A stretch of 35,965 bases of DNA from assembly GCA_028691315.1 (NCBI GenBank), contig JAQUZN010000011.1, positions 1-35,965 of the forward strand. Direction: 5' to 3'. A model generated the notes under the pieces. It saw only the letters and a program-made list of their open reading frames with translations, made no database searches and had not been told where the DNA came from. This DNA is from Candidatus Izemoplasmatales bacterium. GTDB taxonomy: Bacteria > Bacillota_I > Bacilli_A > Izemoplasmatales > Hujiaoplasmataceae. Positions 1-35,965 of this stretch are shown here, piece by piece. Positions within the stretch are counted from its first letter, which is position 1. Every line of letters begins with the position of its first letter. The translations under genes were made by a program, and so were the position numbers.

Positions 1-798
1 CATTATGAATGCGACAATTGATAAAATCATGATGAACAAAGAAATTAAGCTTCCTTCATTAATACTAATACCACTAGAGCCAAGTACTTCTTTCATGAAT
101 TTTGATTCAATGATATTGCCAATAAGTGGAAAATTTCCTAAGCCAAGTCTTGCTGGTAGTACAAATGAAGTCATAGACGGTAACATAGTCATAATGACAC
201 CTGATACAACACCACCAGAAGAAAGTGGAAATATGACTTTAAAAAAGGTTTGAGAATCAGTCGCACCCAAGTCTTGAGATGCCTCTAATAACTTTTTATC
301 TAATTTTTCAAGAACAGAAAATATTGGAAAAATCATAAATGGTAAATACATAGCAACCATACCAATAACAATTGCGGTTTGGGATCCAAGTAAGTTAAAA
401 CTAAGTCCCGTAATATCGGTAAAATAAGAATTCGGTGTAAATACTTTTTCCCAAGCGACAATTCTTAGTAACATATTAGACCATAACGGGATAATCAATA
501 AAGACATGAGGATTTTTCGTGGCTTCGATGGTAAAGTCGATAAATAAAAAGCAACAGGATAACCAATTATAAAGCAAATTACAGTAGTAATAACAGATAA
601 CTTAAGCGAATTCCATAAAGCAGTATAAACTTGCTTGGCAATCAATATAGAGAAATTCGATAGGGTAAACTTAAATGGACCTATATTATAAAGTTCTAGA
701 GTTGAAAAAGCTAATAAAATTAGAACAAAGGTTGGAATTATAATAAGGACACCCATCCATACTAAATACGGAACTTGAAAGCGTCTTAAACGTTTCAT
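1..798 (-). CDS. potB: Spermidine/putrescine ABC transporter permease PotB (3' end cut by window)
   Basis: This is an inner-membrane permease subunit of a polyamine ABC importer, expected to work with PotA, PotC and the binding protein PotD. The frame is open for 266 codons from ATG at 798 to the window edge, so the last 10-20 residues are probably missing (family length is about 270-280). There are about six hydrophobic segments, the first at residues 11-31. The cytoplasmic EAA loop that docks on the ATPase is visible near residues 172-196 (EASQDLGAT...G). The start overlaps the potA stop by four bases (ATGA), so the two are translationally coupled, with an AAGGCGA ribosome site inside potA. 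PotC and PotD would be expected just beyond the left edge. The family is clear; the exact polyamine is inferred. Confidence 0.9.
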
Positions 799-1838
799 AC
801 TTCGCCTTTTTTCATAATATGGATATTATGTGGTTCAACCCACAAACCGACTTTGTCGCCAATATTACGATGTTTAGTTGTATGTATTGTATATTCTCTG
901 TTTTCAACAATTACATTTATCTCATAATGGACACCTTTAAATATTAAAGAATCCACAATACCAACGATTTTAGACTTTGATGGTGGCATGAAGACAAAAT
1001 CTTCTGGTCTTATTACTACTTCTACCTCTTCATTTGTGTTAAAACCTTTGTCTACACACTCGAATTCTTTTCCAAAGAATTCAACAATATAATCTTCTTT
1101 CATGATTCCATCGAAAATATTCGATTCACCAATGAAATTTGCGACAAATCTAGTTTTTGGCTCATTATAAATATCTTCAGGTCTTCCTATTTGTAAGATT
1201 TTCCCTTCATTCATAATTACAATTGTATCTGACATCGTAAGTGCTTCTTCTTGGTCGTGTGTAACGTAAACAAAGGTTATCCCAAGGGTTCTTTGCATTT
1301 CCTTTAACTCATATTGCATTTCTTGACGTAGTTTTAAATCAAGCGCACCTAGTGGTTCGTCTAATAATAGAACCTTTGGCTGATTAACAATTGCCCTAGC
1401 AATTGCTACACGTTGTTGTTGACCACCAGATAAAGTAGAGATTAACCGATGTTCAAAGCCGTCAAGCTTGACTAGTTTTAACGTTGTCATGACTCTTTCT
1501 TCCATGATATGTTTATCAATTTTTTTAATTCTTAATCCAAAAGCAATATTATCAAATACATTTAAGTGTGGAAATAGTGCGTATTTTTGAAAACAAGTAT
1601 TAATCTGTCTTTGATTAGGTTCTAAATCATTAATTGCCCTGCCATCAAAGATAACTTTTCCAAAATCTGGCGATTCAAATCCTCCAATAATTCTTAGTAA
1701 AGTAGTCTTGCCACATCCAGAAGGACCAAGAAGGGTGATAAACTCATTTTCATTGATATATAGATTGAAATCATCCAATACCTTAAGTTCACCAAAACTC
1801 TTTGAAATATGTTCTAAAATAATGAGTTTTTTTTTCAT
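795..1838 (-). CDS. potA: Spermidine/putrescine ABC transporter ATP-binding protein PotA
   Basis: This is the ATPase subunit that drives polyamine import from the cytoplasmic face. All nucleotide-binding motifs are intact: Walker A GPSGCGKT at 38-45, Q-loop Gln84, signature LSGGQ at 136-140, Walker B LLLDEP at 157-162 and switch His194. Residues from about 240 to 347 form the C-terminal TOBE-type regulatory region of the CUT1/Pot ATPases. The length of 347 is normal for the family. The ATG at 1838 is preceded by an AGAGAGGA site. A sigma-A-like promoter lies just upstream (1877-1905), so potA appears to be first in the operon, followed by potB. Maltose-type importers have similar ATPases, but the PotB-like partner favours polyamines. 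Confidence 0.92.
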
Positions 1839-1876
1839 AAAGTGTCCTCTCTAAATATATATTAAAATCATTGTTT

Positions 1877-1905
1877 AATATAAGTATACTCTTAAAATAA
1901 AACAA
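1877..1905 (-). promoter_or_regulatory. Candidate sigma-A promoter of potAB
   Basis: On the minus strand TTGTTT (1900-1905) and TATATT (1877-1882) are separated by exactly 17 bases. Transcription would start near 1870, about 30 bases before the potA start. The -35 box touches an AAATGCGT half-site whose inverted copy ACGCATTT lies at 1978-1985. Confidence 0.45.
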
Positions 1906-1930
1906 ATGCGTAAATTTATATGTTCAACTG

Positions 1931-1957
1931 ATTTGGTATAGAAATACTAAACCAAAT
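1931..1957. repeat. Imperfect inverted repeat between the glucosidase gene and potA
   Basis: The arms 1931-1941 and 1947-1957 (ATTTGGTATAG / CTAAACCAAAT) pair over 11 positions with one mismatch and a 5-base loop. No T-run follows on either strand, so it is a poor intrinsic terminator. It could be an operator upstream of the potA promoter or a 3' end hairpin for the glucosidase mRNA. It sits between the outer AAATGCGT/ACGCATTT pair (1904-1911 and 1978-1985). Confidence 0.4.
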
Positions 1958-2010
1958 GTTAGACAGAGATAAACAAACGCATTTATATTATATATAATAT
2001 TTAAAAAATG

Positions 2011-3705
2011 TCAACTTTTATTCTTATGAAAAACGAGCGCATCATATGGCATTAGATGCATATTGGAATTCAATTCATAAGGTTTAATGATATTTCCCAT
2101 AAAATAGGAATACCCTATTAGTGATATACTATCAAGAGTAATATCAATTTCTTTTTCTTTAAAATTGCATATAACAAGATAACTATCCTTTACACTTTCA
2201 TTCAAGTATAAGTATGAGTCCTCATTATGAATGTCAATAAATGTTATGTTTCCATCGAGAATACTTAAGTTATCTTTTCTTAAGTTCAGTATCGTTCGAT
2301 AATAATTGAATATCGAATCTTCATCATGGATTTGGTTTTCAAAGTTAATAGATTTATAGTTTAGATTTGTCGCAATCCATGGTGTATGGGAAGAGAATCC
2401 TCCATTAGCCGAATCATTCCACTGCATTGGTGTCCTAGCGTTGTCACGACTTCTATTCTTAATTACCGAAAGAGCTTCTGCTTCACTAAGACCGCGATCC
2501 AAGAAATTTTTATATTCAGTAAATACTTCTACATCTCTGAACATCTGAATATTATCATATAAGACATTGGTCATCCCAATTTCTTCTCCTTGATAGCAAA
2601 TAGCAGTTCCAGGCATAAAATATAAACTAGTTGCCAGCATTTTTGCAGATTTATTATGATAAACCGTATCATTCCCATAATGTGATACAATACGTGGTTG
2701 ATCATGATTATGCCAATAGATAACATTCCAACCTTTGTTTGAAAGCATTTCATACCAATGCCAGAAACTTTCCTTAATATTATTCGCTTTTAGTACACCT
2801 TTTGCCCATTTTCCATTTAGGATAGGATTATTATGTTCTAAATCAGCCCAACAATGACCAAATTGGATTAACATATTAAACTCATTGGATCCATATCCTG
2901 CATATTGTAATGCCTCTTCTTTCGACGCACCACCAGATTCACCAATCGTTAAGATATCGTAAGGAACAAATATGTCTTTTCCTAATTCCTGTAGGTATTC
3001 ATGATGCTTTGGGATAGAAGAAAAGTTTTCATATCCAGGAAATGAATCTGGAAAATTCCAGTTTTTTTCAAGATGATTTGAAGCATCCACTCTAAACCCA
3101 TCTATTCCTAAATCAAGCCACCATTTTATCATTTTCTTAATATCTGTACGAAGGTTTTGATTATGCCAATTTAAATCCGGCATTTTCTTGCTAAAAATAT
3201 GAAGATAATATTCATCTGTAAGTTCGTTGTAATCCCAGGCAGGGCTTCCAAACCAACCAATCCATCTTGTAGGTCGGACTTTTATGCCAAGCTCATCAAT
3301 TTTTGGTTTTTGCCAAATATAATAATCATGATATTTTTGATGTTCTGGGTGATTTGGGTCTTTCGCGGCAACAAACCATTCATGTTCGTCAGAGGTATGG
3401 TTCAACACTAAATCAGTAATAATTCGTATTCCTTGCAAATGAGCATCGATAATTAACCGTTTAAAATCTTCAAGAGTACCATAATCAGGCGAAACTTTAT
3501 AAAAATCACGAACATCATATCCATTATCATCCATTGGTGAGTCATAATGTGGTGAAATCCAAATAATACCAATTCCAAGCATTTTCAAATAAGGCAATTT
3601 TAATCGTACACCTTCAATATCGCCAATTCCATCCTGATTAGAATCAAAAAAACTACGTAAATATATTTGATATATATTCTCAAATTGCCACCATTTTTTT
3701 TGCAT
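2011..3705 (-). CDS. GH13 alpha-glucosidase (oligo-1,6-glucosidase/maltase type)
   Basis: This is a cytoplasmic exo-acting alpha-glucosidase that would release glucose from imported short alpha-glucans. All GH13 regions are present: D98-LVLNH-103, nucleophile Asp207 in GFRVDASNH, acid/base Glu256 in TIGES, and His334-Asp335 in NHDQPR. DSNQDGIGD at 21-29 matches the calcium loop. The residue after the nucleophile is Ala. From what is known of GSJ-type alpha-1,4-glucosidases (Ala) and oligo-1,6-glucosidases (Val), this hints at alpha-1,4 activity. The longest ORF starts at 3744, but GGAGG lies five bases before the ATG at 3705, which also matches the family N-terminus (MxxxWW). The 564-residue length is typical. 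No sugar transporter or regulator is adjacent. Confidence 0.9.
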   Translation of the reverse strand: MQKKWWQFENIYQIYLRSFFDSNQDGIGDIEGVRLKLPYLKMLGIGIIWISPHYDSPMDDNGYDVRDFYKVSPDYGTLEDFKRLIIDAHLQGIRIITDLVLNHTSDEHEWFVAAKDPNHPEHQKYHDYYIWQKPKIDELGIKVRPTRWIGWFGSPAWDYNELTDEYYLHIFSKKMPDLNWHNQNLRTDIKKMIKWWLDLGIDGFRVDASNHLEKNWNFPDSFPGYENFSSIPKHHEYLQELGKDIFVPYDILTIGESGGASKEEALQYAGYGSNEFNMLIQFGHCWADLEHNNPILNGKWAKGVLKANNIKESFWHWYEMLSNKGWNVIYWHNHDQPRIVSHYGNDTVYHNKSAKMLATSLYFMPGTAICYQGEEIGMTNVLYDNIQMFRDVEVFTEYKNFLDRGLSEAEALSVIKNRSRDNARTPMQWNDSANGGFSSHTPWIATNLNYKSINFENQIHDEDSIFNYYRTILNLRKDNLSILDGNITFIDIHNEDSYLYLNESVKDSYLVICNFKEKEIDITLDSISLIGYSYFMGNIIKPYELNSNMHLMPYDALVFHKNKS

Positions 3706-3732
3706 TTTATCCTCCGACATATTCCAAGTAAT

Positions 3733-3741
3733 ATTATATAA
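3733..3741 (-). promoter_or_regulatory. Possible -10 element for the glucosidase gene
   Basis: TATAAT on the minus strand (3733-3738) lies about 28 bases before the corrected glucosidase start. The overlapping TGTTATATA could alternatively act as an extended -10. No good -35 is visible at the right distance, so the call rests on the -10 alone. No convincing terminator was seen for the upstream 961-codon gene, so read-through is also possible. Confidence 0.3.
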
Positions 3742-3804
3742 CAAATAAGTATCGAAATATTCTATAAGTGATATGTAATCGTTTGTGGAAATGAGTTAAG
3801 AAAG

Positions 3805-6690
3805 TTAGAAAGATTCAATCGGTGGAAAAAAAGATCCTTTAACATAATTTATGTGGTATTCTGCAAGTTCTGATTTTTTAATTGTATTGTCATAATGACA
3901 ATACACAATTTTTGAAAAGTTTAGTTTTAATGAATCAAGGAAATCTATATCAATTTGATCAATATAAACGTATTCAATGTGCTTAAACTCATGAAGTATA
4001 GATATTGGAAGATTTTCCATGTTCATTAAACCGAAACTGACGCTATATTCTTCATATCTCTTAATTTGTTCAAATGTTTCACTTACATAAATTGGGTCAA
4101 CAGTAATAATAAAAATAATATTTTGTAAGTCAATCACAGATTTTTTAATCCTTTTAATTATGTCTTCCATAAATGAGTTATTTAAAAAAGACGATAGATG
4201 AACTTCTATTGCAAAACGGACACTATGAATAATTTCTTTGCTCCAACTTTTAGATTGTTTTATAAATGATTTGAGAACAAGCTTGTCAAATAAATTTGCC
4301 ATGCCTTCATAAATAATCGTTTTTTCAAACAAATCATTTTCACCGAGCAATAAACTTTTATGTAATTCGATATGATAGTAGTTCACTTTTTTGTTTTCCC
4401 AATTTCCAACTGGATGATATTCTAATAAAACTTCATCGCTACGAATCATTTGATTCAAATTATAAGCAATTGTATTCATTAAATGGTGATTCGTTGTCAT
4501 TTTACGGTCATAAAAAATGATGCCATCTGTTTTACATTGTTCATAAAAATTAGCATTAATCATCGATAAAATCTCGATAAAAGGATGTTTTTTCTGTACT
4601 TGAACAGCTAATCCTTTTAATTTTAGGTAAGTATCGACAAAAGCTAATTGATTTAACTCTTTTTGGAATTCTAAAAATATACGAGAAACTACTCTTTTAT
4701 CAATTGTTTTAATAAACAAAATCCACCCTGAATCATTTGAAGAAAAAATACCGATAAAGTAATCTTTGGCAATTTTGGTAAATATACTATCGAAACTTGA
4801 TTCTAGTTTATTCTTAAATGAATAAGACATATTTTGTAATTTATCTTCCAGTGACTCTGGCACAAAATATATTAAAGTTGTCGATTGATGGAATTCTTCA
4901 AATTTTTGTTTGAGGGCATTTATAGACAGTAAAGGACTATTTATCTGATGCATTAACGAATTTTCGTTCTCATTTTTAGATATAATTTCATTCGTTATTT
5001 CTTCTATAAATAAATACAAGTGCAAATCAATTTTTTTTGAGATAAACCTTATCCATTTGTTCCTATTGTTGCTTAATTCATACTCAACAACAACTTCTTT
5101 AGTGAGCAAAAAATCATCTAAATATAGTTTTTTATTCGTAAAATGAGTTTGAACTGTTTCAAAAGGAACATAGGTAGAATCAATTTCTAGAATTGATTTT
5201 GAGATGTCATCAATATAAGTAATATATCCCTTTTCAATTTTTATAAGGCCTATTTGCTTGTAATTTTCCAAGTGCTCGTGAACTCGCCATATCTCTGACT
5301 CGATTTTGCTTGATTCAAATACTTTTAGTTTTTCTTCCGTAAGTCTAGCCATCATCAATAATAATTTATGTATATAATCATAATGAGTAAGCTTATCTAT
5401 AGATAGCAAAATATGAAAATCTCCATAAAATTGACTAATTAATTTTACACCCAAAACCATTTCACTTGTTCCCTTTGTAACTTCTGGAATCGTTTTTAAT
5501 AGGGCAAGCTCATCTTTTGAAAAAACTTGGAATGTTATAAGTGAAGAAAATAATTTTGAGTATATTGAGTTTGCTGCATAATCTTTATCTATTTCCTTTT
5601 CAATAAGTAATTCTTTGCTATAGGTAAAGAGATGATATCCTTCATCATACAACGTTACAAATTGAAATGAACTAGGCGATATAACTTCATGGAGAATTCT
5701 TGATGAATATAACAAAATATCTCTTGGCGTTTTAGGTGAAGGCATTTGATTAAAACGTGTTGTTAATTGGTAAATTCCATCAAATTGATCAAATATTTCT
5801 GAGTTAATTTGGCTATACAAATTAATCTTGTCTTTTATTTGAGCGTATTCTTGGTGTTTACCCATCTTTTGCATTAATTCACTAGCAGCTTCATAAAACT
5901 GTACTTGGTAATTCTTTGATAAAGAATGTTGCATTTTCGGTTCGTAATCTTGGAAAAATTGGTAACCATCATTATACATTTCAAGTTTAGTACAAAGTAA
6001 TAAATAGCGATCTAAGTATCGGTTCTTTACTTTAGACTTAACAAAGTACTCTTGATATTTGTCTAAAGACAACTGATATTCTTGTCTGGCATAAAGTAAA
6101 TCAGACTCAACTAGAGCAAATAGCGAATTTTTTTGAGTTCTGTCATATACTTTTGCCCGCTCAAAAGCATTAAATGCTTGATTTGTATTTTTTTCTTTTA
6201 AATATAACATTGAAAGTTTCAAATATTTACTGATAATGTTGTTTGAACTCATCGTATCTGGGATACTCTCAAGAACGGTAATCGCTTCTGTATTTCTTTT
6301 TAATCCTTCTAAACTTACAGCTAAATAGAAGTTTTGCATCATCATTTGATGATTATTGCCAGTTATATATCTTTCTCTTACTTTTAATATCGATTCAAGT
6401 TCAGTAAAGTTTTCAGTTTTCAAATAGAAACTAATTAGTTTATCAACAAAATTTAAAATTACTTGGTAGTCTTCTGTATATTCTTGACTTAATGCAGATT
6501 TAATTGTAAAAATTGCATTTTCAAAATCTTGAATATTTTGATATATATCAGCAATAAGATTGGTTACATCAAAATAAACCGTAAAGTCCCCTTCAATTAC
6601 GGCTTGATTTTGCAATTCAATACATTTTTCAACTAGTTCTTCGTTTTTTGGTTCTTCAAGATATTCTAAATATAATTCTTTGCAACTCAT
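3805..6690 (-). CDS. TPR, GAF-like, PAS-like protein with degenerate GGDEF and EAL domains
   Basis: This is a 961-residue soluble protein. Residues 1-300 are helical TPR-like repeats, about 310-460 look GAF-like and 465-570 PAS-like. A GGDEF-fold segment spans about 575-690: the start resembles the DxLTGLxNR helix, but the active loop reads SSNDSG (650-655) instead of GGDEF. An EAL-fold segment spans about 745-961. LEYHP (756-760) and YVKGSFF (949-955) align with LxYQP and YxQGYxF, but EAL is replaced by HIEL (773-776), the VNLS Asn by His831, and the DDFG loop by FGLMN. Neither c-di-GMP synthesis nor hydrolysis looks possible, so a sensor or scaffold role is inferred. It starts four bases after the YfcE gene stop with an AAGGTGAT site, so it is last in the rdgB operon. 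Domain calls are by eye from conserved patterns. Confidence 0.7.
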   Translation of the reverse strand: MSCKELYLEYLEEPKNEELVEKCIELQNQAVIEGDFTVYFDVTNLIADIYQNIQDFENAIFTIKSALSQEYTEDYQVILNFVDKLISFYLKTENFTELESILKVRERYITGNNHQMMMQNFYLAVSLEGLKRNTEAITVLESIPDTMSSNNIISKYLKLSMLYLKEKNTNQAFNAFERAKVYDRTQKNSLFALVESDLLYARQEYQLSLDKYQEYFVKSKVKNRYLDRYLLLCTKLEMYNDGYQFFQDYEPKMQHSLSKNYQVQFYEAASELMQKMGKHQEYAQIKDKINLYSQINSEIFDQFDGIYQLTTRFNQMPSPKTPRDILLYSSRILHEVISPSSFQFVTLYDEGYHLFTYSKELLIEKEIDKDYAANSIYSKLFSSLITFQVFSKDELALLKTIPEVTKGTSEMVLGVKLISQFYGDFHILLSIDKLTHYDYIHKLLLMMARLTEEKLKVFESSKIESEIWRVHEHLENYKQIGLIKIEKGYITYIDDISKSILEIDSTYVPFETVQTHFTNKKLYLDDFLLTKEVVVEYELSNNRNKWIRFISKKIDLHLYLFIEEITNEIISKNENENSLMHQINSPLLSINALKQKFEEFHQSTTLIYFVPESLEDKLQNMSYSFKNKLESSFDSIFTKIAKDYFIGIFSSNDSGWILFIKTIDKRVVSRIFLEFQKELNQLAFVDTYLKLKGLAVQVQKKHPFIEILSMINANFYEQCKTDGIIFYDRKMTTNHHLMNTIAYNLNQMIRSDEVLLEYHPVGNWENKKVNYYHIELHKSLLLGENDLFEKTIIYEGMANLFDKLVLKSFIKQSKSWSKEIIHSVRFAIEVHLSSFLNNSFMEDIIKRIKKSVIDLQNIIFIITVDPIYVSETFEQIKRYEEYSVSFGLMNMENLPISILHEFKHIEYVYIDQIDIDFLDSLKLNFSKIVYCHYDNTIKKSELAEYHINYVKGSFFPPIESF

Positions 6691-6694
6691 TCCA

Positions 6695-7201
6695 TCACCT
6701 TTTCTTTTTTTTAAAAGAAAATATAACTTTGTTTGTTTTCAAATCAAGAATTTTAATATCAATTAAATTAGGCGAAGTCTCGATGTATGCGAAACTTGTT
6801 GGTTCAAACCTTTTAGGAAATGTTAAAGAACCAGGATTCAAGAAAATTATGTCATCCATTTCCTCAAGAAAGGCTACATGTGTATGCCCAAAACAGACAA
6901 TTTCTGAATTTAAAGATTTCGAAACTTCATATAATCTTGATAACCCATTTTTTACGCCATACTTGTGTCCATGAGTAAAGAAAAAATCCCAATCATCAAA
7001 AGTAAAAGATAGATCATCTGGAAACTTTGGCTCAAAAGGATAATTTCCTTTAACCCCATAAATATTTAGCATTGATAACTCCGATTCAGTCATTTCAGAA
7101 TCACCAAGCGAGATATACCTATCTGCACTTGGATACATTTTTATAAGCTCCAGAACAGCTTCTTTGTCACGATGATTATCACTAAAGAGAATAATTTTCA
7201 T
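6695..7201 (-). CDS. yfcE: YfcE/MJ0936-type metallophosphoesterase
   Basis: This is a small cytosolic phosphodiesterase of the calcineurin-like superfamily. The metal ligands are visible: D8-N-H10 (SDNH), GD34, GN53, HGH (77-79) and GHTH (105-108). The family hydrolyses model phosphodiesters in vitro; the natural substrate is not settled. The start is taken at 7201 because GGTGGAG sits seven bases upstream and the protein then begins MKIILFSD. The 168-residue length is normal. The gene overlaps the end of rdgB by 20 bases and is followed after 3 bases by the degenerate GGDEF-EAL gene. The rdgB-yfcE pair matches B. subtilis ysnA-ysnB. Confidence 0.9.
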   Translation of the reverse strand: MKIILFSDNHRDKEAVLELIKMYPSADRYISLGDSEMTESELSMLNIYGVKGNYPFEPKFPDDLSFTFDDWDFFFTHGHKYGVKNGLSRLYEVSKSLNSEIVCFGHTHVAFLEEMDDIIFLNPGSLTFPKRFEPTSFAYIETSPNLIDIKILDLKTNKVIFSFKKKKR

Positions 7202-7784
7202 ATTTTTTCTCCACCAAATCATTTAAAAGTTTATTCATTGCAATTCCACGGTGGCTATATTTGTTTTTTTCCTCAACTGAGCATTCAGCCATCGTTTTAT
7301 TTAAATGATTAATATTAAATAATGGATCATACCCAAACCCCATTGTACCTTTTCTTTCGCTTAATATCGTTCCATTTACCTCACCATAATACGGATGAAA
7401 CCCAGATAATGGTTCATAAAATACAATCACACATACAAATCTAGCGCGCCTGTCTTCAACTTTACTCATGTTTTCTAATAATAGTTCGTTATTATCTATG
7501 TCAGACCCAGATTCTGAGTATCTTTTTGAGTAAATACCTGGCGCGTTATTAAGCGCAAATACTTCAAGACCAGAGTCATCTGCAATGCTAGGTAAATCAG
7601 AGATTAAGGATGCATGTTTAGCCTTAATCATTGCATTTTCATTAAATGAACTACCACTTTCAACAACATCGTCGATGTATTCATAATCTAAATATGAAAC
7701 TACATCAATATTAAATGGTTTTAATAAATCGATGTATTCTTTAATTTTACCCTTGTTTTTAGATGCAATCATTAATTTTTTCAT
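7182..7784 (-). CDS. rdgB: dITP/XTP pyrophosphatase (RdgB/HAM1)
   Basis: This enzyme hydrolyses non-canonical purine nucleoside triphosphates (ITP, dITP, XTP) to monophosphates and keeps deaminated bases out of nucleic acids. Hallmarks are SKNKGK at 8-13, FNENA at 47-51, the catalytic DDSGLEV at 69-75, PGIYSKRYS at 82-90, GFGYDPLF at 149-156 and SHRG at 177-180. The 200-residue length is standard. GGTGAG lies four bases before the ATG at 7784. It appears to be first in a three-gene operon with yfcE and the 961-residue protein, because a terminator for ktrA lies immediately upstream. Confidence 0.95.
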   Translation of the reverse strand: MKKLMIASKNKGKIKEYIDLLKPFNIDVVSYLDYEYIDDVVESGSSFNENAMIKAKHASLISDLPSIADDSGLEVFALNNAPGIYSKRYSESGSDIDNNELLLENMSKVEDRRARFVCVIVFYEPLSGFHPYYGEVNGTILSERKGTMGFGYDPLFNINHLNKTMAECSVEEKNKYSHRGIAMNKLLNDLVEKKYENYSL

Positions 7785-7799
7785 AAACTCACCAATAAA

Positions 7800-7808
7800 A
7801 GTATAACA
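7800..7808 (-). promoter_or_regulatory. Candidate extended -10 promoter of rdgB
   Basis: TGTTATACT on the minus strand is an extended -10 right after the ktrA terminator. There is no clear -35. Initiation would be near 7793, leaving almost no leader before the ribosome site (7788-7793), so the true start point may differ. Confidence 0.3.
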
Positions 7809-7837
7809 TAAACTTGTTTTTTTGGTTTTTTTTGTAT

Positions 7838-7869
7838 AAAAAAAAGTTAAGAATTTTTAATTCTTAACT
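7838..7869 (-). terminator. Intrinsic terminator of ktrA
   Basis: A perfect 11-bp stem (AGTTAAGAATT, arms 7845-7855 and 7859-7869) with a 3-base loop is followed on the minus strand by eight Ts. It ends 12 bases after the ktrA stop codon. Confidence 0.85.
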
Positions 7870-7881
7870 CAATATCAATCA

Positions 7882-8547
7882 TTATTTATTCAGCCATGAA
7901 GTAAACTTCTGAATGTTATTATTACTACCAACAAGAATAACTTCATCATTTGGCTCGAATGGCGTTGTGGAACTTGGAATAATGATTTTATCATCCCTTC
8001 TAATAGCGACAATATTAATCGAAAAACGAGATCTAATTTCTAACTCTAAAAGATGTTTTCCTATTATCTTTTTGGTGCTATTAGTTGAGACAAAACTATA
8101 CTCATGATCAAGTTCTAAGTATTCAAGAAAATTACCTGAAACAAGTATTTTTGCTAACCTTTTACCCATTGCTTGCTCTGGCCAAATTAAGTGATCAATA
8201 TCTACGCCTAGTTTTTCAACAACTTTGGCATGATATTCACTTTGTACCTTAACAAACACATTTTGAACACCCAAATCTTTTAAAATAAGTGTTGTAAGAA
8301 TCGAATTATCAACATTGATTCCAGTCGCTACGATAACTGTATCATAACTTGTTATTCCAATTTCTCTTAAAGCATCAATATCAGTCGAGTCTAAACAAAT
8401 CGCATTCGTTACCATTTTAGCTACTTTTTCAATTTTATCATAATTTTTGTCAATAACCATAACATCAGCGCCTAAATTTACTAGTTCTTCAATTAATGCA
8501 AGACCAAAGCGTCCAACTCCGATTACAGCAAATGTTTTTTTATTCAT
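7882..8547 (-). CDS. ktrA: KtrA-type potassium uptake regulatory subunit (RCK/TrkA-N)
   Basis: This is a cytosolic gating ring subunit that binds nucleotides and controls a KtrB-type potassium channel at the membrane. The N-terminal Rossmann RCK fold shows GVGRFG near residues 10-15, the acidic VID about 20 residues later, and DSTD. The C-terminal half is a TrkA-C domain. At 221 residues it matches KtrA rather than the double-length TrkA. The ATG at 8547 is preferred: AAGGG directly abuts the alternative ATG at 8556 but is 9 bases from this one. No ktrB lies next to it, so the channel subunit must be elsewhere. It is a monocistronic unit with its own strong promoter and terminator. Confidence 0.93.
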   Translation of the reverse strand: MNKKTFAVIGVGRFGLALIEELVNLGADVMVIDKNYDKIEKVAKMVTNAICLDSTDIDALREIGITSYDTVIVATGINVDNSILTTLILKDLGVQNVFVKVQSEYHAKVVEKLGVDIDHLIWPEQAMGKRLAKILVSGNFLEYLELDHEYSFVSTNSTKKIIGKHLLELEIRSRFSINIVAIRRDDKIIIPSSTTPFEPNDEVILVGSNNNIQKFTSWLNK

Positions 8548-8580
8548 GAGAATCATCCCTTCAGAATAATACTATATATT

Positions 8581-8608
8581 ATTATACATAAATTCAAAAA
8601 TTTGTCAA
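8581..8608 (-). promoter_or_regulatory. Sigma-A promoter of ktrA
   Basis: Consensus TTGACA (8603-8608) and consensus TATAAT (8581-8586) on the minus strand, spacing 16. The start point would be near 8574, about 27 bases before the ktrA start. Confidence 0.75.
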
Positions 8609-8621
8609 ACATTCTACTATT

Positions 8622-8634
8622 TACAGTCACTGTA
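8622..8634. promoter_or_regulatory. 13-bp palindrome in the ktrA/CPBP divergent region
   Basis: TACAGTCACTGTA is a perfect inverted repeat around one central base. It lies 13 bases upstream of the ktrA -35 and about 22 bases upstream of the candidate CPBP -35, a normal place for a shared operator. The TACA/TGTA ends recall CopY/BlaI-type half-sites, but the 5-base spacer differs, so no regulator is assigned. Confidence 0.4.
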
Positions 8635-8656
8635 CTTCTTAATTATTTTCTTTTTG

Positions 8657-8686
8657 TTTTCATTATTTCTTTCTTTTGTGTATAAT
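8657..8686 (+). promoter_or_regulatory. Candidate promoter of the CPBP protease gene
   Basis: TTTTCA (8657-8662) and a perfect TATAAT (8681-8686), spacing 18, on the plus strand. Initiation near 8693 leaves a leader of about 17 bases that contains the ribosome site. Confidence 0.5.
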
Positions 8687-8709
8687 TAATAACATGTGAG
8701 GTGTACTCT

Positions 8710-9801
8710 ATGAATGAACAGAACGAACTACTAAACAAAGATATTCTTGAACCAAGCATAAATCCTGAAGTTGACCCAAATCAAGCCATGTATGATATGA
8801 TCCATGAAAGTAAGATTAACCGCATCTTACTTGTGACTTATTTATTAGTTACAATCGCTGTTTCTCTTTTTACGATGGCATATCAAAATCTTCGGTTTTC
8901 TAACTCTGATATAATATTAGGTCAAATTGTCTATGACGTTTCACCCGATATGACGGTTACGGATGATCCTACAGATACTGAATACCCTTATCTAGTTAGT
9001 ATTAGTTCTACAATTCATAATCAAAATACAATTACGATACCTTCTTTGTTCATTAAATTTACATTCTACGATGAATTTGGTACCAATATAGGCGATTATA
9101 CTGCAAGCCAAGAAAAAGTTCTTGGTGGCGAGTATTGGGTGATGAGTGAACTATTAAATTCAGATACAATGCCAGCTTCTTTTACGACAGAGATGGGAAT
9201 TGACTTTACATCTTTATATTACTTATTTATTAACTTTTTATCAGTATTTGTTGCTGGCTCTTTATTCTTATTTATTGATAAAACCAATTTCAAAAAAGAT
9301 TGGGTTACTTTTAAAAAAGCGATTCTTAACAATATTGCTTACATCGTATTGGGATATATATTTGTGAACATAGCACTTTATGCTTCACAATATATCTTTG
9401 GTTTGCTTGGAATTGAGGGCACTTCTGCTAATGAGAGTACGATTGCTAGTATGTTCAGTACTAACCCAATTAATCTCGTGCTTCTATTCTTGTTATTATG
9501 TATCTTTACCCCGATTGTCGAAGAAATAATCTTTCGAAAAGTTGTTTATAATTTTTTTCAGCCAAGGCTTGGAAATATTGTCGCAATCCTAGGTAGCGGG
9601 TTAATTTTTGGTCTAATGCACGTTGTTGCTTTCTCAGACTATATACAATCAATTCCTTATATACTGATGGGCTTTGTTTTTGGATTTATTTATTACGTTT
9701 CTAAGAAAAATATCTTTGTAACAATTGGACTTCATTTTGTTAATAATTTTGTTTCATTTGCTACATACGTCGCCTTAATGTATGGATTAATATCAGGGTA
9801 A
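8710..9801 (+). CDS. CPBP-family intramembrane protease with an extracytoplasmic beta-rich insert
   Basis: This is a polytopic membrane protein of the CPBP (Abi, Rce1-like) glutamic protease family. The conserved residues are in the C-terminal half: E271-E272 and R276 in EEIIFR, H304 in FGLMH, and H342 and N346 in HFVNN. The N-terminal 35 residues are soluble, and TM1 spans about 39-57. Residues 60-167 form a hydrophilic, Ser/Thr-rich, beta-looking segment outside the membrane resembling FxLYD-type Ig-like modules (FTFYDEFG at 117-124). At 363 residues it is longer than many CPBP proteins because of this insert. ATG 8710 is chosen over GTG 8701 because GAGGTG lies six bases before it. Related proteins process prenylated or bacteriocin-type peptides, but no peptide gene is adjacent, so the substrate is unknown. 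Confidence 0.85.
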   Translation: MNEQNELLNKDILEPSINPEVDPNQAMYDMIHESKINRILLVTYLLVTIAVSLFTMAYQNLRFSNSDIILGQIVYDVSPDMTVTDDPTDTEYPYLVSISSTIHNQNTITIPSLFIKFTFYDEFGTNIGDYTASQEKVLGGEYWVMSELLNSDTMPASFTTEMGIDFTSLYYLFINFLSVFVAGSLFLFIDKTNFKKDWVTFKKAILNNIAYIVLGYIFVNIALYASQYIFGLLGIEGTSANESTIASMFSTNPINLVLLFLLLCIFTPIVEEIIFRKVVYNFFQPRLGNIVAILGSGLIFGLMHVVAFSDYIQSIPYILMGFVFGFIYYVSKKNIFVTIGLHFVNNFVSFATYVALMYGLISG

Positions 9802-9806
9802 ATTAT

Positions 9807-9838
9807 AAAAGGATGAGTTTTACCTCATCCTTTTTTTT
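9807..9838 (+). terminator. Intrinsic terminator of the CPBP gene (possibly bidirectional)
   Basis: An 11-bp stem (arms 9807-9817 and 9824-9834, core GGATGAG/CTCATCC) with a TTTTAC loop and eight Ts at 9831-9838. It lies six bases after the CPBP stop and ten bases beyond the stop of the converging M28 peptidase gene, where the opposite strand offers a shorter T-run. Confidence 0.88.
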
Positions 9839-9847
9839 ATGTTAATA

Positions 9848-11485
9848 TTAAGCTTTATCCAAATAAAATTGGTTTAAAAATACTGGAATAAGAATGATGA
9901 GATAAAATACTAATATAACAAATAATGCAAGTAATCCACCAACCGTGAGTGCTAAGAAAAGTGAGTATAATAATGGAACAAGAACCAATAGTAAAATAAG
10001 TTGCGTTATTGAATAACCTAGATGACTAACAATTTTGTTGGACGAATATAAATGGATAAGCAGTACTATGATTCCAAATAATGAAGGCAAGAAAAATAAA
10101 AATGAAGCACCGCTTAAGACAATACCAGTAACGTTTGCAAACACTGAATTTAAGAAAATTCCAGCGATTAAAAATGAAGTCACTTCATTTTTATTTTTAA
10201 TGAAGTGGCGGAATAGGTATCCTAATCCTACGGTCAATAAAACGATTAACCCAAGCGTTGGCAATTCAGAGCCTTCCATACGTACGTAAACAAGCTTCCA
10301 AGGCGTTTTTCCTAGCCAAGCGATTAGTTTACTGATGTATAACCCTGCAATTGCAACAACGGTAATTGTGGCTAAAATAGCGCCTAAGTATTTTACAACT
10401 GCAAGAGGTTTAATCATTTTTTGAAAAGATAGAAAAACAAATAAGCCAAGAATTAGTAATATTGTAACCAAATGAAGAATAACTGCTAATCCATCACGAT
10501 ATGCCACAAACACATTGGGAACTAATGTAAAAAACACTTGGTTTTGATCACCTACAAAATAAGAGGTATCACTATACACTGTATTATTCACAAATTCATC
10601 TACTAATGGAACAATTTGTTCTCCATAATGCTGGATGCTACTTTGATTGATATTTGTATAGTTATCTCTTGGAGTATGGTAATAATAAAGACTATCGAGA
10701 ACAGCAAAATTTACACCTTGTTTATCAAGTGCTAAAAATTCAGTAAAATCGGTTAAGTTGGGCATAACTGTATAAACTGCTGTTGCAATACTATACGAAA
10801 CTGGAAGATTTGCATTTTTATAAAAATCAATTACTTTTTCATTGTTTGTGCTTGTTTCAAACATATAAGCAGCCCCTTCAACTCCGCGTGCTTCTACATT
10901 TATTACAAAGCCAATTTTCTCCATAAGTGCTGAATCTGTGGCAGCCATTCTAGCTCCATCTAGTCCAGTTTCTTCTGCATCAGTAATTAAGATGTAAATG
11001 GAGTTTTTAAGATCAGTTCTATCACCGTATAATCTAGCTACTTCTAACAACACTGCTAATCCGTAGCCATCGTCTGCAGCGCCATAAGAGCCTCCTAGTT
11101 CACCTGTTCTACCAACATGTCCTCTTGAATCATAATGCGCAACAAGTAGTATTCCAGAATCTGATTGTCCTTGTATAACACCAAGTAAATCTTTCACATC
11201 ATAATCAGTACTTGCTTCTTCGGCAGTATAGTTCATTTCAACAACATTCTCACTACCAACAAAGCTCTCAAGTTTGTCTTTTAGGTATAATCTTACATCC
11301 TCATGATTTTCTTCATCATACATTGAATGTGGAGCTAATGAAATCTCTTTAATATAAGACGCTGCAGCCACAGCACTAAACCCAGATGCGCTTGACGATG
11401 GAATTGGCGTATATAAAACGAATAGACTAAAAAGAATACTGACAGAAAAGACAACTACGCAAATAATTTTTGATATTTTACTCAT
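9848..11485 (-). CDS. Membrane-anchored M28 family zinc aminopeptidase (ERMP1-like architecture)
   Basis: This is a zinc metallopeptidase with an N-terminal membrane anchor (about 7-26), a peptidase domain placed outside the membrane (about 40-300) and a C-terminal block of six to eight transmembrane segments (about 330-540). Zinc and catalytic residues of M28 are visible: H117 and D119 in AHYDS, D138 in AADDG, E171-E172 in DAEETG, E198 in NVEARG and H270 in YYHTPRDN. This soluble-plus-multispan layout resembles the ERMP1/Pff1 branch of M28. AGGAGG lies six bases before the ATG at 11485. It is convergent with the CPBP protease gene. A role in trimming peptides at the cell surface is inferred. 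Confidence 0.88.
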   Translation of the reverse strand: MSKISKIICVVVFSVSILFSLFVLYTPIPSSSASGFSAVAAASYIKEISLAPHSMYDEENHEDVRLYLKDKLESFVGSENVVEMNYTAEEASTDYDVKDLLGVIQGQSDSGILLVAHYDSRGHVGRTGELGGSYGAADDGYGLAVLLEVARLYGDRTDLKNSIYILITDAEETGLDGARMAATDSALMEKIGFVINVEARGVEGAAYMFETSTNNEKVIDFYKNANLPVSYSIATAVYTVMPNLTDFTEFLALDKQGVNFAVLDSLYYYHTPRDNYTNINQSSIQHYGEQIVPLVDEFVNNTVYSDTSYFVGDQNQVFFTLVPNVFVAYRDGLAVILHLVTILLILGLFVFLSFQKMIKPLAVVKYLGAILATITVVAIAGLYISKLIAWLGKTPWKLVYVRMEGSELPTLGLIVLLTVGLGYLFRHFIKNKNEVTSFLIAGIFLNSVFANVTGIVLSGASFLFFLPSLFGIIVLLIHLYSSNKIVSHLGYSITQLILLLVLVPLLYSLFLALTVGGLLALFVILVFYLIILIPVFLNQFYLDKA

Positions 11486-11535
11486 TATTTCCTCCTGATG
11501 TTATCATTTGAACCTCGATATGTTTGATATTCAAA

Positions 11536-11564
11536 ATAATAACATATGAGATATGATAAAGCAA
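11536..11564 (-). promoter_or_regulatory. Promoter of the M28 peptidase gene
   Basis: TTGCTT (11559-11564), spacing 17, TATTAT (11536-11541) with an upstream TG making an extended -10. An inverted pair ATATGTT/AACATAT (11518-11524 and 11541-11547) flanks the start region. A 7-bp CTTTTCC/GGAAAAG hairpin (11568-11584) lies just upstream of the -35. Confidence 0.55.
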
Positions 11565-11593
11565 TCTCTTTTCCTTGGGAAAAGTTGTAAAAT

Positions 11594-11622
11594 AAAAAAA
11601 CAGATTATCAAATGATAATCTG
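11594..11622 (-). terminator. Intrinsic terminator of hup
   Basis: Arms 11601-11610 (CAGATTATCA) and 11613-11622 (TGATAATCTG) are perfect inverted repeats. On the minus strand they are followed by seven Ts. It lies 22 bases after the hup stop. Confidence 0.88.
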
Positions 11623-11644
11623 CATTTTTTATAATAAAGAAAAT

Positions 11645-11917
11645 TTATCTAACAGAATCTTTTAAAACTTTTCCAGCCTTGAAAGTAGGTGCTTTTAATG
11701 CAGGGATGGAAATGATATCACCAGTTCTTGGGTCGTGTCCAGAACGTGCTTTACGTTCTTTGACTTCAAATGTACCAAAGCCTGTTAAAACAACTTTTTC
11801 TCCCTTAACTAATGCTTCCTGAACAGCAAGTACTGTAGAGTTTAGTGCTTTTTCAGCATCTTTTTTTGTTAGATCTGCAAGTTCGGCGATACGAGCTACT
11901 AATTCTGATTTGTTCAT
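11645..11917 (-). CDS. hup: DNA-binding protein HU
   Basis: This is a histone-like nucleoid protein that binds and bends DNA as a dimer. The protein is 90 residues. The N-terminal helical region (NKSELV...KKDAEKAL) and the GFGTFEVKERKAR arm base are typical, followed by the DPRTG arm tip and the FKAGKVLKD C-terminus. The tip has DPRTG where many HUs have NPQTG. ATG 11917 is preceded by AGGAGG and matches the family start. The ORF can be extended to 12022, but that runs across the promoter and is rejected. The der-then-hup order is as in Bacillus. Confidence 0.96.
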   Translation of the reverse strand: MNKSELVARIAELADLTKKDAEKALNSTVLAVQEALVKGEKVVLTGFGTFEVKERKARSGHDPRTGDIISIPALKAPTFKAGKVLKDSVR

Positions 11918-11948
11918 ATTTTCTTTCCTCCTATAATTTGTTAACCTT

Positions 11949-11977
11949 ATTATATGTATTTTACTAATAAATTGCAA
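11949..11977 (-). promoter_or_regulatory. Sigma-A promoter of hup
   Basis: TTGCAA (11972-11977), spacing 17, TATAAT (11949-11954) on the minus strand. Initiation near 11942 gives a 25-base leader carrying the AGGAGG site. Confidence 0.75.
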
Positions 11978-11986
11978 GTATTCAGA

Positions 11987-12010
11987 ACAAAAAAATTGTG
12001 TTTTTTTTGT
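11987..12010. terminator. A/T-only hairpin after der (weak terminator candidate)
   Basis: ACAAAAAAA (11987-11995) pairs with TTTTTTTGT (12002-12010) over 9 bp around a 6-base loop. It lies 11 bases after the der stop and before the hup promoter. The stem has only one C-G pair, so termination would be leaky; der and hup may be partly cotranscribed. Confidence 0.3.
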
Positions 12011-12021
12011 AAATGTAGCCA

Positions 12022-13329
12022 TTACTTCCGTTTTCGTAGAATAATCTTAATCGGTGTGCCTTCAAAATCAAATCGTTCGCGAAGACGATTTTCTAAATAT
12101 CTGTAATAACTAAAATGCATACATTCTGTATCATTGACAAATAAAACAAAAGTTGGACATTTTGATGCGACTTGAGTCGAGTAATACACTTTGACCTTAG
12201 AATGGTTATGTTCTTTCGGTGGATTAAGCAACATAGCATCAGAAATGACTTCATTTAAGACAGAAGTTGAGATCCTTCTTTCATAATTTTCATAAACTTT
12301 TTCAACGAGTGGAAATAAGGTTTGTATTCGTGATTTATTGAGTGCCGAAACAAATGCAACGGGAATATAAGATAAGAACTGAAACTCTTCTCTAATCAGC
12401 CTTGTCCACTCGATCATCGTTTTATCATCTTTGTCAATTGCATCCCATTTATTGACAACAATAATAATTGCCTTCCCACTGTCGACTGCATAACCACCAA
12501 TATGTTTATCTTGTTCTTGAATACCTATAGAAGCATCAATTACTAATAAACAAACATCGCTTCGCTCAATCGATTGCATTGCTCTTAATGCGCTATATTT
12601 ATCAAGTGATTCAAATATCTTTCCGCGTTTTCGAAGCCCAGCAGTATCAATGACTGCATACTTCTTACCATCTTTTAAAAAGGTTGTATCAATAGAATCG
12701 GTAGTTGTACCAAGAATGTCAGAAACAATGACTCTTTCATATCCTAAAATAGCATTTGTAAGCGAGGATTTACCAACATTTGGACGGCCAATGATGGATA
12801 AACGAATCGTATCTTCTTCGTAATCTTCTTGACTCATTTCAGGAAGTTTATCAATGATACTATCTAATAGGTCACCAAAACCAATACCATGTGTCGCAGA
12901 AATTGAAAAAACTTCAGAAGCACCAAGTTCATAAAACTCATAAATGTTTTCCACTTGATTAAGGTTATCTACTTTATTAACTGCGACAATAACGGGTTTT
13001 TTTGACAAATATAACATATTCATTACAACACGGTCATCTGGGGTTAATCCGGATTTCCCATCACAAATAAAAACAATAACTTGACTTTCATCGATTGCAA
13101 TTTCAGCTTGCGCTTTAATTTCAGTCAAAAAAGGTGCATCGCTTATCTCGATGCCCCCTGTGTCAATCAAATTAAATTCGTGGCCTAACCAAGATGCTTT
13201 TCCGTAAATACGATCTCTTGTTACGCCTGGCGTATCATCTGTAATCGCAATACGATCTCCAATGATACGGTTAAATATTGTTGATTTACCGACATTCGGT
13301 CTACCAACAATAGCTACTACTGGTAGCAT
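12022..13329 (-). CDS. der: Ribosome biogenesis GTPase Der (EngA)
   Basis: This is an essential GTPase with two tandem GTP-binding domains and a C-terminal KH-like domain that acts in late 50S subunit assembly. GRPNVGKS occurs at 9-16 and again near residue 181. Each copy has its own DT(P/A)G switch and NK(V/W)D specificity motif. The ATG at 13329 is used because AGGTGAT lies four bases upstream; the GTG at 13338 overlaps that site. The 435-residue length is standard. It follows rpsA by 20 bases and shares its transcript. Confidence 0.96.
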
Positions 13330-13349
13330 ATAAATCACCTAATTTACAA

Positions 13350-14729
13350 TTATTTTTTAAATTTACTAAATAGATCAGCAAGTGATTGATCTGATGACAC
13401 ATTGTCTTTCACTTGTTCTTCGTATTCTTTTCTAGCACTCTTTTCAGCAACACGTTTCAAAGAAAGAACCATCTTCCAGTCTTTTGGAAAGAAAGAAATA
13501 ATTTCAAATGATAAAATATCACCCATTTTTAAAATATCTTCAATTCGATTTACTCTATCTTCAGATATTTCACCAATTGGTAAGTACGCGTCAACACCAC
13601 TAACTTCAACAATTGCACCTTTTTCTTGGAATGCTTTTACTTTTCCCGATACAATATCACCGAACTTTAATTTTAAGTCTGCCCAAGGATTGTATGAAAG
13701 ATGTTTTTTTGATAATCCAAATTGTTGTTTATCAGGATTTATTGAAATAATTTCAAGTTCTAGTTCATCACCGATTTGGACTTTGCCTGCAAGGTTGTCT
13801 AGTGGGTCCCATGAATAGTCATTACGATTAAGTAATCCAGATACTTCACGTTCTACTTCAACAAGCATACCAAATTGCATTTTCTTTACGACTTTACCTT
13901 TTACAGTATCGCCAACTTTATATTTTTCAACAAATAATTTCCATGGTTTTTCTTGAAGTTGTTTCATTGAAAGGCTTATTTTTTTGCCTTGAATCTTGAT
14001 TATTTTTGCTTCTATTTCATCGTCTAAGGCTAAAACTTCGCTGACGTCTTTGATATGATATTGAGATAATTCAGAAATATGGATTAAACCTTCAACATGC
14101 TCGCTAAGTGTCACTAAAGCACCAAAACCGAAGATTTTGGAAACTTTACCTTTAATCACTTTACCCACAGTTAAATCCTTTAGTTCTTCTTTTTCAAGAC
14201 GTTTTAATTCTTCAAATTGAATTTGTTTATGATTAACGATAAATCGTTTTTGTCCTTGTTCAACTTTAGTTTCAATAATACGAACCATTAATTCTTTACC
14301 TATCAGTGTATTTTTAAATTCATCATTAACATTTTTTAAATCTACCATTGAATTTGGCATGAATAAATCAATTCCGTGGTACTGAAGTTCTAATCCACCG
14401 GGATTATTCTTTTTAACTTTAGCTAACACTTCTGAATTGACCTTAAGTTCACTTATATGTTGTTCACGAACGGAGTTTCTTTCAACATCTAGACATGACA
14501 TTAATAAGATATTATTTTCGTCGCCATAGGATAGTTTTGTGACTTTTGCTGTCAAAGAATCACCAACTTTTACAAATTCTCTTGCATCACTGATTTTTTT
14601 GGATGTCAAATGATCTTTGTAAATCGTTCCCTCAAACATATAGCTAACATCTAATAATACTTCTTCTTGTGTTACTCGTACTACTGTGCCTGTTAATATT
14701 TCTCCTACTTTTGGAATTTTAATATCCAT
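13350..14729 (-). CDS. rpsA: S1 RNA-binding domain protein (ribosomal protein S1 homologue)
   Basis: This is a multi-S1-domain RNA-binding protein of the RpsA/YpfD type. Five S1-like repeats can be seen over 459 residues, at about 6-70, 85-155, 170-240, 255-330 and 345-415. The later ones start with the typical VGxxVxGKV. The second is the most divergent. B. subtilis YpfD has four domains and is not essential, whereas E. coli S1 has six and binds mRNA on the 30S. ATG 14729 has GGAG eight bases upstream; the longer start at 14759 lies inside cmk. It begins one base after the cmk stop, the usual cmk-rpsA coupling. Confidence 0.9.
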   Translation of the reverse strand: MDIKIPKVGEILTGTVVRVTQEEVLLDVSYMFEGTIYKDHLTSKKISDAREFVKVGDSLTAKVTKLSYGDENNILLMSCLDVERNSVREQHISELKVNSEVLAKVKKNNPGGLELQYHGIDLFMPNSMVDLKNVNDEFKNTLIGKELMVRIIETKVEQGQKRFIVNHKQIQFEELKRLEKEELKDLTVGKVIKGKVSKIFGFGALVTLSEHVEGLIHISELSQYHIKDVSEVLALDDEIEAKIIKIQGKKISLSMKQLQEKPWKLFVEKYKVGDTVKGKVVKKMQFGMLVEVEREVSGLLNRNDYSWDPLDNLAGKVQIGDELELEIISINPDKQQFGLSKKHLSYNPWADLKLKFGDIVSGKVKAFQEKGAIVEVSGVDAYLPIGEISEDRVNRIEDILKMGDILSFEIISFFPKDWKMVLSLKRVAEKSARKEYEEQVKDNVSSDQSLADLFSKFKK

Positions 14730-14730
14730 C

Positions 14731-15402
14731 TCAATCACTCCTTTTAGTATGTATTTCATTTAAAAACATTTCATATATTTTATTAGCTACTTCATGAATA
14801 TCTAAATGTGAAGTGTCTAAAAAAATGGCGTCATTTGCTTGTTTTAACGGATTATAACTACGAGAAGAGTCGATTTTATCTCTTCTTTTAATTTCTATAA
14901 TTAATTTTTGATAATCTGTATCTATTCCTAGAGATACGTTTTCTTCAAATCTTCTTCTTGCTCTCTCTTCAACAGAAGCAGACATATAAATTTTTAAATC
15001 GGCGTTTGGTAAGACAACAGTGCCGATATCTCTGCCATCCATAACAACATTTCTGTCAAGAGCAATTTTTTGTTGTAAAAAAACAAGTTTATTTCGAACT
15101 GGGATATGGCTGGCAACAACACTAACATTATTTGATACATCATTTGACCGAATTTTAAATGTCACATCTTCTCCATCCAAGTATAAGATATCATTTTTAA
15201 ATTCCATTATCGTCTTGTCAATGAAATCAAATTCATTGGGATTTGATATATCAATTTTAAGTTCAAGTGCTTTATATGTGATTGCCCGGTACATCGCTCC
15301 AGTATCAATATATGTATATTTTAATTTAGCGGCCAACATTTTAGCTACAGAGGATTTTCCTGCGCCTGCTGGTCCATCAATTGCTAACGCATAATATCTC
15401 AT
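14731..15402 (-). CDS. cmk: Cytidylate kinase
   Basis: This enzyme phosphorylates CMP and dCMP to the diphosphates in the cytosol. The P-loop GPAGAGKSS is near residues 10-18. Motifs IDTGAMYRA and MDGRDIGTVVLP (CMP binding) and the RRxE lid region are present. The 223-residue length is typical of the short bacterial form. GAGGAG lies seven bases before the ATG at 15402, so the upstream ATG at 15423 is not used. It leads the cmk-rpsA-der transcript. Confidence 0.96.
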   Translation of the reverse strand: MRYYALAIDGPAGAGKSSVAKMLAAKLKYTYIDTGAMYRAITYKALELKIDISNPNEFDFIDKTIMEFKNDILYLDGEDVTFKIRSNDVSNNVSVVASHIPVRNKLVFLQQKIALDRNVVMDGRDIGTVVLPNADLKIYMSASVEERARRRFEENVSLGIDTDYQKLIIEIKRRDKIDSSRSYNPLKQANDAIFLDTSHLDIHEVANKIYEMFLNEIHTKRSD

Positions 15403-15425
15403 AATCTCGCTCCTCAACTCCATAC

Positions 15426-15454
15426 ATTATAACATAAGTTATTTCATTTGACAC
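15426..15454 (-). promoter_or_regulatory. Promoter of cmk-rpsA-der
   Basis: GTGTCA (15449-15454), spacing 17, TATAAT (15426-15431) with TG making an extended -10 on the minus strand. It begins just after the rluB stop and fires about 17 bases before the cmk start. Confidence 0.6.
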
Positions 15455-15465
15455 GAGAATTTTGA

Positions 15466-16188
15466 TTACTTTCCGTATCTACTTAGATTCCATAATTGTT
15501 TAATTTCATGAGGTTTTAGTAACCGATAGTCGCCTTGTTTAATCCCTTCAGTTGTGACTATACCAAAACGATGACGGCGAAGTTTTAAAACTGGGTGACC
15601 GATTTCATCAAACATTCTTTTTATTTGATGATATTTCCCTTCATGAATAATGACTTTCACTAGTGTATTAACTTTATCATCATCATATTCGACATCAAAT
15701 ACTTTTGCAGGAGACGTAGTAAAGTCACCCAAATCAACACCTTTTGTCAATCTTGATGATTCGTCTTTTCTTAATAAGCCTTTAATTTTAACATGATATT
15801 CTTTTTCAACTTTAAATTTAGGGTGAATTAACGCATTCATAAACTCGCCATCATTTGTCAAAAGTAAAACCCCAGAAGTATCATAATCTAGTCTTCCAAT
15901 CGGAAAAATTCTTTCTTTTACAGGAATGAGGTCTAAAATTGTTCGCCGATTAAAATTGTCGCTAGTTGTAGAAACATAACCAGAAGGCTTATTTAAGACA
16001 TAGTAGACTAGTTGTTCGCTTTTTAATTTTTCGCCGTTTACGGATACTTCATCTGAAGTGTCTACTTGGATTCCCATTTCTGTTACAACGGTTCCATTTA
16101 CTTTAACTTTTCCTAAAGAGATTAACTCTTCGGCTTTTCTTCTTGAACATATTCCAGCCTTTTGAATTACTTTTTGTAATCGTTCCAT
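15466..16188 (-). CDS. rluB: Pseudouridine synthase, RluB/RsuA family
   Basis: This enzyme converts a specific uridine of rRNA to pseudouridine. An N-terminal S4 RNA-binding domain (about 1-60, with AGICSRRKAEELI) precedes the catalytic domain. The catalytic Asp lies in GRLDYDTSG, and KYHQIKRMF is the conserved second motif. The start at 16188 has AAGGAGGT upstream; the longer frame to 16248 crosses a terminator-like hairpin. At 240 residues it matches B. subtilis RluB, which acts on 23S rRNA. RsuA-type 16S specificity cannot be excluded by eye. Confidence 0.92.
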   Translation of the reverse strand: MERLQKVIQKAGICSRRKAEELISLGKVKVNGTVVTEMGIQVDTSDEVSVNGEKLKSEQLVYYVLNKPSGYVSTTSDNFNRRTILDLIPVKERIFPIGRLDYDTSGVLLLTNDGEFMNALIHPKFKVEKEYHVKIKGLLRKDESSRLTKGVDLGDFTTSPAKVFDVEYDDDKVNTLVKVIIHEGKYHQIKRMFDEIGHPVLKLRRHRFGIVTTEGIKQGDYRLLKPHEIKQLWNLSRYGK

Positions 16189-16215
16189 AAAATTTACCTC
16201 CTTCTTGATGTTTTT

Positions 16216-16246
16216 AAAAAAAAGAGGATATAGATTTTCTACCCTC
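16216..16246 (-). terminator. Imperfect terminator between the CNNM/CBS gene and rluB
   Basis: On the minus strand GAGG/CCTC and TAGA/TCTA form a stem broken by a small internal loop with an AAA apex, followed by eight Ts. No promoter fits in the 27 bases left before rluB, so it probably attenuates rather than blocks read-through into rluB. Confidence 0.45.
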
Positions 16247-16253
16247 ATTTATT

Positions 16254-17636
16254 TCATTGTGAGTTTGATTTATCTGAGTGTTTTTGGATATTGACAGTCA
16301 ATAAAACACTTTTTATCCTTCTTTTTTTAACTTTTAATATTTCAAATGTTAAGTCTTCAATATCCTCACTAACAAGTTCACTTAAATCATCATACATTTG
16401 GTTAATAGCCAGTTCATATTCAATTCGTTCCCCAACTTCAGGAATATCTTGGAATTTTTCAAACAACCATCCACCAACTGAAGTTGAATCAGAAACAGGG
16501 GCTACTCCCAGATTTAATTCTTCAAATAAATCCTTTAAGTCAAAATCAGCATTTACGACATAAGTATTTATTCCATTTTTAATGATGCTTTCGGTTACAT
16601 CATCATGTTCATCGTAGATTTCCCCAACTAGTTCTTCAAGAGCATCTTCCATTGTGACTAAACCATCTACACCACCATACTCATCCACAACAATAGCTAA
16701 GTGACTGTTTTCTGCTTGTAGTAATTCAATTAATGCATCTACTTTCGTTGTCGCAGGAATAAATATTGGTTTTCTTAATATTTTCTTAATATTGATATTA
16801 TGCCCTTTAATTAATTTTGTATAAAAATCACGTTCAGATAAAACACCAATAATATTATCTTTGTTATCATCATATACAGGAATCCGAGAATACTTATTTT
16901 TAAAGAAGATTTCAGTGATATGTTCAATATCATCTTGAACATCAATTGCAACCATATCTACTCTAGGTGTCATGATTGTCTCAACAGAAATATCTGATAG
17001 TTCAAGGACTTTTTGAAGCATATCAGCTTCTTCCTCATCAATTGAGCCTTCTTCTTCCATTGTATCAATAATAGTCTCTAGTTCAGACTCTGTAACAGTA
17101 AGTTTAGCTTCAGAGTGAATTCTACCAATAACGCGATCATTTAGTTTAGCAAAAGGAAAAGTAATTGGTGTCATTACTTTAATTAAAAAATATAAAATTC
17201 CACTTACGCCAAGGCAAATTTTTTCTGGGTAACTTCTTGCGATGCTTTTTGGAAGAATTTCACCAAATATCAAGATAAGCGTTGTCATGACAATTGTATT
17301 CATTAAAGTTATGATAGTTGTAGCATTCGCATATGAACTAAAAAAATCCGTAAATAATAACACACTAACACTGGCTAGTGCAATATTTGACAAGTTATTG
17401 CCAACAAGTAATGTGGTTAAGGCTTTATGAAAATTTTCAATAATCCATAAAGCTTTTTTTGAACCATGTATATTTTGATCAACTAAAGTTTTCAAACGGA
17501 CTTTACCAACAGCTGCATAAGCCATTTCGGTCATTGAAAAAAATGAAGATATAAACAATAAAATGAGGATTAAAACGATATACACTGGATTAAAACTACC
17601 TGCTAGAATTAGAAGCCACGTGTGACTTATTTCCAA
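16254..17636 (-). CDS. CNNM/CBS-pair membrane protein (HlyC/CorC family, MpfA/YhdP type)
   Basis: This is a membrane protein of the CNNM-CorC family, linked to magnesium export; the old name hemolysin is misleading. The N-terminal CNNM domain (about 15-185) has three to four transmembrane segments and FGEILPKSIA. Then come two CBS domains (about 210-335, with TPRVDM and DEYGGVDGLVTMEDALEELVGEI-type features) and a C-terminal CorC domain to about 440. The start is TTG at 17636: GGGAG lies nine bases before it, and the next ATG would cut into the first transmembrane segment. It follows efp by 27 bases and shares its promoter. Confidence 0.88.
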   Translation of the reverse strand: MEISHTWLLILAGSFNPVYIVLILILLFISSFFSMTEMAYAAVGKVRLKTLVDQNIHGSKKALWIIENFHKALTTLLVGNNLSNIALASVSVLLFTDFFSSYANATTIITLMNTIVMTTLILIFGEILPKSIARSYPEKICLGVSGILYFLIKVMTPITFPFAKLNDRVIGRIHSEAKLTVTESELETIIDTMEEEGSIDEEEADMLQKVLELSDISVETIMTPRVDMVAIDVQDDIEHITEIFFKNKYSRIPVYDDNKDNIIGVLSERDFYTKLIKGHNINIKKILRKPIFIPATTKVDALIELLQAENSHLAIVVDEYGGVDGLVTMEDALEELVGEIYDEHDDVTESIIKNGINTYVVNADFDLKDLFEELNLGVAPVSDSTSVGGWLFEKFQDIPEVGERIEYELAINQMYDDLSELVSEDIEDLTFEILKVKKRRIKSVLLTVNIQKHSDKSNSQ

Positions 17637-17663
17637 GAATAACCACTCCCTAAATACATATTA

Positions 17664-18224
17664 CTATTTTGCTCTGGTATCATATTTACCTGTTGCTGTT
17701 GAAACAATAACTTTATCTCCAGTTTCCACAAATAATGGAACTAATAAACGAAGACCAGTATTCGTCATTGCTTCTTTTGTTGAGTTTGAAGTAGTGTTAC
17801 CTTTGGCACCGCCAGCAGTTTCAATAACTTCAAGTGTCACTTTATCAGGTAACTCTAATCCAAGAATTTCGTGTTCGTAAAAAATAATGTTGATTGTCAT
17901 TCCTTCTGTTAAATAGAGTAATTCGTTTCTTATTTTTTCGTTTGATAGCTCAATTTGCTCAAAAGTATCCATATTCATGAAGATAGTATCATCTCCAGCT
18001 TGATATAAATACTGCATTGGTGATTTATCAATGATAGCTTGGTTTAAGTTAATACCAGCATTGAATGTTTTATCAATAATCGATCCCGATCTCAAGTTGC
18101 GAAGTTTTGATCTTACAAATGCGCCACCTTTACCTGGCTTTACGTGCTGAAACTCAATAACCGAATAAATATTCCCCTCATATTCGATTGTGAGTCCTGT
18201 TTTAAAATCGTTGGTGCTAACCAT
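17664..18224 (-). CDS. efp: Elongation factor P
   Basis: EF-P binds the ribosomal E site and relieves stalling at polyproline stretches. The three-domain protein is 186 residues. The loop KPGKGGA puts a lysine at position 32, the residue modified in many bacteria (in B. subtilis with 5-aminopentanol), so a Lys-type EF-P is indicated. The C-terminal OB domain ends with VETGDKVIVSTATGKY. AGGAGG lies eight bases before the ATG. No modification enzyme gene is nearby. The promoter is shared back to back with the rhodanese gene. Confidence 0.97.
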   Translation of the reverse strand: MVSTNDFKTGLTIEYEGNIYSVIEFQHVKPGKGGAFVRSKLRNLRSGSIIDKTFNAGINLNQAIIDKSPMQYLYQAGDDTIFMNMDTFEQIELSNEKIRNELLYLTEGMTINIIFYEHEILGLELPDKVTLEVIETAGGAKGNTTSNSTKEAMTNTGLRLLVPLFVETGDKVIVSTATGKYDTRAK

Positions 18225-18276
18225 GAATTAATCCTCCTAATGATGCCAATTAATATATTCTGTAAATATCATTACC

Positions 18277-18305
18277 ATTATAATACAAAAATCCCTTATT
18301 GACAA
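18277..18305 (-). promoter_or_regulatory. Promoter of efp
   Basis: TTGTCA (18300-18305), spacing 17, perfect TATAAT (18277-18282) on the minus strand. Its -35 overlaps by five bases the -35 of the divergent rhodanese promoter. Confidence 0.78.
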
Positions 18306-18327
18306 TAGAAAACAACTCTACTATAAT
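18299..18327 (+). promoter_or_regulatory. Consensus promoter of the rhodanese-like gene
   Basis: TTGACA (18299-18304), spacing 17, TATAAT (18322-18327): a full-consensus sigma-A promoter on the plus strand, the best in the window. Initiation near 18334 gives a 24-base leader. Confidence 0.85.
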
Positions 18328-18357
18328 ATAACTTAGTTTTTAAAGGGACGTGATGAA

Positions 18358-18756
18358 ATGTTTTTAGCAGATGCTACGCAATGGATTCTTCCAATTGCAG
18401 TTGGTCTAATTGTTGGAGTGCTTATCGCTACAAGAAAAAATGTTGATAAAACCCAGATTGTCTTCTTAGACCCAGAAGAGTTTAGTATTAACATGAGAAA
18501 AGGACAATTAATCGATATCCGAAAAGAATCTGATTTTAGACTACACAAGATTAATGGATCAAGAAATTTTGAAAAAGGATCCTTATTTGGTCAGTTACAT
18601 AAAATCAGAAAAGATCAAGCCATTTACCTTGTCGATACTGGAAATAATGGTCATTCTAAACGATTTGCAGTTCGGCTTCTAAAAAAAGGATTTAAACCAG
18701 TTTATGTTTTAAACGGTGGAATTAAAAACTGGCCATATAATATGAAAGAACAATAA
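18358..18756 (+). CDS. Membrane-anchored rhodanese-like protein lacking cysteine
   Basis: The 132-residue protein has one N-terminal transmembrane segment (about 9-24) and a cytosolic rhodanese fold (about 33-127). FLDPEEF, LIDIR, the LLKKGF helix and the closing LNGGIKNW follow the family. The active-site loop, normally Cys-x5-Arg after the IYLY strand, reads DTGNNGHSKR with Asp in the Cys position, and the whole protein has no cysteine. Sulfur transfer is therefore not expected; a binding or scaffold role is inferred. AAGGG precedes the ATG at 18358. Membrane-anchored rhodaneses are common in Firmicutes, usually with the Cys. Confidence 0.82.
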   Translation: MFLADATQWILPIAVGLIVGVLIATRKNVDKTQIVFLDPEEFSINMRKGQLIDIRKESDFRLHKINGSRNFEKGSLFGQLHKIRKDQAIYLVDTGNNGHSKRFAVRLLKKGFKPVYVLNGGIKNWPYNMKEQ

Positions 18757-18787
18757 AGTGCGGGGTATTATACTCGCACTTTTTTTT
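18755..18787 (+). terminator. Terminator of the rhodanese gene, overlapping the 3' end of miaA
   Basis: Stem AAAGTGCG (18755-18762) and CGCACTTT (18775-18782) with a further GTAT/ATAC pairing inside, followed by eight Ts (18780-18787). It starts within the rhodanese stop codon. On the other strand the same bases encode the last residues of MiaA (KKVRV) and its stop. Confidence 0.85.
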
Positions 18788-19673
18788 GTATATCAGAAGT
18801 GATAAGCTCAATCGTTTCTTTTAAATGTTCAGGTACTACTTCGTACCACTCAACGTCCATTTTATTTTTAAACCAAGTCATTTGTCGCTTTGAAAATCTT
18901 CTTGATTGCATTTTGATAATATTTATGGCTTCTTCAAGAGTACACAAGCCATCAAAATAGGCATATAATTCTTTATAACCAATTGCCATCGAACTTTGTC
19001 CATGAATATTTCGGTCATATAAGCCTTTTGCTTCTTCAATCAAACCAGCATCTATCATATCATCAACGCGTTGATTGATTTGTGAGTACAAAGCAGTCCG
19101 TTCCATCTCAAGTCCTATCATTACTGTGTTTTGATAATTCAAAATTTTTCCTTTATCGATGTAACTATCTGCTTTACTTTCCGCAATTTCAATACTCCTT
19201 AGAAGTCTTCTTCGGTTATTTGGATGAACAGTGAGCGCAATAGTTGGGTTGGTTTTTTTTAATAGTTCGTATAAATCTTCATTTGTAAATGCCTCATATA
19301 AAACATTTGTCCTATTTTGTCTTTTTTGACCATCAAATTCATATTGGTATAAAACAGACTGTAAAAACAAGCCAGATCCGCCAACTAAAATCACAGGAAT
19401 ATTGTTTTGAATCAATTCATCAATTTTATTTCGTACTAATTTTTGGTAATCTGCAACACTAAACTCTTCTGTTGGTTCTAATATATCAATTAAGTGATGC
19501 TTAATTCCCTGCATATCTTTAGATTGAATCTTAGCAGTTCCAATATTAAGACCTTTATAAAATTGCATACTATCGGCAGAGATTATTTCACCATGAAACA
19601 TTTCCGCTAAGTGAAGACTTAAGGCAGTTTTACCGACAGACGTTGGCCCAACTATAACAATCAGAGGAATCAT
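18768..19673 (-). CDS. miaA: tRNA dimethylallyltransferase MiaA
   Basis: This enzyme transfers a dimethylallyl group to N6 of A37 in tRNAs reading U-initial codons. It provides the i6A substrate for MiaB, also encoded here. The P-loop GPTSVGKT is at residues 9-16, and ADSMQFYKGLNIGTAK contains the catalytic Asp and substrate loop. VGGSGLF and the SSMAIGYKE region are conserved. The 301-residue length is normal. The ATG overlaps the mutL stop by four bases (ATGA). Its C-terminus runs through the terminator of the convergent rhodanese gene. Confidence 0.96.
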   Translation of the reverse strand: MIPLIVIVGPTSVGKTALSLHLAEMFHGEIISADSMQFYKGLNIGTAKIQSKDMQGIKHHLIDILEPTEEFSVADYQKLVRNKIDELIQNNIPVILVGGSGLFLQSVLYQYEFDGQKRQNRTNVLYEAFTNEDLYELLKKTNPTIALTVHPNNRRRLLRSIEIAESKADSYIDKGKILNYQNTVMIGLEMERTALYSQINQRVDDMIDAGLIEEAKGLYDRNIHGQSSMAIGYKELYAYFDGLCTLEEAINIIKMQSRRFSKRQMTWFKNKMDVEWYEVVPEHLKETIELITSDIQKKVRV

Positions 19674-21415
19674 ACGATTCGTTTAAACCATTTGTCAATT
19701 TCATATTGTTCCATATGAACTAAAATGGGTCTCCCATGAGGACATGTGTAAGGATTCTCGCATGAGTACAAATCGTGAAGTAATTGTTCAGCTTCAAACT
19801 TAGAAATATAAGCATTCGCTTTTAAAGAATGCTTACAGGAAAGAAGTTTAGCCAGTTCATCACGAATCATTTCTATACTTAATGCTTTTTCTTCGATAAA
19901 AGTCATTAAAACCGCTTCGGTATACACAACTTCATATCCTCTTGGAAACCAAGCAGGAATTTGAGTGATTAAAAAACTACTTTCTGTATCATTTTTAATG
20001 ACAATTCCAAATTTTTCTATTTCATTTAGATACTGTTGTAACTGAACCACTTCAGAACTCGATAACTCAATTTTCATTGGGACTAGTAATTGGTATTCAT
20101 TTTTATCAGGAGATGACATCCTTTTTAGATATCGTTCATAGCGGATACGTTCTGCACCGGCATGTTGATCCAATAAAAATAATCCAGTTTCATTTTGAAA
20201 TAAAAGAAAAGTTCCATGATATTGGCCAATATATTCAAGAGATGGCACTTTATGTTTTACTAGATTAGACTCTTCATATTTAGTAGCCGTTTCATGCACG
20301 CTAACATCTTGTTCAATGCTTTTAAAGAATAAATCTTCATAAGAAGTGGTTTTTACTTCAGGAGTTAATTCCATTTCCGTTTGACCTTTAGGCGTGAAAG
20401 AATCCGGCTTATGTATAGGCTGAATGATTTCAACTAGTTCTAATTTAGACTGGATGGTTGATTTAATTAACTCTAGTAATCTTTCCTCTTCTGAAAATTT
20501 AACCTCTTGTTTTGTTGGATGAATGTTAACATCAATTAATGATGGATCAACCATAATATTAATAAAAACAATTGGATATCTATTCAAGGGAATAAGCTGT
20601 CCATATGCCTCATTGATAATATTCGTGATTTTAGGATTTTTAACCATCCTGTGGTTAACTGCAATTGTAATATATGCTTTACTTGATCTATTTTGAATTG
20701 GATTTGAGAAAAAACCACTAATTTCATAATCACGATTCTTTCCTGAGAATCGTCTCATGCTTTTAGCAACTTCAATCCCATATATTTTTGCTAGTACATC
20801 TAGTGTGTTTCCATTGCCAGAAGTTTGAAAAAGCATTTTCCCCTGGTTACTTAACGAAAAACTGACAGTGGGATGAGATATACTAAATTTATTAATAATT
20901 TCAACAATATTAGCAAGTTCAGTTTGAGGGCTTTTTAGATACTTAAATCTAGCAGGCGTATGATAGAACAAATGAGTAATAATAATATTCGTTCCTTTTC
21001 TTGGAATAGACATACCTTTTTCGATAAGCACACCGTCTTCGTATACAACTCTGTATCCAGTAGATTCTCCCATAGACGTTTCGAGTTCAACTTTCGAGAT
21101 GCTCGCAATGGAAGGCAGTGCTTCTCCTCTAAAACCAAGTGACTTTATATGGAATAAATCATATTCGGTTTGAATTTTAGAAGTAGCATGGCTTTCAAAT
21201 GCTAATAGAGCATCATCTTCATCCATTCCAATTCCATTGTCTACTACTTGAATCCGTCTTAGTCCAGATTCTTCTAGATATATATCAATTTTGGTACTGG
21301 ATGCATCTAAAGAATTTTCGACTAATTCTTTAACTACATTACTTATTTTTTCTACGACTTCCCCTGCTGCAATCATATTTGCAAGTTTAGAGTCTAATCG
21401 AATTATTTGTCCCAT
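19670..21415 (-). CDS. mutL: DNA mismatch repair protein MutL (endonuclease type)
   Basis: This is an ATP-dependent mismatch repair factor that couples MutS to strand incision. The GHKL ATPase domain shows catalytic Glu33 in ELVENSLDA, DNGIGM and GFRGEAL. The C-terminal domain carries the metal-dependent nicking motif DQHAGAERIRYE (from 416), SCKHSLKAN, and CPHGRP (558-563). It is therefore the incising form found in bacteria without MutH and Dam. The usual ERPAS segment after GEVV reads EKISN. AAGGAGGT precedes the ATG at 21415. It lies 34 bases after mutS. Confidence 0.96.
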   Translation of the reverse strand: MGQIIRLDSKLANMIAAGEVVEKISNVVKELVENSLDASSTKIDIYLEESGLRRIQVVDNGIGMDEDDALLAFESHATSKIQTEYDLFHIKSLGFRGEALPSIASISKVELETSMGESTGYRVVYEDGVLIEKGMSIPRKGTNIIITHLFYHTPARFKYLKSPQTELANIVEIINKFSISHPTVSFSLSNQGKMLFQTSGNGNTLDVLAKIYGIEVAKSMRRFSGKNRDYEISGFFSNPIQNRSSKAYITIAVNHRMVKNPKITNIINEAYGQLIPLNRYPIVFINIMVDPSLIDVNIHPTKQEVKFSEEERLLELIKSTIQSKLELVEIIQPIHKPDSFTPKGQTEMELTPEVKTTSYEDLFFKSIEQDVSVHETATKYEESNLVKHKVPSLEYIGQYHGTFLLFQNETGLFLLDQHAGAERIRYERYLKRMSSPDKNEYQLLVPMKIELSSSEVVQLQQYLNEIEKFGIVIKNDTESSFLITQIPAWFPRGYEVVYTEAVLMTFIEEKALSIEMIRDELAKLLSCKHSLKANAYISKFEAEQLLHDLYSCENPYTCPHGRPILVHMEQYEIDKWFKRIV

Positions 21416-21449
21416 ACAGTACCTCCTTTTTTTATTAATGGTTTCTTAT

Positions 21450-24044
21450 TTATTTAAGTTTTATCTTCTTTACTTCTTCTAGGACATCTGCAAGTAAATT
21501 AATCGCTTGTAATGGCGTTATATCTTGAATATTAATGGCGTCAAGTTGGTCAATTACAGATTGATAGCAAGATTCAATTTCTAGTTCTTTTTCCGTCGCA
21601 TTCTCATAATTAAACAAGTCAATTGTTTGAGGTTTAATTATGTTATACCCATGATTCTTCTCAAGTTCTAATAGAATTGATTTTGCTCTACGAATTAATG
21701 CTTTAGGAAGGTGTGCAAGTTCAGCAACATGGATGCCATAAGATTTATCAGTTGGTCCATCAATCACTTTATGCATAAAGACGATACTACCTTTTTCTTC
21801 TTTTGCCAATACGTGAACATTATGCAAAGATTTTAAATCATCTTCTAAATAGGTTAACTCATGATAATGAGTAGAAAATAAAATTTTACACTTAATTGCT
21901 TGATGTGCATATTCAATGATGGCTTGGGCCAAGGCCATTCCATCATAAGTTGCCGTCCCTCTACCAATTTCATCAAAAAGTATAAGACTTTTTTCAGTGG
22001 CATTTTGAAGAGCATAATGTACTTCAATCATTTCCACCATAAATGTCGATTTTCCACCAGTTAAATCATCACTTGCGCCAATTCTAGTAAATATTTGATC
22101 GAAGATTGGTAGTGAAGCGTATTCACATGGAACAAAACAACCTATTTGCATTAGAATGACAGTTAATGCTAATTGTCTCATATATGTGGATTTTCCTGAC
22201 ATATTTGGGCCCGTAATGAGTAAAATATTGGTTTGTTCATCCATGTTTATATTGTTTTCAACATATGGTTCATTTTCTAGCAAGACTTCAACGACAGGAT
22301 GTCTTCCATTGACAATTGTAATTTGACGATTTTCAATAATTTCAGGTTTCATATAACGTCTTTGCATTGAAATTTTTGAAAATGCGTATAACATATCAAT
22401 TTCAGAAATCGCTTTGGCAAGGGTTTGTAAAGGTGTAATCTCTTTATTGGCTATATCACGAATCTCAAGAAACAATTGATATTCCATTTGAACGGACTCT
22501 TCTAAAGACCCAATAATTTGAGATTCTTTTATTTTCAGTTCTGGAGTCACATATCTTTCAGAGTTTGATAAGGTCTGTTTACGCTCATAACCAAACTCGT
22601 CTTTGACTAAATCAGTTTGACCTTTCGATACTTCAATGTAGTAACCAAAAACACGGTTATAACCTATTTTTAGTTTGCGTATGCCAGTACGTTCACGTTC
22701 AGATGCTTCAAACGCTTCAAGCCATGTTTTACCCGACGAACTTTGGTCTTTAATGTTATCTAATAAAGTTGAGTATCCCGCTTTGATAAAACCACCATCT
22801 GTGATTGATAGTGGAGGATTATCGACAATTGCACTTAAAATCGTTGTTTTAAGGTTCGTAAAATCATCGATCTTACTTAAAAAATCAAGAGCATACTCAT
22901 TATCTAAACTTATAAGAATGCTCTTGATATCTGGAATAACTTGTAGTGATCTTGCAAGATTCATCATATCTTTCGCATTGGCATTTCCAAATGAGATTCT
23001 TCCAATTATTCTTTCTAGGTCATAAACAACTTTTAACAACGTTCTTAATTCCTCTTGTAAAATAAAATGGTCGTTTAAACTTTCGACAAAAGAAAACCGT
23101 TTTAATATATGAGTTTTATCAACTAAGGGACGTAAGATGTTCTGTTTTAAAAAACGAGATCCCATTGCAGTTTCACAAACATCTAACAGCCAAAATAAAG
23201 TGCCTTTTCGGTTTGATTGACGAAGTGTTTCTGTTAGTTCTAAATTCCTTTTGGAATTATTATCAATCCGCAGATAAGAAGTAGATTCAAATACTTGTAC
23301 TTTTTGCAGATGAAGAAGTTCTCTTTTTTGAGTAGTTAACAAATAACTAATAAGTCGTCCGAATGCTTTTATATATTCTTTATCATAAATATCTAAAATT
23401 AGATTTCGGTAAAAATTAGGCAAATTCGTATCATCATGAATAGATATTGTAAGTTCATACATATCTAAATACGGTTTGATCTTCAATTGATGAAAATCCG
23501 AACCAATGACGATTTCTCGAGCATTTAAATTTAAAATCTCACTAAACAATAATTCTTCTTCCTTTGGCAAAGAAATAATATAGTTTTGTCCAGTAGACAA
23601 ATCTGAATATGCTAATAAATAATGCTCTTTGGATTCAGTAATGGATACAATAAAATTATTCGATTTTTCATCAATTGTACCATCCTCCATCAAAGTACCT
23701 GGAGTAATGATTTTGATTACTTCTCGTTTCACAATGCTTTTTGCCAATTTTGGATCTTCAACTTGTTCGACAATCGCTACTTTAAACCCTTTGTCGATCA
23801 GTTTTTCTATGTAGATATTTGCCGCATGGTAAGGAACTCCACACATTGGAACTTTTTCATCAACACCAGCATCCCGTCCTGTAAGAACAATTTCAAGTTC
23901 TTTTGAAGCAACAAGGGCATCAGTAAAGAACATTTCATAGAAGTCTCCTAAGCGAAAAAAGACTATAAAATCCATATAGTCTTTTTTAATATCTAGATAT
24001 TGTTGCATCATTGGTGTATAAATCGATGAATCAATGTTTTTCAA
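21450..24044 (-). CDS. mutS: DNA mismatch repair protein MutS
   Basis: This protein recognises mispairs and small loops. The mismatch-reading Phe-Tyr-Glu (35-37) sits in FRLGDFYEMF. The ATPase has Walker A GPNMSGKST at 612-620, Walker B DE at 691-692 in FDEIGRGT, and the signature STFMVEM loop. The C-terminal helix-turn-helix and a clamp-binding tail follow. The start is set at TTG 24044 because AGGTGAT lies four bases upstream; the GTG at 24053 is part of that ribosome site. The resulting 864 residues, with YTPMMQQYL near the N-terminus, match Bacillus MutS. Confidence 0.95.
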   Translation of the reverse strand: MKNIDSSIYTPMMQQYLDIKKDYMDFIVFFRLGDFYEMFFTDALVASKELEIVLTGRDAGVDEKVPMCGVPYHAANIYIEKLIDKGFKVAIVEQVEDPKLAKSIVKREVIKIITPGTLMEDGTIDEKSNNFIVSITESKEHYLLAYSDLSTGQNYIISLPKEEELLFSEILNLNAREIVIGSDFHQLKIKPYLDMYELTISIHDDTNLPNFYRNLILDIYDKEYIKAFGRLISYLLTTQKRELLHLQKVQVFESTSYLRIDNNSKRNLELTETLRQSNRKGTLFWLLDVCETAMGSRFLKQNILRPLVDKTHILKRFSFVESLNDHFILQEELRTLLKVVYDLERIIGRISFGNANAKDMMNLARSLQVIPDIKSILISLDNEYALDFLSKIDDFTNLKTTILSAIVDNPPLSITDGGFIKAGYSTLLDNIKDQSSSGKTWLEAFEASERERTGIRKLKIGYNRVFGYYIEVSKGQTDLVKDEFGYERKQTLSNSERYVTPELKIKESQIIGSLEESVQMEYQLFLEIRDIANKEITPLQTLAKAISEIDMLYAFSKISMQRRYMKPEIIENRQITIVNGRHPVVEVLLENEPYVENNINMDEQTNILLITGPNMSGKSTYMRQLALTVILMQIGCFVPCEYASLPIFDQIFTRIGASDDLTGGKSTFMVEMIEVHYALQNATEKSLILFDEIGRGTATYDGMALAQAIIEYAHQAIKCKILFSTHYHELTYLEDDLKSLHNVHVLAKEEKGSIVFMHKVIDGPTDKSYGIHVAELAHLPKALIRRAKSILLELEKNHGYNIIKPQTIDLFNYENATEKELEIESCYQSVIDQLDAINIQDITPLQAINLLADVLEEVKKIKLK

Positions 24045-24072
24045 AACAATCACCTAAATCTTTGTAAAGTTT

Positions 24073-25380
24073 CTACCAGAATACTGGAATTCCAAAAGGT
24101 AATGAGTTGGGGTTATAGATTGTATAGTATAAGTATGAGTAACCTACAAATCCGATTATTGCAATAATTAATAACACAATGACGAATGTCCAAAATCTTT
24201 TTGCACGACGACGTTTATGATATTTTTTAATTATTTGATTGATTTTTTCATCTAGCAACTCTTTTTCCTCTAATGAAAAATCAATATCATCAGACTTCTG
24301 ACCATCAAGTTTCTTTTCGGTTTTTGGCTCTGATTTAGAATCTTGTTTAACTTCGTCTTTCTTTTCTTCTAGCGCAACTTTATTCTTTTCAACAATTGGA
24401 AGTGGTAATGGGGTCTCAATTTCTTGAGGAGTTGATTTTAATAGTTCTTTTGTTGAAACTGGTGGAACTACCATCTCCACATTATTTTCATCGATTACTT
24501 CAGTCACCGGAATATCTTGATCATTCGTAATAAACTCAATCGTATCTACTTTTACCGAATCCACATCAGTTGCTAGAGGGATGTCATAACTATGGTTATC
24601 TGTGACTATCTCTTGATGATACATTTTCAAATCATAAATGATAAATTCAACCATATCACTCTTTTTTAAATCAATTGAAATGCTAAATCCCTTTTCTTTT
24701 GCATAAATTTCTAACTCAAGAACGGATTTTTCATTTAGCAAATCAGCTTCGTCTTTGGATAAGCGAAATCTTGAAACAAGAATTTCAACCAATCTACCCT
24801 TGTTAATTCTTCGAGGAACAACGACATTATACTTTTCACCTAAACCTTTTAGATCACCAAGAGTGCATGAATGAACTAACACATCTTTTAAGATTTTCAA
24901 ACTTACTCCATCAAGATATCCTGAAGATTCATATAAAATCTTATCAAATTTCTTTATAAAATCTTGGTATTGGATTTTTTCGAAGTCTACAGTATACTTA
25001 TATTTCAATTTTTCTAAATCATCGAAAAAATTACTTTTGAGATTATAAATATCCTTGTTAATGAATAAAAAATTAAAAAAAATCTCTTTAAACTTCGCCG
25101 TATCAAACTCGATTTTAAAGTCTGAAATCAACTTTTCTAATAGATAAATAGAATAGTCATTATAGCCTCTTAAACGATATTTAAGCTCATCAGAATAAGT
25201 ATCATACAATTTTGTTTGAAAGACTTTTGAATAAATAGTTTCTCGCAATATAAAACGATATGCATAATATGGCATTTTGATTTCAAAATTAGTCAGTAAC
25301 TGAATGATATCTTCAGTAGTAACTACAGATAATGTTTTTGAGTAAGCAAAATATTCGTCATTTGTTTTAAATTTACTCAT
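24073..25380 (-). CDS. Unrecognised tail-anchored protein with two SAP/Rho-N-like repeats
   Basis: I do not recognise a named family. The 435-residue protein has a helical N-terminal region (1-155) rich in Tyr, Phe and Lys. Two repeats of similar pattern follow at about 172-206 and 218-252. The second (SVLELEIYAKEKGF...LKKSDMVEFI) has the helix, GF/GI turn, Lys, helix layout of SAP, HeH or Rho-N nucleic-acid-binding modules. Then come an acidic Glu/Pro/Lys linker (255-365), a coiled stretch, a basic patch (KKYHKRRRAKR, 385-395) and one transmembrane helix (396-416) with a 19-residue tail. By positive-inside logic the bulk is cytosolic. It has its own candidate promoter and stops 28 bases before mutS. 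A membrane tether for DNA or RNA is inferred only. Confidence 0.6.
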   Translation of the reverse strand: MSKFKTNDEYFAYSKTLSVVTTEDIIQLLTNFEIKMPYYAYRFILRETIYSKVFQTKLYDTYSDELKYRLRGYNDYSIYLLEKLISDFKIEFDTAKFKEIFFNFLFINKDIYNLKSNFFDDLEKLKYKYTVDFEKIQYQDFIKKFDKILYESSGYLDGVSLKILKDVLVHSCTLGDLKGLGEKYNVVVPRRINKGRLVEILVSRFRLSKDEADLLNEKSVLELEIYAKEKGFSISIDLKKSDMVEFIIYDLKMYHQEIVTDNHSYDIPLATDVDSVKVDTIEFITNDQDIPVTEVIDENNVEMVVPPVSTKELLKSTPQEIETPLPLPIVEKNKVALEEKKDEVKQDSKSEPKTEKKLDGQKSDDIDFSLEEKELLDEKINQIIKKYHKRRRAKRFWTFVIVLLIIAIIGFVGYSYLYYTIYNPNSLPFGIPVFW

Positions 25381-25410
25381 TGTCTCACCCTTTTCAATAA
25401 ATATAATACT

Positions 25411-25439
25411 ATACTACTATATATTTATTTATATTTCAA
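25411..25439 (-). promoter_or_regulatory. Candidate promoter of the SAP-like membrane protein and mutSL
   Basis: TTGAAA (25434-25439), spacing 17, TAGTAT (25411-25416) on the minus strand, about 24 bases before the predicted start region of the mRNA leader. The -10 is only a partial match. Confidence 0.38.
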
Positions 25440-25458
25440 TAGAAAAGATTATAAAATT

Positions 25459-25473
25459 AGCGATTTCCTCGCT
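25459..25473 (-). terminator. Short hairpin downstream of the ricA-like gene
   Basis: AGCGA/TCGCT with a 5-base loop, followed on the minus strand by AATTTTAT. It is weak. The rest of the 190-base gap (25381-25570) is AT-rich, and I see no gene in it. Confidence 0.3.
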
Positions 25474-25570
25474 TTATTTGCATGAAAATATATTTGGATA
25501 TTATTCAATAAAATTTGACAAATAATTATCGAAAACGAATTGCATTTCTACTGAAATCATGAAGAAATGA

Positions 25571-25897
25571 TTATTCAAATAAATTCAATTGATCATTTAT
25601 AATTCCTTCAACTGAATGAATTAATTGGTTCAGTTCATCAAGCAAAGCTAAATATTGTTTTACTACAGGTTTTGATTTTAATTGTTCGAGTCGAAACAAA
25701 TATTCAAGTCTAAGTTTCGAAGACGTACTTACCTCATTCTTTACTTCTTCTTGAACTAATTTTTTTTGAAGCATTAAAATTTCCTTGTACTCCTCTAAAT
25801 AAACTGGATTTGAGGCAATTATATTTTTCGCTTCTAACAGTTCGATATATAAAGATGAATTTGTTATTTCAGCAAGTATCTCCTGTAAATTATTCAT
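25571..25897 (-). CDS. YlbF/YmcA (RicA-like) family protein, short form
   Basis: This is a small all-helical protein of the Com_YlbF family, placed right after miaB as ymcA (ricA) is in B. subtilis. There RicA, RicF and RicT form the Y-complex that steers RNase Y cleavage and affects MiaB activity. Here rny, ymdB and miaB all lie upstream in the same direction. The 108 residues are shorter than B. subtilis RicA (about 143) and contain no cysteine, whereas the Bacillus complex binds iron-sulfur clusters through cysteines. AAGGAG precedes the ATG, which overlaps the miaB stop by eight bases. The YlbF paralogue is the alternative assignment. Confidence 0.75.
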   Translation of the reverse strand: MNNLQEILAEITNSSLYIELLEAKNIIASNPVYLEEYKEILMLQKKLVQEEVKNEVSTSSKLRLEYLFRLEQLKSKPVVKQYLALLDELNQLIHSVEGIINDQLNLFE

Positions 25898-27326
25898 GAA
25901 GTACTTCTCCTTTTAAGGACCATGTTTTTGCTTCTGTAATATGCAAATCAATTATCGTGCCGATATTTTCTGGATTACCTCTAAAATTCACAAGTTTATT
26001 GTGTTCCGTATAACCACACAGGAAATCTTTATTTGATTTTGATGGCCCCTCTACAAGGACTTTAACATTTGTATCTAAAAACCTTTCGTTTCCACGTAGA
26101 AATCCCTCATTAATTAGGTCATTTAAACGGTATAGACGATCCTTCTTTTCTTCTGTAGGCGTTAAGTCTTCCATAAGTGCAGCCGGAGTTCCAGTGCGTT
26201 TAGAAAAAACGAATGTATAAGCTCCTTCAAATTGACAAGTTCTTACAAGATCCATTGTTTCTTGAAACTCAGCTTCCGTCTCTGATGGAAAACCTACTAT
26301 AATATCTGTTGTAATTGAAACACCAGGAATTAGATTACGTATTGTATTAATAAGCTCAATATAACTTTCTTTTGTGTATTTACGGTTCATCATTTTTAAA
26401 ATACGATTTGAACCTGATTGAACTGGTAAATGGATGAAAGGCATTAAATTTTTGCCTTTTGCTAACGCTTCAATTAATGCCAAGGAAAAATCTTTTGGAT
26501 GTGATGTCGTAAACCGAATCCGAGGTATATTAAGTGCTGAAACATCTTTTAACAAATCAGAGAAACGATACGCTCTTGATGTAAAATCAAGTCCATACGA
26601 GTTCACATTTTGACCTAAAAGAGTGATTTCTTGGTATCCATCATTAACTAATGACTGAATTTCTTCAAGAATATGTTCTGGCTTCCTAGAACGCTCTTTT
26701 CCTCTAGTATATGGGACTATGCAGTAAGTACAAAATTCATCGCAACCATACATGATATTGACCCATGCTTTATACCGATTATCACGAACTGTTGGTACGT
26801 TTTCAACAAGGTCGCCTTCAAATGATAATACCTCAACAACTCTTCTTTTTTCAATCATAACAATTGCTAAGTAATCTAGTAACTTATGTAAATTATGCGT
26901 ACCAAAAATAATATCTACTTGACGATACGTTTTCAATAATTTTTCAACAACAACTTCTTCTTGAGGCATACAACCTCCGATTGCAATTACCAAATCAGGT
27001 TTCTTCATTTTCAAACGCTTAAACCGACCAATTTCACCAAATACTTTATTTTCTGCATTCGCTCTGATTGCACATGTATTGATAATAATTAGATCCGCTT
27101 CAGTTTCATCTAATGCAGGAGTAAAACCTTGAGATTCTAGCAATCCTTTGATTTTCTCCGTATCCGCTTCATTGGCTTGACATCCATGGGTTTGAATGAT
27201 ATATTTTTTGTTTTCTCCTATATTCGATATAAGATTATTGTAGTGAAACTCACTCACAATGCTTTCAATCTTTGATCGTTTTCTTGCATCTTTTAAATCT
27301 GGTTTATTAAATTGCTCATTTTTCAT
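25890..27326 (-). CDS. miaB: tRNA-2-methylthio-N6-dimethylallyladenosine synthase MiaB
   Basis: This radical-SAM methylthiotransferase adds the 2-methylthio group to i6A37 made by MiaA. The N-terminal UPF0004 domain has the three auxiliary-cluster cysteines C49, C85 and C119. The radical-SAM triad is C195, C199 and C202 (GCDEFCTYC). A C-terminal TRAM domain ends the protein. The leader of about 35 charged residues before the first domain is as in Bacillus MiaB. ATG 27326 is chosen because AGGTGAT lies four bases upstream, while GTG 27335 overlaps that site. The 478-residue length fits. Confidence 0.95.
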   Translation of the reverse strand: MKNEQFNKPDLKDARKRSKIESIVSEFHYNNLISNIGENKKYIIQTHGCQANEADTEKIKGLLESQGFTPALDETEADLIIINTCAIRANAENKVFGEIGRFKRLKMKKPDLVIAIGGCMPQEEVVVEKLLKTYRQVDIIFGTHNLHKLLDYLAIVMIEKRRVVEVLSFEGDLVENVPTVRDNRYKAWVNIMYGCDEFCTYCIVPYTRGKERSRKPEHILEEIQSLVNDGYQEITLLGQNVNSYGLDFTSRAYRFSDLLKDVSALNIPRIRFTTSHPKDFSLALIEALAKGKNLMPFIHLPVQSGSNRILKMMNRKYTKESYIELINTIRNLIPGVSITTDIIVGFPSETEAEFQETMDLVRTCQFEGAYTFVFSKRTGTPAALMEDLTPTEEKKDRLYRLNDLINEGFLRGNERFLDTNVKVLVEGPSKSNKDFLCGYTEHNKLVNFRGNPENIGTIIDLHITEAKTWSLKGEVLHE

Positions 27327-27343
27327 AATAATCACCTAACCTT

Positions 27344-27372
27344 AGTATACAAAATAGTTACTTCTAATTCAA
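27344..27372 (-). promoter_or_regulatory. Promoter of miaB-ricA
   Basis: TTGAAT (27367-27372), spacing 17, TATACT (27344-27349) on the minus strand, just beyond the ymdB terminator. Confidence 0.55.
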
Positions 27373-27383
27373 ATCATTTACAT

Positions 27384-27411
27384 AAAAAGAAGTTTATGAA
27401 AAATCATAAAC
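27384..27411 (-). terminator. Intrinsic terminator of ymdB
   Basis: Stem GTTTATGA/TCATAAAC (arms 27392-27399 and 27404-27411) with a 4-base loop, then TTCTTTTT on the minus strand. It starts 4 bases after the ymdB stop. Confidence 0.75.
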
Positions 27412-27415
27412 ATTC

Positions 27416-28174
27416 TTATTCGAAAATATTAATTCGTTCAATTTTCATCTTGTCAAAATCAAGCAGTACAGCGTTGAATTGATATGGCCCAGATAGTTCA
27501 GGATTCGTCCTTTCAGAAACGCCTGAAATAAATTTTCGAATACCTTGCTTAATCTCTCCACCAATAATTCCATACTTAACTCCCGTCATTCCTACATCAG
27601 AAATATACATTGTTTTTTTAGGAAAAATAATGTTATCTGCAGTTGGAACATGGGTATGTGTTCCTAAAACAGCGTTTACACGGCCATCCAAATAATTTAT
27701 CAATGCATACTTTTCGCTAGTAGCCTCCGCATGAAAGTCGACAATAATGTAATCACTTTTTATTTTCGAAAGTAATTCATCCATTTTTGTAAATGGATTA
27801 TCAATTTGGTCTCTCATAAAAACTCTTCCCAAAAGATTTATAATCGTGATAGTTTGTCCATTATAATTGATGGTAACATATTCTTTGCCAGGAGTACCAG
27901 GTCCGTAATTAGCAGGCCGGCATACATTTGGATAGTCCAGTACTGAAGATGCGTCTTTACGAGAAAAGGCATGGTTTCCAAGCGTAATTGCGTGAACACC
28001 TTTAGTCATCAAGTCTTTGTAAATGGCTTCAGTTAGGCCATTACCACTTGCCATGTTTTCTCCATTAACTATAATTATATTTGGTTTATAATCGTTTTTT
28101 ACTTGATTAAAATATTTTTCAAAGGCGATACGCCCTTGATCCATATATACATCACCAATAAATAATATCTTCAT
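27416..28174 (-). CDS. ymdB: YmdB-type metallophosphoesterase (TIGR00282)
   Basis: This is a dimetal phosphodiesterase; B. subtilis YmdB hydrolyses 2',3'-cyclic nucleotides and influences biofilm and motility gene expression. Ligand motifs are GDV with D8, NGEN with E39 and N40, GNH at 66-68, VDFHAE and GTHTH. The 252-residue length is near the family norm. The ATG at 28174 has AGAGGTGA upstream; the longer start at 28195 falls in a hairpin. It directly follows rny, as in Bacillus, separated by a strong hairpin. Confidence 0.94.
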   Translation of the reverse strand: MKILFIGDVYMDQGRIAFEKYFNQVKNDYKPNIIIVNGENMASGNGLTEAIYKDLMTKGVHAITLGNHAFSRKDASSVLDYPNVCRPANYGPGTPGKEYVTINYNGQTITIINLLGRVFMRDQIDNPFTKMDELLSKIKSDYIIVDFHAEATSEKYALINYLDGRVNAVLGTHTHVPTADNIIFPKKTMYISDVGMTGVKYGIIGGEIKQGIRKFISGVSERTNPELSGPYQFNAVLLDFDKMKIERINIFE

Positions 28175-28194
28175 TTTTTCACCTCTAAAAATCA

Positions 28195-28217
28195 TAGCCT
28201 TCCAAATTGGAAGGCTA
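28195..28217 (-). terminator. Strong hairpin between rny and ymdB
   Basis: A perfect 11-bp inverted repeat (TAGCCTTCCAA/TTGGAAGGCTA) around one central base starts 13 bases after the rny stop. On the minus strand five Ts come only 4 bases after the stem, immediately before the ymdB ribosome site. No separate ymdB promoter is seen, so it may act as a partial terminator or an mRNA 3'-end stabiliser. Confidence 0.6.
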
Positions 28218-28230
28218 ATCGTTTATTTTG

Positions 28231-29793
28231 TTATTTTGCTATATCTTGAGCACGAGTTTCTCGAATGACAGTAACCTTAATAGTACCTGGATAACTGAGT
28301 TTTTCTTCAATCAATTGTTTAATCTCTCTTGCGACTAGATGTGTCTTTTGGTCATCAATCTCATTAGGCTTAACAATTACTCTAACTTCTCTACCAGCTT
28401 GGATAGCAAATGCAGATTCTACACCCGCAACTGAAGTAGATATTTCTTCAAGTTGAGTTAATCGTTTGATATAATTCTCTAAGGATTCGCTTCTTGCGCC
28501 TGGTCTAGCAGCTGATAATGCATCAGCAGCGGCAACAAGTACTCCAATGACTGTTTTTGCTTCAACGTCGCCATGATGGCTACTAATAGCATCTAGGACA
28601 GCAGCATGTTCGTGGTATTTATTAGCAAGTTGAATACCAATATCAATATGTGAACCTTCCATTTCATGATCAACAGCTTTACCAATGTCATGTAATAGAC
28701 CTGCACGTTTTGCAATAACTTCATTTTCTCCAAGTTCAACAGCTAATTTCCCAGCAAGGAATGCTGTTTCAACGGAATGCCTAAGTGCATTTTGTCCATA
28801 AGATGTACGATAATGCATTCTTCCTAATAATTTAACTAAATCAGGATGCATTCTTCCAACACCGGTTTCAAAGATTGCTTTGTCACCCATGTCACGAATG
28901 AATTGATCTACTTCTACTCTTGTTTTCTCAACAATTTCTTCGATTCTTGCAGGATGAATACGACCATCCGTAATTAGTGTTTCAATTGTTCTTTTTGCAA
29001 TTTCTCTACGTACTGGATCAAAGCCTGATAGAACGACTGCTTCTGGAGTGTCATCAATAATTAAATCAACTCCGGTTAAAGCCTCAATGGTGCGAATATT
29101 TCTTCCTTCACGACCAATGATACGTCCTTTCATTTCGTCATTTGGCAAATTAACGACGCTGACAGTTGTTTCTGCAGTAACATCTTGTGCATACTTCTGA
29201 ATTGCAAGCGAAATAATCTCTTTTGCAATCTTTTGTGAATCTTGTTTAGCTGTTTCTTCTTGCTCACGAATATATTTATCAATTTCGGATGCCATTTCGT
29301 GTTCCACACGTTCCATGATAACTGCTTTTGCTTGGTCTTCGCTAAAATTAGCGATTTCTAGCAACTTCGTGTTTTGTTCTTGAATAATGCTTTCCAGTTT
29401 GCTTGCTTTTTCCTCAAGAGCGTTTTTCTTTTCGTCTAAAGCTTCTTCTTTACGATCCAGATTTAGTTCACGTTTGTCCAAATTGGCTGAACGGCGTTCA
29501 ATCAATTCCTCGCGTTGGATGATCTTGTGTTCAAGCTCGGATACCATCGCTTTTTTTTCTTTAATTATTTTATCGTTTTCTAAATTAAGATTATAAATTT
29601 CTTGTCTTGCTTCAACTAACTTCTCTTTTTTAAATTTTTCCGCTTGAGTATTTGCATCGTCAATAATATTTTGGGATTTATTTCTCGCAGTTTGAAATCC
29701 TTTTTCAACAACGATAACTCTTAAAATAAATCCTAATAGTCCACCGACAACTAAGCTAAGCAAAATGGCAATAATAGTTTCAAATGTACCCAT
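28231..29793 (-). CDS. rny: Ribonuclease Y
   Basis: This is a membrane-anchored endoribonuclease that starts mRNA decay in many Firmicutes. One N-terminal transmembrane helix (6-28), a long charged coiled coil (about 35-190), a KH domain with GREGRN (227-232) and an HD domain with H339, HD368-369 and SSHHGD (404-409) are all present. From ATG 29793 the protein has 520 residues, the same length as B. subtilis RNase Y. GGAGGT lies seven bases before that ATG; the ATG at 29808 would overlap it. A promoter and a structured leader of about 93 bases precede it. Confidence 0.97.
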
Positions 29794-29835
29794 GATTATT
29801 ACCTCCATTTTTTTATTTAGTTGTTTATATATCAG

Positions 29836-29860
29836 AGTATCTTCGGAACGAGATGATACT
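29836..29860 (-). promoter_or_regulatory. Hairpin in the rny mRNA leader
   Basis: AGTATC/GATACT arms (29836-29841 and 29855-29860) enclose a TCG-TTC-CGA inner hairpin within the 5' leader of rny. There is no T-run, so it is not a terminator. It could be a stability or self-control element; this is inference. Confidence 0.4.
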
Positions 29861-29892
29861 AGGAATATACATAATAATTTTATGCCTTCTTT

Positions 29893-29921
29893 ATTATATT
29901 ATAAAATCACGTTTTAGTCAA
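29893..29921 (-). promoter_or_regulatory. Sigma-A promoter of rny
   Basis: TTGACT (29916-29921), spacing 17, TATAAT (29893-29898) on the minus strand. Initiation near 29886 gives a leader of about 93 bases. Confidence 0.75.
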
Positions 29922-29981
29922 AAATTATTTGCTATTTTGACGAGATAAATTTATATTCAAGGTTATTTGTCACAATTACAT

Positions 29982-30010
29982 AAAAAAAGAAAAACTCATG
30001 CGAGTTTTTC
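29982..30010 (-). terminator. recA terminator containing the recA stop codon
   Basis: Stem GAAAAACTC (29989-29997) and GAGTTTTTC (30002-30010), loop of four, then seven Ts on the minus strand. The recA TGA (29996-29998) spans the stem-loop junction, and the upstream arm encodes the last residues EKL. Confidence 0.88.
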
Positions 30011-31006
30011 TGGTTTTGCAAATAATTTTGTGCGTATAAGTGTTTCTAATTCATTGGCTAATTCTGGGTTATCTTGTAGATACTTCTTAACATTTTCTCT
30101 TCCTTGGCCAATCTTTTGCTCGTTAAATGCGTACCATGAACCACTTTTCTTAATAAATTCATGTTCTACTGCAAGATCAACAATTTCACCAAGTCGTGAC
30201 ATACCTTGTCCAAAAACCAAATCAATAACACAAGTTTTAAATGGAGCAGCAACTTTGTTTTTTACTACTTTAACTTTTGCTTGGTTGCCTACAATATCAT
30301 TACCTTCTTTAATTTGATCGCCTTTTCGAATTTCAAGTCTTACGGAAGAATAAAATTTCAGAGCTCGTCCACCAGGTGTAATCTCTGGGTTCCCAAACAT
30401 AACACCAACTTTTTCTCTAATTTGATTGATAAAGATTGCGATACATTGAGACTTAGATAATACGCCAGATAACTTTCTCATTGCCTGACTCATAAGTCTT
30501 GCTTGAAGACCAACGTGACTATCACCCATTTCGCCTCTAATTTCAGCTTCTGGAACTAATGCTGCAACTGAGTCAATAACAACAATATCAATTGCGCCAC
30601 TGCGAATAAGGGCTTCTGTGATTTCTAAACCTTGCTCTCCCGTATCTGGTTGAGACAAAATTAAAGAATCAATATCTACTCCTAAAGCTTTAGCATATAC
30701 AGGATCAAGTGCATGTTCAGCATCAATAAAAGCAGCATAGCCACCTAATTTTTGAACTTGAGCAATTGCATGAAGTGCAAAAGTCGTTTTTCCGGATGAT
30801 TCTGGACCATATATTTCAATTATTCTTCCTCTAGGATATCCACCAACACCAAGCGCAGCATCTAGTGAAATTGAACCAGTTGAAATCGATTCAACATTTA
30901 GTGTTGTTCCCGCATCTCCTAAAATCATAACGGCACCCTTGCCGTACTCTTTTTCGATTTCTTTTAAAGCGATATCTAAACTTTTTCTTCTTTTTTCATC
31001 TGGCAT
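29996..31006 (-). CDS. recA: Recombinase RecA
   Basis: RecA forms filaments on single-stranded DNA and drives strand exchange and repair. Walker A GPESSGKT is at 67-74; VIDSVAAL, the L1/L2 loops ([22 protein letters not shown]) and the [10 protein letters not shown]-terminal domain are intact. The protein is 336 residues with no strongly acidic tail. The ATG at 31006 has AGGAGG eight bases upstream; the TTG at 31027 contains that site and is rejected. I see no LexA-type box upstream. pgsA directly precedes it, without the cinA gene found between them in Bacillus. Confidence 0.97.
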
Positions 31007-31070
31007 TTTGGGCCTCCTAGGTTGCAAAATAGTGTTTCTATAAATAATACGCTGTGAATCACGTTATTCT

Positions 31071-31640
31071 TTATACAGATTCTAAAATAATGTTTTTGTT
31101 TTTAAGAAAATAGTCTACTCCAGAATAAATAGTTAATAGAACACTTATAACGGTGAATACGATTCCAATATATGTGATCCATGAAATATTGAGTGGCATA
31201 ACGAAGAAATAAAATACAAGCGTCATCATTGTAAAAGCTGTTTTGTATTTGCCGTATTTAGAAGCAGCAATGACTTTGCCCCCATTAATGGCAACTAAAC
31301 GAATCGAAGTTACTATAAACTCTCTAGATAGAATTATAATCGGAACCCAAAAAGGCATCCACATATAAGGATTAGAAAGAAAATTATCAGATAATATTAG
31401 TAGTGCGGCTAAAACAAGTAATTTATCGGCCAAAGGGTCAATAAATTTACCGAATGTCGTTACTAGGTTTCTCTCTCTAGCAATTTTTCCATCAAAATAG
31501 TCTGTAACTGATGCTACAACAAATATAATTCCTAAAATCCAAAAAGTATTTACTCCCAATATCCCTTTAAACAGATATACAATAATTAAAACCGGGATTA
31601 AAATAATTCTAAACATCGTTAATTTATTAGGTAAGTTCAT
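31071..31640 (-). CDS. pgsA: CDP-diacylglycerol-glycerol-3-phosphate 3-phosphatidyltransferase
   Basis: This integral membrane enzyme makes phosphatidylglycerophosphate, the first committed step to phosphatidylglycerol. The CDP-alcohol phosphotransferase signature D-x2-DG-x2-AR-x8-G-x3-D-x3-D is complete (from TDYFDGKIAR to FIDPLADK), and about five hydrophobic helices surround it. ATG 31640 has AGAGGTG seven bases upstream and gives 189 residues, the family norm. The extended frame to 31685 crosses the promoter. recA follows after 64 bases. Confidence 0.95.
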   Translation of the reverse strand: MNLPNKLTMFRIILIPVLIIVYLFKGILGVNTFWILGIIFVVASVTDYFDGKIARERNLVTTFGKFIDPLADKLLVLAALLILSDNFLSNPYMWMPFWVPIIILSREFIVTSIRLVAINGGKVIAASKYGKYKTAFTMMTLVFYFFVMPLNISWITYIGIVFTVISVLLTIYSGVDYFLKNKNIILESV

Positions 31641-31658
31641 GATTACACCTCTGTATTT

Positions 31659-31667
31659 ATTATACCA
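31659..31667 (-). promoter_or_regulatory. Extended -10 promoter of pgsA
   Basis: TGGTATAAT on the minus strand is an extended -10 with a perfect hexamer. The sequence 17 bases upstream (TTTTGC) is a weak -35. It lies between the yebC terminator and the pgsA ribosome site. No better promoter is seen for recA, so pgsA and recA may share this one. Confidence 0.55.
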
Positions 31668-31700
31668 TATTCTCTTCACATGCAAAAGTAAAAAATGAAG

Positions 31701-31726
31701 AAAAAAGCAACGAAAATTCGTTGCTT
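31701..31726 (-). terminator. Intrinsic terminator of cvfB-yebC
   Basis: Arms AAGCAACGAA (31705-31714) and TTCGTTGCTT (31717-31726) form a 10-bp stem that runs into a T-run on the minus strand. It starts 5 bases after the yebC stop. Confidence 0.87.
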
Positions 31727-31731
31727 ATCAA

Positions 31732-32463
31732 TTATTCTTCTTGCATTGGTAGATTAATATTGTGGAAGACTTCCTGAACATCATCTAATTCGTCAGTCAT
31801 AGCAATGAATCGGTAAAATTTATTTAAGTCTTCTTCAGATAATTCTACATAATCTTGCGGTAAATATGTAACTTTATCTTCTAAGAAATTTAATTCTTTA
31901 TTTGTAGCAGTCAAAGCATCTTTTATTAAGTCAAGATCTGAAGCAGATCCAGTCACAGTAACGATCCCATCATCTTCTTGAAGATCGGTCACTTCACAAT
32001 TTGCTTCAAGGATTGCTTCTAAAGCTTCATCTTCTGTTAAACCTTCTACACTGATTAAAGAACAATATGTATATAAATATGATACACTTCCCGCAACGCC
32101 TAATTTACTTCCTGTCTTTGTAAAACAGCTACGCACTTCACCAAAAGTACGATTAACATTATCTGTTAAACATTCAACTATTAAAGTGCACCCACCTGGT
32201 CCAAAGCCCTCGTAGCGAACTGGTGCATAATCTTCTCCAGACGCTCCTTTTGACTTTTCAATATTTCTTTTAATGACATCTCCTGGAACTTGGTTTTGTT
32301 TTGCTCTTTCAATAACACGCTTTAAAGCTAAATTTCCATCAGGATCTGTGCCGCCTGTTTTTGCGGCCATATAGATTTCTTTACCAAATTTAGAATATAA
32401 TTTACTTTTAACTGCAGCGGTTTTCGCCATAGATGCAGCTCTTACTTCATGTGCTCTTCCCAT
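31732..32463 (-). CDS. yebC: YebC/TACO1-family translation factor, YebC2 (YeeI)-like
   Basis: This is a YebC-family protein, long annotated as a transcription regulator but now linked to relief of ribosome stalling at proline runs. MGRAHE at the start, KFGKEIYMAAKTGG, NLALKRVIERAKQNQVP and RYEGFGPGG place it closer to B. subtilis YeeI (YebC2) than to the MAGHSKW type. The 243-residue length is normal. AAGGA precedes the ATG. It follows cvfB by 20 bases and shares its transcript, so two RNA/translation proteins are coexpressed. The subfamily call is by eye. Confidence 0.9.
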   Translation of the reverse strand: MGRAHEVRAASMAKTAAVKSKLYSKFGKEIYMAAKTGGTDPDGNLALKRVIERAKQNQVPGDVIKRNIEKSKGASGEDYAPVRYEGFGPGGCTLIVECLTDNVNRTFGEVRSCFTKTGSKLGVAGSVSYLYTYCSLISVEGLTEDEALEAILEANCEVTDLQEDDGIVTVTGSASDLDLIKDALTATNKELNFLEDKVTYLPQDYVELSEEDLNKFYRFIAMTDELDDVQEVFHNINLPMQEE

Positions 32464-32483
32464 TATTTTATCCTTCTCTATTA

Positions 32484-33332
32484 TTATAAATTTTTTAAGA
32501 CAGTTTTATCAGGTTGCAGTTCGACAACACCTGATTTATATAGTGTACCCAAAGCTCTTTTAAAAGCTGATTTGCTCATTTGAAATGCGTATGATATATC
32601 TTCTGGTGTCGATTTATCAGTAAATCGCATTACACCATGATGATTAGTTAAATAATCAATAATGATTTGACTATCTTTTCCCATCATTAACTCTTTTTGT
32701 TCAATCAGTGTTCCTGTGTATTCTAAGTTATCGTTTTGTTTTAAAATTTTAGGTTGTACTGCTTCACCGAGACGATATTTTTTTCTTGTATTATTGTAAT
32801 GGACAAATATTATATTTCCATCAAATGTCGTGCAAACAAGTCCATCTTCAGTCAAAAATGCAACATTTGAGTCAGTAAAATCTGATTCGTGGAGTGTGTT
32901 TACAGGAACTAAGTAGTCTTTAATTTGTTTTCTTCCAATAATTTTGGCGAATAAATGTGATTTTTTTTCCTTCATTGACACAAATAGCTTATCTCCAACT
33001 AATGGCCATTCATCCAATAATAAAGGTAAATCATCCTTTGACAATAACAAGTCTTTTACAAGACCATAATGCAAGAAAACGCCATAAGTAGGATTGACTG
33101 AAACTACTTCTAAAAAAGCAGCTTTACTTATAGAAACCATCGCTTCTTTTGTAGAAGCGGTTTTCCTGCCAACGTTGTCAGCATAGATAAAAACATCAAC
33201 TACTTCTCCGGGCTCATAAGGTTTTAAAGCTTCCTTTTTATGTAAGAAGACTTCTTCATGATCATCAGTAAGTAAATACGCGATATCTGTTTCTCTTAAA
33301 ACTTTAAGTTGATTATAATCGCCTAATATCAT
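32484..33332 (-). CDS. cvfB: CvfB family S1-domain RNA-binding protein
   Basis: This is an RNA-binding protein with tandem S1-like domains and a C-terminal winged helix (STPEDISYAFQMSKSAFKRALGTLYK). S. aureus CvfB binds RNA and affects virulence gene expression; YitL is the Bacillus homologue. ATG 33332 has GGAGG seven bases upstream and gives 282 residues, matching the family (MILGDYNQLKV). The frame stays open to 33416, but the added 28 residues are hydrophobic noise. The start overlaps by four bases the end of a 54-codon leader ORF in another frame, so translation may be coupled. yebC follows. Confidence 0.92.
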   Translation of the reverse strand: MILGDYNQLKVLRETDIAYLLTDDHEEVFLHKKEALKPYEPGEVVDVFIYADNVGRKTASTKEAMVSISKAAFLEVVSVNPTYGVFLHYGLVKDLLLSKDDLPLLLDEWPLVGDKLFVSMKEKKSHLFAKIIGRKQIKDYLVPVNTLHESDFTDSNVAFLTEDGLVCTTFDGNIIFVHYNNTRKKYRLGEAVQPKILKQNDNLEYTGTLIEQKELMMGKDSQIIIDYLTNHHGVMRFTDKSTPEDISYAFQMSKSAFKRALGTLYKSGVVELQPDKTVLKNL

Positions 33333-33493
33333 AAAGATACCTCCAATATTCCCAAAGGAACAAATATAAAAAAGAATGTCAAAAAAATAAGGTGAGTAAT
33401 GTTTTTTACAAAACATGTTGTATTTAACGAAAAAAATACAAATCTTGCGGATTTGTTGTTGTTTTGTAGATTCAACAGTTGTAATTCAAACAT
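33329..33493 (-). CDS. Candidate 54-codon leader ORF overlapping the cvfB start
   Basis: This small ORF is too short for usual gene callers. It starts with ATG at 33493, five bases after GAAGGA, about 33 bases downstream of a strong promoter, and ends in TGA sharing ATGA with the cvfB start. The peptide begins MFELQLLNLQNNNKSARF, with 4 Leu, 4 Asn and 2 Gln in the first 14 residues, and ends in a hydrophobic stretch (35-50). A terminator-like hairpin lies inside codons 13-21. Promoter, ribosome site and overlap agree with each other. Homology is unknown, so it could be a regulatory leader whose translation matters more than its product, or a chance ORF. Confidence 0.5.
   Translation of the reverse strand: MFELQLLNLQNNNKSARFVFFSLNTTCFVKNITHLIFLTFFFIFVPLGILEVSL
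33430..33456 (-). terminator. Attenuator-like hairpin inside the cvfB leader ORF
   Basis: ACAAATC/GATTTGT (arms 33438-33444 and 33450-33456) with a 5-base loop, then A and seven Ts on the minus strand. The stem is only 7 bp and AT-rich, so it would be modest. A flanking pair, TACAAAACA and TGTTTTGTA, could form an alternative long-range stem around it. Confidence 0.5.
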
Positions 33494-33532
33494 ACTTATC
33501 CTTCTTTTCTTGCAATAAAAATTACCGTATTC

Positions 33533-33561
33533 ATTATAACAAATTCAATTCCCTTTGTCCA
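33533..33561 (-). promoter_or_regulatory. Promoter of the cvfB leader, cvfB and yebC
   Basis: TGGACA (33556-33561), spacing 17, TATAAT (33533-33538) preceded by TG as an extended -10, on the minus strand. Initiation is expected near 33526. Confidence 0.72.
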
Positions 33562-33608
33562 TTAAAAAAAGAAACGACGAATTTCAACTTCAATTTTGAT
33601 CTTTGTAA

Positions 33609-33636
33609 TTTATATGCGATACAATTATCTATTCAA
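33609..33636 (-). promoter_or_regulatory. Possible second, upstream promoter for cvfB
   Basis: TTGAAT (33631-33636), spacing 16, TATAAA (33609-33614) on the minus strand, in an AT-rich stretch where chance matches are common. Confidence 0.25.
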
Positions 33637-33670
33637 TTTATATATATTCAGATGTATAACTCTATTTATA

Positions 33671-33704
33671 AAAGAAAGAAAGCGTGAATTTACAATTCAC
33701 GCTT
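33671..33704 (-). terminator. Intrinsic terminator of the beta-lactamase-fold gene
   Basis: An 11-bp stem AAGCGTGAATT (33680-33690) and AATTCACGCTT (33694-33704), loop TAC, then a T-rich tract on the minus strand. It is five bases after the stop. Confidence 0.85.
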
Positions 33705-33708
33705 AACA

Positions 33709-34758
33709 TTAATATTTTCTCGTTTGTTTCTCATTTTCAATAATAGGTTTTGAGTTTTCGCGAAACTTTCTAATATATTCTCTTAAAGAAAGACTATCAT
33801 AAATCCATCCTTTTTGAAGCGCAGGTAAAATGTAATCGCTAAATAAGACGAGTAACTCTCTTTCTTCAAATGCTTGAGTTACAAAAACTACATTGTATTC
33901 TTTATTAATTACAACATATTGTTTTAACCATCCAGCAGCACGATAATCACCAAAATCGTTCATCCAAAATTGGTAACCATATCCAAATTTATCTCTAGGA
34001 TTGTCATTGGTTGCGGTGCTAATATGATTTTGTGTTGCTTCATTTATGTATTCTGCAGAAACAATTTGTTTATCTCTCCATTTACCATTATTCAGTAATA
34101 AAACACCAAATTTAGCAAGATCAATCGTATTTATCTTAATACCGTATGCACCCATGCTATAACCTTTTACGCTGTCCCAAACTGGTTTTGCAATTCCAAT
34201 TTCTTGGTACATTTCTTCGTCTAAAAAGTCATTGCATGATTTGCCAGTAACTTTCGTTACTACAGCTGATAATATAAACGATGCAAAATTATTATATAAG
34301 AAATGTGTTCCCGGTTCATAAACGAGTGGTGAATTGAAAAAGCGATCAAATGGATTGTCATTTTCAGTTAAGTCATTTGAAAAATCTTGATCATGACCTA
34401 CACTCATTGTTAATAAGTGACGAATCGTTAGTGTTTCATAACTAGGTAAAAATGTCGTTAATTCATCCATGAAATAGTTAATCACTTTATCATCGAGATG
34501 AAGTAATTTCTTATCTTGGCAAATACCAATGGCAATACTAGTAAAAGATTTAGATATCGAATATACTTCCTCGTTATGGAAGGGTTCATATCCTTCCGCA
34601 TAGGCATCAAATACCTTGGCACCATCTTTGACCAGTATCATCGAATGAATGTTTAAATGCTCTCTTTCAATAAAATCAAACATATCTGCTAAATATCCTT
34701 TTTCAACATTAGCATCACGACAGGACGTTTTTTCAAATTCTTTGTGTGGGAATACCAT
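33709..34758 (-). CDS. Cytosolic serine beta-lactamase/penicillin-binding-fold protein (class C/esterase-like)
   Basis: This is a serine hydrolase of the beta-lactamase (AmpC/EstB/DD-peptidase) superfamily. The SxxK motif is S67-I-S-K70 and the YxN motif is Y155-N-N157. In the expected place of the third (KTG-like) motif is AAGWLKQ, as in many esterase-like members. There is no signal peptide or lipobox, so the 349-residue protein should remain in the cytosol, which argues against a role in cell-wall synthesis or drug resistance. GGAGGT precedes the ATG. It has its own terminator and a likely extended -10 promoter. An esterase or amidase activity is the best guess; the substrate is unknown. 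Confidence 0.82.
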   Translation of the reverse strand: MVFPHKEFEKTSCRDANVEKGYLADMFDFIEREHLNIHSMILVKDGAKVFDAYAEGYEPFHNEEVYSISKSFTSIAIGICQDKKLLHLDDKVINYFMDELTTFLPSYETLTIRHLLTMSVGHDQDFSNDLTENDNPFDRFFNSPLVYEPGTHFLYNNFASFILSAVVTKVTGKSCNDFLDEEMYQEIGIAKPVWDSVKGYSMGAYGIKINTIDLAKFGVLLLNNGKWRDKQIVSAEYINEATQNHISTATNDNPRDKFGYGYQFWMNDFGDYRAAGWLKQYVVINKEYNVVFVTQAFEERELLVLFSDYILPALQKGWIYDSLSLREYIRKFRENSKPIIENEKQTRKY

Positions 34759-34788
34759 GATTTACCTCCAATTTTATTAATTAAGTAT

Positions 34789-34797
34789 AGTATATCA
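34789..34797 (-). promoter_or_regulatory. Extended -10 promoter of the beta-lactamase-fold gene
   Basis: TGATATACT on the minus strand is an extended -10 about 30 bases before the start codon. A second TATACT overlaps it at 34784-34789. No good -35 is seen. Confidence 0.4.
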
Positions 34798-34861
34798 CAC
34801 TCTATTCAAAAATAGTTATTCATAAGATAATAATCATAAAATCATCATAAATGCCAAATAA

Positions 34862-34900
34862 ATAAACTAAGATTTTATCAAGGATAAAATCTTAGTTTAT
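34862..34900. terminator. 18-bp perfect hairpin containing the queH stop codon
   Basis: Arms 34862-34879 and 34883-34900 pair perfectly over 18 bp with an AAG loop. The queH TAA (34892-34894) lies in the upstream arm. Only a broken T-tract (TTTATTTATTT) follows, so it may stabilise the mRNA 3' end as much as terminate. Confidence 0.6.
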
Positions 34901-35440
34901 AGTTATCCTTGTTTTCTTTAAATATCGTTCTTCCTCACTAAATATGCAGCCACAATATTTTTGCATATATAGGGGGAGTTCTCTAGCACGTCTTTGTCCT
35001 TCTCTAAAATATGACCTTAAATCAGTATAAACAAAAGGAATTTTTTCTTCTAGAGCAATTTTTTCACAGACTTGTTTTAGACGATCATGTTTTTGATAAG
35101 GACTAATTAAAAGCGTTGTTGAAAAACCTTCATATCCATTTTCTTTTGCATATTTTGCAGTAACTCTTATTCTTTCTTCATAACAAAAATCACATCTATT
35201 TGCTAGATCAGTAATAACATTTTTAGTAAACATCTCTAACCCATAAAAGTCATTTACAATAAGTTTGATATCCACAACTTTAGCATATCCTATCAATGCA
35301 TCAAGCCTATTCTTGTATTCAGTATAAGGATGAATATTAGGATTATACCAATACCCAGTTAGATTATGACCTTCTTTTCGTAATACATCGATTGACATTA
35401 CACTACAAGGTGCACAACAAATATGTAATAATACATTCAT
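34892..35440 (-). CDS. queH: Epoxyqueuosine reductase QueH
   Basis: This enzyme catalyses the last step of queuosine synthesis, reducing epoxyqueuosine to queuosine at tRNA position 34; QueH is the non-cobalamin alternative to QueG. The cysteine pattern of the family (DUF208) is complete: C8, C9 and C12 in HICCAPCS, C83 and C86 in CDFCYEER, and C163 and C165 in YCGC. The 182-residue length is typical. AGGAG overlaps the stop of the upstream Sel1 gene, so the two are coupled. Other queuosine genes are not in this window. Confidence 0.93.
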   Translation of the reverse strand: MNVLLHICCAPCSVMSIDVLRKEGHNLTGYWYNPNIHPYTEYKNRLDALIGYAKVVDIKLIVNDFYGLEMFTKNVITDLANRCDFCYEERIRVTAKYAKENGYEGFSTTLLISPYQKHDRLKQVCEKIALEEKIPFVYTDLRSYFREGQRRARELPLYMQKYCGCIFSEEERYLKKTRITIN

Positions 35441-35450
35441 TTTTTTTCTC

Positions 35451-35965
35451 CTACATCATCACTAATATTTCAAGTGCTTTTGGATACTGAAAATTAGCTG
35501 ACAACTCATAATTCTCTTTTGCTTTTATTAAGTCTTTTGGCAATGTGTCAAAACCAGTTAAATAACAATTTCCAATTTCATAAAATGCTTCAGGGTTATC
35601 ATTATTTTTCACTGCTTTTTGGAGCCATATAAGTGCTTGATTAGGTTCTTTATCTTTCAATAAATGAAACATCTTAACCATAGACGAGGACAGCCCGCCT
35701 TCTGCAGCACGTTCTGTCCAATATCTAGATGCTCTTAAAGACAATTTAACTCCAATTCCTTTTTCAAAAGCTAAAGCAACATATTCCATCGATTGTAACT
35801 GATTTTGCTTTGTAGTGTCTGAGTCTTCAGAATAATCTATAAATAATTTTATGGCTTTTTTAGCCATCAAAAAATCTTTTCTTTTTTGATTTGTAAGTGC
35901 ATTTACATCATTAAATAGGAATAACGCATAACTAAATTTCGCACCTGTATTTCCATATTGAATTG
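35451..35965 (-). CDS. Sel1-repeat (TPR-like) protein, 5' end beyond the window
   Basis: The frame is open from the stop at 35451 to the window edge (171 codons), so the start lies outside; internal Met codons have no ribosome site. Sel1-like repeats are visible: AKFSYALFLF, a full unit around SMEYVALAFEKGIGV...A-x-YW-x-x-AAEGG, and AFYEIGNCYLTGFDTLPKDLIKA-type spacing. Such solenoids mediate protein-protein contacts. No catalytic domain is seen in this part. It precedes queH by 10 bases and is likely cotranscribed, but a functional link is not evident. Confidence 0.8.
   Translation of the reverse strand, partial: IQYGNTGAKFSYALFLFNDVNALTNQKRKDFLMAKKAIKLFIDYSEDSDTTKQNQLQSMEYVALAFEKGIGVKLSLRASRYWTERAAEGGLSSSMVKMFHLLKDKEPNQALIWLQKAVKNNDNPEAFYEIGNCYLTGFDTLPKDLIKAKENYELSANFQYPKALEILVMM

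Follow-up and report, generated by a model that had tools for sequence, protein, structure and literature searches.

A gene that we call X lies directly before mutS in an Izemoplasmatales bacterium, with ricA and the gene of RNase Y on its other side, and its position raises the question of whether its product serves mismatch repair, RNase Y, or neither of them. A preliminary description of the window (the whole stretch of DNA that was analysed, 35,965 nucleotides) had assigned to the X protein two tandem SAP/Rho-N-like repeats, an acidic linker, a basic patch and a single C-terminal transmembrane (TM) helix, and had suggested that it could tether DNA or RNA to the membrane near repair or RNase Y complexes. 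Wall loss forms the background of the class to which the host belongs (PMC10868615, in the available part of that source).

Gene X and its neighbourhood

The reading frame reported at 24073-25380 exists and lies on the minus strand, which had been left unstated. X is a real gene: it is present in 31 of the 34 genomes of the host family, and an alignment of 24 host-family sequences, which have 40-65% identity to the window protein, contains 67 invariant columns. The three host-family genomes without X also lack a complete MutS1, and thus missing contigs may explain the absence. In the 24-member family alignment, a core of about 270 residues is conserved while the linker is variable. Across the homolog core alignment G158, P189, and K240 are invariant, and P37, R69, R191, K194, and E245 are nearly invariant. 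The features of X and of its surroundings are as follows.

24073..25380, minus strand: coding sequence of X, 435 amino acids, ATG start, from the reading frame and family conservation
25231..25317, minus strand: R1, residues 22-50, probable first helix-extended-helix module, from a profile match that 0 of 60 shuffles equalled
24763..24861, minus strand: R3, residues 174-206, Rho_N/SAP-like module with P189, R191, and K194 conserved
24625..24729, minus strand: R4, residues 218-252, second tandem Rho_N/SAP-like module with K240 invariant
24229..24570, minus strand: acidic proline-rich linker, residues 271-384, varying in length and sequence among homologs
24187..24228, minus strand: basic juxtamembrane stretch, residues 385-398, a positive-inside flank
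24127..24186, minus strand: single C-terminal TM helix, residues 399-418, from hydropathy and conserved in the family alignment
24076..24126, minus strand: short outside tail, residues 419-435, ending in LPFGIPVFW, which most family members keep
21450..24053, minus strand: mutS (MutS1), starting 19 bp after the stop codon of X
25571..25897, minus strand: ricA/ymcA (Com_YlbF), the upstream neighbour, from Pfam
25459..25473, minus strand: weak terminator-like hairpin in the gap between ricA and X

X indeed lies directly upstream of mutS, and the gene order rny-ymdB-miaB-ricA-X-mutS-mutL-miaA was recovered with NCBIfam models, and with Pfam for ricA. Thus mutS, mutL, and miaA flank X on one side, and ricA, miaB, the gene of a YmdB-type phosphoesterase, and those of RNase Y and RecA are on the other. 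The gap between ricA and X is 190 bp. The hairpin in it (two sites versus 0.3 in shuffles, the two being one palindrome that is detected on each strand) is a hint of a separate transcription unit that begins with X. An Rfam search of the window matched no family. In Bacillus subtilis the corresponding position is presumably that of cotE; homology of X to CotE was rejected, as X has no Pfam match of any kind.

Repeated modules and the membrane anchor

The two tandem repeats were recovered by profile-profile comparison. Residues 164-208 match residues 212-256 with a P of 1.7e-5, and none of 60 column-shuffled controls scored as high. Residues 14-52 match both of these repeats (P 5.8e-5 and 0.0023, 0 of 60 shuffles in each case), suggesting that a third module, absent from the preliminary description, is probably present near the N-terminus. 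For this module (R1) there was one HeH match among 28 members and no Pfam support in the window sequence, and sequence-profile searches with R1 alone returned noise. The profile comparison gave no support for a further module at residues 72-112, which was rejected, and residues 112-160 gave no convincing match to other parts of the protein.

The SAP/Rho-N pattern was found in the homologs, as Pfam Rho_N (PF07498), but not in the window protein alone, which stayed below the curated Pfam cut-off for Rho_N, matched no Pfam family at E <= 10 and had no meaningful match in NCBIfam. In the HMM search that the preliminary description had proposed, Rho_N scored above the Pfam cut-off (24.9 bits) in four of ten distant homologs, on two stretches each, and the homolog L085 fell just under it with 24.5 bits. 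Rho_N was matched at E <= 0.1 in 23 of the 28 core sequences that span the class (set A3), and at E <= 1 in 11 of the 24 host-family members, with 0.021 as the best value. The SAP model PF02037 was absent for the window protein and its homologs among the matches listed (25 of 37 families for the 24 family members), and HeH matches in Pfam were weak and came from a few homologs only. Pfam matched neither the RNA-binding domain nor the ATPase domain of Rho in X or its homologs. NCBIfam models of Rho gave weak matches to the core in 3-4 of the 28 core sequences. Furthermore, one core of A3 weakly matches the NCBIfam model '50S ribosomal protein L20/unknown domain fusion' (E 0.0024).

A model of the 107-residue tandem, built from a two-sequence alignment (pLDDT 71, pTM 0.60), has helices at 20-29 and 40-50 and again at 66-75 and 86-106 with a strand residue between, i.e., helix-extended-helix twice. 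Foldseek and VIA-align found no significant match for this model, and SAP and Rho chains were absent among the matches listed; the helix-extended-helix fold of X is thus tentative. A 272-residue model of the core, also from two sequences, was unusable (pLDDT 39.8). In a PDB sequence-profile search the top match was 1jjr (thyroid autoantigen, E 0.048), which we take to be the SAP structure of Ku70, and Rho was matched at E 0.25, both below significance.

The acidic linker and the single C-terminal TM helix were both found where the preliminary description had seen them. By hydropathy, the TM helix is present in 62 of 65 homolog rows (one gene is counted twice among the 65, and four rows that were open, fragments, or duplicates were excluded), and more basic residues precede it than follow it. 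The 'basic patch' is present as KKYHKRRRAKRF and is the usual positive-inside flank directly before the TM helix. X is predicted to be a tail-anchored protein with its N-terminus in the cytoplasm. L079, L083, and L087 have no TM helix by hydropathy, which counts against a tethering role. The core and the TM helix are separated by a linker with a median length of 118 residues and with 517 residues at most (61 rows). A 3-residue linker in L005 was rejected because it conflicts with the position of the TM helix in L005; the estimate of the core end is taken to be at fault. In L085 (protein at 4591-6462), two Listeria-Bacteroides repeats are inside the linker (E 3.8e-22). The Listeria-Bacteroides repeat domain is usually extracellular, and thus these repeats fit awkwardly with a cytoplasmic linker.

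The charge of the modules bears on whether they bind nucleic acid. The net charge of R4 is about zero or below in many homologs and is -3 in the window protein, which counts against any nucleic-acid role, and the middle region is acidic in many homologs. These features would suit a membrane scaffold whose modules have lost nucleic-acid binding and bind proteins instead, such as those of the division or secretion machinery, its position at mutS being historical gene order. Single lineages in which X is independent of mutS, of the Ric proteins, and of miaB would fit such a scaffold as well. However, conservation is highest at positions among which are the loop proline and the basic residues that start the second helix, and the Rho_N match recurs across families. 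We consider a scaffold without nucleic-acid binding unlikely.

X, MutS1, and the RNase Y specificity complex

X is conserved within a set of bacteria whose genomes are small. In the order, X was found in 76 of 90 genomes, and in 30 of the 33 high-quality ones. In the class sample 98 of 395 genomes match at E <= 1e-3. Eighty-seven of them are strong matches (E <= 1e-7), from families f1, f2, f3, f12, f16, f18, and f22, while the 11 weak ones (E 2.3e-5 to 1e-3) were excluded from the count, as almost all of them cover only the linker and the TM helix. With a deeper profile, X was detected in 55 of 392 genomes of a phylum sample, all from the same class or nearer; the out-of-class share of this sample is not given. 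Family f12 has X in 37 of 54 genomes, and the 17 without X all come from a single genus, in which genome size is 0.5-0.9 Mb. The relatives include L031, from a Bacilli metagenome assembly. The gene tree of X largely follows the families, with some dispersed extra copies. A viral or plasmid origin was rejected, as no relative was found among viral contigs or plasmids.

Second copies of the core, from the same order, were found at loci without mutS (L059, 2183-3619; L060, 4163-5602; L061, 3633-5039; L062, 4101-5288; L063, 551-1738). The dispersed copies in f1 are near a conserved gene that is ketopantoate reductase-like by eye. Two homologs from two families, L157 (75-1226) and L149 (4155-5993), have neighbours that are spxA/arsC-like and trpS-like by eye.

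A survey of miaB-mutS intervals, which the preliminary description had called for, found X conserved beside mutS in relatives. The gap between X and mutS has a median of 11 bp and is <= 60 bp in 52 of 54 rows (L003 and L031 are one locus), and this tight spacing argues for joint expression. Such a nearly invariant adjacency, together with the presence of MutS1 in 82 of the 87 strong class carriers of X, would fit a view of X as a membrane recruitment factor dedicated to mismatch repair by MutS/MutL. However, five of the 87 carriers have no MutS1, and in f3 X is present in all seven genomes while MutS1 was found in none of them. In the f3 loci that were read, X lies between miaB and miaA. At five of these loci (L053-L056 and L067) mutS and mutL were unmatched, and rny adjoins miaB where rny is in the stretch. 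Conversely, seven genomes (G052, G054-G057, G064, and G065) have ricA and mutS side by side, with the interval closed and X gone. MutS1 is present in 269 of the 395 class-sample genomes, and X is missing in 187 of these 269, a count based on A1 that is an upper bound because additional f22 carriers are detected with the A3 profile. A sliding-clamp-like pentapeptide occurs in 2 of 64 homologs and was rejected as a feature of X. The losses of X and of mutS argue against a fixed joint function. We rejected an obligate role in mismatch repair, given that f3 keeps X without MutS1 and seven genomes keep mutS without X, and a recruitment factor specific to MutS/MutL is very improbable.

The genes on the other side of X would fit a role with RNA. 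X might be an RNA-binding membrane adaptor for RNase Y that brings transcripts to this membrane-bound enzyme in the manner of plant RHON1, a Rho-N-type protein that reportedly supports RNase E and that, by a reference title, offers a precedent. The best Pfam match of X is Rho_N and not SAP, rny and ricA are in the gene cluster, RNase Y is present in all 36 X carriers tested, and f3 keeps the order rny-miaB-X-miaA after the loss of mutS. Since RNase Y is also present in 22 of 24 non-carriers, however, its co-occurrence with X says little. RicT was found in 34 of 36 X carriers versus 10 of 24 non-carriers, and a YlbF/YmcA-type protein in 28 of 36 versus 10 of 24 (the latter above the cut-off), but two carriers have no RicT and a YlbF/YmcA-type protein was undetected in eight. 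On these two counts, an obligate role in the RNase Y specificity (Ric) complex was rejected. Moreover, the seven closed-interval genomes that have lost X keep both RicA and RicT, and some X genes in f22 are beside mutS and away from rny: five loci have no match for miaB or rny in the stretch read, and in the three of their genomes that were checked rny is on other contigs. An RNase Y adaptor is therefore an explanation that we regard as rather unlikely.

X survives the loss of MutS1 and has disappeared from genomes that retain mutS and ricA, and thus X, although an operon partner, is an obligate part neither of mismatch repair nor of the RNase Y specificity complex. The proposal of a membrane tether near these complexes is supported as to the anatomy of the protein, but not as to an obligate link to either complex.

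A candidate membrane tether for nucleic acid

The explanation that we favour, tentatively and with somewhat less than even confidence, is that X may be a cytoplasm-facing, tail-anchored protein by which nucleic acid, and most likely the DNA of the chromosome, is held at the membrane. The Rho_N matches, the repeats in comparison with shuffles, the TM helix with its positive-inside charge, the fragment model, and the adjacency to mutS all fit such a tether. The tandem Rho_N/SAP-like modules would grip nucleic acid on the cytoplasmic side of the membrane, and R191, K194, and K239/K240, where the second helix of each module begins, may be the contacts. The ligand would be DNA rather than RNA because of the tight mutS-mutL coupling and because X stays with mutS where the miaB/rny block is elsewhere, but the arrangement in f3, with X near rny and without mutS, points the other way. 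Rho_N modules are an RNA lead as much as a DNA lead, and this counts against a DNA tether. The window protein has no Pfam match and the 107-residue model has no significant fold match, which also counts against tethering. Because X outlives MutS1, its role would be general attachment of the nucleoid to the membrane in wall-less cells and not a step of mismatch repair.

Several known proteins are similar to X in part. Rho_N is the N-terminal helix module of Rho and is also found in plant RHON1; X has this module type, as judged from the Pfam matches of its homologs, but it has no match to the RNA-binding or ATPase domains of Rho, and it has two to three modules in a row and a C-terminal membrane anchor. 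With SAP proteins such as the C-terminus of Ku70, X may share the helix-extended-helix topology that the fragment model has, and 1jjr was the top though non-significant match in the PDB profile search, whereas X differs in its membrane anchor and in the absence of PF02037 among the matches listed. The likeness to the Ric proteins (RicA, RicF, and RicT) is that ricA adjoins X and that RNase Y is itself membrane-bound, but X has no Pfam match in common with them and its presence is independent of theirs. In the available part of PMC10470536, RNase Y is membrane-bound and RicT needs RicA and RicF to bind it. The HeH/LEM proteins of the inner nuclear membrane (Src1/Heh1, Lem2, and MAN1) might work in a similar way, with an HeH-type module tethered to a membrane, and they have an HeH and MSC architecture (PMC6240307, in the part available). 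X differs from them in having no MSC match, a single C-terminal TM anchor, and weak HeH matches in few homologs, and on this evidence, which comes from sequence comparison, X and the HeH/LEM proteins do not appear to be homologous.

No description of the X protein was found in the literature searched, which was mostly outside subscription journals, and the main text of PMC10470597 has no mention of a SAP domain, Rho termination, mutS, or RNase Y. The module type is known, and for a tail-anchored tandem of such modules directly before mutS in wall-less Bacilli no description was found.

These results correct the reading of X by its position, since X lies directly before mutS and yet is not bound to mismatch repair. 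To our knowledge, how the chromosome is held and separated at the membrane in wall-less bacteria is poorly understood, and a conserved membrane-anchored SAP/Rho-N-like protein is a concrete candidate for chromosome attachment in such cells. It is distinctly unlikely, though conceivable, that tail-anchored tandem-HeH proteins, as a family not described before, provide the main tether between nucleoid and membrane in wall-less Bacilli (the sampled order and its relatives). If so, the HeH/LEM proteins of the inner nuclear membrane would have a convergent bacterial counterpart in X, with its gene at the head of the mutS operon.
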